NCBI GenBank assembly: GCA_021324935.1
Contig: JAJPIE010000064.1
Location: 1 to 64,000 of the forward strand
Origin: Acidobacteriota bacterium
GTDB taxonomy: Bacteria; Acidobacteriota; Terriglobia; Acidiferrales; UBA7541
Direction: 5' to 3'
Length of the DNA stretch: 64,000 nucleotides
The first letter of the stretch is position 1, and every line of letters starts with the position of its first letter. The notes under the pieces were generated by a model. It was not told where the DNA came from. It saw nothing but the letters and a program-made list of their open reading frames with translations, and did no database searches. The translations under genes were made by a program, and so were the position numbers. Below are positions 1-64,000 of the stretch, one piece after another.

Positions 1-186
1 CATCATCACCGGCTTGGTGTGCAGCCAACGGTCCAGCAGATATCCGATCCCGCCGCCCACCAGGATCGCCGCCACCAGAACGAACGGCAACTCCATCGCC
101 ATGGCGAACTGCTGCGAAAAGCTCTTCACCTGCTTTTCGGCAGGCGTGAGTTTTTGCCCGGTGTTGGAATCATTGTCCGAAGGCAT
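1..186 (-). CDS. AtpZ/AtpI-like small membrane protein (3' part cut by window edge)
   Basis: Minus-strand translation from ATG at 186: MPSDNDSNTGQKLTPAEKQVKSFSQQFAMAMELPFVLVAAILVGGGIGYLLDRWLHTKP; glycine-rich TM hairpin typical of AtpZ/AtpI; not in the ORF list because truncated. Confidence 0.7.
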   Translation of the reverse strand, partial: MPSDNDSNTGQKLTPAEKQVKSFSQQFAMAMELPFVLVAAILVGGGIGYLLDRWLHTKPVMM

Positions 187-1687
187 AGTGCGCCAGTCTC
201 GTGAACGGCTCCGGATAGATCCCCGCGGCCAGCGTAACAAACAGAGTCACGCCCAGCGCAATGGCCTGCCCGCTGCTCATGTGCGGCGCCGGTGCTTCGC
301 CCGGTTTGTTCAGCCATGCGTGCACCACCACGCAGAAGTAGTAGTACAGAGCGGGAACGATATACAGAGCGGCGAAAACGGCCAGCACCGGATGATGCGT
401 TTCGATCAGTGAGAGGAAAATAAAATATTTTCCCATGAAACCCGCCGTCGGCGGAATACCCGCCATCGACAGCATGAAAATCAGCAGCAGCACCGCGGCC
501 GCCGGGCTGCGCTGGTAGAGGCCGTCGAGATCGTCCAGTTCGTCGCCAATCAATCCTCGCTGCCGCAGCACCACCACAACCGCAAACGCGCCGATGGTCA
601 TGAAACCATAGGCAATCAGGTAGTACAGAATGCCCAGCACGCCGGTTTGGTTGGCGGCCACAAGCCCCAGCAGGATATAGCCGACATGGGAAATGGAAGA
701 ATACGCCAGCAGCCGCTTCAAATTCGATTGCGTGAGCGCCGCGATATTTCCCCAGGTTAGCGAAGCGACGGCCACACCCGCCACCATGAATTGCCACATC
801 GGCTGTGTCCCGCCAAACACCCAGATAAATAACCGCACCAGCAGCGCAAAGCTCGCCGTCTTTGAGCCCACGCTGACATACGCGGCAATCGGCGTCGGTG
901 CGCCCTCATAAACGTCCGGCGCCCACTGATGAAACGGCACGGCGGCCACTTTAAAGAAAAGCCCCGCAGCCACGGTGACGAAGGCGAGCACGACCAGCCA
1001 GTCGATCATTCCCTTGCCGGCCACGAACTGATAGCGCCGGTCGAGGATGTTGCCGATTTCCCAGATGTTCGTGCTGCCGGTGAGGCCGTAGAGAAGCGAA
1101 AAACCGTACGCGAGAATGCCCGTGCTGAACCCGCCGAGTAGCAGATATTTCAGCGCGGCTTCGTTGGAGCGCTTGTCACGGCGCAGATAGCCGGAAAGCA
1201 CGTACAGGCTGAGGGTCATCGTCTCCAGGCCGAGGAACAGCACGATCAGGTCGCTGCCCGACGCCATGAACATCATGCCGATGCACGCCAGCAGCGTGAG
1301 GGCGTAAAACTCGCCCTCTTGTTCGCGTTCGATCTCCAGAAAGTGAATGGAGAGAAGAATCACCAGCCCTGTGGCCGCAAGGAAGAGCGCGGAAAAGACC
1401 AGCGCGAAGCCGTCAATCGCCACCGTGCTTCGAAAGCCGAAGAGGGCCGGCATATCCGGCCGAGTCTCGCGCAACCCGTTGAAGCGCAGTCCCTGTTCAA
1501 ACAGGCCATAGGCCGCGGCGGCCACGCCGGCGAGCGCCACGTATGCATTCCAAGATTTTTCCTTTCTCTCCAGCAGGAAATCGAAAATCAGAATTCCCAA
1601 TGCAAAAAGCAGGAGTTCCAGCTCCGGCAGCACGGTGAGGCCGTCACCGTGGATGTAGTCAAGAATGGAGCCGAGGACGGAGTGCAT
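170..1687 (-). CDS. nuoN: NADH-quinone oxidoreductase subunit N
   Basis: 505 aa polytopic protein; FKVAAVPFHQWAPDVYEGAPTPIAAYVSVGSKTASFALLVR motif; operon position. Confidence 0.95.
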   Translation of the reverse strand: MHSVLGSILDYIHGDGLTVLPELELLLFALGILIFDFLLERKEKSWNAYVALAGVAAAAYGLFEQGLRFNGLRETRPDMPALFGFRSTVAIDGFALVFSALFLAATGLVILLSIHFLEIEREQEGEFYALTLLACIGMMFMASGSDLIVLFLGLETMTLSLYVLSGYLRRDKRSNEAALKYLLLGGFSTGILAYGFSLLYGLTGSTNIWEIGNILDRRYQFVAGKGMIDWLVVLAFVTVAAGLFFKVAAVPFHQWAPDVYEGAPTPIAAYVSVGSKTASFALLVRLFIWVFGGTQPMWQFMVAGVAVASLTWGNIAALTQSNLKRLLAYSSISHVGYILLGLVAANQTGVLGILYYLIAYGFMTIGAFAVVVVLRQRGLIGDELDDLDGLYQRSPAAAVLLLIFMLSMAGIPPTAGFMGKYFIFLSLIETHHPVLAVFAALYIVPALYYYFCVVVHAWLNKPGEAPAPHMSSGQAIALGVTLFVTLAAGIYPEPFTRLAHYAFGQ

Positions 1688-1696
1688 GGGGTTGGA

Positions 1697-3313
1697 CTAT
1701 TTGGTCTCCGCTGAATTTGCCGCCGGCACAGGCGAGGTAATGGAAGTCGAGGAAGCAATGGCGCCGGAGGAGGATGTGGATGAGGCGCTCTGATAGAACG
1801 ATGGATTCACCTGCTGAACGATGCGCTGCACGGGTTTTTCCAGGTAGTTGAAGAACGGCTTCGGATAGATGCCGATCCAGAACGCCAGCGCCACCAGCGG
1901 CACCAGCACGGCGTATTCCCGAAAATTCAGATCCGGCAGCGTCTTGTTCACTTCGTGCGTCACCGGCCCGAACATCGTGCGCTGGTAGAGCCAAAGCAGA
2001 TAGGCCGCGCCCAGCACGATTCCCAGGGTCGCCCAGGCCGCCCATGCTTTGCTCACCACAAATGTGCCTTGCAGGATGGTGAATTCCCCGATGAAGCCGT
2101 TGAGCAGCGGCATGCCCAGCGAACTGAGGCTGATGATCAGGTAGATCGCCGCAAAGCCGGGCATCGGCGTGGCCAATCCGCCAAATTCCGAAATCAGGCG
2201 CGTATGCCGCCGCTCATACAGCACGCCGACGATCAGGAAGAGCGCGCCGGTGGAAATGCCATGATTGATCTGTTGCAGCACGCTGCCGGAAAGCCCCTGC
2301 GGCGTCAGCGCAAAGATGCCCAAGGTGCAAAAGCCCAGGTGGCTCACCGACGAGTAAGCAATAAGGCGCTTCATGTCTTTTTGCATCAGGCAGACAATCG
2401 CGCCGTAGATAATCCCGACGAGCGAAAGAACGATGAGGATGTTCACGATCTTCGACCGCAGCAGGGGATTCGCCGGCAGCAGCGGCAGCGAAAAACGCAG
2501 GAAGCCGTACGTGCCCATTTTCAGCAAAACGCCGGCAAGGATAACGGATCCCGCCGTCGGCGCCTCAGTGTGCGCGTCCGGCAGCCACGTATGGAACGGG
2601 AACATTGGCACCTTGATGGCGAACGCAAAGAAAAATCCCCAGAACAGCCAGACCTTGAGCGAATCGGGAAAGCTCTGCGCCGCCGCAAGCAGCGTTGGAA
2701 TATCGAACGTGGCGGTGGTGTTCGCCGGGAGCATCTTCGCATAGTTGAAATAAAGCGCCAGGATGCCCAGCAGCATGATCACCGATCCGGCCAGCGTATA
2801 TAAAAAGAACTTGATAGCCGCATACAACCGCCGGTCGCTGCCCCAAACGCCGATCAGGAAATACATCGGCACGAGCATGACTTCCCAGAAAACGTAAAAA
2901 AGGAAAAAGTCGAGCGATACGAACACGCCGATCATGCCGGTCTGCAGGAGCAGCAGCAGAATGTAGTATTCCTTCGTGCGATTGTGGATCGCGCCCCAGG
3001 AAGAGGTGAGGGCGATCATGCCAAGTAAAGTCGTGAGCATCACAAGCAGCATGCTGATTCCGTCCACTCCCAACGCGTATTTCGCGCCGATCGACGGAAT
3101 CCAGTCCGCAACTTCCCTGAACTGATAGTCGCCGCTGCCGGCCTGAAAATGCAGGATCAGGGGCAGCGACACCAGAAAGCCGAGCACGCCAAACAAATTG
3201 CCGACGAGCTTGTGAGCCAGTTCCGCTTCGCGCGGTACCAGCAACAGCAGCAGCGCGCCCACAAGCGGCGTGAACAGGATCACGCTGAGCAGATGATTCG
3301 AATAAAGCGCCAT
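1697..3313 (-). CDS. nuoM: NADH-quinone oxidoreductase subunit M
   Basis: KVPMFPFHTWLPDAHTEAPTAGSVILAGVLLKMGTYG motif; start MALYSNHLLS chosen at 3313 rather than the longer ORF start. Confidence 0.95.
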   Translation of the reverse strand: MALYSNHLLSVILFTPLVGALLLLLVPREAELAHKLVGNLFGVLGFLVSLPLILHFQAGSGDYQFREVADWIPSIGAKYALGVDGISMLLVMLTTLLGMIALTSSWGAIHNRTKEYYILLLLLQTGMIGVFVSLDFFLFYVFWEVMLVPMYFLIGVWGSDRRLYAAIKFFLYTLAGSVIMLLGILALYFNYAKMLPANTTATFDIPTLLAAAQSFPDSLKVWLFWGFFFAFAIKVPMFPFHTWLPDAHTEAPTAGSVILAGVLLKMGTYGFLRFSLPLLPANPLLRSKIVNILIVLSLVGIIYGAIVCLMQKDMKRLIAYSSVSHLGFCTLGIFALTPQGLSGSVLQQINHGISTGALFLIVGVLYERRHTRLISEFGGLATPMPGFAAIYLIISLSSLGMPLLNGFIGEFTILQGTFVVSKAWAAWATLGIVLGAAYLLWLYQRTMFGPVTHEVNKTLPDLNFREYAVLVPLVALAFWIGIYPKPFFNYLEKPVQRIVQQVNPSFYQSASSTSSSGAIASSTSITSPVPAANSAETK

Positions 3314-3326
3314 GCCAAATCGCCTT

Positions 3327-5465
3327 TCAGTGCAGACTGCGCACGAAAACCTGCACGTGGTGGCCGTAATATCCCAGCAAAATCGCCAGACCGACCAGGA
3401 TGAAGACGGCATACGTGGAAAATACGCCGGTCTGGAACATGCGCACCGGCATGCTGAGCATGCGCGGAAACCAGCCGAGCAGATTCACCAGGCCGTCCAC
3501 GATCCATTTGTCCCACCACATGGAAATCCGGGAGAAGTAGCGCGTGAGCCATCCCGTGCCGTCCACGCCGAGGCCGTCGATGACCTTCGAATCGAAAACG
3601 CCCAGCGCCGTGCTGAGGTCCTTCACGCGATTCACAAACAGCGCGTCGTAAATTTCGTCCACGTAATATTTGTGAACCAGCAGGCTATGCAGCCGCGGCC
3701 ACGTTGCCGCGATGCGTCCATGCAGCTTGGGATTTTCCAGGTACAGCTTGTACGCAAGGTAGAAGCCCAGCCCCGCGATTGTGACCGACGCACCCATCAA
3801 AGCAACTTCCACCAGCATGCCGTGATGGGCGAAGACAATCGCTTGCGTGTCCGTTTCTACACCCCGCAGCGACGGCTCCAGAAAGCGTTCGAACGGGCTC
3901 TCTTCTCCCCAAAGCACGGGCAGCGCGAGCCACCCGGAAATGATTGTAAAGACCATGAGAATCCACAGCGGCACCGTCATCGTCTTCGGCGATTCGTGGA
4001 TGTGGCCCTCGAGCTCCACGGGCACACGGGACATCCCGTAAAACACCTCCATCAACAGCCGGAACATGTAAAACGCCGTCAGGCCCGCGGTGGCCAGGCC
4101 CACCACCCAGAGCGCGAGATACCGGTCCGCCGTCAGGTGGCGATTGAACGCGTGGCCGAGGATTTCGTCTTTGCTGAAAAATCCGGAGAGGGGCGGGATT
4201 CCCGCGATCGCCAGGGTGGCCATCAGAAAGGGCCAGTAGGTTGCCGGAATTGCGTACCGCAATGCCCCCATCTTGCGGATGTCCTGTTCGCCGGAAAGCG
4301 AGTGGATCACGCTGCCGGCCCCAAGGAAAAGCAGCGCCTTGAAAAATGCGTGCGTCATCAGGTGGAAGATTCCCGCGGCAAACGCGCCGACGCCGAGCGC
4401 AAGAAACATGTAGCCAAGCTGGCTGACTGTGGAATACGCCAGGACTTTTTTGATGTCGGTCTGCACCATGGCCATCGTGGCGGCGAAAATCGCCGTGGTG
4501 GTTCCGACGATGGCGACGACGTCCAACGCTTCCGGAGCGAGCTGGTAGATGGCGCTCATGCGCGCCACCATGTAAACGCCCGCGGTGACCATCGTGGCCG
4601 CGTGAATCAACGCGCTCACCGGCGTGGGCCCCTCCATCGCGTCCGGCAGCCAGACGTACAGCGGAATCTGCGCGGACTTCCCCGTCGCGCCGACAAAAAG
4701 CAGCAACGCCATCGCCGTGAAAACCGGCGCACCGAAGGCAAGCTGATGGTGCTCCATCATGCCGCTCAAGGTTTGCAGGATGCCGGCGTAGCCCGCCGGA
4801 TTGCCGAGCCCCTGCGTGGTGAAGCGCACGGTACCAAACGTCGCGGACACCAACAGCAGCCCAAGCAGGAATCCCGTATCGCCAATGCGGTTCACGATGA
4901 ACGCTTTCTTACCCGCGTCCGACGCCGATTTCTTGAGGAAGTAGAAACCGATCAGCAGGTAGCTGCACAACCCCACGCCTTCCCATCCGACGAACAAGAG
5001 CAACAAATTGTTGGCCAGCACCAGCGTGAGCATCGAAAACATGAACAGGTTCAGATAGCCAAAAAACCGGTAGTAGCCGCCTTCATGCGCCATGTAACCC
5101 ATCGAATAAACGTGAATCAGGAAGCCGACGAAGGTCACGACGATGATCATCACGCAGGAAAGCGGGTCCAGCAGGTAGCCCCAGTCGGCGACGAAGTTCA
5201 CCGTGCCCGCGGCCGTGGGCATGGCCCCGGGCGTTACCCACTGATACAAAATCTGCTGGTAGAAGCGCTCGTTTGCGGGTAGCGCGAACATAGTCAGTAC
5301 GGCCCCGAGCGCGTACACAAACGAGAGGAAAACGCTCCCCACGCAAAACAGATTGACCGCTTCCTTCGGCATGCGCCGCCCAAAGAAATACATCAGGGCC
5401 GCGCCGATCAGCGGGAACAGTGGAATCAGCCAAATATGCGTCAGGAAATACCCCGGCGCGTTCAT
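3327..5465 (-). CDS. nuoL: NADH-quinone oxidoreductase subunit L
   Basis: 712 aa; GKSAQIPLYVWLPDAMEGPTPVSALIHAATMVTAGVYMVAR. Confidence 0.95.
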   Translation of the reverse strand: MNAPGYFLTHIWLIPLFPLIGAALMYFFGRRMPKEAVNLFCVGSVFLSFVYALGAVLTMFALPANERFYQQILYQWVTPGAMPTAAGTVNFVADWGYLLDPLSCVMIIVVTFVGFLIHVYSMGYMAHEGGYYRFFGYLNLFMFSMLTLVLANNLLLLFVGWEGVGLCSYLLIGFYFLKKSASDAGKKAFIVNRIGDTGFLLGLLLVSATFGTVRFTTQGLGNPAGYAGILQTLSGMMEHHQLAFGAPVFTAMALLLFVGATGKSAQIPLYVWLPDAMEGPTPVSALIHAATMVTAGVYMVARMSAIYQLAPEALDVVAIVGTTTAIFAATMAMVQTDIKKVLAYSTVSQLGYMFLALGVGAFAAGIFHLMTHAFFKALLFLGAGSVIHSLSGEQDIRKMGALRYAIPATYWPFLMATLAIAGIPPLSGFFSKDEILGHAFNRHLTADRYLALWVVGLATAGLTAFYMFRLLMEVFYGMSRVPVELEGHIHESPKTMTVPLWILMVFTIISGWLALPVLWGEESPFERFLEPSLRGVETDTQAIVFAHHGMLVEVALMGASVTIAGLGFYLAYKLYLENPKLHGRIAATWPRLHSLLVHKYYVDEIYDALFVNRVKDLSTALGVFDSKVIDGLGVDGTGWLTRYFSRISMWWDKWIVDGLVNLLGWFPRMLSMPVRMFQTGVFSTYAVFILVGLAILLGYYGHHVQVFVRSLH

Positions 5466-5499
5466 GGCCGCTCCTCAGGTGCGAATTGGCAATACCCAT

Positions 5500-5802
5500 T
5501 CACCATTTCAAAAGATCCATTTCGTCCGCCAGCACGGTTTCCCGATTGCGGAAAAAAGCGATTATGATGCCCAATCCAACGGCCGCTTCCGCCGCCGCAT
5601 CCGCGATGATGAACAGCGCGAACACCTGCCCGGCCACGTCGCCGTAATAGCGCGAGAACGCCACCAGGTTGATGTTCACCGCGTTGAGGATCAGCTCGAT
5701 GGACATCAGCACGATGATGACGTTGCGCCGCGTGATCACCCCGACTGCGCCGATCAGCAGCAGCGCCAGGCTCAGAAACAGGTAATGGCCGATGGGCATC
5801 AT
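5500..5802 (-). CDS. nuoK: NADH-quinone oxidoreductase subunit K
   Basis: 100 aa; [27 protein letters not shown]. Confidence 0.95.
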
Positions 5803-6326
5803 GGCGCGTCGGTCCTTTTCTTCCCCATCACCACAGCCCCGATCATCGCAACCAGCAGCAAAATGCTGGCAATTTCAAATGGCAACAGGTACGCGCCGAA
5901 AAGACTCTTCCCAAGGTCTTCGGTGTTCGGCGGCAACTTTTCCGCCGGCGCCGCTCGCAGCACCAGCAGGCCTTGGCCGGGCACCTTCTGCGACATCCAC
6001 ACGATGAAGGCGGCTTCGAGGAACACCACCAGCGCGACAATGCACGCCACCCACTGCCGCGCGCGCGAGCGGATCTGCGGCAACGGCACGTCCAGCCGCA
6101 CCAGCATAATCACGAAGATGAACAGCACCATGATGCCGCCGACGTACAGGATGATCTGCCCGATGAACAGAAATTCCGCGCGAAGTTGCAGAAAGATTCC
6201 CGCCGTCGAAAGAAGCGTGGTGATCAGGAAGACGGCGCTGTGGATTGCGTTCCGCCGCGTCACCATCAGCGCGGCGCTGAGCACCGCAATCCCCGCAAAA
6301 AAGTAGAAGACGATGCTATCCAGCAT
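5799..6326 (-). CDS. nuoJ: NADH-quinone oxidoreductase subunit J
   Basis: [76 protein letters not shown]. Confidence 0.93.
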
Positions 6327-7722
6327 ACGAGTCCTCCACTTGCGAGTTATCGGCCGCAATCGATGCCGAAGCGGCGGCCGCGTGCTTGTCGTTCCAGCGG
6401 ATCAGCAGCATGCCCACAAACAGCGTCGCGATTGACGTCAGAATCATGGCCGGCCAGCGGTTCCATCCCAGGCTCGATTCCAGCGCCAGGCCGACGCCGA
6501 CGCTAATCACGTTCACCAGCGACAGCGGAATCAGGATGTGCCAGCCAAGGCGCATCAACTGGTCAAAGCGAAAGCGCGGCAGCGTAAAGCGCAGCCACAT
6601 GAAAATGTAGATGTATGCGCTGACCTTCAGCAGGAACCAGAAAGCCCCGTAGAGCCCGGGATACATGGAGCGGAGCAGCAGAAACGAATGAGAAGCCTGC
6701 AGCGCGGCAAAATTGCTTGCGTGGGCAACTTCGACCAGTCCGAAGATCAGTGCAACCACGATGCAAAGCAGCGCCACAACCCACATGAACATCGCCTGCA
6801 CGCGCGCAGGCTGCTTCCCTGCCCGCATCACGCAGTACACGCCAACCGCCGCCAGTAAAAGCGCGGGCAGCGCATCAACCCAGCCCAGCCACGCCACATG
6901 CGGAAACGGCCGCAGCCATCCGCCCAGAAACAGCGTGGTGCCCACCGCGCCGACCACGATCATGTTGGCGTATTCTGCCAAAAAATAAAGGGACCAGCGA
7001 AAGCCGCTGTATTCGGTCATGTAGCCGGCCACGAGTTCGGACTCGGCCTCGGGCAAATCGAACGGCGCGCGGTTGGTCTCCGCAATCGAGGCGATCAGGT
7101 ACGTGAAAAATCCGACGGGGGTGAGGAACACGTACCAGACATGGCCGGCGTATTGCGCCTGGACAATGTCGCTGACCTTCAGCGTCCCGGCCAGCAAAAA
7201 GCCGCTGACCAGCGCGAACCCCGCCGTGGTTTCGTAACTGATGAGCTGCGCCGTGCTGCGAATGGCGCCAATAATCGAATAGTGGTTGTTGGAAGCCCAC
7301 CCGCCCAGCACAATGCCGAACGGCCCGAGCGCGCTGACGCCAACCACAAAGAGCAACCCGATATTGATATCGCGCGCCACCTGGAACCACGGGCCAAACG
7401 CGATCGCGCCCATCGACGTCAGCGCCGCGGTCATCGAAAGCACCGGCGCGAACCAGAAAATAAACTGGTCGGCGTTGTCCGGGATGAGGTCTTCTTTGAT
7501 CAGCAGCTTCACCGCATCGGCAATAGGCTGCAGCAAGCCGTGAGGGCCCACGCGCATCGGGCCGAGGCGAGCCTGCATGTCCGCCATCACCTTGAGCTCC
7601 ACCAGCACGATGTAGCCGGCGATCAAGGGCACGACGAGCACGATGAGCACTGCGCAGAGCAGCTCCACCCACCAGGTCTGCACAAACGCCAGCACGCCTT
7701 GAAGCACGGCATTCATCGTCAC
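6316..7722 (-). CDS. nuoH: NADH-quinone oxidoreductase subunit H (long form)
   Basis: 468 aa; [71 protein letters not shown]. Confidence 0.95.
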
Positions 7723-8870
7723 CGGTCCACCTCGCCCAGAACGATATCCGGCGTGCCGATGATGGCCACCACGTCAGTCACCAGATGTCCGCGAATCATT
7801 TTGTCGAGCGCTTGCAGATTGATGAACGAAGGCGGCCGAATGCGCACTCGATAGGGCTGCGTGCCGCCGTCGCTCACGATGTAGTAGCCCAGAATGCCCT
7901 TCGGCGCCTCGATCGCGTGATAGACCTCGCCCGGCGGCGGCTTCAGCACCTTGCCCACACGCGCCATGATCGGTCCGGCGGGAATATTTTCGATGGCTTG
8001 CAGGCAAATCAGGCGAGACTGCCGCATCTCTTCGATGCGCACCAGATAGCGGTCATAGGTATCGCCATTGGCGCCCACTGGGATTTCAAACTTGTATTGG
8101 TCGTATGCGGCATAGGGCATGGCCTTACGCAGGTCCCATTTGACGCCGCTGGCGCGCAGCACCGGGCCGCTGGCTCCCAGCGCGATGCAGTCCTCCGCCT
8201 TCAGCAAGCCGACGTTGCGCGTGCGCCCCAGCCAGATGCTATTGCCGGTAAGCAGGTCGGAATATTCTTGGATGCGCGCCTCGAAGCCCCGGCAGAAGCG
8301 CTCCACGTCCTTTTCCAGCGTGTCGTAAGCTTCATATTGCAGCCCGCCGATGCGGAACGCGTGCGTGGTCAGCCGCGCGCCGCAATACTTCTCGAAAATC
8401 TTCAGAATTTCCTCGCGCTCGCGCATGCAATAGAAAAGCGGCGTCAGCGCGCCGATGTCCAGCGCGTGCGTGCCCAGCCAGAGCAGGTGGCTGGCGATGC
8501 GCTGCAGCTCCGTCAGGATGGTGCGAATCACGCGGGCGCGTGGCGGCGCCTCCACCATCAGCAGCTTCTCCACCGCCTCGCAATAGCCCAGACCGTTGCT
8601 GACAGCCGCCACGTAATCCATGCGGTCGACATACGGCGCGAACTGCTGGTAGCTGCGATTCTCCGCAATTTTTTCGACGCCCCGGTGCAGGTAGCCGATC
8701 ACACACTCCGAGCCGATCACCCGCTCACCGTCGAGCTTCAGCTTCACGCGCAGCACGCCGTGCGTCGAGGGGTGCTGCGGTCCCATGTTGATGACAAGCT
8801 CGTCGGCGCCGAGAAGCGTGTCCGGCCTTTGCGGCGTGCGATCGTCGATTGTGTTCGCCAAATCGTTCAC
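7719..8870 (-). CDS. nuoD: NADH-quinone oxidoreductase subunit D
   Basis: [53 protein letters not shown]-term DIVLGEVDR. Confidence 0.96.
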
Positions 8871-8873
8871 ACC

Positions 8874-9521
8874 TTACTGGCCGCTCTCGATGCCGAGATT
8901 TTCCCGGACCCAGGCGGTGTCCTGCTGCAGAATGTCGTAGTCCTTGCGCAGCGGATGGCCCTGCCACTCGTCGGGCAGAAGGATGCGCTTCAATTCCGGA
9001 TGACCTCGAAAGACGATGCCGTACATGTCGAAAATTTCGCGCTCCAGCCAATTCGCGGCGGGCCAGACGGAAAACAGCGAATCCGCCTGCTCTTCCGCGC
9101 GCAGCGCGCACTTCAGCCGCAATCTCGTGTTGTTGGGGAATGAATAGAGTTGCGCCACCAGATCGAAACGCTTTTCCCGGCGGGGCCAATCGACCGCTGT
9201 GAAATCTTCCAGCAGATCGAACTTTTCCGCGTCGCGCGAATAGCGCGCCACTTCCCGAAATTGCAGCGCTTCCACCACCAGGATCGCTTGCTTGCGGTCT
9301 TCCAGCGCGTCAAGTATCGCCGCGCCGAACCGTTCGCGGTATCTGCGAGAGAGTTCGTTATCCAGCGGCACCTGCACCGGCGGAGACGCGGCCGCGGCCG
9401 GCGCAACGGGTTTTGTCGCTAAAGATGCGGGAGCGCCCGCGGCAGGCGGCGCGGCCGAAGGGCCGGGAGCGGCCGGCTTCGGGCTTTCAGGCGATTGGGG
9501 TGCCTTGGACTCGTCTGCCAT
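8874..9521 (-). CDS. nuoC: NADH-quinone oxidoreductase subunit C with Pro/Ala-rich N-terminal extension
   Basis: NWLEREIFDMYGIVFRGHPELKRILLPDEWQGHPLRKDY. Confidence 0.93.
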   Translation of the reverse strand: MADESKAPQSPESPKPAAPGPSAAPPAAGAPASLATKPVAPAAAASPPVQVPLDNELSRRYRERFGAAILDALEDRKQAILVVEALQFREVARYSRDAEKFDLLEDFTAVDWPRREKRFDLVAQLYSFPNNTRLRLKCALRAEEQADSLFSVWPAANWLEREIFDMYGIVFRGHPELKRILLPDEWQGHPLRKDYDILQQDTAWVRENLGIESGQ

Positions 9522-9791
9522 GGACCCTGGAACCTTGGGTGCTGCTGGGAATGCCTGGCTGCGAACCAGACGCAGGCAGGGACTTCTTTCTCCCGTGAGT
9601 GCCGCCTAAATCAACCCGCTATGGAAAGGAGCGAAGAGCGGGCGCAAAAGCGAAAAAGATAACGCCGCGACCTGGCGGCTCATCCGGTCGTTCAAAGGTT
9701 TCTAACACACGCATGGGGTGGCGTCAATGCGGTGCCGCACATCCAACGGATTAGAAAAAGTTAGAGCGGCAAACCGGCGCGAAGGCGAAAG

Positions 9792-10166
9792 TCAGGCCAG
9801 ATCCAGCGCGCCCTTTTTGTACAGCCAGATATACCCGACCAGCAGGATGCCCAGGAAGACGAACATGGAAAGCAGCGCGAACGCCGCCAGGTGCGCCGCC
9901 AGCCAGGTCCGGAACAGCACCGCCCAGGGAAAAAGGAAGATCGTTTCAACGTCGAACACCACAAACAGCATGGCGATAATGTAAAACCGCGCCGAATACC
10001 GGCCGCGCGCGCTGCTTTCCGGAAGGATGCCGCACTCGTAGGGCTGGAATTTTGCCGGTCCGCCCCGCGAGCCGGGGCGAATGTAATTGAAGACGATCAG
10101 CGTGATGATCGGGAAGGACAAGACCAGGAGCGAGAAAAGCAGCAGCGGGATGTAGGCTGGAGGCAT
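9792..10166 (-). CDS. nuoA: NADH-quinone oxidoreductase subunit A
   Basis: KFQPYECGILPESSARGRYSARFYIIAMLFVVFDVETIFLFPWAV. Confidence 0.94.
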   Translation of the reverse strand: MPPAYIPLLLFSLLVLSFPIITLIVFNYIRPGSRGGPAKFQPYECGILPESSARGRYSARFYIIAMLFVVFDVETIFLFPWAVLFRTWLAAHLAAFALLSMFVFLGILLVGYIWLYKKGALDLA

Positions 10167-10227
10167 CGAAGCACCTCAAGCGAATCCTAGCACAAATGAC
10201 CGGGCCAGCCGCAAGGCAAGGTGGCCC

Positions 10228-11055
10228 CTATTTCTCAAAGAGCAGTTCGCCGGCGCGCTGCGTAGCCTTAACCACCGCCTTGATCAGCGTCACGCGTAAC
10301 TTCCCTTCTTCCAGCTCCATAATGCCGTCGATCGTGCAGCCCGCCGGCGTGGTCACTGAATCTTTCAGCAGCGCCGGATGGTCGCCGGTTTCCAGCACTA
10401 CGCTCGCCGCGCCTTTCATCGTCTGCGCGGCAAGCAGGGTGGCGATATCGCGTGGCAGGCCGACTTTGACGCCAGCTTCAGCCAGCGATTCGAGAATGAT
10501 GTACGCGAACGCCGGCCCGCTGGCGGAAAGGCCGGTCACCGCATCCATGTTCTTTTCGTCCACCACTACGGTGCGGCCGACGGCATTGAAGAGCGCTTTG
10601 GCAATTTCGAGATGCTCGGCCGAGGCGTGCGCGCCCTTGCAGATGCCCGTCATGCCGACGCCGACCGCCGAACACGTGTTGGGCATCGCGCGCACCACCG
10701 GAACTTTGTCTCCCAACCGTTGTTCGATGTGGCTGGTGGGAACAGAAGCCGCCACGGAAATGATCAGGGTATCTCGGCCAACTTCGGACTTGATCACGTT
10801 TAAAACCTCGCCGACTACTTGTGGCTTCACGCCGAGCAGCACGATGTCCGCCTCGCGAACGGCCTTGGCATTGTCGGTTGTGGCATTCACGCCCAGCGAC
10901 TTGGCCAACGCAACTGCTTTCTCTTCGTGGCGCACCGTGGCGCTGACATTCTTTGGAACGAAGAGTTTCTGATCGAGATACGCGCGCAGCAGGATGCCGC
11001 CGAGCTTGCCGGCGCCCAGCACGGCGAGTGTCTTGCCGGAGAGTTTATTGGTCAT
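10228..11055 (-). CDS. proC: Pyrroline-5-carboxylate reductase
   Basis: LAVLGAGKLGGILLRAYL; VRAMPNTCSAVGVGMTGI; ATLLAAQTMKGAASVVLETGDHPALLKDSVTTPAGCTIDGI. Confidence 0.93.
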   Translation of the reverse strand: MTNKLSGKTLAVLGAGKLGGILLRAYLDQKLFVPKNVSATVRHEEKAVALAKSLGVNATTDNAKAVREADIVLLGVKPQVVGEVLNVIKSEVGRDTLIISVAASVPTSHIEQRLGDKVPVVRAMPNTCSAVGVGMTGICKGAHASAEHLEIAKALFNAVGRTVVVDEKNMDAVTGLSASGPAFAYIILESLAEAGVKVGLPRDIATLLAAQTMKGAASVVLETGDHPALLKDSVTTPAGCTIDGIMELEEGKLRVTLIKAVVKATQRAGELLFEK

Positions 11056-11131
11056 GATGCATTCATTGTTACGGAGGAGCGACGGAGGGTCAACAAGCGT
11101 TTGCGGAGCGCTTCGGGTAGAATGCCAGCGC

Positions 11132-12922
11132 ATGTTTTGGCAAACCCTTCGACGCGTTGCAGCCCTGCTATTTCTGGTCGCGGTGATCGTTGTCTACATC
11201 CGCCTCTCGAAGTCATCCTTCCAAAGCAAACCCAAGAACTACACGGTCATGAAGAACGTCGCCGTACCCATGCGCGACGGAGTGGTCTTGCGCGCGGACT
11301 TGTGGCTGCCGCCGCGCGCTGGGCGGTATCCGACGCTGGTCTATCGCACGCCGTACGGCAAGGAAGACGCGCCGAAGGAATGGACGACATTCGCAAAGCT
11401 GCCGGGGCAAGGATACGCCGTGGTGATCGAGGACGTGCGCGGGCGCTATGCATCCGGCGGCGAATTCGTGGCCTATCAAAACGAGGGCAAAGACGGCTAC
11501 GACACGATCGAATGGGCGGCGCAGCAGCCGTGGTCGGATGGAAACGTCGGCACGTTCGGGCTGTCGTATCCCGGCGCGGTGCAATGGCTCGCTGCCGTTG
11601 AAAATCCACCGCACTTGAAAGCCATGGTTCCGGCGATGACCTTTTCTACCCCGCGGAATTTCATTTATTCCGGCGGCTTGTTCGACGGCTCCTGGCTGGA
11701 ATGGATCTGGATGAACATCGCGCCCGACGTGCGCGCGAAGAAGCATCTTGACGGGCCGAAGACGTATGAAGAGGCGGCAGCGGCCTGGAAGCAGAACCAT
11801 GCTCGGATGGAAGATTTTCTGCCGCTGCGGGACCTGCCGGAATTAAAGCAGGTGGCTCCGTTTTATAACGACTGGCTGGCGCATCCGCCCGCGGATCCCT
11901 GGTGGGACTGGGCGGAGCTTCGCGGTAAATACGACCGTGTGCACTGCGCGGTGCTGAATTTTTCCGGCTGGTACGACGAAACCTACGGTCCCGATGGCGC
12001 AACCACGAATTTCAACGGTTTGCTGGCCGCGCGCAAGGGATGGAGCGATCCCGCAACACGCACCGTCATTGGCCCGTGGATGCACGGCGAGCAGGACAAA
12101 CAGAAAAGCGGCGAGCGCGACTTCGGCCCTACCGCGCCAATCGACTACGACGCACTGATTATCCGCTGGATGGAACACTACTTGAAGGGCGTCGATAACG
12201 GCATCGAGAAGGAAGCGCCGGTGCGGATATTCGTGATGGGAACGAATGCGTGGCGCGACGAGCGGGAGTGGCCGCTACGGCGGGCAAAGCCGAGCAGCTT
12301 TTATCTTGCCGCGGATTCGGCTTCGGATCGAAAAGGGGCGCTCTTGGATTCGGTTGGCACGTGGAAAGCCAAGGCCGCTTCATTCGTTTCCGACCCCACG
12401 CATCCGGTCACCGATCCCTATGATTCTCTCGGAGCGCATGATTACCGCACCCTGGCCGGGCGCGACGACGTGCTCGTCTTCGACACCGCGCCATTGGAAA
12501 AAGACACAGAAGTCACCGGCCCGATCACGGCGGAAATCTACGTTTCGGCCGACGTGAAGGACTTCGACCTGTGGGTGCGGCTGCTCGACGTCGCGCCCGA
12601 CGGCACTTCGCTCAACCTGATGAGTCCGGGCCTCGACGTGCTGCGCGCCAGCTACCGCGACGAAACGCTGAAGCCGGAGTTGCTGGCACCGGGGACGATC
12701 TACAAGCTCTCCCTGAATCGCCTGCTGACCAGCAACACATTTCTGAAAGGCCATCGCATCCGCGTGCAGATCACCGGCGCATTTTATCCGCATTTCTCGC
12801 GCAATCTGCAAACGGGCGAATCGGAGATCGCCTCGAAAGCCAGCCGCATCGGGCACATCTCGGTGCGGCTGGACGCACAGCATCCTTCAAGAATCGTTCT
12901 GCCCATCGTGCCTGGTTCTTAG
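11132..12922 (+). CDS. CocE/NonD family alpha/beta hydrolase (X-Pro dipeptidyl-peptidase-like)
   Basis: VPMRDGVVLRADLWLPPRAGRYPTLVYRTPYGK; GTFGLSYPGAVQWLAA; N-terminal TM; start at MFWQTLRRV. Confidence 0.88.
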   Translation: MFWQTLRRVAALLFLVAVIVVYIRLSKSSFQSKPKNYTVMKNVAVPMRDGVVLRADLWLPPRAGRYPTLVYRTPYGKEDAPKEWTTFAKLPGQGYAVVIEDVRGRYASGGEFVAYQNEGKDGYDTIEWAAQQPWSDGNVGTFGLSYPGAVQWLAAVENPPHLKAMVPAMTFSTPRNFIYSGGLFDGSWLEWIWMNIAPDVRAKKHLDGPKTYEEAAAAWKQNHARMEDFLPLRDLPELKQVAPFYNDWLAHPPADPWWDWAELRGKYDRVHCAVLNFSGWYDETYGPDGATTNFNGLLAARKGWSDPATRTVIGPWMHGEQDKQKSGERDFGPTAPIDYDALIIRWMEHYLKGVDNGIEKEAPVRIFVMGTNAWRDEREWPLRRAKPSSFYLAADSASDRKGALLDSVGTWKAKAASFVSDPTHPVTDPYDSLGAHDYRTLAGRDDVLVFDTAPLEKDTEVTGPITAEIYVSADVKDFDLWVRLLDVAPDGTSLNLMSPGLDVLRASYRDETLKPELLAPGTIYKLSLNRLLTSNTFLKGHRIRVQITGAFYPHFSRNLQTGESEIASKASRIGHISVRLDAQHPSRIVLPIVPGS

Positions 12923-13048
12923 AACAAACCGGGCGTCCGTTTTGAAAATTTCGCCGGGGAAATTCTTCTCATCCGCGATGCCATTCGCGGCACAATCGAG
13001 CAGGGTCCCACAAGCGCGCTCAACTAGGCGTGGGATACTGGTCGCAAG

Positions 13049-13850
13049 ATGAGTTCCCTTCCCGTCAAAGGACTTCCGCCGGATAGCCGCGCCCCTGTGG
13101 CCGAGACACAAAGCGCTCGGGCATCCGCGCGGCAATCTCCGCCGCCATCGGCGTTGGCCTTCAGCTCGGCATCGAGTGGCTGGTGCGCCTCACGGGACGC
13201 AAGGTGCAACGCAAAGACGCGCCATGGCTCGAGTGCGTGCTGGGAAAACCCGGACTGATCGGCACCGGCGTCTACCAGCAGATCGCCGATCAACAGGGTC
13301 TCAACTTAAGCATGTCCCCGGACGCCGGGTTGATTCCCGATTTTTCCGCGCTGCGCGGCCCTTCATTTGATCCCGGCGCGGTTCATCCGCGCATCCGCCA
13401 TTTTTACGAACACGCGGCGCTCTATCACCTGGAGGTGTGGAGCGAAGTCTACTTCGCGGGAAAATTCGTGTTGTGGCTGCTGGTGGAATTCATCAGCCGG
13501 CGCATGGATCAACTGAACTTCCCAATTTCCTCGCTGGAAGTGGCCAAGGGTATGACCAGCGAGATCATGGAGTTGCGCGAACGCTCGAGCGGCCGGCTGG
13601 CGCATACGGGATGGCTAGTGAGGTCGAAGGAGTTCGACCGCGCGGTCGCGGATGCCGCGCGCGAAGGCGCTCTCGTGCAACGCTTCGGGCGCATCTCCGG
13701 ATTTGAGGAACAGCTTGCCCTGGCTCACATAGGCAAAGTGAAACGCCATACCCAGCCTCCCCGTGGTGACGGCAAGCTCCAGTATCACAAAACGCAATTC
13801 TCCGCTGCGGAAGCTTTGGTACTGGTGGGACGAATCAGCAAGCGCCCGTC
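13049..13850 (+). pseudogene. Probable frameshifted conserved hypothetical protein
   Basis: MSSLPVKGLPPDSRAPVAETQSA in one frame, then GIRAAISAAIGVGLQLGIEWLVRLTGRKVQRKDAPWLECVLGKPGLIG...HPRIRHFYEHAALYHLEVWSEVYF in another frame (TAG at 13084 upstream in that frame); the ORF then runs antisense into mogA without a natural stop. Confidence 0.4.
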
Positions 13851-14337
13851 AGTCGTGGCGCGCGCCATGGAGGACGTGGACGGCGTGGGGCAGCAACTCG
13901 GCCAGGGCGTCGAGCGACTCGACGGCGCCCTTGGGGCTGCCGGGCAGGTTGAGGATCAGCGAGCGATAGCGCACTACGGCGACTCCGCGGGACAACACCG
14001 CCGTGGGTGTTTGCTTCGCGCCTTTGCGGCGCATCTCTTCGGCGAGGCCGGGAATCACTTTTTCGCCGATTTCAAGCGTCGCTTCCGGCGTGTTGTCGCG
14101 CGGGCCAAGGCCGGTGCCGCCGGTGGTGAGGATCAAGTCCGCCTGGCGCGAGTCGACAAGCTTCCGCAGGTGCATGCGCACCTGTTCGGGATCATCGGAG
14201 CATTTTTGCGAGCAGGAAATTTCCCATCCGAGTTCGCGGCAGCGCTGCACGACGGCGGGGCCGGAAAGGTCCACGCGCTCGCCGCTGGCCACGGTATCGC
14301 TGATGGTGAGGACCGCGACGCGCAGCATGGCCATCAA
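13849..14337 (-). CDS. MogA/MoaB family molybdenum cofactor biosynthesis protein
   Basis: VAVLTISDTVASGERVDLSGPAV; ADLILTTGGTGLGPRDNTPEATLEIGEKVIPGLAEEMR; LILNLPGSPKGAVESLDAL. Confidence 0.9.
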   Translation of the reverse strand: MMAMLRVAVLTISDTVASGERVDLSGPAVVQRCRELGWEISCSQKCSDDPEQVRMHLRKLVDSRQADLILTTGGTGLGPRDNTPEATLEIGEKVIPGLAEEMRRKGAKQTPTAVLSRGVAVVRYRSLILNLPGSPKGAVESLDALAELLPHAVHVLHGARHD

Positions 14338-15092
14338 TTCGAAGGAACCGCGTCGCGGTTGGCTTCGTCCATCAAGCGCATCGCTTCCATCAGCAGGCCG
14401 GTGGTGCTGCGCGTGGTGGTGGTGTTGGTGGAGGCGTTGGCGGCGTTGAAGTCGATCTCGAACTCGCCTTCGGTCCAGAGAAGCACTTTGTAGACGGCGT
14501 CATCGCCGACAATTTTGCCGATCCTGGCGTCGCGGCACTGCCCGCCGGCGAAATAGAGTTCGCCGGTCTCGCCGTTTTTCTGCACCACCAGGCGGCAGGA
14601 CTTCTGCCCCATTTCCAGCGATTGCAGCAGATCGATCATGCTCATCTCTTCCAAGCGGCCCTGGATGACGCCGGGGCGCGAAGCGCGTTTCTGGAGCTTT
14701 TCGAGATGCAGCCGATCGACGATTTTCTTGGCGGTACGTACCAGGTCCTTCGCCAGGAATGGCTTGGAAATGAAATCCTCCACGCCATCCACCAGCGGGC
14801 GGAGCTTTTCCTCGATATCGGTGCGGCTGGCCATGAAGAGAAACGGAATGTGGCGAGTGGCTTCGCGTCCGCGCAACTTCTCAAAAAGCTGGCGCCCGTC
14901 GAGGCCGGGCATTTTGTAGTCGCACAGGATCACGTCGGGAGGTTCGTCGATGACTTTCAGCAGCGCGTCAGCGCCGTCGGCGGCGATCATCACTTCGCAA
15001 AAAGGCTCGAGGGATTTGGAAACAAGGTCGCGGATCAGCGGATTGTCGTCCGCCAGCAGCAGCTTCACCGATTTTGTAGCTGCAGCGCTCAT
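14334..15092 (-). CDS. Response regulator receiver domain plus PATAN/DUF4388 domain protein
   Basis: REC: LLLADDNPLIRDLVSKSLE..DVILCDYKMPGLDGRQLFEKLR..KPF; C-term RLEEMSMIDLLQSLEMGQKSCRLVVQKNGETGELYFAGGQCRDARIGKIVGDDAVYKVLLWTEGEFEIDF. Confidence 0.85.
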   Translation of the reverse strand: MSAAATKSVKLLLADDNPLIRDLVSKSLEPFCEVMIAADGADALLKVIDEPPDVILCDYKMPGLDGRQLFEKLRGREATRHIPFLFMASRTDIEEKLRPLVDGVEDFISKPFLAKDLVRTAKKIVDRLHLEKLQKRASRPGVIQGRLEEMSMIDLLQSLEMGQKSCRLVVQKNGETGELYFAGGQCRDARIGKIVGDDAVYKVLLWTEGEFEIDFNAANASTNTTTTRSTTGLLMEAMRLMDEANRDAVPSN

Positions 15093-15589
15093 TGGCGTCC
15101 CCGCTTCGGTTTACGGTCGGCCGCGCGCCGGTAATCGCCGCTCTTCCCGCCGGTTTTTTCCAGCAGGTGGATGTGTGCGATTTCGATGCCTTTATCGAGG
15201 GCTTTGCACATGTCGTAGACGGTGAGCGCGGCGCAAGCGACCGCAACCAGCGCCTCCATCTCTACCCCCGTCTGCGCCGTTGCCGTGGCCCGAGACTGAA
15301 GCTCCACCCCATCTTTGCATAGCCGGGGGGTCACATCAATGTGCGTCAGCGGCAGTGGATGACAAAGAGGTATCCACTCCGCGGTACGCTTCGCCGCGGC
15401 AATTCCTGCGATCCGCGCGATCTCCAGCGGATTGCCTTTGGGATTTTTCAGGCTGCGGACGGCTCGCAGCACCTTCGGCGACATGCGCACGAACGCATGG
15501 GCCACGGCGGTGCGCGTGGTGAAGGCTTTCGAGGAAACGTCCACCATACTGACTTCGCCGCGCTTGGTGTAGTGAGAGAGTTTTGCCAA
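15089..15589 (-). CDS. moaC: Cyclic pyranopterin monophosphate synthase
   Basis: MVDVSSKAFTTRTAVAHAFVRM; AKRTAEWIPLCHPLPLTHIDV; TGVEMEALVAVACAALTVYDMCKALDK. Confidence 0.95.
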   Translation of the reverse strand: MAKLSHYTKRGEVSMVDVSSKAFTTRTAVAHAFVRMSPKVLRAVRSLKNPKGNPLEIARIAGIAAAKRTAEWIPLCHPLPLTHIDVTPRLCKDGVELQSRATATAQTGVEMEALVAVACAALTVYDMCKALDKGIEIAHIHLLEKTGGKSGDYRRAADRKPKRGRQ

Positions 15590-15600
15590 GTGTGATCCTG

Positions 15601-15630
15601 TAGGGGCGGCTTTATGCCGCCGCCCTTGTT
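15601..15630. repeat. REP-like GC hairpin (ggcggc-tttat-gccgcc)
   Basis: Inverted repeat, same core as the repeats flanking the RAYT gene. Confidence 0.5.
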
Positions 15631-15709
15631 GAGCGATCCGTAGCGACTACCTTCAGGTGGCCCTATTCTGTGTCAAATCACAGGACACAAGTCACGGGTC
15701 ACGGCTCTG

Positions 15710-16921
15710 CTAGATTACGTCGAGGCGCGGCAGAACGGAAATTTTCTCGCCGGCGGGGATGTCCGAGCGGTCAGCGGGCACCACCAGGAAGCAGTTGGCC
15801 TGCGTCAAGGCGGCGATATCGCCGGAACCTTGCCAGTGCAGCGGCTTCACCTCCGGCGAGATGCCGGTCCATTCGAAACGGGCTGGAAGAAAGTGTGTGA
15901 GGCCCGGCTTTTCGTGCAAAGCTTTGACGAGGGAGGCCTCAAGCAGGGGGAGCTGCCTCGGCGGCGCGCCGCCGAGGATGTCGATCGCGGGAATCACGAA
16001 CAACTGGAAAGTGATCATGGTGGAGACGGGATTTCCCGGCAGGCCGAATACCAACGTGTCGCGGCAGCGACCGAAGACCGCGGGCTTGCCCGGGCGGATG
16101 GCCACGGCATCAAAATAAAATTCCGCGCCCAGGCTTTTCAGGACCGATTCGACCAGATCGTATTTCCCCATCGAAACTCCGCCGGAAAGGACGAGGATGT
16201 CTTCCTTCAGGCCCAGCTCGATTTTGGCGCCAAGGTCGTCCGCGCGATCCAGGGCGTTGCCAAGAGGCATGGGTTCGCCTCCGGCCAGGCGCGCTTGCGC
16301 GGCCAGCGAAACGCTGTTGCTGTTGCGAATGTGAAAAGGTCCGGGAGTTTCGCCGATTGAGACGACCTCGTCACCTGTCGAGAGAATGGCGACGCGCGGA
16401 CGCTGGTGGCACTGAACCCGCGCCGCGCCCACTTGCGCGGCTTGAGCGAGTTCCGCGAAACCTAGCCGCACGCCGGACTTCAGCGCGAGCTCTCCGGCAC
16501 GCGCTTCACTGCCCTTTTTCACGACGTTTTGCCAGGCGGATGCGGCGCGCTGAAACGCGACGATATTACCCGCGCGTTCGGTGAATTCGATCATCACCAC
16601 CGCATCCGCGCCGGGAGGAACGGCGGCGCCGGTCATGATCTGGATGCAGGCGCCGGCGGGCAATGGTTGCGTGACCGTGTCACCCGCTTTGATTTCGCCA
16701 ACGCATCTGAGTTGCGCGCCGGCCGCGGCCTCCGCGGCGCGCACGGCGTAGCCATCGCGCGTGGAACGGTCGAACGGGGGATAATCGCGGTCGTTGCGAA
16801 TGTCCTGCGCGAGCACGTCGCCAAGGGCGTCGCTGAGGTTTTTTGCCAGTGAGGCGCGTTTGCGCGCGGCTTTGCCGGTTTGCTCGATCACACACGCGCG
16901 CGCTTCAAGGTAGGAGAGCAT
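15710..16921 (-). CDS. moeA: Molybdopterin molybdenumtransferase
   Basis: DYPPFDRSTRDGYAVRAAE; IQIMTGAAVPPGADAVVMIE; LSGGVSMGKYDLV; FGLPGNPVSTMITFQLFV. Confidence 0.93.
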   Translation of the reverse strand: MLSYLEARACVIEQTGKAARKRASLAKNLSDALGDVLAQDIRNDRDYPPFDRSTRDGYAVRAAEAAAGAQLRCVGEIKAGDTVTQPLPAGACIQIMTGAAVPPGADAVVMIEFTERAGNIVAFQRAASAWQNVVKKGSEARAGELALKSGVRLGFAELAQAAQVGAARVQCHQRPRVAILSTGDEVVSIGETPGPFHIRNSNSVSLAAQARLAGGEPMPLGNALDRADDLGAKIELGLKEDILVLSGGVSMGKYDLVESVLKSLGAEFYFDAVAIRPGKPAVFGRCRDTLVFGLPGNPVSTMITFQLFVIPAIDILGGAPPRQLPLLEASLVKALHEKPGLTHFLPARFEWTGISPEVKPLHWQGSGDIAALTQANCFLVVPADRSDIPAGEKISVLPRLDVI

Positions 16922-16936
16922 CCGCGTATTGTAGCA

Positions 16937-16972
16937 AGCTCTGGAGTGCGGCGGCTTGACGCCGCCTCATCT
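16937..16972. repeat. REP-like element, left copy flanking RAYT
   Basis: agctctggagtgcggcggcttgacgccgcctcatct; near-reverse-complement of 17598-17636. Confidence 0.75.
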
Positions 16973-16997
16973 TTGCTTAACGACCCAACGGCCCCAA

Positions 16998-17519
16998 TTA
17001 CTGAATCTCCTTGGGATCCACGGTGAACTCATCCAGAACCTTGACGCGATCGACAGGAAAGTCCATCACCGTTTTGACAAAGGAACATGCTCCTTCCCCT
17101 TGGAACCATCCCGCTGAACACCACGCATACTGAGTGGCTTTCCGTACAAGGCCATGATGAACCGCGTTGTCGTGCACGTAGCGCAACCTGGCCAGATACG
17201 AGCGATGAAGGGTCAAATGTGAATCCCAATACTGGAACCATACTCTTCGGCCGGGTGCACGGTCCTGAAAGTTGATTTCTTTCGCTGTCATAGCATGAAG
17301 ATGTCCCAGGAAGCGGCGCATCGTCTGACCGCTTCCCTGCGTTGCCCCGATGAAAGGATAGTGATTGGGGAAGACGGCCCATGCCTGGAGCTGCCACTCG
17401 TAATGCGCCGCCAGACGAAGCAGTTGATCGCAGAGGAACGTCAAGCGGGCTGGTGAACGGAAAAACGGCTCCTTGCGATAGGTTCCACTCGTGAGCATGT
17501 AGGCGCCGCCCCGATCCAA
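16998..17519 (-). CDS. REP-associated tyrosine transposase (Y1_Tnp / IS200-like, RAYT)
   Basis: RKEPFFRSPARLTFLCDQLLRLAAHYEWQLQAWAVFPNHYPFIG...RVWFQYWDSHLTLHRSYLARLRYVHDNAVHHGLV; His pair replaced by NHYP; flanking REP hairpins. Confidence 0.85.
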   Translation of the reverse strand: MDRGGAYMLTSGTYRKEPFFRSPARLTFLCDQLLRLAAHYEWQLQAWAVFPNHYPFIGATQGSGQTMRRFLGHLHAMTAKEINFQDRAPGRRVWFQYWDSHLTLHRSYLARLRYVHDNAVHHGLVRKATQYAWCSAGWFQGEGACSFVKTVMDFPVDRVKVLDEFTVDPKEIQ

Positions 17520-17597
17520 CCAATGAACGGGGCTATGGTGTCAGCCGGGCATGACGGCGTTTAGTATAGAGTTAACTATTTAAGTATGTAAAGGCCG

Positions 17598-17636
17598 AGA
17601 TGAGGAGAGCGGCGTCCAGCCGCCGCACTCCAGAGC
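17598..17636. repeat. REP-like element, right copy flanking RAYT
   Basis: agatgaggagagcggcgtccagccgccgcactccagagct; inverted relative to 16937-16972. Confidence 0.75.
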
Positions 17637-18934
17637 TACAGCCAGCGGGCGAGGAGGGTGCCGGGCTGGACGATGGTGGCGTCGCGCTCCGGGCCGGTGG
17701 AGATCATCCCGATTTCCACTTGCAAATAATCGGAGACGAAATTCAGGTAATCGATCGCGGCTTTCGGCAGCTTGCCAGCTTCTTTCACGCCGTAGGTGGA
17801 CTGACACCAGCCGGGCAGGCTCTTATAAACCGGCGTGACGCGCTCGTACTCTTCCGCCGAAGCAGGCATCTCGTTCACCGGCGAGCCCTTGTAGGTATAC
17901 CCCACCCCGGCGCGGATTTCGCGTTGGGTGTCGAAGACGTCCAGCTTGGTGATCACCAGCGAATCGATGCCGTTGATCATTTTGGCGTAGCGCAATTCGG
18001 CGAGGTCGAGCCAGCCGCAGCGCCGCGGACGTCCGGTGACGGCGCCAAACTCCTTGCCGCGCTCGCGAACTTCCTGCGCTTCCAGATCGAGCATCTCCGT
18101 GGGAAACGGGCCGCCGCCGACGCGCGTGGTGTAGGCCTTGGAAACGCCGAGGACGTGGCGAATCTTCGTGGGAGGCACCCCCATGCCGGTGGTGGCGCCG
18201 CCGGAAGTGGCGCTGGACGAGGTGACGAAGGGGTACGTGCCATGGTCGATGTCCAGCATGGTGCCCTGCGCGCCTTCGAAGAGCACGGACTTGCCTTCGT
18301 CGAGCGCGCGGTTGGCCAATTCCGCCGTATCGCAAATGTACGCATTGATTTTTTCGCCAAGGCGCAGCGTTTCTTCCACTTCGTGGGTGAAATCGAGATC
18401 CGCGCCGTAGGCTCCGCGGGCGAGACGATTTTTTTCCGCCACCACACGGGCGGCCTTTTCGCGGAAAAGGTCCGGCGTCAGCAGGTCGGCCACGCGCAGG
18501 CCGCGGCGCGCCATTTTGTCTTCGTAGGCGGGGCCGATGCCGCGCGAGGTGGTGCCAATCTTATTTTCGCCGCGAGCCGATTCGGCGGCTTTATCGAGTT
18601 CGCGGTGATAGGGGAAGATCAGGTGCGCGCGGTTGCTGACGTGCAGGCGTCCGGCCACGCTGATGCCCGCTTTGGTGAGCATTTCGATTTCGTTGACCAG
18701 CGCCGTGGGATCGACGACTACACCCGGGCCGATGATCACATGCTGTTTGGGCCGCAGAATGCCACAGGGGATGAGCTGGAGGACGTAGCGGTCCTTGCCG
18801 ATGATGACCGTGTGCCCGGCGTTGTGGCCCCCGGCGACGCGGGCGATGTAATCGAACGAGCCCGCTAGATAGTCGACAACTTTGCCTTTGCCTTCATCGC
18901 CCCACTGCGCGCCCACCACCACGACCGATTTCAT
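17636..18934 (-). CDS. purA: Adenylosuccinate synthase
   Basis: MKSVVVVGAQWGDEGKGKVVDYLAGSFDYIARVAGGHNAGHTV; GTTSRGIGPAYEDKMARRGLRVADL. Confidence 0.97.
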   Translation of the reverse strand: MKSVVVVGAQWGDEGKGKVVDYLAGSFDYIARVAGGHNAGHTVIIGKDRYVLQLIPCGILRPKQHVIIGPGVVVDPTALVNEIEMLTKAGISVAGRLHVSNRAHLIFPYHRELDKAAESARGENKIGTTSRGIGPAYEDKMARRGLRVADLLTPDLFREKAARVVAEKNRLARGAYGADLDFTHEVEETLRLGEKINAYICDTAELANRALDEGKSVLFEGAQGTMLDIDHGTYPFVTSSSATSGGATTGMGVPPTKIRHVLGVSKAYTTRVGGGPFPTEMLDLEAQEVRERGKEFGAVTGRPRRCGWLDLAELRYAKMINGIDSLVITKLDVFDTQREIRAGVGYTYKGSPVNEMPASAEEYERVTPVYKSLPGWCQSTYGVKEAGKLPKAAIDYLNFVSDYLQVEIGMISTGPERDATIVQPGTLLARWL

Positions 18935-19167
18935 GCAGAGCCTCTCTTCCGCAACGCTTCGGTGCCGCGGCACACCCGGTCCATGACTGCCGGAACGACA
19001 CGCAAATCACAGTGCAAAATCCGCGAGACACGCCAATTTCAAATCGTACGATGGGCACCGCGCGAACGCAAGCAAGTACCCAAGAGCGGGCTCTGCCAAG
19101 CGGACGAGGGAACCTTGAATGAGAAACGGTGTCTAAAAGGGTGTCGGGCGGCCGCTGGAGGTGAGGT

Positions 19168-19662
19168 GTGAGAAAGCCCCCTCTCTGTCTTTGCTGCTTT
19201 GCATGCGCTACATTCATTGCTCTGATATGTGCTGGGTACCTCCTAGAATCCCACCTTGATTTGTCGTCTTACGTGATAACTCCCAGACTTTATTCTCCTC
19301 GGGCCGTCGATTTCTCATGCGTAAATTCGTCAGCGCTTGTGAACGATATGACGCGACGGGTAGTATTACATGGCCCAGACTGGACACTGAAGCTAGCTGT
19401 CGAGCCAACCTGCTTGCCTGAAAGAGATTTAGTCTTTTCATCTGAATTTCCCCGGTTACTGCTGAGCAAGTCTGTAGAAAGGCGGACCCACCTGTGGGTA
19501 AATCACAAAGACAGTGCGATTTTCGTGCGTATCGTGGAAAGTTCGGGTGCAGAAGAACAAGACATGATTGCCGTCGGTTTAGTAACCGACCATAGGTGTG
19601 CGAAGCGGAGCAGCAAGAATTGCAATATCAAAGGGGGACTGGTCGCTTTCCCGATTGATTAG
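19168..19662 (+). CDS. Hypothetical secreted/membrane-anchored protein
   Basis: 164 aa with N-terminal hydrophobic segment; less GC-biased than neighbours; no recognised family. Confidence 0.45.
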   Translation: MRKPPLCLCCFACATFIALICAGYLLESHLDLSSYVITPRLYSPRAVDFSCVNSSALVNDMTRRVVLHGPDWTLKLAVEPTCLPERDLVFSSEFPRLLLSKSVERRTHLWVNHKDSAIFVRIVESSGAEEQDMIAVGLVTDHRCAKRSSKNCNIKGGLVAFPID

Positions 19663-19810
19663 CGCAAATAGTTTCAGCCGCAGCTCGCAGGCTGAATACC
19701 GAGGTTGGCACTTGCGCAGCGGAGGACGCCGGGGTTCTTGATTCCGGGGGCAGCGTCGGATAGCGTCGAAAGAGCGGGAGGCCTCTCCTTCCCGCCGGTA
19801 ATGCAAGGTT

Positions 19811-19894
19811 GTCATTTCGAGCGAAGCGAGAGATCCGTGTTGCTTCAAGCCACGATGAGCGGATTCCTCGGACAGACACGACCCTCGGAATGAC
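19811..19894. repeat. Short dispersed-repeat-like element with imperfect terminal inverted repeats
   Basis: gtcatttcgagcgaagcgagagatc ... ctcggaatgac; ends are 10/11 complementary. Confidence 0.55.
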
Positions 19895-19920
19895 ACCGAT
19901 TACGACTCAGGGGAAGCGAC

Positions 19921-20715
19921 TTGGCGAATCCGATCATTACCTTGACCACCGATTACGGCACCAACGACCACCTGGTGGGCGTGCTCAAGGGCGTCATTCT
20001 GAAGATCAATCCCGAAGTGCAGATCGTGGACATCACGCACGGCGTGACGCCGTTTGACCTGCTCGACGGAGCGCTGGCCATCGCCAACGCGTACCCTTAT
20101 TTTCCGCCGCGCACGATTCACGTGATCGTGGTGGACCCGGGCGTGGGCACGGAGCGCAGGCCCATTCTCGTGAGCGGGCAAAACCAGTATTTCATCGCGC
20201 CGGACAACGGAGTGCTCTCCGCGGTCTACGAGAAGGAACAGAATTTCATCGTCCGGCACCTGACCGCGGAGCATTACTTCCTGCATCCGGTGAGCAAGAC
20301 GTTTCATGGGCGCGACGTGTTCGCCGCCGTGGCCGGCTGGCTTTCCAAAAACTGGCAGCCCGGCAGCATGGGCGAAGAGATTACCGACTTCAAGCGGTTC
20401 GGGCTGCCGCGGCCCAAGGAAGCCGACGGCATGCTGAAGGGCGTGGTGCTGAAGGTGGATTCCTTCGGCAACCTGATCACGAATTTCCGCGCCGAGGATT
20501 TGCCCGCGGGCATCCTGGAAAAAGGCGAGATCAAATTGCAGGTGGGCAACCACGCCATCGGAAAATTGCTGCCGACGTTTGCCGGGGGAAACGCGGGCGA
20601 AGCGTTTGCGTTCGTGGGGTCGAGCGGACTGCTGGAGATTGGCGTGAACAAGGGCAGCGCCGCAAAGACTCTGGGCCTGGGCCGCGGCACCCCGGTGCTG
20701 CTGAACAAGGGGTAG
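19921..20715 (+). CDS. SAM hydroxide adenosyltransferase family protein (DUF62; TTG start)
   Basis: ITLTTDYGTNDHLVGVLKGVILKINPEVQIVDITHGV; VVDPGVGTERRPILV; DNGVLS; DSFGNLITNF. Confidence 0.92.
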   Translation: MANPIITLTTDYGTNDHLVGVLKGVILKINPEVQIVDITHGVTPFDLLDGALAIANAYPYFPPRTIHVIVVDPGVGTERRPILVSGQNQYFIAPDNGVLSAVYEKEQNFIVRHLTAEHYFLHPVSKTFHGRDVFAAVAGWLSKNWQPGSMGEEITDFKRFGLPRPKEADGMLKGVVLKVDSFGNLITNFRAEDLPAGILEKGEIKLQVGNHAIGKLLPTFAGGNAGEAFAFVGSSGLLEIGVNKGSAAKTLGLGRGTPVLLNKG

Positions 20716-20753
20716 CCCCGGGAACACCGATCTCCCGATCGGCGAGGGAAGTT

Positions 20754-20809
20754 GGTAGCGCCGCCATCTTGGCGGCAAGCACGCTTGCCTGCTGGAAGCA
20801 GGCGCTACC
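20754..20809. repeat. Composite REP-like palindrome between convergent genes
   Basis: ggtagcgccgccatcttggcggcaagcacgcttgcctgctggaagcaggcgctacc: outer arms ggtagcgcc/ggcgctacc enclosing inner hairpins. Confidence 0.6.
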
Positions 20810-22131
20810 TAGGCTGGCGCCGGAACTGGTTGCTTTCGCCTGTGCCAATAACCCAATGCGCCGAAGAGAAGGACGGCGGGCAGGCCGGTGAGGCCGCAAA
20901 CGATAAAGAAAATGCCGTAGGCGTGAATGAGGCCGTGGGTGTGGCTCAGGCTTTCGACCGCGGCACCAGAAAATCCCTTCAAGATCTTTCCCAGCCAGGC
21001 ATACGTGGAACTCAAGAGCGCATACTGCGTGGCGGTATAGCCCAGATTGGTGAGACTCGACATGTACGCAACCAGCGCCACGCCGGCAAAGCTGATGCTG
21101 AAGTTGTCTCCCACCATGACCAGGGCGAAGAGAGGAATGCTCAAGCCCGCGAAGGCGAGCGCGGCATACGCGGCAATCGCGGCCGCCTGCACGATGCCCC
21201 CGATGATGAGCGCGCGCATATAGCCGAGCTTCAGCGAGCAGAATCCGCCCGCGGCGATGCCCGCGAAGGTAGCGATGAGCCCGATGGATCCACGCACCGC
21301 TCCGACGGTTTGCTTGGAAAGGCCAAGGTCATGGTAGTAAGGATTCGCCATCGGGCCCATGATGAAGTCCGGCAAGCGGTAAAGGCTGATGGCGGCCAGC
21401 ATCACCAGCGCGAGCCAGCCATGCGCGCGGAAGAACGCGAGGAACGGTCCCACAACGGCGTCGAGGAAACCGCGTGTCGTCCAGAGCGGCGACTCTTTTT
21501 TATCCATCACCACATCCGCGCTCTTCGGTTCCATCGCAAACAAGGTCGCGATGATTCCAACGGCCATTGCCGCGCCGTAGATGCCGTAGGACATGCGCCA
21601 GCCCACGGCCGCCGCTATGAGGAGAATGAGAGAATCCGTAGTCAGCAGCGCCAGGCGATAGCTGAACTGATAGGCGGAGGCGAGGAGGCCTTGTTCTTCC
21701 CCGTCGTCGGCCGATTCAATCCGCCAGGCGTCGACCACGATGTCTTGCGTTGAGGAGGCAAAGGCGACGACGAGCGCAAACGCGCCCAGCCGGCCGAGCC
21801 CGGCTTTCGTGCCGGCGCCGCCCATAGCAGCCAGCGCGAGCCCGACGACGATCTGCGAGAATAGCATCCATCCCCGCCGGTGTCCAAGGCGCTTGAACAA
21901 CGGCAGGTCCATGCGGTCGATCAAGGGTGCCCACAGGAACTTCAGCGAATACGCAATGCCCACCCAGGAGAGAAATCCGATGGCCGTCAGGGAGGTGTGC
22001 TCGTCGCGGAGCCAGTAGCCGAACGTGTTGCCAACCAGAAAAAAGGGCAGGCCGGAAGAAAAGCCGAGCAGCAACATAGTCAGCGTTTTGGGCCGCAGAT
22101 AGTCGGCAATGCGGTGCTTGCGCGGGGTCAC
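20809..22131 (-). CDS. MFS transporter, AmpG-like
   Basis: 12-TM-like; FSSGLPFFLVGNTFGYWLRDEHTSLTAIGFLSWVGIAYSLKFLWAPLIDRMDLP; LGHRRGWMLFSQ; ASSTQDIVVDAWRIE. Confidence 0.9.
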   Translation of the reverse strand: MTPRKHRIADYLRPKTLTMLLLGFSSGLPFFLVGNTFGYWLRDEHTSLTAIGFLSWVGIAYSLKFLWAPLIDRMDLPLFKRLGHRRGWMLFSQIVVGLALAAMGGAGTKAGLGRLGAFALVVAFASSTQDIVVDAWRIESADDGEEQGLLASAYQFSYRLALLTTDSLILLIAAAVGWRMSYGIYGAAMAVGIIATLFAMEPKSADVVMDKKESPLWTTRGFLDAVVGPFLAFFRAHGWLALVMLAAISLYRLPDFIMGPMANPYYHDLGLSKQTVGAVRGSIGLIATFAGIAAGGFCSLKLGYMRALIIGGIVQAAAIAAYAALAFAGLSIPLFALVMVGDNFSISFAGVALVAYMSSLTNLGYTATQYALLSSTYAWLGKILKGFSGAAVESLSHTHGLIHAYGIFFIVCGLTGLPAVLLFGALGYWHRRKQPVPAPA

Positions 22132-22294
22132 GCGTTCATTGTCCTAGGGGAGCCTTCCGGAACTCAACGCTCGCACGTTGGAATCTTGTCCATCCTGACA
22201 CTCTTCCGGGTGCCGGCAACCATTCCAGTCGCCGCGCAAGGCGCTACGAGCGTAAAGCCCATGGGAAGAAGCCGGGGGCAATCCGATGGGAAAC

Positions 22295-23704
22295 TCAGCG
22301 CTCTTTTTCCGGAAGATTCGCTTTGACGGCAACCACGGGCGCCCCCGCCGCGGCCGCTCCACTCTTTTTTCCTTCGGCATCGGGGAGCCGCTGGATCTTC
22401 ACGCGCGCCACGCGCCGGCCATCCATTTCGACGACGGAGAAACGGTAGCTGCCAAACTCGAAGCTCTCGCCGCCGCGCGGGATGAAACCGAGCTGCGCCA
22501 TGACGAAGCCGCCCACGGTGGCGTAGGCGGGATCTTCGGGAAGGGTGATGTTGTATTGCGTGTCCAGGTCGCGCACGTTAAGGCTGGCGTCGAAAATCAC
22601 CGCGCCGTCGGCCAGCGTCAGCGGTTTTTCCACCACGTCGAACTCGTCATGAATCTCGCCGACGAGCTGTTCGAGCAAATCTTCCTTGGTCACCAGGCCG
22701 AGGATGCTGCCGAATTCATCCACGACCATGGCCATGCCCACGTGGCGCACGCGGAGTTCCATCAGCAGTTCGCTGGCCGGTTTTGTTTCCGGGACGATTA
22801 CGACTTCGCGCAGCACGCGGCGCAAATCGAACGCAGGGCCGGGCGGAAGCTTTTCCTCCAGGCGCCGCTCGCGATCCAGCAGCACCCACATCATGTCCTT
22901 GATATGCACGAAGCCCAGGACGTGATCGACGGTGCCGCGATACACGGGAATACGCGAGCGCTGCGTGGTGGCGAAGAGCTTCATCACTTCCTCGAGCGAG
23001 GCTTCGACGGGCAGCGTGTGCATGTCCGGGCGGGAAACCATGATTTCGCGCACCTGCAACTGGCTGAGCTCGATGGCGCTGAGGATGAACTGCTCTTCCC
23101 CGGGAGCGAGCAAACCTCGTTCGCGCGCCTGCTGGATCTGGATCTGTAATTCCTCGGTGGAGTGAGCCACGCCGTGCGTCGCGGGATGCACCACGCCCAG
23201 GGCACTCACAATGGCACCCGAGACGCCGTCGAGAAGATCGATGGCCCAGCGAAAAGAGTTGAGGAACCACGCGAACGGGCGGGCGATTAACAACGCGATG
23301 CGCTCCGCCCGGGCCAGGCTGACGCTTTTGGGAACCAGTTCGCCGAAGACGACGTGAATGGCGCTTAGGAAGGCAAACGCGATGGCAACCGCGACGGCGT
23401 GGGCCAGAATCAGGGAACGAACGCTGCCGGAGGCGGGGAGAATGTCGCGGACGAAATTCGCCAGCATGGATTCGCCAAGAGCGCCGATGGCCAGGCTGCA
23501 CAGGGTGATGCCAAGTTGCACGCCGGAGACGACACGATGCAGGTCACCCAGAAGATGCTCGACGATGCGGGCCTGGGGGTTCCCCTTGGCCACCAATTGC
23601 CGCACCCGCGACATGCGCACGGCCACCAGCGAAAACTCCACGGCGGCGAAGAAGCCGTTCAGGGCGACCAGCACGAACACGCCAATGAAGCGGATCAGCA
23701 GCAT
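22295..23704 (-). CDS. CNNM-domain/CBS-domain hemolysin family transporter (CorC/HlyC-like)
   Basis: LNGFFAAVEFSLVAVRMSRVRQLV; MVSRPDMHTLPVEASLEEVMKLFATTQRSRIPVYRGTVDHVLGFVHIKDM; VVDEFGSILGLVTKEDLLEQLVGEIHDE. Confidence 0.92.
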   Translation of the reverse strand: MLLIRFIGVFVLVALNGFFAAVEFSLVAVRMSRVRQLVAKGNPQARIVEHLLGDLHRVVSGVQLGITLCSLAIGALGESMLANFVRDILPASGSVRSLILAHAVAVAIAFAFLSAIHVVFGELVPKSVSLARAERIALLIARPFAWFLNSFRWAIDLLDGVSGAIVSALGVVHPATHGVAHSTEELQIQIQQARERGLLAPGEEQFILSAIELSQLQVREIMVSRPDMHTLPVEASLEEVMKLFATTQRSRIPVYRGTVDHVLGFVHIKDMMWVLLDRERRLEEKLPPGPAFDLRRVLREVVIVPETKPASELLMELRVRHVGMAMVVDEFGSILGLVTKEDLLEQLVGEIHDEFDVVEKPLTLADGAVIFDASLNVRDLDTQYNITLPEDPAYATVGGFVMAQLGFIPRGGESFEFGSYRFSVVEMDGRRVARVKIQRLPDAEGKKSGAAAAGAPVVAVKANLPEKER

Positions 23705-23787
23705 GCGGGCAGAATGCCCTCCAATCGGCATTGTAGCAGCAGATTCACTGCGCCTGCGCCGAGCGGGAAGCAATGTGGCCGGTTGCA

Positions 23788-23863
23788 GGGACGGCCTTCT
23801 GAGGCCGTCCGCCCTTTTGGGGCCCAAAGAATTCCTAGAGCCGCCCGCCTGAGAAGGCGGGCC
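23788..23863. repeat. Pair of inverted REP-like hairpins in a divergent intergenic region
   Basis: ggacggcct-tctg-aggccgtcc (23789-23810) and gcccgcct-gaga-aggcgggc (23843-23862), opposite orientation. Confidence 0.6.
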
Positions 23864-23987
23864 CGATAGGTGCCTGGTTGCGCGGGGTGGCTTGGTCCAC
23901 TACACTGAAACTTCTGCGTCGGAAGAAGGCGGCGTAAAGCCCCCTATATGGGCGGGATGGGGCCGACCCAGACTTAGAGCTCACGAG

Positions 23988-26447
23988 GTGAAACTCGCTT
24001 TGCGCACTCTCCTGCGTGTCCTCCTAACCCTGTTTGCAATCCTCATCATCCTGTTTGGCCTCACCGTATGGTGGCTGGTGTATCGGCCGCTGCCACAACT
24101 TGACGGGAAGGCCAAGCTGCCGGGACTGCAAGGCGAGGTGACAGTCGAGCGCGACAACTGGGGCGTGCCGCACATTCGCGCATCCTCGCTGGAAGACGCG
24201 GTAGAGGCACAAGGCTACGTTGTGGCGCAGGACCGCCTGTTCCAAATGGATATTCTGCGGCGGGCTTCACGCGGACAGCTTTCTGAGATTCTCGGCAAGG
24301 CCACGCTGAAGATCGACAAAGACTTCCGCAATCTGAATTTCGGCCGTGCCGCGGAGCGCGACCTGCAACAAATGAACCCGGAAGCGCGCAGGCTGCTGGA
24401 AGCCTACGCGCGCGGTGTGAATCGCTTCATCGAACAGCACCAAGAGGCCCTGCCCATGGAATTCAAGCTGCTGAAATACAAGCCGCAGCCGTGGCAGGCG
24501 AGCGACACGATTGTCCTGACGGGTTACATGTACCGCACCTTGACCGACACCCGGGAGCGTGAAATTCAGCGCGCCATCGTTACAGAAAAGGCCGGCCCGG
24601 AGCTCGCGAAGGATCTCTACAACGAAGAGTCCTCGATGGATCATTTCGTCGTGGGCGATCCAAACGTGAAGGAAAAATCGAACGCGGATACCGACGATGG
24701 AGACGACGAAGACCAGATGGATCCCGAGGACGTGCTGAAAGCGGTCCTGGAGAAGCCGGACTTGCCGCAAGCACTCGCCGCGCCGGATTTGACCACTTAT
24801 TTCGCGGCACAGATAAAGAAGTGGCTGAGCGCCAGCGAGCACGACATTCGCGGCACGCTTGGCAGCAACGATTGGGTGGTCAGCGGCGCGCACACGGCCA
24901 CGGGAAAACCGCTGCTGGCCAACGACACGCACCTGGAGCTGACGATTCCGGGCATCTGGTATGAGCTGCACATCACGGCTCCCGGCTGGAACGTGAAAGG
25001 CATCACGTTTCCCGGGGCGCCACTGGTAGTGATCGGACACAACGATCGCATCGCCTGGGGCTTCACGAATAATGGCGCGGACGTGCTGGACCTCTACATC
25101 GAGACGTTCAATCCCGCAAATCCCGACGAATATCGCGTCAACGGCAATTGGCAGAAGGCGGACGTTTACAACGAAGTGATTCGTGTAAAAGGAGCGCCCG
25201 CCGAACACCTGCGCCTGGTGGTCACGCGACACGGCCCGGTGCTGTGGAACGCGGCGGATAAATCGTATGCGGTGAAATGGACCGCGCTGGAGCCCGGGGG
25301 ACTGGCTAACAGTTATTCGTGGCTGGGGCGCGCGCACAACTGGAAACAGTTTCGCGAACTGATGAAAGCGGTGTGGGGGCCGGCACAGAATGCGGTCTAC
25401 GCGGATGTAGACGGAAACATTGGATACATCATGGCGGCGCGCGTGCCCATTCGCAAGAAAGGCCACGGCGAAGTGCCCGTGCCGGGAGATACGGACGACT
25501 ACGAATGGACCGGCTTTATTCCGTTCGACCAGCTGCCGCAAAGCTTCAATCCGGAGAGCGGATTTATCGTGACGGCAAACGCGCGCGTCGCCGGACCCGA
25601 TTACAAGCCGTATCTGACCGATCGATGGGAAGAGCCGTACCGCACGGCGCGCATTTACGATTTGCTGCACGACAAACACGATCTGCGCCCTGAAGACATG
25701 CTGAAGGTAGAGGCAGACACCTACAGCTTTCCGCACGTTTTCCTCGCCGAACAACTGGTGGCGGCGGCCAAGGTGGCGCCGCCGAAGGACGCGCGCGCGC
25801 AAATACTGGTTCAGCAGGCGAAGGACTGGAACGGGATCGCGGACAGCAGCTCTTCGGTGGTTACGTTTCTGGACGCCACGATGTATTCCGCGCTGGACCT
25901 GATTCTGGAGTCGCATCTAGGCAAAAACACGAAACTCTATTCCTGGCGGAAAATTAACTTTCTGCAGCGCATTTTGACGGAACGCCCCGCGCGATGGCTT
26001 CCCGCGGAATACAAGAATTACGACGAACTCCTGGCCGCGGCGGCGGATCGCGCCGTGAAACGACTGGAAGAAGCAAGCGAAAGCAAAAACCCGGACGATT
26101 GGGCCTGGAAAAATTTCAATTCCCTGGACATGCTTCATCCGATTGGCCGCGAGGGGATTTTGAAAAAGCTGCTGAGCAAATCGGGCGAGCCGCAATCGGG
26201 AACGCTTTTTAGCCCGCGCGCCGCTTCGCCGCATCACGGGCCCTCGGAGCGTTTTGTGGCCAACCTGGCCGATTGGGATCAGTCCATTTTGCTTTTGCCG
26301 GCGGGCGAATCCGGGCAACCGGGCAGCGAGCACTACGCGGACCAGTTTTCCTACTGGCTGAACGGCAAGGCCATCTACGCGCCATTCAGCGATGCCGCCG
26401 AAGCCAAAGTGACCAAGCACACGCTGACACTGCAGCCCGCGAATTAA
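23988..26447 (+). CDS. Penicillin acylase family protein (S45 Ntn hydrolase)
   Basis: VTVERDNWGVPHIRASSLEDAVEAQGYVVAQDRLFQMDILRRASRGQLSEILG; GSNDWVVSGAHTATGKPLLANDTHLELTIPGIWYELH (autoprocessing Ser in GSNDWVVSG); start (GTG) uncertain. Confidence 0.92.
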   Translation: MKLALRTLLRVLLTLFAILIILFGLTVWWLVYRPLPQLDGKAKLPGLQGEVTVERDNWGVPHIRASSLEDAVEAQGYVVAQDRLFQMDILRRASRGQLSEILGKATLKIDKDFRNLNFGRAAERDLQQMNPEARRLLEAYARGVNRFIEQHQEALPMEFKLLKYKPQPWQASDTIVLTGYMYRTLTDTREREIQRAIVTEKAGPELAKDLYNEESSMDHFVVGDPNVKEKSNADTDDGDDEDQMDPEDVLKAVLEKPDLPQALAAPDLTTYFAAQIKKWLSASEHDIRGTLGSNDWVVSGAHTATGKPLLANDTHLELTIPGIWYELHITAPGWNVKGITFPGAPLVVIGHNDRIAWGFTNNGADVLDLYIETFNPANPDEYRVNGNWQKADVYNEVIRVKGAPAEHLRLVVTRHGPVLWNAADKSYAVKWTALEPGGLANSYSWLGRAHNWKQFRELMKAVWGPAQNAVYADVDGNIGYIMAARVPIRKKGHGEVPVPGDTDDYEWTGFIPFDQLPQSFNPESGFIVTANARVAGPDYKPYLTDRWEEPYRTARIYDLLHDKHDLRPEDMLKVEADTYSFPHVFLAEQLVAAAKVAPPKDARAQILVQQAKDWNGIADSSSSVVTFLDATMYSALDLILESHLGKNTKLYSWRKINFLQRILTERPARWLPAEYKNYDELLAAAADRAVKRLEEASESKNPDDWAWKNFNSLDMLHPIGREGILKKLLSKSGEPQSGTLFSPRAASPHHGPSERFVANLADWDQSILLLPAGESGQPGSEHYADQFSYWLNGKAIYAPFSDAAEAKVTKHTLTLQPAN

Positions 26448-26471
26448 GAAAATTGAGCGCACTTCCCTGCC

Positions 26472-27311
26472 ATGCCGGAACTTCCTGAAGTTGAAGCTGT
26501 CGCCCGGGCGCTGCGCCCGCTGGTGCGCGGGCAGCGCATCCGCTGCCTGCATGTGTTTCACGCCATCGCGTGCAAGCCCCAGTCTCCGGCGGACGTGGCG
26601 CGGCTGGTGGAGGGGCGGCGCGTGGCGGAAGTGTTTCGTCGCGGGAAGTATCTGTTTCTGCGGCTGGATCGCGGGCTGGTGGAGATGCACTTCCGCTTCG
26701 ACGGGCAACTGATCTGGTTTTCCGGCGCGAAGGAGCTGCTGGCGAAAGCCACCGCGGAAGCGGATAGCATCCACGTCGACCTGGCGCTGGAGTTTGGCAC
26801 CGGCGCGATGGGGTTCGCCGATCAAAGGCATTTCGGTCGCTTGCATGCGTGGGAAACAGAAGCGGCGTGCGAGCCGCTACACAGGCTGGGAGTCGATGCG
26901 TTTGACCGCGCGTTCACGGCAGTTCTGCTGCACGAACGCGCTTCGGCGTCCAAGCGGCCGTTGAAGGAATTCCTGCTGGACCAGTCGCGGATCGCGGGAA
27001 TTGGCAACATTTATTCCAGCGAGGCGCTGTGGCACGCGCGGCTGAATCCGTGGCAGCCGGCGAATTCGCTGGGCCGCCGCGAATCGGCGAGGCTCCATAA
27101 AGCGATTGTGTACGTTCTCCGGCGTGCTCTAGAATGTTGTCAGGACCCGCCGCCCGACTTTCGCGATCCAAAGTGGTGGTTCCAGGGACTGGAAGCGATC
27201 CTGCGCGCGTACCAGCGGGAGGGCTTGCCGTGCCGCCGGTGCCGGCGGCCGATCCAGCGCGTGGAGCAGGGCGGGCGTTCGACCTATTTTTGCAGACATT
27301 GCCAGAAATAA
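26472..27311 (+). CDS. mutM: Formamidopyrimidine-DNA glycosylase
   Basis: MPELPEVEAVARALRPLVRG; AGIGNIYSSEALWHARLNP; C-terminal zinc finger CRRCRRPIQRVEQGGRSTYFCRHCQK. Confidence 0.95.
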   Translation: MPELPEVEAVARALRPLVRGQRIRCLHVFHAIACKPQSPADVARLVEGRRVAEVFRRGKYLFLRLDRGLVEMHFRFDGQLIWFSGAKELLAKATAEADSIHVDLALEFGTGAMGFADQRHFGRLHAWETEAACEPLHRLGVDAFDRAFTAVLLHERASASKRPLKEFLLDQSRIAGIGNIYSSEALWHARLNPWQPANSLGRRESARLHKAIVYVLRRALECCQDPPPDFRDPKWWFQGLEAILRAYQREGLPCRRCRRPIQRVEQGGRSTYFCRHCQK

Positions 27312-27364
27312 GTTTGTGGCGCGGCATTTGGGGCGCACTCGAATTGAACATCACAGGGGACGGC

Positions 27365-27637
27365 GTGAATCAACCGGCAGCAAAGAAGCCCGAGGCGCAG
27401 AAGAAGCCCGATTTTGAGAAATCTCTGGCGCGACTGGAGGAAGTGGTGCGCCGGCTGGAAAGCCCGCAGCTTTCGCTGGATGAAGCGATGAAGCTGTTCG
27501 AGGAGGGCGTTGGGTTGTCGCACGAATGCCAGAAACAGCTCGAAGAAGCCGAAGGCCGCGTGGAAATTTTGCTGAAGAAGGCCGATGGAAAAATGGCCGC
27601 CGAGCCGTTCGAAGGCGAAGGCCAAAGCGAATCATGA
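27365..27637 (+). CDS. xseB: Exodeoxyribonuclease VII small subunit (GTG start)
   Basis: FEKSLARLEEVVRRLESPQLSLDEAMKLFEEGVGLSHECQKQLEEAEGRVEILL. Confidence 0.9.
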   Translation: MNQPAAKKPEAQKKPDFEKSLARLEEVVRRLESPQLSLDEAMKLFEEGVGLSHECQKQLEEAEGRVEILLKKADGKMAAEPFEGEGQSES

Positions 27638-27650
27638 GCGCAATCCGCTG

Positions 27651-28559
27651 ATGCAGACTGGACCTTCTCCCACTCCGATGAAACTTCCTTCCTTTTTTGA
27701 AGAAGACCGCCTGGCCGTGGATGCGCAACTGCAAACCCTGCTGCCCGCGGAAAGCGCGCAGCCGCCTTCGATCCACACCGCGATGCGGTATTCCGTATTC
27801 GCCGGCGGAAAACGCATCCGGCCGATGCTGTGTCTGGAGGCCGCACGAATTTTCACGCCGGACGTTGCGCCCGCTCTTTATCCCGGCTGCGCGATCGAGT
27901 TCATCCACACCTATTCGCTGATTCACGACGACCTCCCCGCGCTGGACAACGACGATTTGAGGCGCGGCAAGCCCACGTGCCACAAAAAGTATGGCGAGGC
28001 CACCGCGATCCTGGCCGGCGATGCGCTGCTGACGCTGGCATTCGAAACGATTGCTGCCACGCCAGTCTCGGCAGACCTCCGCGTCGCGATGGTGACGGAA
28101 ATCTCCACCGCTGCGGGCACGGTGAACGGCATGGTCGGCGGACAGGTGGCGGACCTGGAAGCGGAAGGCCGTGCGGTTGGGCCGGAGACGCTCGAATACA
28201 TTCACCGGTCGAAAACCGCCGCGCTGATTCGAGCTTCGATCGCCGCTGGCGCTCTTTGCGCGGGCGCTCCCGCTGACGACGTGGCGCGATTGCGGCGCTT
28301 TGGCGAAACCATCGGCTGGGCGTTTCAGGTGACCGACGATATCCTGGACGTGACGGAATCCTCCGCGGCGCTCGGCAAAACCGCGGGCAAGGACATCGCG
28401 CAGCAGAAGGCGACCTATCCGGCGGTGTTTGGCCTGGAACGCTCGCAACAAATTGCGAAGGAACTCGCCGGCAAGGCGATCGCGGAGCTGGCGCCCTACG
28501 ACGAACGCGCCAGCCGGTTGCGCACCATCGCGGAATTTTTGGTCCTTCGGCGCACCTAA
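27651..28559 (+). CDS. ispA: Polyprenyl (farnesyl/geranyl) diphosphate synthase
   Basis: GGKRIRPMLCLEAARIF; IHTYSLIHDDLPALDNDDLRRGKPTCHKKYGEATAILAGDALLTLAFE; DDILDVT. Confidence 0.92.
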   Translation: MQTGPSPTPMKLPSFFEEDRLAVDAQLQTLLPAESAQPPSIHTAMRYSVFAGGKRIRPMLCLEAARIFTPDVAPALYPGCAIEFIHTYSLIHDDLPALDNDDLRRGKPTCHKKYGEATAILAGDALLTLAFETIAATPVSADLRVAMVTEISTAAGTVNGMVGGQVADLEAEGRAVGPETLEYIHRSKTAALIRASIAAGALCAGAPADDVARLRRFGETIGWAFQVTDDILDVTESSAALGKTAGKDIAQQKATYPAVFGLERSQQIAKELAGKAIAELAPYDERASRLRTIAEFLVLRRT

Positions 28560-28570
28560 CACCCATTTCC

Positions 28571-29332
28571 ATGAACGCAAAAGCGGAGCGCAAGCGCCTG
28601 GACGTGCTGCTGGTCGAACGGGGGATGGCCGAGTCGCGCCACAAGGCGCAGGCGATGATTCTGGCGGGCGAAGTGGAAGTAGACCGGAAACGCGCGGAAA
28701 AGGCGGGTGCGCTGCTGCCGGAAAGCTCGCATATCGAAGTCCACAGCCGGCTGCAGAGATACGCCAGCCGCGGCGGGCTCAAGCTCGAAGGTGCGCTGGA
28801 AGATTTTCAAGTGAACCCGGCGGGAAAAGTCTGCCTTGACCTGGGTGCTTCGACCGGCGGCTTTACGGATTGCTTGCTGCAGCGCGGAGCGGCGCACGTC
28901 TATGCCGTGGACGTCAATACGGACCAGTTGAGCTGGAAACTGCGGGAAGATGCGCGCGTTCTCCGGATTAAAAAGAACGCGCGCGACCTGCGTGCCGCGG
29001 ATCTGCCCGAAGCCGTGGACCTGGTCGTGGCCGATGTTTCGTTCATTTCCGTCAGCAAAGTGCTTCCAGGCGCGGTGGCTTGCGCGAAGGACGGAGCCGA
29101 ACTGCTGATCCTGATCAAGCCGCAATTCGAATTGCAGCGCGAAGATGTCGGCAAAGGAGGTATCGTGCGCTTAAAAATATTGCACGACAAGGCGATCGCG
29201 AGCGTCCGACAAGCGGCCGAAGCGCTGGGACTAACCGCCTCTGGAGCGGCGCCCAGCCATTTGCCCGGGGCGGAGGGCAATCAGGAGTATTTCCTTCACG
29301 CGCGAAAACCGGCTGGGGTAGAATCCCGATAG
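28571..29332 (+). CDS. tlyA: TlyA family RNA (cytidine-2'-O-)-methyltransferase
   Basis: RKRLDVLLVERGMAESRHKAQAMILAGEVEVDRKRAEKAG; YASRGGLKLEGALEDF; CLDLGASTGGFTDCLLQRGAAHVYAVDV. Confidence 0.92.
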   Translation: MNAKAERKRLDVLLVERGMAESRHKAQAMILAGEVEVDRKRAEKAGALLPESSHIEVHSRLQRYASRGGLKLEGALEDFQVNPAGKVCLDLGASTGGFTDCLLQRGAAHVYAVDVNTDQLSWKLREDARVLRIKKNARDLRAADLPEAVDLVVADVSFISVSKVLPGAVACAKDGAELLILIKPQFELQREDVGKGGIVRLKILHDKAIASVRQAAEALGLTASGAAPSHLPGAEGNQEYFLHARKPAGVESR

Positions 29333-29335
29333 TCC

Positions 29336-30211
29336 ATGCGGCCCGAACCCACTTTCAAACGAATTGGCATTATCTCCCGCCCGCGGCGCTCGAACATCGC
29401 CGAAGTGGTGCCGCCGCTGCTGCGCTGGCTGCAGGAGCGCGGCTTGCAGGCCGCCTATGACATTGAAACCGCCACGGTGTTGCACGGGAATTCGGTTGGG
29501 AAAACGCGGCACCAGGTGGCGCAGGAATCCGACTTGCTGCTGGTGCTGGGCGGCGACGGCACCATTCTTGCCGCTTCGCGCGAGGCCGCGCATCACGACA
29601 TTCCGATTCTGCCCATAAACATGGGCAGCCTGGGATTTCTAACCAGTTTCACCGTGGAAGAGCTGTATCCGGCTCTGGAAAGTACGTTGGCGGGCCAGGC
29701 AAAAATTGAAGAGCGCGTGCTGCTCTCCGTCGAGCGCACGCACAACGGCGAATTGCTGACACAGCAGCGCGTGCTGAACGATGCGGTGGTACACAAGGGC
29801 ACGCTGGCGCGCATGATTGAAGTGGAACTCCATATCAACGGCGCGTTCGTCTGCCGCTATCGCGCCGACGGATTGATTGTGGCCACGCCAACGGGTTCGA
29901 CCGCATACTCGCTTTCCGCCGGCGGGCCGATCGTGCAACCGGGTGTGGCGGCGATTCTGGTGACGCCGATTTGCCCGCACACGCTCAGCGACCGTCCCGT
30001 GGTGATCCAGGACAGCTCGGCGATCGAGTTGCATCTTTCGGAGAGTTCCGATTCCGTCTTTCTTACCCTGGACGGGCAGACCGGCGTACCCATGCAACTG
30101 GGCGACCGCGTAAAAATTGCGCGTTCGAAGGAGCGGTTAAAACTCATTCAACCGCCGAACAAGACGTATTTCGAGATCCTGCGCAACAAATTGAAGTGGG
30201 GCGAGGCGTAG
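29336..30211 (+). CDS. nadK: NAD(+)/NADH kinase
   Basis: LLLVLGGDGTILAASREAAHHDIPILPINMGSLGFLT; TPTGSTAYSLSAGGPIVQP. Confidence 0.95.
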   Translation: MRPEPTFKRIGIISRPRRSNIAEVVPPLLRWLQERGLQAAYDIETATVLHGNSVGKTRHQVAQESDLLLVLGGDGTILAASREAAHHDIPILPINMGSLGFLTSFTVEELYPALESTLAGQAKIEERVLLSVERTHNGELLTQQRVLNDAVVHKGTLARMIEVELHINGAFVCRYRADGLIVATPTGSTAYSLSAGGPIVQPGVAAILVTPICPHTLSDRPVVIQDSSAIELHLSESSDSVFLTLDGQTGVPMQLGDRVKIARSKERLKLIQPPNKTYFEILRNKLKWGEA

Positions 30212-30214
30212 GCC

Positions 30215-31579
30215 TCAGCCGAGTACGTCGGTGCGCAGCAGGTCACGATAGGTTTCGCGGCGACGGATGAGCTTCGCGGTTCTTCCGTAAACGAGGATTT
30301 CGGCAGCACGGCCTCGCGCGTTGTAATTGGAAGATTGCGCGAATCCGTAGGCGCCCGCCAGCCAGATGGCGACTAGATCACGCTGTGAAACGCTTCCCAG
30401 CGGCCAATCCACAAGAAAGGTGTCGCCGGTTTCGCAGACGGGCCCGACGATGTCTGATCGCTCGGCGGAATTTTCATTCCTTGAGGAAGCCTGCACGACC
30501 CGCGTGATCGGATGTGGCGCGTCGTAGAGCACCGGGCGCATCAGGTCGTTCATCGCCGCATCGAGAATCACAAACGATTTCCGGGAGTTCGACTTCGTAT
30601 ACACCACGCGGGAGAGGAGCACACAGGATTCCGCGATAATGGACCGCCCGGGCTCGAGCAAAACCTTCACGCCAAGCGGCCCGGCAATTTCCGCAATCAT
30701 CCGGCCGTAGTCGGACCGCGAAGCCGGGTGCTCGCTGGTGTAGCGCACACCCAGGCCGCCGCCCACGTCCAGGTATTCCAGCGCGATTCCCTGGCGGCGA
30801 AGATCCAGCAGATAGCTGGCCAGGCGTTCGAGTGCGCGGCGAAACGGCTGCAGGTCCACGATCTGCGAGCCGATGTGCGCGCTGATTCCCTGCCAGCGAA
30901 TTGCCTGCGCTCCGCGATGCGCGAGATAAAGTCTTCTCGCCTCCGGCCAGGCGATTCCGAATTTGTGCTCTTCGAGTCCCGTGGCGATGTGCGGATGGCC
31001 GCCCGCTTTCACGTCGGGGTTCACGCGAACCGAAACGCCCGGGGCCCGTTCAGCGGCCCGCGAAACGCGAGACGCTTCTTCGATCAGCATTTCAAGTTCC
31101 GCCGGAGATTCCACGTTGAACTGCAAAATGCCACGGGCATCCCTGCGATTGCCGCGATAGCGAAGCGCTTCGCGAATCTCTTCGCGGCTTTTGCCCACGC
31201 CGGAAAACACGATACGGCGGCCGGAGATGCCCAGATGGCCGAGATGCGCGAGTTCGCCTCCGGAAACGATGTCGAAGCCGCTGCCGAGGCTTGCCAGAAA
31301 ATTCAGAATCGAAAGGTTGCCATTGGCTTTAACGGCGAAGCACACCTGGTGCGGCACCTTTGCCAGGCCGCGCTCAATTCCGCGATAGGCGTCCTGGATG
31401 GCTTGCCGGCTGTACACGAATGCGGGCGTCCCGTAGCGCCGCGCAATTTGCGAAAGGGGAACCTGTTCGCAATAAACCTCGCGGGCGGCACCGCCCCTCT
31501 TTTTCCAGGAAAAATGGGGTAAGTGTTTCGCGGGGTCCACATAGGGCAGCCCCCGCCGGGCCTTCACGTGGGGGCTCAT
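30215..31579 (-). CDS. lysA: Diaminopimelate decarboxylase
   Basis: CFAVKANGNLSILNFLASLGSGFDIVSGGEL; GISAHIGSQIVDLQPF; LEYLDVGGGLGVRY; GPVCETGDTFLVDWPL. Confidence 0.93.
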   Translation of the reverse strand: MSPHVKARRGLPYVDPAKHLPHFSWKKRGGAAREVYCEQVPLSQIARRYGTPAFVYSRQAIQDAYRGIERGLAKVPHQVCFAVKANGNLSILNFLASLGSGFDIVSGGELAHLGHLGISGRRIVFSGVGKSREEIREALRYRGNRRDARGILQFNVESPAELEMLIEEASRVSRAAERAPGVSVRVNPDVKAGGHPHIATGLEEHKFGIAWPEARRLYLAHRGAQAIRWQGISAHIGSQIVDLQPFRRALERLASYLLDLRRQGIALEYLDVGGGLGVRYTSEHPASRSDYGRMIAEIAGPLGVKVLLEPGRSIIAESCVLLSRVVYTKSNSRKSFVILDAAMNDLMRPVLYDAPHPITRVVQASSRNENSAERSDIVGPVCETGDTFLVDWPLGSVSQRDLVAIWLAGAYGFAQSSNYNARGRAAEILVYGRTAKLIRRRETYRDLLRTDVLG

Positions 31580-33348
31580 TTCACCTTCATCACCACCAGC
31601 GTGCGGTCATCCGAAAGTGGCGCGCTTTGCGAGAACCACTCCACCTCGTTCAGGACGCGGTCGGCTATTTCCGCGGCGGTGAGCTGGTGATGCTGCTCGA
31701 TCAAGCGGCGGAGGCGCTCGGTGCCGAAAAGCTGGCCTTCGCTGTTGGAAGTTTCCGCGATGCCGTCGGAATGGAAAACGAGAACGTCGCCGGCTTCAAG
31801 CGTTACGCTCCACTCATCATAGGTGACGTCTTCAAAAATGCCCAAGGGAAATCCGGTGAGCTCGATGCGATCGCACCGGCCACGCTTATAAAGCAAGGGC
31901 TGCGACTGCCCGGCATTGGCAACGCGCAATTTCTGCCGGCCTTTCTGCCAGGTGGCGAAGCAGGCGGTCATGAAACGCCCTTCGATGCGGCGCTCGCCAA
32001 TCAATTGATTCATCTGGCGGAGGAGCTCGGCGGGTTGCAGCTTCTGCGGCCCCAGGCTGCGCATGATGCCGATCGAAACGGCGCCGAAAAGCGCGGCGGC
32101 GGTGCCTTTGCCGCTCACATCGCCGAGGGCAACGCCAAGCTGTTGCGGACCGTAGCGCAGAAAATCGTACAAGTCGCCGCAGACTTCGCGCGCGGAGATG
32201 TAACGCGCGGCCACATCGAGGCCGTAATCGTCGGCGGGCACCGCGCGCAGCAGGGCGCCCTGGATGCGTTTCGCGGCCTGCAAATCGCGCTCCATGCGGG
32301 CTTCGTCGCGGGCGACTTGTTCATAGAGGCGCGCATTTTCCAGCGCCACGGCGAGGTTCGCGGCAAGAATCGTGAGCGTCTGGACGTGCTCTTTGGTGAA
32401 ATAATTCAGTTGCGGGCTTTCGAGGTCGAGCACGCCGGTGACTTTGTTTTTGTAAATCATCGGAATGGCGAGCTCCGAGCGCGTTTCTGGATTCACCATC
32501 AGGTATCGCGGGTCGTTGGTGACGTCGGGCACCAGCACCGCCTCGCGCAAGGTAGCCGCTGCGCCAACAATGCCCTCCGTTGCCGCCACACGCAGCTTGC
32601 CTTGCACGCGCTGGCCATGCTTCACGTCCAAGCGGTGGCGGAAGATTTTCTGCTCCTCGTCGTAGAGCATGATGCTGATGATCTGGTAGTCGATTACGCG
32701 CTTGACGAGCTCCGCCGCGCGACGCAACAGCTCTTCGACGTCGAGAATTGAGCTGATTTCGCGGCTGACTTCGTTGAGCACCAGCAGCGTTTCGGCCTGC
32801 GCGCGGACTTTCTGGAACAGCCGCGCGTTTTCGATGGCCACCGCCAAGCGGCTGGCCAGCAGCGTGATGACCTTTTGCTGTTCCCTGGTGAAATAATCGA
32901 GGTGGCGGCTTTGGATGTCCAGCACGCCGACGCATTTGCCGCGGAAGATTAGCGGCACGGCCAACTCCGACTTCACGCTTTCGATGGCATTGATGTAGCG
33001 GGGATCCTGTGAGACGTCGCTGACGCGCACGGGCAAGCCGGTGGCCGCGGCCGTGCCGGTGATTCCCTGCCCCACAGGTATGTGGAGATTTTCCGCAAGG
33101 CCTGGCGGATAGCCGATGGCGAAGCGATGCGTCAGGTACGAGCCCGTGTCGTCGAGCATCAGCACACCAAAAAATTCGTAGTCGATGTAGCGCTTGATGA
33201 GAACGGCGGTGTGCGCCAGCACTTCATCGAGATCGAGCGAGGCGTTGACCTCTTCGCCGATCTCCGCGAGCGTCGCCAGGACTTCCGACGACACCTGGAG
33301 CTGCTCCGCGCTGGTTTGTGCCTCTGAATTCGATTGGGTAGCGTCCAT
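31576..33348 (-). CDS. Tandem GAF plus SpoIIE/PP2C-type serine phosphatase
   Basis: Two GAF repeats; DVAARYISAREVCGDLYDFLRYGPQQLGVALGDVSGKGTAAALFGA; VLVFHSDGIAETSN. Confidence 0.92.
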   Translation of the reverse strand: MDATQSNSEAQTSAEQLQVSSEVLATLAEIGEEVNASLDLDEVLAHTAVLIKRYIDYEFFGVLMLDDTGSYLTHRFAIGYPPGLAENLHIPVGQGITGTAAATGLPVRVSDVSQDPRYINAIESVKSELAVPLIFRGKCVGVLDIQSRHLDYFTREQQKVITLLASRLAVAIENARLFQKVRAQAETLLVLNEVSREISSILDVEELLRRAAELVKRVIDYQIISIMLYDEEQKIFRHRLDVKHGQRVQGKLRVAATEGIVGAAATLREAVLVPDVTNDPRYLMVNPETRSELAIPMIYKNKVTGVLDLESPQLNYFTKEHVQTLTILAANLAVALENARLYEQVARDEARMERDLQAAKRIQGALLRAVPADDYGLDVAARYISAREVCGDLYDFLRYGPQQLGVALGDVSGKGTAAALFGAVSIGIMRSLGPQKLQPAELLRQMNQLIGERRIEGRFMTACFATWQKGRQKLRVANAGQSQPLLYKRGRCDRIELTGFPLGIFEDVTYDEWSVTLEAGDVLVFHSDGIAETSNSEGQLFGTERLRRLIEQHHQLTAAEIADRVLNEVEWFSQSAPLSDDRTLVVMKVK

Positions 33349-33405
33349 GAATGCAACTAGTATAACAGGCGAATTATGCTTGCACGCCGGGGCAAAAAGT
33401 GGGCA

Positions 33406-34014
33406 TCACGCATCCACCTTGGTTTTGCCGTGTGGCCCCAGGCGGACCACGCAAACATCGGGCAGGTTGCGGTAACGCTCATCAAAATCGAGGCCATAGC
33501 CCACCACAAATTCGTTGGGGATAACGAAGCCGGTGTAATCGGCCTTCACGTCAGCGATGCGGCGCTCGACCTTGTCGAGCAAAACCGCCACGCGGAGGTG
33601 CTTCGGCTTGCGCTCTTCAAACAGGCGCAGGAGATATTTCAGCGTCAGGCCGGTATCGAGAATATCCTCGACCACGAGGACGGTCCGGCCCTCGATGCTG
33701 ACGTCGAGATCCTTGATGAGTTTGACTTCGCCGGTCGAGTCCATGCCCTTGCCGTAGCTTGAAACGGAGATGAAGTCGAAGGAAACCTCGCCGCCGAGTT
33801 CACGGGCCAGATCCGCCAGGAACAGGACGGAGCCTTTCAACACTCCAACGAGATGAATCTGGTCGTTGGGAAAATCGCGGCGAATTTCCTGCGCCATCTG
33901 GCGGACGCGCGTGCGGATGCGCTGGTGGGAGATCAGTACGCGAAAGGTTTCCTCGGCGCGATGGCCGGGCTTCTGCTTGGCGCTTCGCTTGGCGGCCTTT
34001 GTGGACAAGGGCAA
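33406..34014 (-). CDS. hpt: Hypoxanthine phosphoribosyltransferase
   Basis: HLVGVLKGSVLFLADLARELGGEVSFDFISVSSYG; VLVVEDILDTGLTLKYLL. Confidence 0.93.
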   Translation of the reverse strand: MPLSTKAAKRSAKQKPGHRAEETFRVLISHQRIRTRVRQMAQEIRRDFPNDQIHLVGVLKGSVLFLADLARELGGEVSFDFISVSSYGKGMDSTGEVKLIKDLDVSIEGRTVLVVEDILDTGLTLKYLLRLFEERKPKHLRVAVLLDKVERRIADVKADYTGFVIPNEFVVGYGLDFDERYRNLPDVCVVRLGPHGKTKVDA

Positions 34015-34042
34015 TCCTCCTTTGGTGAGCGGCAGTTAGTTT

Positions 34043-35143
34043 CTATTCGACCCAGTCGGCAATGAAAATATTGGTTTCGTGCGGCGCCTTGCCGAGACGA
34101 TTGGAAGCCCACACGAGACGCTTGCCATCCGAAGAAAACATGGGAAACGCGTCGAAATCCGGATGATAGGTGATGCGTTCCTGGCCCGTGCCGTCTTCAT
34201 GGATCACGTAAAGATCGAAGTCCCGGCCATTTTTTGGATCCGCCAGGTTGGAGGCGAAGATAATCCGTTTTCCGTCGGGAAACCAGTAGGGCGCGAAATT
34301 CGCGGCGCCGTTACGGGTCACCTGGTGCTTGTTGCTGCCATCGGCGTTCATAACCCAGATTTCGAGATTTCCCGGACGGATCAGGCCTTGGGCGAACAGG
34401 TCTTTGTAATCCTTAATTTCTTCGGGGGTGCCTGGGTGCTGCGCGCGGTAAACGATTTTGGTGCCGTCATAGGACCAGAACGGCCCGCCATCATAGCCCA
34501 ATTCGTGCGTGAGTTGCTTTACGTTGGAGCCGTCGGCGTCCATGGTGAAAATGTCGAGATCCCCGTTGCGCGTGGAGGTGAAGACGATGTGCTTGCCGTC
34601 GCGCGTGATGGTGGCTTCGGCGTTGTAGCCGGCGGCGTGGGTGAGCTGCTGCAAGTCCGAGCCATCCGGCTTCGCGGTGTAAATCTGATACGTGTTGTAG
34701 ATCGGCCAGACGTAGCCGCGGGAATAGTCCGGCTTCGGCGGACAATCGGGGCTGGTGGCGTGGGTGGAGGAGAAAAGAATCTTGTCGCCGGCCGGAAAGA
34801 AATAGCTGCAAGTCGTTCGCCCTTTGCCCGTGCTCACGAGTTTCGGCGCCGGGGGCTTGCCGTCCGGAGGATTGACAAGCATGGTGTAAATCTGATCGCA
34901 GGGGACATCCCCGCCCTGATGTTGGAAGATGAGCTGCTTATCGTCGGCGGAGAAATACGCTTCAGCATTCTGGCCGCCGAAGGTGAGCTGGCGCGCGTTC
35001 TTCAGGTGTTTTTGCTCCGGCGGGAGCAAAAGCGCGCCATCCGCGTAGACTCCACCGGCAATTGGCGAGAAGCGATCGCCGTAAAGGAAGCAGAGAGAAA
35101 GGAGTGCCGCGAGCGAAAGGCCAATCCATTTCCGGGTAAACAC
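34043..35143 (-). CDS. TolB-like beta-propeller (PD40 repeat) secreted protein
   Basis: Signal-like N-term; repeated DGKHIVFTSTRNGDLDIFTMDADGSNVKQLTHELGYDGGPFWSYDGTKIVYRA. Confidence 0.88.
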   Translation of the reverse strand: MFTRKWIGLSLAALLSLCFLYGDRFSPIAGGVYADGALLLPPEQKHLKNARQLTFGGQNAEAYFSADDKQLIFQHQGGDVPCDQIYTMLVNPPDGKPPAPKLVSTGKGRTTCSYFFPAGDKILFSSTHATSPDCPPKPDYSRGYVWPIYNTYQIYTAKPDGSDLQQLTHAAGYNAEATITRDGKHIVFTSTRNGDLDIFTMDADGSNVKQLTHELGYDGGPFWSYDGTKIVYRAQHPGTPEEIKDYKDLFAQGLIRPGNLEIWVMNADGSNKHQVTRNGAANFAPYWFPDGKRIIFASNLADPKNGRDFDLYVIHEDGTGQERITYHPDFDAFPMFSSDGKRLVWASNRLGKAPHETNIFIADWVE

Positions 35144-35178
35144 AGTTTCCAGACTCCGATGAAAGAATTTTCGAGCGG

Positions 35179-37002
<1,824 letters not shown>

Positions 37003-37117
37003 GTTGAACGTGCCCCTGGCCGCAAGGAAATGGTTGTATCTTTGCGGGAAGTTTTCCATCCTATTGGCTGCGTTGTGGCGTGTCAATTCACGCCGCGAAG
37101 GTTCTGAGGATTTCTTC

Positions 37118-37639
37118 ATGGCGGAAAGCAGAAGCGCGCTTCCGGAACCGTGGCTGCGCGGAACGTTGACGGAAGTTCCCGCGGTCGCACGCGCAGTGTT
37201 GCACGCGCTGGAGCTGGCTCAGGAAGATCTGCATCGCTGGTGCGGCGGCCTCCGAGCGGAGCAAATTCACACGCGCCCGGCGGGACTTCCCTCCGTGGGG
37301 TTTCAAATCCGGCATATCGCTGGAAGCATCGACCGCCTGTTGACGTATGCGGAGGGGCAAGCATTGACTGAGGCGCAGCAGCAAGCGCTGAAGCTGGAAG
37401 CGGGGGCAACTGGTTCGACGCAGGAAATTCTGGCAGCGCTGGATGCGGCGGTGTCTCGGGCATTCCAGCGCGTGCGAGATCTCTCTTCGCAGGACTATTC
37501 GGCGCCTCGCCTGGTGGGGCGAAAACAATTGCCCACCACGCTGGGCGGTTTGCTGGTGCACGTCGCCGAGCACACGCAGCGCCACGTTGGCCAAGCCATC
37601 ACGACGGCAAAACTCGTTTCGGCTTCGAAAGCTTTGTAG
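37118..37639 (+). CDS. DinB family protein
   Basis: PSVGFQIRHIAGSIDRLLTYAEG ... TLGGLLVHVAEHTQRHVGQAITTAKL (His-rich DinB metal site). Confidence 0.85.
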   Translation: MAESRSALPEPWLRGTLTEVPAVARAVLHALELAQEDLHRWCGGLRAEQIHTRPAGLPSVGFQIRHIAGSIDRLLTYAEGQALTEAQQQALKLEAGATGSTQEILAALDAAVSRAFQRVRDLSSQDYSAPRLVGRKQLPTTLGGLLVHVAEHTQRHVGQAITTAKLVSASKAL

Positions 37640-37658
37640 CTATACTCGCTGTCTGCTC

Positions 37659-38330
37659 ATGGGCCAACTGTTTAAGTCGACCTTATTGGTGCTCACCGCT
37701 CTTTTCCCCATTGTGAATCCGCTGGGGGGCGCGCCCATCTTTCTTTCGTTGACCCGGTATTACTCGACGGAGCAACGCAAGCTGCTTTCGAGGCGCATCG
37801 CGCTCAACTCCATCCTTCTGATTGTCGGCTCCTATTTCATCGGCACCTACATTCTGGACTTTTTCGGAATTTCCATTCCGGTGGTGCAGGTGGGCGGCGG
37901 GATGGTGGTGGTGGCGACGGGATGGGCGATGCTGAAGCAAAAAGACGAGGATGAAACAAAAGCCGGCGTCCACCGCAGCGTGGACACCAATGACCTGTTC
38001 CAAAAGGCGTTTTATCCGCTTACGCTTCCGCTGACGGTGGGCCCAGGCTCCATCTCCGTTGCCATCACTCTGGGCGCCAATGAGCCGCACTCGGCTCACA
38101 AGCTCCTGCTTTCGATGATCGGAGCCGTCATTGGTTCCGTGCTGATCGCCGCGAGTGTGTATCTCTGCTACGCGTTCTCCGATCGTTTGGCGTTGGCATT
38201 AGGCGCAACGGGGATGAGCGTGGTGATGCGGCTCTCGTCGTTTTTGCTGGTGTGCATCGGCACGCAGATCATGTGGAACGGCATATCGGCAATGCTGAAG
38301 ACCTTGCCGGCGTTCGGGCACGGGGGATAA
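37659..38330 (+). CDS. MarC family integral membrane protein
   Basis: MGQLFKSTLLVLTALFPIVNPLGGAPIFLSLTRYYS; FYPLTLPLTVGPGSISVAITLGAN. Confidence 0.9.
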   Translation: MGQLFKSTLLVLTALFPIVNPLGGAPIFLSLTRYYSTEQRKLLSRRIALNSILLIVGSYFIGTYILDFFGISIPVVQVGGGMVVVATGWAMLKQKDEDETKAGVHRSVDTNDLFQKAFYPLTLPLTVGPGSISVAITLGANEPHSAHKLLLSMIGAVIGSVLIAASVYLCYAFSDRLALALGATGMSVVMRLSSFLLVCIGTQIMWNGISAMLKTLPAFGHGG

Positions 38331-38368
38331 GGCCACTCACCGGGGCTGGCGACTTTTTTATCTCAGCG

Positions 38369-39469
38369 TTATTTCCAACTGGGCAAGCCACGCTTGCCCA
38401 GGAGCACTTCGGCGGACCAGGCCCCGAGATAGACGGATTGCGCGACGCCGTGGCCGGAAAATCCTCCCAACACAACGGCGTGCGGACTTTTCGGATGAAG
38501 TTCGAAGACAGGCCGCCAGTCCCGGGTAATGCAGATGGGCCCTCCCCAGCGGTGCGTGAACTCGATTTCACACAGGGCGGGATGCAGAGAACGGATGCGG
38601 CTTTCGAGCCGGGCGAAGAGTTCCGCGGCTTCGCCTTGGGCGATATCGAGCGCGTGCATTTCGTGCCAGCCGGCAAAGTGAACCAGGCCGCTGCCGAAAA
38701 TAATCTGTTTGCCAAGGAGGCGTCCCCAGAGATACGGAAGGTCGACGGTGTAAAACGGTTTTCCTTCGCCGAGACCCATGGCATTTCGCGCCGAATCGGA
38801 AATTTCTTTGGTCGCGACGGCGATCGTGAAACAAGCTTCGGCGCGCTGGGTCCAACCAGTCAATTCCAGGCCAAATGCGTTGGTTGCGAACAGCGCCTTC
38901 TTGGCCAGCAGTGTGCTGCGAGCGACGTGCAGGCGCAGCGGTTCTCCGGCGTCGAAGGATTCGACGCCTGCATTTTCGAAGAGCTGAACTCCAAGGCGAT
39001 CTGCCGCTGCGGCGAGTCCACTGACGACCTTTCCGGGATTGATCGTGCCGCCGGGGACTTCCTTCACCGCACAGAGTTCGCCGGAATCTTTCCAGCGGAT
39101 CGGTGAATGCGGCAGCGGTTTGCTGCGGCCGAGTTCATAAACGCCCGGCAGCTGGAGCTCGGAGTTGACATTCAACTGTCGCAGAATCTTCGTATACCCG
39201 GAAAGTACATCGCCAAGGCCGGGCAAATCGCCCACCGCGGATTCCGCCAACGCCATGCCACCGGTGTGGCCGCTGGCGCCGTCGCCGAAATGGCCGGCTT
39301 CGAGAAGGGCTACAGAATTTTCCGGAGCGAGGCGTTTGAGCCACGCGGACGCCGCAAGTCCCGTGAAGCCGCCGCCGACTACGGCGAAATCGACCGCCCG
39401 CGGCAGCGGCTGGGGCTTGGCGTGAAATTCGATTGTCCAGGGACGGTTGCCCCAATTTTTGGCTGGCAT
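38369..39469 (-). CDS. FAD-dependent oxidoreductase (DAO family)
   Basis: DFAVVGGGFTGLAASAWLKRLAPENSVALLEAGHFGDGASGHTGGMAL; VVLGGFSGHGVAQSVYLG. Confidence 0.9.
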   Translation of the reverse strand: MPAKNWGNRPWTIEFHAKPQPLPRAVDFAVVGGGFTGLAASAWLKRLAPENSVALLEAGHFGDGASGHTGGMALAESAVGDLPGLGDVLSGYTKILRQLNVNSELQLPGVYELGRSKPLPHSPIRWKDSGELCAVKEVPGGTINPGKVVSGLAAAADRLGVQLFENAGVESFDAGEPLRLHVARSTLLAKKALFATNAFGLELTGWTQRAEACFTIAVATKEISDSARNAMGLGEGKPFYTVDLPYLWGRLLGKQIIFGSGLVHFAGWHEMHALDIAQGEAAELFARLESRIRSLHPALCEIEFTHRWGGPICITRDWRPVFELHPKSPHAVVLGGFSGHGVAQSVYLGAWSAEVLLGKRGLPSWK

Positions 39470-39556
39470 GATCCGGTCGATTCTTCCCACTTTCAGTGTA
39501 CATTGTGCGCCTGGCCGGCTCTTCGAAATGATCGGAATGAACGGCCAAGCGGCAAA

Positions 39557-39588
39557 AGAAAGCCTCGCGGCGGGCGCCGCGAGGCTTT
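39557..39588 (-). terminator. Rho-independent-like terminator downstream of the HpcH/HpaI aldolase gene
   Basis: aagcctcgcgg-cgggcg-ccgcgaggctt, perfect 11-bp stem, followed on minus strand by tttcttttg. Confidence 0.75.
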
Positions 39589-39611
39589 GAAGAATGGAAG
39601 CGGGATTTGAT

Positions 39612-40457
39612 TTAGAAGAGCGCCGTCGGGCGGCGTGCCCAGCTCTTCCCTTTGGCCTTGGCAATTTCTTCGACGTCCCTTACGTAGGCTCCCGCCTGCG
39701 TCAGGATGTGATGCAAATCGTTGCCGATGCTGATGAAGGGAAAACCCTTGTCGAGAAATTCGCCGACGCGGGCCGTCCCAAAAAGGAAAAGGCCGAGGAT
39801 TACGTTGTTCTTGCGCACCGCGCTGACCAGCTTTTCCGTGGCGGCGCCAAGTTCCGGTGAGGTGTACATGTGCGGGAACCCGTACTTTTCATACAAGCCC
39901 ATGGACATGCACAAATCGTTTTGCCCGAGGAAGAGGATGTCCACGCCGGGAACGGCGGCGATATCGTCGATGTTCTTGATGCAATCCGCGGTTTCCACTT
40001 GCAAGGCGACAATGACGTTGTTGTTGGCGGCGCCGGCGTAGCCAAGCAGGCCATCCTTGTTCATGCTGCGTTGCGGAAAATAGACCGAGCGCGTGCCCGC
40101 GGTGGGATAACGCGCGCAACTCACCGCTTGGCGCGCTTCTTCGGCAGTGTTGATGTAGGGCACCAGCACGCCATCCGCGCCCATATCCAGCGACTGCTGA
40201 ATGCCGGGCCGGTCACTGTAGCCTCCAACACGCACCAGCGATTTCGCGCCGCCATTCGAAATGCCGCTGAGCATCGCTGAAAGCTTTTCGTAGCCCATCG
40301 GACCGTGTTGCGAGTCAACCAGCAGCCAGTCGTAGCCGCTGTGCGCGAGTTGCTCCGCGACGGTGGGGCTGTGCGCGTTGAGAAACAGGCCGAGTTTCGG
40401 TGTGCCCGCACGCAGTTGTTTCTTGAATTCGGCGCCGCTGAGGGTGCCTGCAGCCAT
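39612..40457 (-). CDS. HpcH/HpaI aldolase family protein
   Basis: LGLFLNAHSPTVAEQLAHSGYDWLLVDSQHGPMGYEKLSAML; VALQVETADCIKNIDDIAAVPGVDILFLGQNDLCMSMG. Confidence 0.93.
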   Translation of the reverse strand: MAAGTLSGAEFKKQLRAGTPKLGLFLNAHSPTVAEQLAHSGYDWLLVDSQHGPMGYEKLSAMLSGISNGGAKSLVRVGGYSDRPGIQQSLDMGADGVLVPYINTAEEARQAVSCARYPTAGTRSVYFPQRSMNKDGLLGYAGAANNNVIVALQVETADCIKNIDDIAAVPGVDILFLGQNDLCMSMGLYEKYGFPHMYTSPELGAATEKLVSAVRKNNVILGLFLFGTARVGEFLDKGFPFISIGNDLHHILTQAGAYVRDVEEIAKAKGKSWARRPTALF

Positions 40458-40660
40458 GGGAATCGCTCCTTATAGAAAATTAAATGCAAACAGAATCGCC
40501 AAGTGTACTAGAACAGAGGCGGCGGCGAAAGCCGGGGCGTGTGAAAAAGCGGAAGCAAGGCACGGCGCTGGTGGGAAATTGACCAACGCGCGAGGTGTGA
40601 AACGAGGTCGCAGAAAATCGCAAGCCTCGATGAGCGGCCGCTACAAAACCGCGAAAGCAA

Positions 40661-41491
40661 CTACAGGTATTTAATCAGGACGACTTCGTTGCGGGCTTCG
40701 TTGTAAACCAGTTCATCGACCAGTTGCTGCGTGAGCATCAGGCCGAGTCCGCCGGGTCGCAGCCCCTTCTTCTCGCGCTCGGCCATGTGCGCCATGGGAT
40801 CGTCGGCAGGATTGCTGACCGCGGCGTGCTTCAATTCTTCAAGCTTAAAACCCGGCCCGGGATCGTCGAGGCGGTACATCAGCAGCTTTTTCGTGCGGAT
40901 ATAGGAAATGCGCACCTTCAAGTTGGGATCAAGGTGCCCGCCCCATTCGATGGCGTTGTTCAGGAGTTCGCGAAACGCGTAGCCGACTTTTTCGAGAACG
41001 TCGGGAGGGAGATCCGTTTCGAGCCGGGAAAGGAAACTCTGGACGCGAGAGACGACGGAGCGCTCGCAAGGCACGAGCAACTCCACCCAATGTTTGTTGG
41101 CGGAGAGCACCTCGATTGGCGGAACGGCAGGATCCAGCGAAAGCGCGTTTTCCACGGTGCTGATCAGGGTGTTGGCTTCGATGGGCTTGGTCATGAATTG
41201 ATAAACCTGGCCGATCAGCGACTTCAGCACTGTGTCCGAAGCCTTATCCGAGGTCATCACAATGATTTTGGGGATGTGCTTTTCGCCGTGGAGCGTGCCA
41301 ATCAAGCCCAAGCCGCTCATTTTAGGCATCCAGATATCGAGCAGCAAAAGATCGAAATTCTTTTTCTTCAACGCGCGGAGCGCGCTCATCCCGTCTCCGG
41401 CCGTACTGACGGTATAACCCTGCTTTTTCAGGATGCCACGGATCATCTCCCGTGTTGTGGCATCGTCTTCCGCTACCAGAATGTGGGACAT
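40661..41491 (-). CDS. REC domain fused to HATPase_c-like (GHKL) domain
   Basis: ILVAEDDATTREMIRGILKKQGY..LLLLDIWMPKMSG..TKPIEA; C-term FRELLNNAIEWGG..LMYRLDDPGPGF..RPGGLGLMLTQQLVDELVYN. Confidence 0.88.
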   Translation of the reverse strand: MSHILVAEDDATTREMIRGILKKQGYTVSTAGDGMSALRALKKKNFDLLLLDIWMPKMSGLGLIGTLHGEKHIPKIIVMTSDKASDTVLKSLIGQVYQFMTKPIEANTLISTVENALSLDPAVPPIEVLSANKHWVELLVPCERSVVSRVQSFLSRLETDLPPDVLEKVGYAFRELLNNAIEWGGHLDPNLKVRISYIRTKKLLMYRLDDPGPGFKLEELKHAAVSNPADDPMAHMAEREKKGLRPGGLGLMLTQQLVDELVYNEARNEVVLIKYL

Positions 41492-41534
41492 GCGCAAATC
41501 TCCGAATTGCGTACGCGAGAAAGCCGCGGGACCC

Positions 41535-43538
41535 TTACCGCCGGTGTTTTCCCGTGTTCCGGGATGGCCTGGGTCGCTGGGGGCGGTTCGACGCCGGCCT
41601 GGCGGGGGTTTGATTTGCGTATCCTCTCAGGTTTTCCAGCAGGTGCGCAATCTCTTCCTTGAGCGAAGCGAACAGGCTCTCGGCGGCGGCAAGATCGCCG
41701 GCGCGGCCGAGTTGCTGCAAATCCTGCGCGTGAAGGCGCGGCACCTCAGCGCCGAAGATACTCACGGAGCCTTTCAAGGCGTGCGCGAGAGAAGCCAGCG
41801 TGGCCGCGTCTTTGCGGCGCAAGGCGGCGGCGATCGCGGCGATGCGTTTGGGCGTGTCGCGCAAGAAAGTGGCAGTCATGCGCTTCAGGAGTTTTTTGTC
41901 GCCTCCGACGCGACTCAAAAGCTCCGCGAAGTCGATCTTTTGCGGAGCGGCCGCGCCGCCCGTGGACGCGGATGCCGCAGCGATGTTCGGCCCGGCGGCC
42001 AGCAGAGCGTGCAGATCTTCGAGGCGAAACGGCTTGCTGAGCACGGAGTCGAAGCCAGCCGCTTTCAGGCGGCGAATATCTTCCGCGCCGGTGTTGCCGG
42101 TGGAAGCCACGAGAAACGCGCGCGAATGCCTGCCGGCCTCGCTCTTGCGGATGGCGCGGGCCACTTCGTCGCCGGTCCGGCCCGGCATTTCCTGGTCGAG
42201 CAGGACGGCATCGAATTTTTTTTCGCGGAACAGTCGCAAGGCCTCCTGGCCATTTTTTGCCGGCGTGACCTTGTGGCCGCTGCGTTTCAATTGATACGTG
42301 ATGAGCGTGCGAATGTCTTTCTGGTCGTCGGCAAAGAGAATTCGCAGCGGGCGTATGGGTTTCGCAGGCAGAGGGGCTGCCGGACCTGTCGGCGCTCCCG
42401 GTTTGCCCGCGGCTGGGACCGCTGGATGGCCGGCCGCGCGCGGCAAGCGGAACCAGAATCGTGAACCTTTTCCGGGCAGCGTAACGCAGCCGATATTGCC
42501 GCCCCAGCGCTCCACGGTGATGCGGCAAAAATAGAGGCCCAGCCCCGCTTTGCCGCCGCTCTGCTTGCCTTGCATGAACAGGCCAAACATCTGATCCGGG
42601 CGCAAATCCCTGGGCAGGCCGGGGCCTTCGTCTTCGATGTAGGCCTTCAGAAATCCATTTTCGCTTTCGAGGCCCACGGTGACGCGCGCGCCCGACGGGG
42701 TATAGCGCAGCGCGTTTTCCAGCAGGTTGGAGAAAATGCGCTGAAGTCGCGACGATTCGGCGCGCACCGGCCACGCCGAGGCCTGATCCAGCGAAGTGGC
42801 AATTTCCAGGCGGACGCCCTTGGCGTCAAACGTTGGACCAAGCGCGGTCATGGTCTTGCGCGCGCATTCCAGCAGATCGGCGGAGGCGCTTTCTTCGGCG
42901 CCAGCGTCGAGCGAGGCGCGCAAGTCCGCGGAAAAGGTGTGCAAGATGTCGCGGATCATTGTTTCCTGCTGCTGGCTGGCCAGCTTTCCCAGAGCAAGGA
43001 ACTGCCGGGAGCGCTCGCTGACGGATTCATCGGCGAGGCAGTCCATCGCCACGTGCATCACGCTGAGCGGCTGCGAAAGGTCATGCACAATGCAGTGCAA
43101 CAAGATCTCTTTTTTCTGAATTTCGCGCGCCAGGCGCTCGTGATCGAGCAAGGCGTTGCGCGCGGTTTGCAGCATCTTCACCTGCTGATGAAATTCGGAA
43201 ACGGGGCTGAAGATGGCAAGCACGCGTTTGCCGTCAAGGAGCAGCGCCTTCGCTTGCAGAGGAATCTCGCGGCCGTCCAGCGCTTTCTCAATCCACGTCT
43301 CGGACTGGCAGCCGGGAGAATTGGGAGAAGTCCAAAAGGCTTCCGCTTCGAAAAGAAAATTTTCCAGGAAGGGTGATTTTCCCGCAAGCGGAAGCCGGCC
43401 GTTTGGTCTTTGCAAATCGCTCCACAAACTCACGAACCACGCGGGAGGCGGAGTCATGGCAAGAAAGTCCCCTTCGCCCCGGTATTCGATCAGAGCGAAG
43501 CCCATTTCCGCGAGGAATGTTTGCAGCACGTCGGGCAT
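41535..43538 (-). CDS. Hybrid sensor histidine kinase (HisKA-HATPase-REC-Hpt)
   Basis: LLHCIVHDLSQPLSVMHVAMD; NLLENALRYTPSGARV; EDEGPGLPRDL; REC LRILFADDQKDIRTLITYQLKRSG; C-terminal Hpt LASLAHALKGSVSIFGA. Confidence 0.92.
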   Translation of the reverse strand: MPDVLQTFLAEMGFALIEYRGEGDFLAMTPPPAWFVSLWSDLQRPNGRLPLAGKSPFLENFLFEAEAFWTSPNSPGCQSETWIEKALDGREIPLQAKALLLDGKRVLAIFSPVSEFHQQVKMLQTARNALLDHERLAREIQKKEILLHCIVHDLSQPLSVMHVAMDCLADESVSERSRQFLALGKLASQQQETMIRDILHTFSADLRASLDAGAEESASADLLECARKTMTALGPTFDAKGVRLEIATSLDQASAWPVRAESSRLQRIFSNLLENALRYTPSGARVTVGLESENGFLKAYIEDEGPGLPRDLRPDQMFGLFMQGKQSGGKAGLGLYFCRITVERWGGNIGCVTLPGKGSRFWFRLPRAAGHPAVPAAGKPGAPTGPAAPLPAKPIRPLRILFADDQKDIRTLITYQLKRSGHKVTPAKNGQEALRLFREKKFDAVLLDQEMPGRTGDEVARAIRKSEAGRHSRAFLVASTGNTGAEDIRRLKAAGFDSVLSKPFRLEDLHALLAAGPNIAAASASTGGAAAPQKIDFAELLSRVGGDKKLLKRMTATFLRDTPKRIAAIAAALRRKDAATLASLAHALKGSVSIFGAEVPRLHAQDLQQLGRAGDLAAAESLFASLKEEIAHLLENLRGYANQTPARPASNRPQRPRPSRNTGKHRR

Positions 43539-43539
43539 C

Positions 43540-44034
43540 TTACCCCAGCATTTTTCGCGCCAACAGAGCGAAAGCCTCTTCCACGCCTTCTCCGGTTTTC
43601 GCGCTGGACCGCAGGACGTTCCAGTTCTTCGCGGCGATTTGCGATTCCAGCGCCGGGTCCACTTCCCAATCCGGAAGGAGGTCGCATTTATTGATCACGA
43701 ACACGAAAGGAATCGCGCCCACTTCTTCGCGGACGCGCTGCTCGAGCTGAAACGCTTTCTCGAGCGTGGTTTTGCGCGTGCCGTCGGCAACGAGAAGATA
43801 GCCGGAAGCGCCGCGCAAGTACGTCCAGCGCATTTTCTGATAATCGTCTTCGCCATAAATATCCCAGAGGACGAGCGAGAGTTCAGCGCCGTTCACCTGC
43901 ACGTTTTTCTTGTCAATTTTCACGCCGACAGTGGTCTGGTAGACGTCCGAATAGATACTTTCCACAAAACGCCGAACGAGACTGGTTTTGCCAACGGCAA
44001 ACGATCCCAGCATGCAGATTTTTTTCTGGAGCAT
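43540..44034 (-). CDS. Ras/Rab-like small GTPase
   Basis: G1 GSFAVGKTSLVRRF; G2 region YQTTVGVKI; G3 LWDIYGEDDY; G4 NKCDLL; G5 SSAKTGEGV; 164 aa. Confidence 0.92.
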   Translation of the reverse strand: MLQKKICMLGSFAVGKTSLVRRFVESIYSDVYQTTVGVKIDKKNVQVNGAELSLVLWDIYGEDDYQKMRWTYLRGASGYLLVADGTRKTTLEKAFQLEQRVREEVGAIPFVFVINKCDLLPDWEVDPALESQIAAKNWNVLRSSAKTGEGVEEAFALLARKMLG

Positions 44035-44045
44035 GGCCGGGAGTA

Positions 44046-45851
44046 TCAGTGATCCGTTACCATGACTTGAAACGTCGCGCTGCGGTTGAATTCGCGATCG
44101 GCTTCGGTGGCTTCGTTGCGCAGCGGCTGCGTGATGCCCACGCCTTGCGCATGCAGCAGCTTTTCAGGGATGCCGTTCCGGCCCAAATCCCAGGCGACGC
44201 GATCGGCGCGGCGCTGGCTCAGGTTCAGGTTGGAAGTCTCCGCGCCGGTAGAGTCCGTGTGCCCGACAACCTGGAAGGCCACATCCCGGTGTAATACGCG
44301 GGCGGCGATTACAAGCGATTGCATGTTTTCCGCCAATATGCGGATCGATGCGAGTTCGGAGGAGGAAAGCGCGGCGCTGGCCAACGGAAATCGAATGACG
44401 GCGCCCTCCACAGTGGCTTTTGCCTGCGCGAACGCGAGACGATCCGGCTCCAATTCCGGGGCGAATTGGACGGCGCGAATGCCGGGCAGCAGCAAGGCCT
44501 TGCTTTGCGTTTCCCGGACCCAATTGGCGGAAGCGCTTCCGGAAACGTGCAGCACACCGTCTTTCACCTGTAATTTGGCCCCCAAGGGAGGAGCAAGCAG
44601 CGCCGCAGCCCGCTGCTGCATGATGCTGTCGTCCAGCGCGTAATAGCCACCCCAATGAAACTCGCCGGAAGCGGGATTCACACCCGAAGCGCCAATGATC
44701 TGCGCCGGATCGGCGGCGAGCGGGTCACGCATGCCGCGCAGCAGGAATTTTCCGTTCTCGCGGCCAAACGAGGTGATGACATAACCCGGCTGCTCGCGAA
44801 ACGCGCTCACCAGCCGCTCCCAGCGCGCGTACTGGACCGCGCGCCAGCCAAACCATCCGGCGAGAACAAGGATCAGGAGCACGCCGGCCGCGTAGGCAAA
44901 ACCAAATCCGCGGGGTTGCGCTTCTTCGCGATAGCGATGCTCCAGGCAGCGGGCCAGTTGGGAGTTCACTCTCGCAAAAGGAGAGGAATCGCCGTCATAA
45001 GCGTCGAGTTGCTCGGGATAATCGCGGTGGACGTTTTCGAGCACTTCGGCCATGCGGTCGCGCAAGTCGCGCGGCGCAATTCCGCGAATCACGCAGGCAA
45101 GAATCGCGTACGGCCCCTGCTCGATCCACACGTCGAGGTCGCCAACGTTCATGCGGTTGATTCCCTGCTCCTGAGGGGTGTGAAAGGAATCCCGCACAAA
45201 ATCCTGAATGGCGGAGAGCATGCCAGAGACCAGGCCAGGATCCTGCATGGCCACAGCCGGCGCCACGGCATGGCCCAGCGGCAGACCGGTCTTTTTGTGA
45301 ATCAAGAAAACCTGTTCTACGCGAAAGACCAGGCTGTGCAGCAGGGCGACTTCGGTGAAGGTGCGTCCCGTGCGCAGCGCTTCCAGCCGCCATTTCAGAC
45401 CCTTTACGGAAAGGCTTTGATCCAGGACCTGATTGAAGGATTCCAGAAAGGATCGAAGTGTTTCGAGGATCGACCGGCGAATCGCCGGGCCCATCACAGG
45501 AAACAGCGCGTCGGCGAGCGTGTGGGGATCGCTACGAACGGACTCACGCAAGGCCGTTTCGATGGTGGGCGTCAGCGCGGCGCTTAGCGCCTGGTCGCCG
45601 CCCTGTTTGCGGCGCAACTGGATTGCTTCGGCGACCACGCTGCCGACGTCTTCGGTGCGCGAAGCCGGATCGTCCACGCGATGATGCAGCTCTTTGAGGG
45701 CCTGCTGCTCCGGCGCGAGGATCAGTTCGCGCAGCTCCTCGTAGAGTTGTTCCGCATCCTCGCGCGGCGGTGGCTCAGGTTCCGGCACGGACGAGCTCTC
45801 CGGCTTCCGAAACTCAAGCGGATCGCGCGAACTTTTTGGGGATGTTCCCAT
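44046..45851 (-). CDS. OmpA C-terminal-domain membrane protein with large conserved N-terminal cytoplasmic-type region
   Basis: Single central TM (FGFAYAAGVLLILVLAGWFGWRAV); BON-like segment; C-term OmpA: VVGHTDSTGAETSNLNLSQRRADRVAWDLGRNGI. Confidence 0.88.
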   Translation of the reverse strand: MGTSPKSSRDPLEFRKPESSSVPEPEPPPREDAEQLYEELRELILAPEQQALKELHHRVDDPASRTEDVGSVVAEAIQLRRKQGGDQALSAALTPTIETALRESVRSDPHTLADALFPVMGPAIRRSILETLRSFLESFNQVLDQSLSVKGLKWRLEALRTGRTFTEVALLHSLVFRVEQVFLIHKKTGLPLGHAVAPAVAMQDPGLVSGMLSAIQDFVRDSFHTPQEQGINRMNVGDLDVWIEQGPYAILACVIRGIAPRDLRDRMAEVLENVHRDYPEQLDAYDGDSSPFARVNSQLARCLEHRYREEAQPRGFGFAYAAGVLLILVLAGWFGWRAVQYARWERLVSAFREQPGYVITSFGRENGKFLLRGMRDPLAADPAQIIGASGVNPASGEFHWGGYYALDDSIMQQRAAALLAPPLGAKLQVKDGVLHVSGSASANWVRETQSKALLLPGIRAVQFAPELEPDRLAFAQAKATVEGAVIRFPLASAALSSSELASIRILAENMQSLVIAARVLHRDVAFQVVGHTDSTGAETSNLNLSQRRADRVAWDLGRNGIPEKLLHAQGVGITQPLRNEATEADREFNRSATFQVMVTDH

Positions 45852-45866
45852 TGGTGAAGAATCTCC

Positions 45867-46472
45867 CTATTTCTCAGGGAGCTCGAGTTCGTCTTTCAGG
45901 CGCAGGGAGATTTCGGTGAACAGGTTAGCGAGCTGGAGGCGGTCGGTCTTGTCGGTGCGCAAAGTTTCGGCCTCCCGATCGAGAGCGGCTTCCAGATCGT
46001 CCTTTGTTTTCTGGATTTGCGCACCCAGGGTTTTGGATTGCTCGAGAATTTTGGTGCGCAGCTCGGTGTGTGCGGAATCCAAGTGCTCTTCAAGCTGCGA
46101 TAGCTTCTTTTCCAGGGCCTTGGCGTTGTCGCGCGACTCGCGTGTGAGTTCCTTCAAAGCCTCGGTGCGTTCGGCCTTTTCCGCTTTCAAACGTGCGCCG
46201 AGGGCTTCAAGCTCATCTCGCATATAGGATTCCAGAGAATCGAAGCGTTTTTTCAGGTCGTCCCGAAGCGCTTCGGAGGATTTCGTGAGGCGCTCTTCGA
46301 GGCGGGCGAAGCGCTTCTCGTACTCCCGCATGTTGTTGCCGAAAAGGATGTCTCGAATCTTGTCTACATTTGCGCCTTCGCGCAGTTCACCATTGGTACC
46401 GTTTTTTTCGTCATGATCGGCTGGCATGGTCTTACGGCCCCCTTTAGAGCGAAACTTCAGCTTGCTGGCCAT
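45867..46472 (-). CDS. Coiled-coil protein, first gene of the GTPase/OmpA operon
   Basis: NNMREYEKRFARLEERLTKSSEALRDDLKKRFDSLESYMRDELEALGARLKAEKAER heptad pattern throughout; 15 bp upstream of the OmpA gene. Confidence 0.8.
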   Translation of the reverse strand: MASKLKFRSKGGRKTMPADHDEKNGTNGELREGANVDKIRDILFGNNMREYEKRFARLEERLTKSSEALRDDLKKRFDSLESYMRDELEALGARLKAEKAERTEALKELTRESRDNAKALEKKLSQLEEHLDSAHTELRTKILEQSKTLGAQIQKTKDDLEAALDREAETLRTDKTDRLQLANLFTEISLRLKDELELPEK

Positions 46473-46601
46473 TCGGGCACACTACTACGGGAACGCGGGG
46501 TACGGCAACATCGTGTTTTAATAGAGGAGGGCCGCTGCTCCAGACTGAAACCTTCCCGACTCATAGCAGGTCTAGTACCCTCGACGACTGTCGATTTCCC
46601 C

Positions 46602-46845
46602 TTACTTCGATTCGCGGATCTCCCGGCAGTTGGACGGCTGGATCGGCCGCGCGTTCATTGGATAGTGCTTCGCGAAGGCGGCCCCTTCTTCGGCGGAAAG
46701 GGTGTCCGGCGACTTCAGGACGAACCAGGTGCCCCCCTCGCTGCACGGCGGAATGTTGAGCGAACCAGCATACGTGTAATAGCCAAGATTTGCGGGCAGC
46801 AGATCCTTAACGTTCACGGTGGCGCCAGGAAGGTCCAAGGCTTTT
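46602..46845 (-). pseudogene. Alpha-carbonic anhydrase, C-terminal fragment truncated by an IS3-type element
   Basis: DLPGATVNVKDLLPANLGYYTYAGSLNIPPCSEGGTWFVLKSPDTLSAEEGAAFAKHYPMNARPIQPSNCREIRESK; upstream half absent, replaced by transposase sequence. Confidence 0.85.
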
Positions 46846-46854
46846 TATTTCTCT

Positions 46855-47462
46855 ACGGGGACGCAGCTTCACCGGTAAGCGCTTCATGCCTGTCCACTCG
46901 ATGGCTCGCTTCACCACTTCGCTGATCGGCTCCGTCTTCATGTCTCCTTTCAACTGCCATGCCTGGATGTACCGTGAAAAATCATCCAGAACCGAGATCA
47001 GGTAATACCAGCCCCAGCTCATCACGAAGAAATAACTCGCATCGCTCTGCCATTGCTCGTTCACGCGAGTCGTCTTCACGGTGTACGCCGGGCCCGCCGG
47101 AAATCTCTCCACGTTCACTTCCCGCACCAGGCCGTGGAGCTTCAGCACCCGGAACACGCTCGATTCCGAAACGCTGAACCCCCATGATCGCTGATCCAGC
47201 AAGCGATTTCGCGCGGACTCTTGTGGGGTTCCGCTCCCGCCGGCACCAAGATTCTTTCCGTTTCCTGCGGCCGTAGTCGGTTCCCAATCGTTCCTGGCTG
47301 CGGTCGCCGGTCCACCAGACCTGCTTCGCCCTCACTTCGAAAGCGACGCTGCCAGCGATAGCACGTCGAGGGAGACATTCCTAATCCCAATAGCGTCTCC
47401 TTCTTGGTCACCAGCGACCACCGCACCAATTCAATCACTTCGCGTTTCCTGTCGGGCTTCAT
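46855..47462 (-). pseudogene. IS3-type transposase orfB, frameshifted and lacking the C-terminal half
   Basis: MKPDRKREVIELVRWSLVTKKETLLGLGMSPSTCYRWQRRF..SPREIACWISDHGG (one frame) then FSVSESSVFRVLKLHGLV..NEQWQSDASYFFVMSWGWYYLISVLDDFSRYIQAWQL (another); only the first part of DDE retained. Confidence 0.82.
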
Positions 47463-47491
47463 CCGGCTGTAAGGCTTCCCGTCCAGTAGCC

Positions 47492-47929
47492 CTAATACCG
47501 GCTTTTTTTCAGTGTCAGATTTTCCAGACTCAGGTTCGCCACAAGCAGCTTCAACCGCTCATTCTCCTGCCGCAGATCATGGACGTCTTGACTGGTGGCA
47601 TCGCGTTTCGCATCTCCCCGCAAGCGACACTTGCCAGCTTCCATGAAATCTTTCGGCCACTTGGAGTAGATCGTCGGATGAATACCCTTGCGGCGACACA
47701 GATCAGCCACAGACACCTCGGCGCGAATCCCTTCCATCACGATGCGGATCTTTTCCTCGGCGGGAAATCTCCTGCGGCTGGCCTGCTTGGCCCGGCGGAT
47801 CAACTGCCGCGCCGTCTCTCCACGGCGTTCGCCAGCCCTGCCCTCGGGCAGGGCTGGCCCTCTCTCCTCACTTCCATACTCCCCTTGCTCTTCGTCCTGC
47901 TCCGGCCTCTTCCTCAGTCCCTCTTCCAT
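47492..47929 (-). CDS. IS3-type transposase orfA
   Basis: RRRFPAEEKIRIVMEGIRAEVSVADLCRRKGIHPTIYSKWPKDFMEAGKCRL..DVHDLRQENERLKLLVANLSLENLTLKKS. Confidence 0.85.
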   Translation of the reverse strand: MEEGLRKRPEQDEEQGEYGSEERGPALPEGRAGERRGETARQLIRRAKQASRRRFPAEEKIRIVMEGIRAEVSVADLCRRKGIHPTIYSKWPKDFMEAGKCRLRGDAKRDATSQDVHDLRQENERLKLLVANLSLENLTLKKSRY

Positions 47930-48107
47930 GGTTTACCCTTCTTCCTGCGCATCCTAGCGCCTGTTGGGTGAACCAAAAAGCTCAAAGCATGTAGCTTAAA
48001 ACTCCCTTCAACTCACTCCCATCCCCGCTGAGGTCGAACAATGACCCAGTTTTGACTGCCTGTCCCCGATTTTCGGTGACGAAGGTCGCAGGGGGATTCC
48101 GCAGCGG

Positions 48108-49391
48108 CTAATGAGTCGCGTTGTTTTGCGGACCAGGGTCGCCGCGTAATTTTCGCTGCAACGTCGGGATGTCGAGTTCGCCTTCCCAGCGGCTGATGGC
48201 GATGGTGGCGACCCCGTTGCCAATCACGTTGGTAATCGCGCGGCACTCGCTCATGAGCTTGTCCACGCCCAGCAGCAGCGCCAGGGAGGTGACGGGAATC
48301 CCGGGCACCATGCTGATCATGGCGGCCACTTTGACGAATGCTCCTCCCGGCACGCCGGCGCCTCCCGTGGAAGCGACCATGGCCACCAGCAGGACGCGCA
48401 CCATCTGCCCAAACGTGAACTGCACATTGCAGGCCTGCGCGAGAAAAAACACGGCCAGGGTCATATAGATATTCGCGCCGGCATTATTGAAGCTATAGCC
48501 CATAGGAAACACCAGGCCAACGGTGGATCCCGGCGAGCCGAGATTTTCGAGCTTCCGGATCATGTCTGGAATTACCGTTTCCGAAGAACTGGTGCCGAGG
48601 ACGATGAGCAATTCGTCCTTGATATACGCGATGAAGCGCAGGAGCGAAAAGCCGGAAAGCCTGGCGATGATGCCTAGAACGATGATGACGAACAAAATGC
48701 AAGCGACGAAGAAAGCGATGACGAGTTCCGCGAGATTCGATAGCGAGCTCAAATCATACTGTCCAACGGTGTAAGCCATGGCCCCAAACGCACCGATGGG
48801 AGCCAACTTTATGATGAAACGCACAATGCCAAAGGCCACTTTCGTGGCGATGTCCACCGCCGCGCCCGCTTTTTGGCCAAATTCGCCGAGCTGCACCATG
48901 GCGAACCCGCAAAGCAGCGCCAACAGAACCACCTGGAGAACATCCGTGTGAATAAAAGCGCCGACAAAGGTTTTGGGAATGAGCCCCACCAGCCAACTGG
49001 CAAGATCCTCTTGCTTTGCTTTTTCCGCAAAACCCGCCGCCTGCTGGACATGCGCGGCAGAACCTGTCGCGCTCAAGCCTATGCCCGGATGCCCGATCTG
49101 CGCCGCCAGCATCCCCACGATCAGGGTAATCGCCGACACGATGCTGAAATACACCAGTGTCTTCAATCCCACGCGGCCCAACTTCTTCATGTCCGTCATG
49201 GAGACAATTCCCTGCACCAGCACCCCGAAAATTACGGGGCCAATCATCATTTGAATCAGGGAAATGAAGGCGTCGCCGAGGGGCTTCAGGGCAACGCCGG
49301 TTTTCGGAATGAAATGGCCAACCAGAACGCCCAAAGCTATACCAACCAGCACCTGAAAATACAGGCTGGTGTACCAGGCGCGCCGCTTCAC
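48108..49391 (-). CDS. Dicarboxylate/amino acid:cation symporter (DctA/GltP family)
   Basis: LSLIQMMIGPVIFGVLVQGIVSM-type motif; GTSSSETVIPDMIRKLENLG; PMGYSFNNAGANIYMTLAVFFLAQA; STGGAGVPGGAFV. Confidence 0.94.
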   Translation of the reverse strand: MKRRAWYTSLYFQVLVGIALGVLVGHFIPKTGVALKPLGDAFISLIQMMIGPVIFGVLVQGIVSMTDMKKLGRVGLKTLVYFSIVSAITLIVGMLAAQIGHPGIGLSATGSAAHVQQAAGFAEKAKQEDLASWLVGLIPKTFVGAFIHTDVLQVVLLALLCGFAMVQLGEFGQKAGAAVDIATKVAFGIVRFIIKLAPIGAFGAMAYTVGQYDLSSLSNLAELVIAFFVACILFVIIVLGIIARLSGFSLLRFIAYIKDELLIVLGTSSSETVIPDMIRKLENLGSPGSTVGLVFPMGYSFNNAGANIYMTLAVFFLAQACNVQFTFGQMVRVLLVAMVASTGGAGVPGGAFVKVAAMISMVPGIPVTSLALLLGVDKLMSECRAITNVIGNGVATIAISRWEGELDIPTLQRKLRGDPGPQNNATH

Positions 49392-49393
49392 GG

Positions 49394-49963
49394 CTATGCT
49401 TTTTGACCTTGCTTTTCGGCCAGCACCGCGGCGAGTTCCCCCTTTTTCGTGCTGAGCGTTTTCAGCCAGCGCTGTCCGCCGGAGATGAAACCAATCCAGT
49501 AACCGATTTCAACCAGCTGGGGTTCGGTGAACTCCGCATGCAGACGCTCCCACAGGGCATCGTCAGCGCGTTCGGGGGCCCAGATGATGGTGTCCGCATA
49601 AGCGAGGGCGACTTTTTCCCGGGCGGTGAAGCGCTGGGAAGTTTCGTGGCTCGTCACTTCCGACATGCGGTCTTCTTTTGATCGCGCAGCCTGCGCGATT
49701 CCCTGGCCCGCTCAATAACTACAAGACATGCTTATGGCGATGTAAGCGCGAAGAAGTTCCTTGAGCTCCCATTCGACCGTACCTTTTCCCGGTTTGAACA
49801 GCATGTCGAAGGTCTGGGTGAAAGAGCGCATCACGTCTGGCTGGTGGGCGCGAATGGCCTGATTTTCGGGTCCCGGGCGCCCGGCCGCAATGGCGTCTTC
49901 CAGCCATTTGCGGGCCTGAGGATCGGAAACCTCGTCGGGAGTGAGATAGCTGATACGGGCCAT
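49394..49963 (-). CDS. Carboxymuconolactone decarboxylase/AhpD-like protein, putative selenoprotein with in-frame TGA (Sec) at 49712-49714
   Basis: Continuous reading frame MARISYLTPDEVSDPQARKWLEDAIAAGRPGPENQAIRAHQPDVMRSFTQTFDMLFKPGKGTVEWELKELLRAYIAISMSCSY[U]AGQGIAQAARSKEDRMSEVTSHETSQRFTAREKVALAYADTIIWAPERADDALWERLHAEFTEPQLVEIGYWIGFISGGQRWLKTLSTKKGELAAVLAEKQGQKA; TGA occupies the second Cys position of CxxC; hairpin just downstream. Confidence 0.82.
49681..49699 (-). promoter_or_regulatory. Putative bacterial SECIS element
   Basis: Minus strand: TGA-gcgggccaggga-ATCGCGCA-GGC-TGCGCGAT; perfect 8-bp stem, loop starts with GG 20 nt after the TGA. Confidence 0.7.
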
Positions 49964-50094
49964 AGGGTCACCTCGGGAGAAGGATGGTGTCATACCATAT
50001 TCTCGTAATACGGTAGACCACCCGCTCTGAACATACCTTCCTTACCATCGGGTGTCAACTGCTTTCAGAGGCCGGCCTTCATCCTTCCGGGTAT

Positions 50095-50967
50095 TCAGGT
50101 CCCACCCGGCTTTCTCGCTTCCATAAAGAGAGAGTCGGGCTTATAGGTCGAGCCGTCGGGCTCTGAGTCCAGACCATACGACCTCCAATTCGCGATGGAG
50201 CTTTCCGATGCGGCCACCTTCCGGGGCTGGATAAAACTCTCCATTTGCAGCAGACGGGCTAAGGAATAGGAATCGTACATCCACAGGTGGATCTCTCCGC
50301 CGCGGCGGAAGCGGCCCAGTTGAAGCGCCTCGAAATCGGATTTTCCGAGCAGCGCCCTTGCCAGTATATCTTTCCAATTGCCCCGCGTGGGACCAGGGCG
50401 ACTCCTGATCCTTGCGGAAGGTTGGGGCATCTCCTGGGAGCCGGTAGGAGCTTGCGAGCGAATGGCCAGCAGAGCGCGCCGAGCTTCGGTGCCGGCTCGC
50501 TGCAGGATGAACTCCCAATTTGGAATTGGGTCGTGGCGGAGATAGTCCAGCCAGCCCCCACCCGATTTTTCCCTCACCGTCTGATCGTAGAATTCGATCA
50601 TCGTCCAGTCGTAATTTGCATCCCAGCCGGCTCTTCCCTGCCGCGCCGCCTCCAGTGCTTCGAGATAATTTCTGGCGATGACTTCCAGGTCGGGAACCAC
50701 GATGCGCAGAAGCCCGCCAGGGCGAAGAACTCGGCGGCACTCTCGAAGGAATTTGGGTGCGAAATCCTTGGGGAAATGCTCCAGCAGATGGGAGTGGTAG
50801 ACCACGTCGAACGAGGCATCGGAATAAGGAATTCCTTCGCGGAGATTGTGGGCCTGGACCGAAGGATCGCTGGAGACAAAGTCGAGGTTGACCCAGGCGG
50901 GGTGGAAGCGGCTGCCGCAGCCGAGGTTCAGGTATGGGAGTTTCTGTGCCGGAATTGGATTGGTCAC
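50095..50967 (-). CDS. Class I SAM-dependent methyltransferase
   Basis: LPYLNLGCGSRFHPAWVNLDF; FDVVYHSHLLEHFPKDFAPKFLRECRRVLRPGGLLRIVVPD. Confidence 0.9.
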   Translation of the reverse strand: MTNPIPAQKLPYLNLGCGSRFHPAWVNLDFVSSDPSVQAHNLREGIPYSDASFDVVYHSHLLEHFPKDFAPKFLRECRRVLRPGGLLRIVVPDLEVIARNYLEALEAARQGRAGWDANYDWTMIEFYDQTVREKSGGGWLDYLRHDPIPNWEFILQRAGTEARRALLAIRSQAPTGSQEMPQPSARIRSRPGPTRGNWKDILARALLGKSDFEALQLGRFRRGGEIHLWMYDSYSLARLLQMESFIQPRKVAASESSIANWRSYGLDSEPDGSTYKPDSLFMEARKPGGT

Positions 50968-51041
50968 AACGCTACTCGCGTTCCCAAGTAAGGCGCTTCA
51001 AGTTTGAGCATATCGTATGCGAAAAGAAATGAAACGGCATT

Positions 51042-51953
51042 TCAAGTCCGCTCAAACACGACATAGACGGTCATCCCCTTGAGGAATTTGCGGAATCCCG
51101 TGCGCAGCAGGAATTTCTTGAGGCGAGTTTTCAGGGCGGGATGATTGGCGAGAGGGAACAGCTTGCGGGCGATGCGGCGGCAATGCGCGTCCACGTAGCC
51201 CGAAACGTGAATCTCCGCCAACGGCTCGACCGCAAGCCGAAGCAAGCGAAGCGGAAAAAGATGCGGCAGAAATTGGATGGTTCGCAGCGGCCAGCGGGAC
51301 ATGTGGTGCGGAGGCAAATCCAGAATATTCGATTCGAGCCGCAAAAAACTATCGGCGCTCGGAAGCCCGAGAATCAACCGGCCGCCTGGCGCAAGCAGTT
51401 CGCAACATTGGCGCAGGAATTCCCCCGGCCGCGCCATGTGCTCCAGTCCATGAAAACTGCACATGGCGCCGTATTTCGCCCGGGAAGAATCGACCATTTC
51501 CTCCAGGCTGCTGGCTTTCAGAACGATGCCGCGCCCGCGCGCCGTTTGGATGGCCTGAAGGTTCTGCTCCAGGCCATCGACCACGATTCCAGCCTTGGTG
51601 CGAGCAAGCTCGATGAAATCCCCGAAGCCACATCCGATTTCGAGCACCGGACGGAATCCCCGAATATCTGCCAGCGCCTGCCAATGCTCCCATTTTTGCG
51701 GGAGGTAATACCAACTGAAGCGATCCAGTCTTTCATACACGGCTGAAGAACCACAGATGGAGGCCGGCAGGAAAAACTGCAAACCGCAGTCTCCGCAAGT
51801 CCACAGTTCAAACTGCTTCAGCAAGGCAAACTCGGAAGCAATCTCCACTTCATAGAGTTCCCGCCATCGTTCGACGATCGGTGCAGTATCAAACGACTGC
51901 ACTCGCCGTGTATTACTGGACCGGCAAAGCGTGCACTCCTCAGGGTGGCTCAT
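51042..51953 (-). CDS. Class I SAM-dependent methyltransferase with N-terminal Cys motif
   Basis: ECTLCRSSNTRRV..; PVLEIGCGFGDFIELARTKAGIVVDGLEQN; CSFHGLEHMARPGEFLRQCCELLAPGGRLILGLP. Confidence 0.88.
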   Translation of the reverse strand: MSHPEECTLCRSSNTRRVQSFDTAPIVERWRELYEVEIASEFALLKQFELWTCGDCGLQFFLPASICGSSAVYERLDRFSWYYLPQKWEHWQALADIRGFRPVLEIGCGFGDFIELARTKAGIVVDGLEQNLQAIQTARGRGIVLKASSLEEMVDSSRAKYGAMCSFHGLEHMARPGEFLRQCCELLAPGGRLILGLPSADSFLRLESNILDLPPHHMSRWPLRTIQFLPHLFPLRLLRLAVEPLAEIHVSGYVDAHCRRIARKLFPLANHPALKTRLKKFLLRTGFRKFLKGMTVYVVFERT

Positions 51954-52007
51954 GAATCCTTCGTTCGTTCCCGTAAGTTCCGGAAGGCAAGGCGGAACCG
52001 CTGGGTC

Positions 52008-53243
52008 TCAAAGACGACGCCACTGGAAATCCACGAGAATATTTCCGTAATTGGCGCCGTGATACTGCCACATATCGCTGCCCGCCTCTTCCACGCGAAA
52101 ATTCAAGGCGTGCTCGCGCATCTCGTAGATTTCCTGATTGGGCCGATGCAGACCCACCGTAAGAGAATAAAGGTCGGGCGCCAGAAAATTGCCTTTGACG
52201 GGGATGAGAAAGGTGTTTTCCCCCAGGTTCAGAAGATCATTTCGTCCCATCGCTTGCGACATATTGGAAGTAAAAATCGGGATCTTCAGCGAATTATCAA
52301 TGCGAAAGCCAACATCAAGCCCCGTGGACGGTTTGCGCACCAGGACCTTGATGCCCACTTGAAAGCCTTTGCGGACGTCCACAGAGCCAATCGGCTGTCC
52401 GGATTGGTCGGCAATCCAGATGCGGAGGGTGACGGCCGGCGAGGCGGGATTACTGTCCGCGGGGTATTCCACGGACGTGCTGTCGCTGGTGAACGAAGCC
52501 AGATATTTGGACACGGTTGCGTGGGTGGCGCCGTCCTCGACAATTCTGCCCTTGTCAATCAACAGGCAGCGTTTGCAGAGTTGCGTGATGGCCCCCATAT
52601 TATGGCTGACCATGATGATGGTTCTGCCGGTGCCGGATATTTCGTTCATCTTGCCGAGACACTTCTCCTGAAAGGCGGAATCGCCAACGGCCAAGACTTC
52701 GTCCACGAGCAAAATCTCAGGTTCCAGGTGAGCCGCAACGGCGAAGGCCAGGCGCACGTACATGCCGCTGGAGTAGTGCTTCACCGGCATGTCGATAAAC
52801 TGGCTCAATTCGGAAAATTCCACGATGGCGTCAAATTTGGAGTCGATCTCCTGCTTGGACATGCCGAGAATTGCGCCGCTGAGATAGGTGTTCTCGCGTC
52901 CACTAAGCTCGGAATGAAACCCGGTACCCACCTCCAACAAACTTCCCAGGCGTCCGCGAAGGTCGGCCCAGCCTTCGGTGGGCCGGGTGATGCGCGAAAG
53001 AATCTTCAACAGGGTGGATTTCCCCGCTCCGTTGCGGCCGATCAAACCGATCACCTCGCCGGGGCGGCAATCAAAGGACACGTTTTTCAGGGCCCAGAAA
53101 GTTTCCTGCGGATTCCGCCGCAGATGGCGCAACGGTGAGCGGAAAAACGAAACCATCTGGTCGCGCAGCAAAGTTGAAGTTTCGCGCTGCCGCAAGGAGT
53201 ATTTTTTCCCCAAGCCGCGGGCAACAATCGCTAGATCCGTCAT
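52008..53243 (-). CDS. Polysaccharide-type ABC transporter ATP-binding protein (Wzt-like) with C-terminal Wzt_C-like domain
   Basis: VIGLIGRNGAGKSTLLKILSRITRPTEGWADLRGRLGSLLEVGTGFHSELSGRENTYLSGAILGMSKQEI; KHYSSGMYVRLAFAVAAHLEPEILLVDEVLAVGD; Ig-like C-term. Confidence 0.92.
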   Translation of the reverse strand: MTDLAIVARGLGKKYSLRQRETSTLLRDQMVSFFRSPLRHLRRNPQETFWALKNVSFDCRPGEVIGLIGRNGAGKSTLLKILSRITRPTEGWADLRGRLGSLLEVGTGFHSELSGRENTYLSGAILGMSKQEIDSKFDAIVEFSELSQFIDMPVKHYSSGMYVRLAFAVAAHLEPEILLVDEVLAVGDSAFQEKCLGKMNEISGTGRTIIMVSHNMGAITQLCKRCLLIDKGRIVEDGATHATVSKYLASFTSDSTSVEYPADSNPASPAVTLRIWIADQSGQPIGSVDVRKGFQVGIKVLVRKPSTGLDVGFRIDNSLKIPIFTSNMSQAMGRNDLLNLGENTFLIPVKGNFLAPDLYSLTVGLHRPNQEIYEMREHALNFRVEEAGSDMWQYHGANYGNILVDFQWRRL

Positions 53244-53357
53244 GAATCTACCTTAGGAGGATTTTTGCCCCTGAAAACGATTTGAGAAGTTTATCGCAAG
53301 GCCGCCTCCGGGCCCAATGTTCCCGAAAAGGAGGTTCTCCCACTTTTCTCTCGGCCT

Positions 53358-54614
53358 TCATGAAAGACAGCTCTCGTAGAGCAACCGGTAGCGTTGCGCC
53401 TGGATGATCAGGCTGAAGTTTTCTTGCGCCGCTCTGCGGCAAAGTTGCGACATTTTCTCGCGCAAGGCGGAGTTTTGAAGAAGTGCAACAATGGCGTTTC
53501 GGAGCGCAAGTGAGTCGCCGGGTTTTGCCAGCAGGCCGGTTTCCCCCTCGACAACCTGTTCGGCACAGCCGCCCACCGAAAACGTCACCACGGGCGTGCC
53601 GCATGCAATTGCCTCCAGAATGGTGTTGGGGAAATTGTCCTGGAGCGAGGGAGCCACGAACACGTCGGCGGCGCTGTAGGCAGCCGCCAGTTTGTCGTCC
53701 TCGGAGAGAAATCCTAGGTTTTTCAGGGGAATCCCGGAAGCCGGAGTCTCAATCCCTCTGCCGAGACTCAAAAGACAGGCGCCAGTCTGGCCAGGCAGTT
53801 CCGCAACAGCCTCCATCAGTTTGTGGAGCCCCTTTCGCTTCTCCTCGAGGGAATCAGCAACGAACAAGATGACTTTTGCGTCCGCGGGGATCCCGAACTC
53901 TATCCGGGCCTGACGTTTGTCATGAGGCTTGAACTTTTCGGTATCGAGGCCATACGGAATGGTGCTGATGGGAAATTTTGCGAGGATGGGGCTCTTTCGC
54001 GCCTCCCCGGTCATCCACCGGCTGGGGGCAACCACATGAAGCCGATCCGTGGCGATGTTGCCCAGCGCCGTAATCTTCCGTTTCCAACATTTTGCGGAAA
54101 AGTCGTCCGCAAGCAGCGAAGCGAGTTGCGGGCAGCAACCGCATCCCTGCGCAAATTTGCCGCACGAGTCATCGAAGTGGCAACCGCCGGTGAAGGGATT
54201 CATGTCATGCAGCGTCCAGACGACAGGCAAATTGGCCGGCAGGCGGCGAAAGAATTCGGCGTAGTCAAAAAGGGCGGCTACCCAGTGCAGATGCAAGATT
54301 TCTTGCCCTGGCAACTGGTGGAGGATGTCCGCGCCATGTTCGCTGCGGTCCTCGGTGAGGATGGATGCGCCTGGGGGTAGAGCTTCCAGCGCGCGGCGGC
54401 TTTGGGAAAGATAGCGACCGTAAATGGCGCGGCGAAGGCGGGCAATCGGATCGTTCGGAGGCACGAATTGCAAAACGGTGGGATCGGGGGAGAGCTTGCG
54501 CTGCACCAGCATGCGAGATTCACATCCGATTTGCAGCAGGCCCTGGTGCAGTCGAAAGGCGGAACGCGCCGCTCCGCCGGCAAGATCGGTGGTGCTCAGG
54601 TGTGTGATGCGCAT
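53358..54614 (-). CDS. Glycosyltransferase, GT4-like
   Basis: HLSTTDLAGGAARSAFRLHQGLLQIG; APSLQDNFPNTILEAIACGTPVVTFSVGGCAEQVVEGETGLLAKPGD. Confidence 0.92.
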   Translation of the reverse strand: MRITHLSTTDLAGGAARSAFRLHQGLLQIGCESRMLVQRKLSPDPTVLQFVPPNDPIARLRRAIYGRYLSQSRRALEALPPGASILTEDRSEHGADILHQLPGQEILHLHWVAALFDYAEFFRRLPANLPVVWTLHDMNPFTGGCHFDDSCGKFAQGCGCCPQLASLLADDFSAKCWKRKITALGNIATDRLHVVAPSRWMTGEARKSPILAKFPISTIPYGLDTEKFKPHDKRQARIEFGIPADAKVILFVADSLEEKRKGLHKLMEAVAELPGQTGACLLSLGRGIETPASGIPLKNLGFLSEDDKLAAAYSAADVFVAPSLQDNFPNTILEAIACGTPVVTFSVGGCAEQVVEGETGLLAKPGDSLALRNAIVALLQNSALREKMSQLCRRAAQENFSLIIQAQRYRLLYESCLS

Positions 54615-54737
54615 GAACTGGGGCTAGAATACCTTAACTTTCTGTAACCTCATGGCATGCATTTGGCTCTAACGGGCAAACAGACAAAACTCGCGGTCTC
54701 CCGTCACCAGCACAACCACTTTACGCCGAGGTTCAGG

Positions 54738-55244
54738 ATGACGACAAACGCAACTCGATTACAGAATGGGGCGGTGGACGTTTCCGGCCAAAGTGATGCC
54801 GCGAAGGGCCTGGCACTGGCTCGGCTAACGATCGGCTCCATGTTTATCTGGGTATTTTTTGAAAATCTGGGGAAGCATCTCTACACGCCGGCAGGATACG
54901 CGGGGCTCATCAATTATTACATCAAGTCCGGACATGCGCCGGCTATCTGGAAAATGGTGATGGGCCTGGCGGCAAGCCATGCCGCGATGGCGGCTCCGAT
55001 GCAGGGCATGACGGAGGCGACGCTCGGAATCCTTCTATTGATCGGCCTGTTGACGCGGCCCGCTGCTTTTGTCGCGTTTCTGTTTCTCGGCAGTTTGTGG
55101 GTCTCCGAATGGGGCACGGCCTGGATTTGGGAGCTGCTGGTTCCGGTGATGGTATCGCTGGCACTCGCCATCGGCCGCGGTGGGCGCAGCTGGGGCATGG
55201 ACGCATTTCTGGCGCGGAAGAGTCCCACATCCCTGTGGTGGTGA
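54738..55244 (+). CDS. DoxX-like membrane protein
   Basis: LALARLTIGSMFIWVFFENLGKHLYTPAGYAGLINYYI; GMTEATLGILLLIGLLTRPAAFVAFLFLGSLWV. Confidence 0.75.
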   Translation: MTTNATRLQNGAVDVSGQSDAAKGLALARLTIGSMFIWVFFENLGKHLYTPAGYAGLINYYIKSGHAPAIWKMVMGLAASHAAMAAPMQGMTEATLGILLLIGLLTRPAAFVAFLFLGSLWVSEWGTAWIWELLVPVMVSLALAIGRGGRSWGMDAFLARKSPTSLWW

Positions 55245-55256
55245 CGAGCGAACCTC

Positions 55257-55964
55257 GTGCGAGTTTCGGTCATTATTCCCACCCATAACGAAGCGCTGGC
55301 CATTGGCCGTGTATTGGCGGATCTGCCTTCGGAGCTGGTCACCGAGGTCATTGTTGTCGACAGCAATTCTTCCGATGGAACGCCTGATGTTGCCCGCAGG
55401 ATGGGAGCGCAGGTCATCCTCGAGCCGCGCCGTGGTTACGGACGCGCCTGTTTAACCGGGCTTGCCAACGCGGAAAAACCGGACGTGGTCGTTTTCCTGG
55501 ATGGGGACTACAGCGACCGCCCTTCCGAGCTGCCGATTCTGCTGGCTCCGATACTCGAGGGGCGCGCGGACATAACGCTGGGATCGCGCCTTGGCGGAAA
55601 CAACGAGCCCGGCGCGCTTCCGTGGCACCAGGCATTTGGCAACCGGCTGGCCGCTGGCCTGATCGGGATATTGTATGGGGTGAAGCTCAGCGACCTTGGT
55701 CCGTTTCGCGCGAGCCGGGCCGAAGTGCTGCGTGCGCTCGACCTGGAAGAGGAAACGTACGGTTGGGCGGTGGAAATGATCCTCAAGGGAGCCATTGCGG
55801 GATATCGCATCGCGGAAGTACCGGTCAGCTACCATCCGCGTATTGGCAAGTCCAAAATCAGCGGCACGGTGAAAGGGACGCTTGGCGCCGGGTGGTTCAT
55901 TCTGAGCCGCATTGTGCGCTATTGTTTCCGGAACAAGAAGGCGGAAACGCCGCGCCCGGCCTGA
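55257..55964 (+). CDS. Glycosyltransferase family 2 (dolichyl-phosphate mannose synthase-like; GTG start)
   Basis: VSVIIPTHNEALAIGRVLADLP..VIVVDSNSSDGTPDVARRMGA..VVFLDGDYSDRP. Confidence 0.92.
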   Translation: MRVSVIIPTHNEALAIGRVLADLPSELVTEVIVVDSNSSDGTPDVARRMGAQVILEPRRGYGRACLTGLANAEKPDVVVFLDGDYSDRPSELPILLAPILEGRADITLGSRLGGNNEPGALPWHQAFGNRLAAGLIGILYGVKLSDLGPFRASRAEVLRALDLEEETYGWAVEMILKGAIAGYRIAEVPVSYHPRIGKSKISGTVKGTLGAGWFILSRIVRYCFRNKKAETPRPA

Positions 55965-55981
55965 GGCCCCATCGAGAATCC

Positions 55982-56713
55982 ATGGCTACTTCCAAACTGA
56001 CGATCGCGCCTTCTCCTCACACTCGCCGAACCTTGGTCATTATGGCGAAAGCCCCAAAGCCAGGGAGGGTCAAGACGCGTCTGACGGAAAGCCTGCCTGC
56101 TTCGGCGGTGACGGAACTGTATCGCTGCCTCTTGGAGGACACGCTCGCGTTGGCAAAATCGTTGGTGAGCGTGGAGATCGCCGTGATGTGCCCGGAGCAG
56201 GATCAAGAGGAGTTGGCACAGTTGTTCGGTGATACAGTGCAAATTGTAAAGCAAAAGGGAGAAGGCCTCGCCGCAGGTCTCTCCCATACTTTTCGACATT
56301 TCACCGCTGCCGGCCGCCAGCAAGTCATCGCCTTCAATAGCGACAGCCCGCACCTTTCTCCCTTCGTCCTCGAACGCGCCTTCGGGATTCTCTGCAGCCA
56401 TGACGTCGTGGTCGGGCCAACGCACGACGGGGGCTACTATCTGGTGGGGGCCAAGGCCGCTCATCCGACGCTCTTCGAAAACGACGGCATGGGAACGCGG
56501 AGCGCGCTGGAGCGACTGTTGTCGCGAACAAAGAGCCTACAGCTATCCACCGGCTTCACGGAGCCCTTCTACGATATTGACGTGGCCAGCGATCTGCGGC
56601 TGCTGGCGAGCGAACTGCGACTCGCTCCCGCGAAGGCGCCCCGTACTGCGAACTGGCTCAGGGAATGGCGGGAGACGATCGCGGAGCTTGGAGAAGGTGT
56701 AGAAGGAAAATGA
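55982..56713 (+). CDS. DUF2064/TIGR04282-type glycosyltransferase
   Basis: TLVIMAKAPKPGRVKTRLTESLPASAVTELYRCLLEDTLALAK; GDS-like FNSDSPHLS; VVVGPTHDGGYYLVG. Confidence 0.88.
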   Translation: MATSKLTIAPSPHTRRTLVIMAKAPKPGRVKTRLTESLPASAVTELYRCLLEDTLALAKSLVSVEIAVMCPEQDQEELAQLFGDTVQIVKQKGEGLAAGLSHTFRHFTAAGRQQVIAFNSDSPHLSPFVLERAFGILCSHDVVVGPTHDGGYYLVGAKAAHPTLFENDGMGTRSALERLLSRTKSLQLSTGFTEPFYDIDVASDLRLLASELRLAPAKAPRTANWLREWRETIAELGEGVEGK

Positions 56714-56841
56714 AGCTCACATCCAGAGACGTTTAGCCGACAGGGCAGAGAGATCCATGGGGCCAGGAGAAGTTTTTGTACCCGCAAGCGCTTGAAGGGC
56801 ATCCAAAACGTCGATCGTCCCACTCACTCAGGAGGACTTAC

Positions 56842-57582
56842 ATGACCAAGTTGGGGTGTTCCATGAAGATCCTTGGGGTGCTACTTGGTGTGATGATCGT
56901 TGCGAGCAGGTCCCACGCACAGACGCGCCCACTGATTGTTGAGCAGCTTGCCAAAACTTATGGGCTTGATTCGTATGGGCAGATTGAGGCGGCTCGCTAT
57001 ACGTTCAATCTGGATCTGCCCGCGCAGAAGGTAAGTCTCTCGCGGACGTGGACCTGGGAGCCGAAGAGCGGGCAAGTCACGTACGAAAGCAAGGACAAGG
57101 ACGGCAAGCCGGTGAAGGTCACTTACAACCGGAATCAGATCAACGCCGCGCCGGCCAACGTGAAAGATGAGATCGATCCGAACTTCGTCAACGACAATTA
57201 TTGGTTCATCTTCCCGTTCCATGCGGACTGGGACACCAGCGCGAGAGTGACCGTGAACGAGAAGGAGAAATTGCCGATCGGCAAGGGCACGGCAACGCTC
57301 GTGTCAGTAAAATATCCGGCGGAGGTTGGCGGCTACACGCCGGGCGACACCTGGAATCTTTACGTCGGGGCGGATGGGCGAATCACGCAATTCGTTTATC
57401 TCCGTGGAGGGACCAAGAAGCCTGGCAACGTAACCGCCACCTGGGCGGGCTATAAAAAGGCCGGTCCACTGCTTGTCTCCACTGACCATCGCGGGACCGC
57501 GGATGGCAAGCCGGTTCGCATCTCGTTTTCCAACGTAGCCGTAAAGCTGGAGGGTTCGGACGCCTGGGTGGACGCGAAGTAA
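56842..57582 (+). CDS. Hypothetical secreted protein
   Basis: Strong RBS (caggaggactt) before ATG; signal peptide MKILGVLLGVMIVASRSHAQ; conserved-looking soluble domain. Confidence 0.8.
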   Translation: MTKLGCSMKILGVLLGVMIVASRSHAQTRPLIVEQLAKTYGLDSYGQIEAARYTFNLDLPAQKVSLSRTWTWEPKSGQVTYESKDKDGKPVKVTYNRNQINAAPANVKDEIDPNFVNDNYWFIFPFHADWDTSARVTVNEKEKLPIGKGTATLVSVKYPAEVGGYTPGDTWNLYVGADGRITQFVYLRGGTKKPGNVTATWAGYKKAGPLLVSTDHRGTADGKPVRISFSNVAVKLEGSDAWVDAK

Positions 57583-57619
57583 GGGCAAGCCGGGGATTCC
57601 CTTCCGCCGGCTTCGAGCT

Positions 57620-58690
57620 TCAAGAATCGGCGTCGCGTGCCATCACAATGGTAGTGCAAGAGCTTCCAAACTTAGGCAGATCGCGATTCGCGGCCAAGCG
57701 GAATTCGAGCCGCGGCCGCTCTCCCCGAACGATAGGACAATAGAAATCCGGCTGCGCCAGCGCTCCTTGCAGACGGCGCCGGCCGGCGCATCCCCCGTGA
57801 CATGCTTCTCGATATTCGCAGGACTCGCACGCTTGTGGAAGTGTGCGAGCCTGCTCAAATGGCACCGTGTTGAGAATCCCGGGCCCTGCGGAGAGTAAAC
57901 CTGGCAGCGGCTCGCCGGAGCCTGGCCAGTAAACGCAAGGCTGCGTGGTGGCGCGCGGTGTCACCCGCACGGTGCTGACGCCGCATCCTCCCGCGAGTGC
58001 CGGCAGGCCCGCCATCGCCCGCACCAGCGGCTCGCCAATGGCGATCACATCGGTTCGCTCAAAAAGCCGGCGAAAGCCTTGCCAATACTCCTCGTAGGTG
58101 AGCGCGTAGAGATCGGAGCGCACGGCCTGATAGACGTTAACCCGCAAGGGTGCGCCAAATCGTTTTGCAACGCGCGCGACGGCCGCCAGGCTGAGATAGT
58201 TGGCCTTCATCATGACCGCGATAATGGTCACGGGCACGCCCAGGCGCACGCAGCGCCCGGCCTGCAGATGAATTAACTCCCAGTTCCCCGGGCCGCGCTG
58301 GGCATCCTGTTTCTCCCTGGTGGCGTAATCGAGAGAAAACTCGATGTCGTGGAAGGCGCGCAGGTCATCGTCTTCGAGAACGGCGATGCTGTGACCGTTG
58401 GAAGTGATGGTGAGCTTCACCGGCCGGGTCCGCAGGTAGTTCAGAATCGCCTTGAACTCCGGATGCATTCCGTTTTCGCCCGTTCCCAAATTCACGGAGC
58501 GAACCGGCAGGCTTTCCATCACGGATTTCACCTGTGCAAGCGAGAGGCGATCGGCACGCGTGGGATCGCGGTAACAGAAGGAGCAGGTGAGGTTGCACTC
58601 GTTGGTGAGGCCGAGGCCGAGGGAAATGCCAATTTCCGGACTGGGAAGCTTGCGCATGGCGGGGGAAAGCGCCGGTTTGACTTCGCTCAT
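57620..58690 (-). CDS. Radical SAM protein with SPASM-like C-terminal Cys cluster
   Basis: LTNECNLTCSFCYRDPTRADRLSLAQVKSVMESLPVRSVNLGTGENGMHPEF; C-term CESCEYREACHGGCAGRRRLQGALAQPDFYCP. Confidence 0.9.
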   Translation of the reverse strand: MSEVKPALSPAMRKLPSPEIGISLGLGLTNECNLTCSFCYRDPTRADRLSLAQVKSVMESLPVRSVNLGTGENGMHPEFKAILNYLRTRPVKLTITSNGHSIAVLEDDDLRAFHDIEFSLDYATREKQDAQRGPGNWELIHLQAGRCVRLGVPVTIIAVMMKANYLSLAAVARVAKRFGAPLRVNVYQAVRSDLYALTYEEYWQGFRRLFERTDVIAIGEPLVRAMAGLPALAGGCGVSTVRVTPRATTQPCVYWPGSGEPLPGLLSAGPGILNTVPFEQARTLPQACESCEYREACHGGCAGRRRLQGALAQPDFYCPIVRGERPRLEFRLAANRDLPKFGSSCTTIVMARDADS

Positions 58691-59517
58691 GCTTCTCCTT
58701 TCGATACGGGCGACGCACAACCTGCCAGCCACTGCGAGTAGCGAGCGACCTCGAGGAATTGCCGTTGCTGGCCAAGCTTGCGCTCGAGAGCGAAAATTCG
58801 CGAGAATTCCTCCAATTTGGAAATTTGGGCGGGCAGGTAATCCGCGATCACGCGCACTCCCCTCCGGGCGTTAATGGCGAGAGAAGCGGCTTTCAGCATC
58901 GTTTCGAGAGTCTCCGTAGCGAACAAGCGAACTTTGCCCCCATATAGGGAATCTGATGCCCATTCCGCAGTCAAGTTGCGCTCCGCCGCGACCAAATCAC
59001 CTGTCAGCAGCGCCGCCTTCAGCACTTCGCCGGACTGATTGCGCACGAGGAGCGACAGGATCGACGACGAATTGCGCAGAAGCTGTGCCACGCCGCGCAA
59101 CACGGCCACGGGATCATCGACAAATTCCAGAACATCATGACAAAGAACGGCGTCGAACGAGCGAGAGGGAAACAGGCTGGTCATCTGGGCGGCGTCGCCA
59201 AGCTGGAGCGCGACATTCCCGCGGACTCCAGCTTCGGCGATAGTCCGCTCCGCCAGCTCAAGCATCGACGCTGACGAATCGAGCAAGGTGACATGACTGC
59301 CAAGTTGCGCCAGGCGAACAGCGGCGGCTCCGGTTCCACATCCGAGGTCGAGCGCACGAAGGGGCTCCCCGCCCGCCGGTGCGGGCAGGAATTCCTGCAG
59401 GTTCGCAAAACTCAGGTCTGCGCGCAGCCGGCCTGCCGGAGTCTCCAGATAGGCTGCATACCGGCTCACATCCCCTTCGAACCGGTTCTGGCCTTTGGCC
59501 GGTGACTTCATACACAC
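58687..59517 (-). CDS. Class I SAM-dependent methyltransferase, overlapping the radical SAM start
   Basis: LRALDLGCGTGAAAVRLAQLGSHVTLLDSSASMLELAERTI; FDAVLCHDVLEFVDDPVAVLRGVAQLLR. Confidence 0.9.
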   Translation of the reverse strand: MCMKSPAKGQNRFEGDVSRYAAYLETPAGRLRADLSFANLQEFLPAPAGGEPLRALDLGCGTGAAAVRLAQLGSHVTLLDSSASMLELAERTIAEAGVRGNVALQLGDAAQMTSLFPSRSFDAVLCHDVLEFVDDPVAVLRGVAQLLRNSSSILSLLVRNQSGEVLKAALLTGDLVAAERNLTAEWASDSLYGGKVRLFATETLETMLKAASLAINARRGVRVIADYLPAQISKLEEFSRIFALERKLGQQRQFLEVARYSQWLAGCASPVSKGEA

Positions 59518-59807
59518 CTTCGCGGAAAGTTCCTCTCAAACCGGTCGCTCATCCGAGGCTAGTGCGTGCCCTGTGACCGGTCAGAACACCGTATGGGCGA
59601 AGTTACCACACCTGCCACAACGGCACGACAAGTCGCGGCGCCGGGCTAGCGCGCCGACGCGCAAGCTCTCAATATTTCCCGAAGTGATCTGCGAAGTCGC
59701 CGGCTATAGGCAAACATCCGTATGTATTTCCGTGGCAGGACTGTGCCGCCGAGCCGGCGGCGCTCTGCGAGCGAAATTGCCAATTCAGGAGGGTTTCCGC
59801 GCGGAAC

Positions 59808-59996
59808 TCAGGGTCGTATTCCGGCTTTCCGAAGAATCGTCATCATCGGGCACCAATTGGTGAAGGCGGACTGAAACAAGTTCAGCCCGACGAATGCGGT
59901 GAACAGAAACCAGTACGGGCTGACCCAATATCCCAGCGCAAGCGAAAGAAGTACGAAGAATCCAGCAATCAACCGCAGATACCGTTCAACCGTCAT
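59808..59996 (-). CDS. DUF2892 (YgaP-like) small membrane protein
   Basis: MTVERYLRLIAGFFVLLSLALGYWVSPYWFLFTAFVGLNLFQSAFTNWCPMMTILRKAGI. Confidence 0.88.
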   Translation of the reverse strand: MTVERYLRLIAGFFVLLSLALGYWVSPYWFLFTAFVGLNLFQSAFTNWCPMMTILRKAGIRP

Positions 59997-60012
59997 GATG
60001 TTCCTCCCAAAC

Positions 60013-63000
60013 TTAAGAATCGATACTTGCAGAACCAACTGCCGCGGAAGCCGGATGGAAGCCGCGGCGCTGCGACATGTAATAAAGAATCGGCACAGCC
60101 ATGCGCGAAATCACCGTGGAAGCGACTTCCCCCGCCATCAGGGAAATCGCGAGACCTTGAAAAATGGGGTCGAAGAGGATGACGCCCGCGCCGACAACCA
60201 CCGCCGCCGCGGTCAGGAGCATCGGCCGAAAGCGCACGGCCCCGGCATCGACCACCGCTTCTTCAAGAGGCATTCCATGAGCCCGGCGGAGTTCTATAAA
60301 ATCCACAAGGATGATGGAATTGCGAACGATAATTCCGGCGCCAGCGATGAAACCAATCATGGATGTTGCGGTGAAGAAGGCGCCCATCAGGGCGTGGGCC
60401 GGCAGAATTCCCACCAGCGTGAGAGGGATGGGAGCCATGATTACCAGCGGCGTTTTGAAGGAACCAAACCATCCGACCACCAGAACGTAAATCAGCACCA
60501 GCACGGCCGCAAACGCGAGGCCGAGGTCGCGAAACACCTCATAGGTAATGTGCCACTCGCCGTCCCATTTGATGGCCAGCTTTTTCGAGTCCGGCGGCTG
60601 AATGGCCGTGAATTGCGCGATCCGATAGCCTTCCGGAACTTTCAATGCATCGATTTTATCTCCCAGCTTTCCGATGGCGTAGACGGGGCTCTCCTCCGCT
60701 CCCGCCACATCGGCAATCACGTAAACGACTTCGCGCTGATTTTTCCGGTAGATATTTTTGTCGATCGTTCCGTCCTGGACTTTCGCAAGTTCACCGAGCG
60801 GAACCATTGCTCCATCGGGCGCGTTGAGATACAAACCGCGCAAGGCGTCCACTCCAGACCTGTCCGCGCGGGAGAGCCGCACGCGAATCGGCACATCCTC
60901 GCGCTCGGACGGCTGGTGCATGAGGCCCACTTGCGCGCCGCTCACTGCCATGGCCACCGACTGTGCAACGTCCGCAGCTGAGATACCGCGTAAGGCGGCT
61001 TTGTCTTGCTGCACTTGGAAATCCACTTTTCGCTGGTCCGCGGCCACATACCAGTCCACATCGACCACGCCGGGCGTTTCATCGAATATCTTGCGAATTT
61101 GCCGCGCAAGCCCGATCTGCCGCGGGTAGTCCGGCCCATACACCTCGGCTACCAGCGTGGCCACAACCGGCGGCCCTGGCGGAACCTCGGCCACCTTGAC
61201 GCGCGCATTCCATTTCTTCGCGATCTCCTGGACGGGTCCGCGAATCTCTTTGGCAATTTCGTGGCTTTGCCGCTTGCGTTCGTCGATGGACCGCAAATTC
61301 ACCTGAATGTCGCCCTGGTTTGCGTTGCGCCGCAGATAGTAGTGCCGCACCAATCCGTTGAAGTTATAGGGGCCGGAAGTGCCGGCGTAGATCTGATAGT
61401 TGAGGACTTCCGGCTGGGTGTGAAGATAAGCGCCGATTTCTTGTTCCACGGCCAGCGTTTGTTCCAGCGGCGTGCCCTCCGGCATATCGACGACCACCTG
61501 AAATTCACTTTTGTTGTCTAACGGGAGCATCTTCACACGCACAGCTTTGAAGGCCACCAGCGAACAAGCCAGCAGGAACAACACGGCCACCGTTGCGAGA
61601 AAACCCCAGCGCATCCCCGCATGCCCCACCATGCCACCCATCAGCTTGCGATACAGTCTGGTGGTCGCGCCTTCCGCTTCGCCTTCGGCGTGTTTTCCCG
61701 TGTGCCCGCGCAAGAGCCGCAGCGCCGCCCAGGGCGACACCACAAACGCAACCAACAATGAGAACACCATGGCCGCGGATGCGCCCACGGGGATTGGCCG
61801 CATGTACGGCCCCATCAATCCGCGCACAAAGGCCATCGGCAGAATCGCGGCAATCACGGCGCAGGTCGCCAAGATCGTGGGATTCCCGACTTCATCCACG
61901 GCTTCCACGGCGACGTCGACCCAAGGCCGACCATGACTCTCCGGCAAGCGAAAATGCCGGACGATGTTTTCCACGACGACGATGGCGTCGTCCACCAGAA
62001 TGCCGATGGAAAAAATCAGCGCGAACTGCGTGACCCGGTTCAAGGTGTAGCCATAGGCGTAGAAAATGAACAGTGTGAGAGCCAGCGTGACGGGAATGGC
62101 CAGCAGCACTACTCCCGATTCACGCCAGCCCAACGCCAGCGCTACCAGCAGGGTCACCGACAGGGTGGCCAAAAACAGGTGCTTCAGCAGTTCGTCCGAT
62201 TTATGCTTGGCGGTCTCGCCATAATTCCGAGTGACGGTCATTTGCAGATCGTTGGGCAAGACGTAGCCGCGCAGGGAGGCGACCTTGGCCAAAACATCTC
62301 GAGAAACATTCGTAGCGTTGGCGCCTTTCCGCTTGGCCACCGCAAGAGTTACCGCGGGATACGTGCCGTTCACCCCGGCCGCCGCGCCACCCGTCCCAAA
62401 AAGCACATAATTCGCCGGCTCTTCCGGCCCATCGCTGACGCTGGCGACGTCGCCGAGATACACAGGCCGTCCGTTCTGCACCGCCACGACGAGTTGTTTT
62501 ACGTCGTCGGCAGACCGCAGAAAGTCTCCGGCCTCCACGGCCACTTCCTGATTTGCCAGGGCGAAGGAGCCCGCTTGCGTCCGCTGATTGGCGCTTTCGA
62601 GCGCTCGCGCAATCGGCAACGGGCTCAGATGAAACGAAGCCAACTTCTGCGCGTGTAAAGTGACTCTCAGTTCGCGCCTTTGTCCGCCAATGAGGTTGGT
62701 TTCCGAAACATTTTCCACCTGTTTGACGCTTTGCTGCACCTCGGCGGCGATCCGCCGCACCGCCGCCGCGTCATAGTTCTGGCCCCAGAAGGTCATCGCC
62801 AGCACAGGCACGTCATCGATCGAACGCGCCTTGATCAGCGGCTGGCCCGCTCCTTGCGGGATGCGATCGAAATTCGCGTAGAGCTTGTTGTAGGTGCGGA
62901 CAATCGCGTCTTCTTCCCGGACGCCGACGTAAAAACGCACGATCACCAGCGCGCCGCCCGGCTGACTGGTGGAATACAGGTATTCAACGCCGGGGACTTC

Positions 63001-63231
63001 GTGCAGCAACCGCTCCATCGGAATGGTTACCCGCTGCTCGACTTCGGCCGCCGACGCCCCCGGCATGTTGACGTAAACATCGAGCATCGGAACTACGATT
63101 TGGGGCTCTTCCTCGCGCGGCGTCTGCCAGATGCTGAACACACCCAGCAACAGCGCGGCAATGATCATCAGCGGGGTGAGCGGCGAGGTGATAAAAGCAT
63201 GCGCAATTTTTCCGGCCAGACCGCGTTTCAC
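60013..63231 (-). CDS. RND efflux transporter permease subunit
   Basis: 1072 aa; [86 protein letters not shown]. Confidence 0.94.
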
Positions 63232-64000
63232 GGGCGCTTCTCCCCGCCGGCGGGTATCGCGTCAGACATTTTGCCGTCTAGCTCCTGCGTTCCGGGGTTC
63301 AGCACGACGACTTCGCCGTCATTCAAGCCCGACAGCACCTCCGCCAGGTCGCCGATCGACTTGCCGAGCGCCACCACGCGCCAGTGCATCACCTGATCGT
63401 CGCCTCGCACGTACAATCCGCGCAGTTGTCCGCGCGTCACGAGCGCTTCAACTGGCACCACCAGCGCTTGCTTTTCTCCCTGCGCGAAAAACGCCCGCCC
63501 GAACATGCCGGACTGTACGCCCAAATCCTTTGTCAGATCGATGCGCGCCTTCAGAGTATGGGAAACAGGATCCGCACCGGCTTCGATTTCCGTTACTTTG
63601 CCCGCCAGCGATTTTTGTCCCAGCGCATCGAGCTGCACGCGCACCGCGGAATTCTTCTTCACCTTGGTGAGGGCTTCCTCCGGGAGCGTCGCCTCCAATT
63701 GGTAACGGCTGGTATCCTCGACGACAAACAGCGGCATTCCCGGAGAAACCAGCGAGCCGGGTTCCACGCTGCGCCGGATTACGCGGCCATCGAATGGGGC
63801 CACGATGCGCGCGTAGCTGGCCACGTCCTGCGCCGCGTGCAGCTCCGATTCCGCTTGCGCCGCGCCGGCTTGCGCTTGCTGCAATCCCGCTTTGGCTTGT
63901 TCCAGGCCGGCTTGCGACGCCTGATATTTCGCCGAGATCTCATCGAACTCCTGCGGACTCACGGACTTCTGTGCTTTGAGGAAGGTGTAGCGGTCAAACG
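63228..64000 (-). CDS. RND efflux periplasmic adaptor subunit (5' end beyond window)
   Basis: [76 protein letters not shown]; frame stays open to 64000 ([13 protein letters not shown]). Confidence 0.93.

Follow-up and report, generated by a model that had tools for sequence, protein, structure and literature searches.

A predicted selenoprotein of the carboxymuconolactone decarboxylase/AhpD fold encoded beside dctA in an acidobacterial genome

Two open reading frames (ORFs) on the minus strand of the analyzed DNA (the window, 64,000 nucleotides from the genome of a soil member of the Acidobacteriota) raise the question of whether they are two genes or one gene in which a TGA codon is read as selenocysteine (Sec). 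The ORFs (49712..49993 and 49394..49666) share a frame and are linked by the TGA at 49712-49714 and the open stretch AGQGIAQAARSKEDR. That nothing else parts them, as the initial annotation had claimed, was confirmed by readthrough: the TGA is the sole interruption of a single frame at 49394-49963.

An in-frame TGA and the gene around it

The readthrough product has 189 residues including Sec, contains the motif CSYU (C-S-Y-U), and is followed by a TAG stop (49394-49396). Translation probably starts at the ATG at 49961-49963, since similarity to homologs sets in with MARISY and a GAGGTG closely precedes this codon; the 10 residues that the longer ORF (49712..49993) has before it are probably untranslated. 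Standard ORF calling cuts this predicted selenoprotein gene in two. The features of the locus are as follows.

49394..49963, minus strand: predicted selenoprotein gene of the carboxymuconolactone decarboxylase (CMD)/AhpD fold (readthrough, PF02627 match spanning the TGA, orthologs)
49712..49714, minus strand: in-frame TGA, predicted to be read as selenocysteine (TGA in six relatives, TGC in five)
49681..49699, minus strand: bSECIS-like hairpin, 8-bp stem and GGC apical loop (fold, compensated pairs, criteria of PMC13188914)
49968..49973, minus strand: Shine-Dalgarno-like GAGGTG upstream of the ATG at 49961-49963 (direct reading)
48108..49391, minus strand: dctA-like dicarboxylate/proton symporter gene (SDF family), GTG start (PF00375, NCBIfam PRK01663, adjacency in 5/5 acidobacterial loci)

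Open frames flanking a TGA are not rare in the window: of its 1643 TGA codons, 36 are preceded by at least 93 open codons and followed by at least 105. Frame geometry alone is therefore weak evidence and was dropped as an argument in favour of comparative evidence.

Sec and Cys forms, the hairpin, and the Sec machinery

The TGA had been placed at the second redox Cys of the CMD/AhpD family, and the homologs bear this out: the same codon is TGA (Sec) in six relatives and TGC (Cys) in five. The TGA relatives were four Acidobacteriota (G674/L017 with 86% identity, G563/L018, G412/L019, and G398), one Proteobacteria MAG (UBA1148/L020, genome G751; 61% identity), and one from an Actinomycetota search (G799/L072; 38%), which turned up in a search of the phylum to which Mycolicibacterium vanbaalenii belongs. 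The TGC forms were those of M. vanbaalenii, G1015, G761, G541, and G229. The closest relatives appear to be draft assemblies, and the named relatives are MAGs. No selA match was found in the genomes of M. vanbaalenii and G1015. Nearly all members of the same genus that lack a close match to the selenoprotein gene have selA, so within the genus the occurrence of the gene does not follow that of the Sec trait.

In the tree, the acidobacterial and UBA1148 Sec forms cluster (95/100), and the G799 Sec and M. vanbaalenii Cys forms branch off at an open fork, in neither the Sec nor the Cys subclade. The tree is most simply read with two Sec/Cys changes, only one of them forced by the starred branches. 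Just past the motif, most Cys forms are longer than the Sec forms by about one to two residues. Distant CMD/AhpD paralogues in the phylum (loci L023-L046) often have one in-frame TGA as well. Because many of these TGAs align to the column of the second motif Cys, switching between Sec and Cys seems to be common in the phylum.

Both halves of the gene were compared for selection. In the comparison of the window with G674, dN/dS was about 0.04 before the TGA and 0.11 after it, and in the comparisons where it was computable the values ranged from 0.04 to 0.09 before and from 0.11 to 0.24 after. These values indicate that both halves are under purifying selection and that neither is decaying.

A hairpin starts 12 nt past the TGA, with an 8-bp stem, the loop GGC, and an A-U closing pair. 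The bSECIS model asks for a loop of 3-9 nt with G in the first two positions, a stem of 4-16 bp, a distance of 16-37 nt from the UGA, and an MFE <= -7.5 (PMC13188914). The hairpin lies within all of these bounds, as G is first in its loop, the UGA-to-loop distance is 20 nt, and the folding energy of the 50-nt segment is -17.9 kcal/mol (z -1.97). All eight pairs are kept across the acidobacterial sequences (100% of cells paired), and control structures slid by 1-3 columns had at most 62.5% of cells paired. Two pairs are compensated (A-U to U-A and U-A to C-G), and the encoded residues change with them (I/S and S/N). With four distinct sequences, and with the two compensated pairs lying next to each other and possibly owed to one event, the covariation is supportive and statistically not strong. 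Hairpins also fold downstream of the TGA in UBA1148 and G799. The mere presence of a hairpin was set aside as weak evidence, as a stem of at least 8 bp starting 10-19 nt downstream follows 2.1% of the TGAs in the window.

The Sec machinery on which the initial annotation had made its reading depend is complete in the genome (draft assembly, 4.5 Mb in 95 contigs, 91% complete). It comprises a tRNA-Sec with the anticodon UCA (tca; 62.3 bits, over the cut-off), SelA (550.3 bits), SelB (368.7 bits), and SelD (354.4 bits; locus G000:C46:202439-203398, L053). The SelD gene has an in-frame TGA of its own (context AAGUAAK), which makes SelD a second predicted selenoprotein of this genome.

A single change of a Cys codon from TGC to TGA would give the same DNA in a dead gene, and Cys forms do exist. 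Such a pseudogene is nevertheless extremely unlikely here: the TGA recurs in six relatives from different genomes, all six with selA, purifying selection acts on both sides of it, the downstream hairpin is kept with compensatory changes, and the dctA start is held at a 2-3 nt gap or an overlap. The conservation of the TGA and the low dN/dS already refute the pseudogene. In a draft of 95 contigs the TGA might be suspected to come from faulty sequencing or assembly, but the identical TGA is found in assemblies from other genomes, some of them in other phyla, which makes an error vanishingly improbable. The relatives, in which the initial annotation had suggested looking for error or decay, thus gave no sign of decay and had the same TGA in independent assemblies.

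The locus could also hold two separate genes, or translation could truly terminate at the TGA, giving a truncated protein and an internally started one; the ATG at 49664-49666 could start the second half. We regard this as very unlikely, as the Pfam CMD match crosses the TGA, the Cys relatives are single continuous ORFs, and the stretch from the TGA to that ATG is conserved as protein. Reading of the UGA as something other than Sec, by general stop reassignment or near-cognate suppression, has nothing specific in its favour. It is exceedingly improbable in a genome with a Sec-type tRNA of UCA anticodon, SelA, SelB, and SelD, with the TGA at the redox Cys position, and given that in G674 this gene itself has TGA as its stop codon, overlapping the start of dctA. 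Conservation of the TGA, the domain match across it, SECIS covariation, low dN/dS on both sides, and the complete Sec machinery make the arrangement non-random. The proposal of a Sec-containing AhpD/CMD-like protein is upheld by the conserved TGA, the machinery, the hairpin, and purifying selection. On this comparative evidence, the gene at 49394-49963 almost certainly encodes a selenoprotein of the CMD/AhpD fold with the TGA read as Sec, and SelB would bring Sec-tRNA(UCA) to the UGA via the downstream hairpin.

Family, fold, and likely function

Neither half had been considered a complete domain. The match to PF02627 (CMD) covers readthrough residues 42-124, across the TGA (27.1 bits, gathering cut-off 23). 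The same model matched 12/12 aligned family members at E <= 0.001. Two NCBIfam models were matched below their cut-offs, TIGR01926 (peroxidase-related enzyme) at 33.8 bits against 81.8, and NF053654 (GroundWater_YciW, YciW-related (seleno)protein) at 44.9 bits against an equivalog cut-off of 310. The latter is the best curated match, nearly full length and likewise described as a (seleno)protein, but its score is so far under the cut-off that the window protein belongs to a different subfamily. By these scores, the subfamily fits no curated protein family.

The catalytic motif of AhpD is E-C-C-H, with the His four residues past the second redox Cys. The aligned members have instead the motif E-x11-C-x-Y-[U/C]-x2-Q (the E is D in G761), with the Gln at +3 invariant in all 12 and Gly, Arg, or similar in place of the AhpD proton-relay His, which is not conserved.

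The predicted fold (moderate, mean pLDDT 75, with the lowest values in segments of the N-terminal third) matches the AhpD-core structures 2prr, 3c1l, 2gmy, 7xw1, and 6ohi with TM-scores of about 0.5-0.57 by query length. A PDB search with the single sequence gave no match, whereas the family profile matched the debrominase Bmp8 (best, 5.2e-11), Atu0492, and PA0269/AhpD. The fold and the E-x11-C-x-x-C/U spacing are common to the window protein and AhpD and AhpD-core structures (7xw1, 2gmy, 2o4d, 2prr), but the window protein is predicted to have Sec for the second Cys. Bmp8 (6ohi) has a CxYC motif and a similar fold; it belongs to a different sequence subfamily, and nothing here points to debromination.

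The product would be a helical thiol-redox protein with a Cys/Sec (CxxU) pair as its active site, most likely an oxidoreductase of the peroxidase or reductase type. Its function is best taken to be that of a CxxU dithiol-like oxidoreductase, which may act on a peroxide, a disulfide, or some other substrate; Sec insertion, redox chemistry, co-transcription, and substrate are all inferred.

AhpD-like and CMD-like CxxU selenoproteins have been on record from 2005 onward and are catalogued (PMC1088965, PMC1794560, PMC2398784, PMC13188914). They include 27 AhpD-like sequences and one CMD-domain CxxU protein from the Sargasso Sea (PMC1088965), AhpD-like 1 and 2 from GOS (PMC2398784), and the AhpD-like entries of a 2026 review (PMC13188914); acidobacterial selenoproteins in general are also known (PMC1794560). 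The window protein resembles these proteins (COG2128, PF02627, TIGR01926; PMC1088965, PMC2398784, PMC13188914) in its Pfam domain, CxxU Sec position, Cys homologs, and bSECIS hairpin, and differs in its sub-threshold TIGR01926 score, in the residues at the Gln and His positions, and in the pairing of its gene with dctA. The kind of protein is thus already known, and what is new is the small subfamily and its fixed dctA pairing. The subfamily is a rarely encountered addition to the selenoproteins, and related bacteria carry it in Sec and in Cys form. The literature search found no paper combining selenoproteins, Acidobacteria, and carboxymuconolactone decarboxylase, and none treating Bmp8/debrominase together with AhpD.

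The dctA-like partner and its surroundings

The gene at 48108-49391 (minus strand) matches PF00375 (326 bits) and the NCBIfam model PRK01663 DctA (520.6 bits, cut-off 513). The pair was found in 5/5 acidobacterial Sec loci (L061, L062, L063, L064, and the window). The dctA GTG start lies 2 nt past the selenoprotein stop in the window, G563, and G398, and 3 nt past it in G412, and it overlaps the TGA stop in G674 (GTGA). Outside the acidobacterial Sec clade, no dctA was found beside the gene in the fetched flanks of G751, G799, G1015, G761, G752, G541, and G229.

From this spacing and adjacency, the two genes probably form an operon in acidobacteria, with one transcript for the selenoprotein and the DctA-type dicarboxylate transporter. 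As a tentative and rather unlikely extension, the pair could be a dedicated unit: the DctA-like partner would import a dicarboxylate-type substrate, and the selenoenzyme, from a distinct CMD subfamily, would act on this substrate or protect it. If true, this would be a transport-coupled Sec enzyme. The transporter pairing offers a handle on the substrates of AhpD-like selenoproteins.

At 46602-47929 (minus strand), the truncated C-terminus of a eukaryotic-type carbonic anhydrase (PF00194 positions 170-253) borders directly on transposase pieces (rve, HTH, HTH_Tnp_1), which suggests that an insertion sequence broke a carbonic anhydrase gene there.
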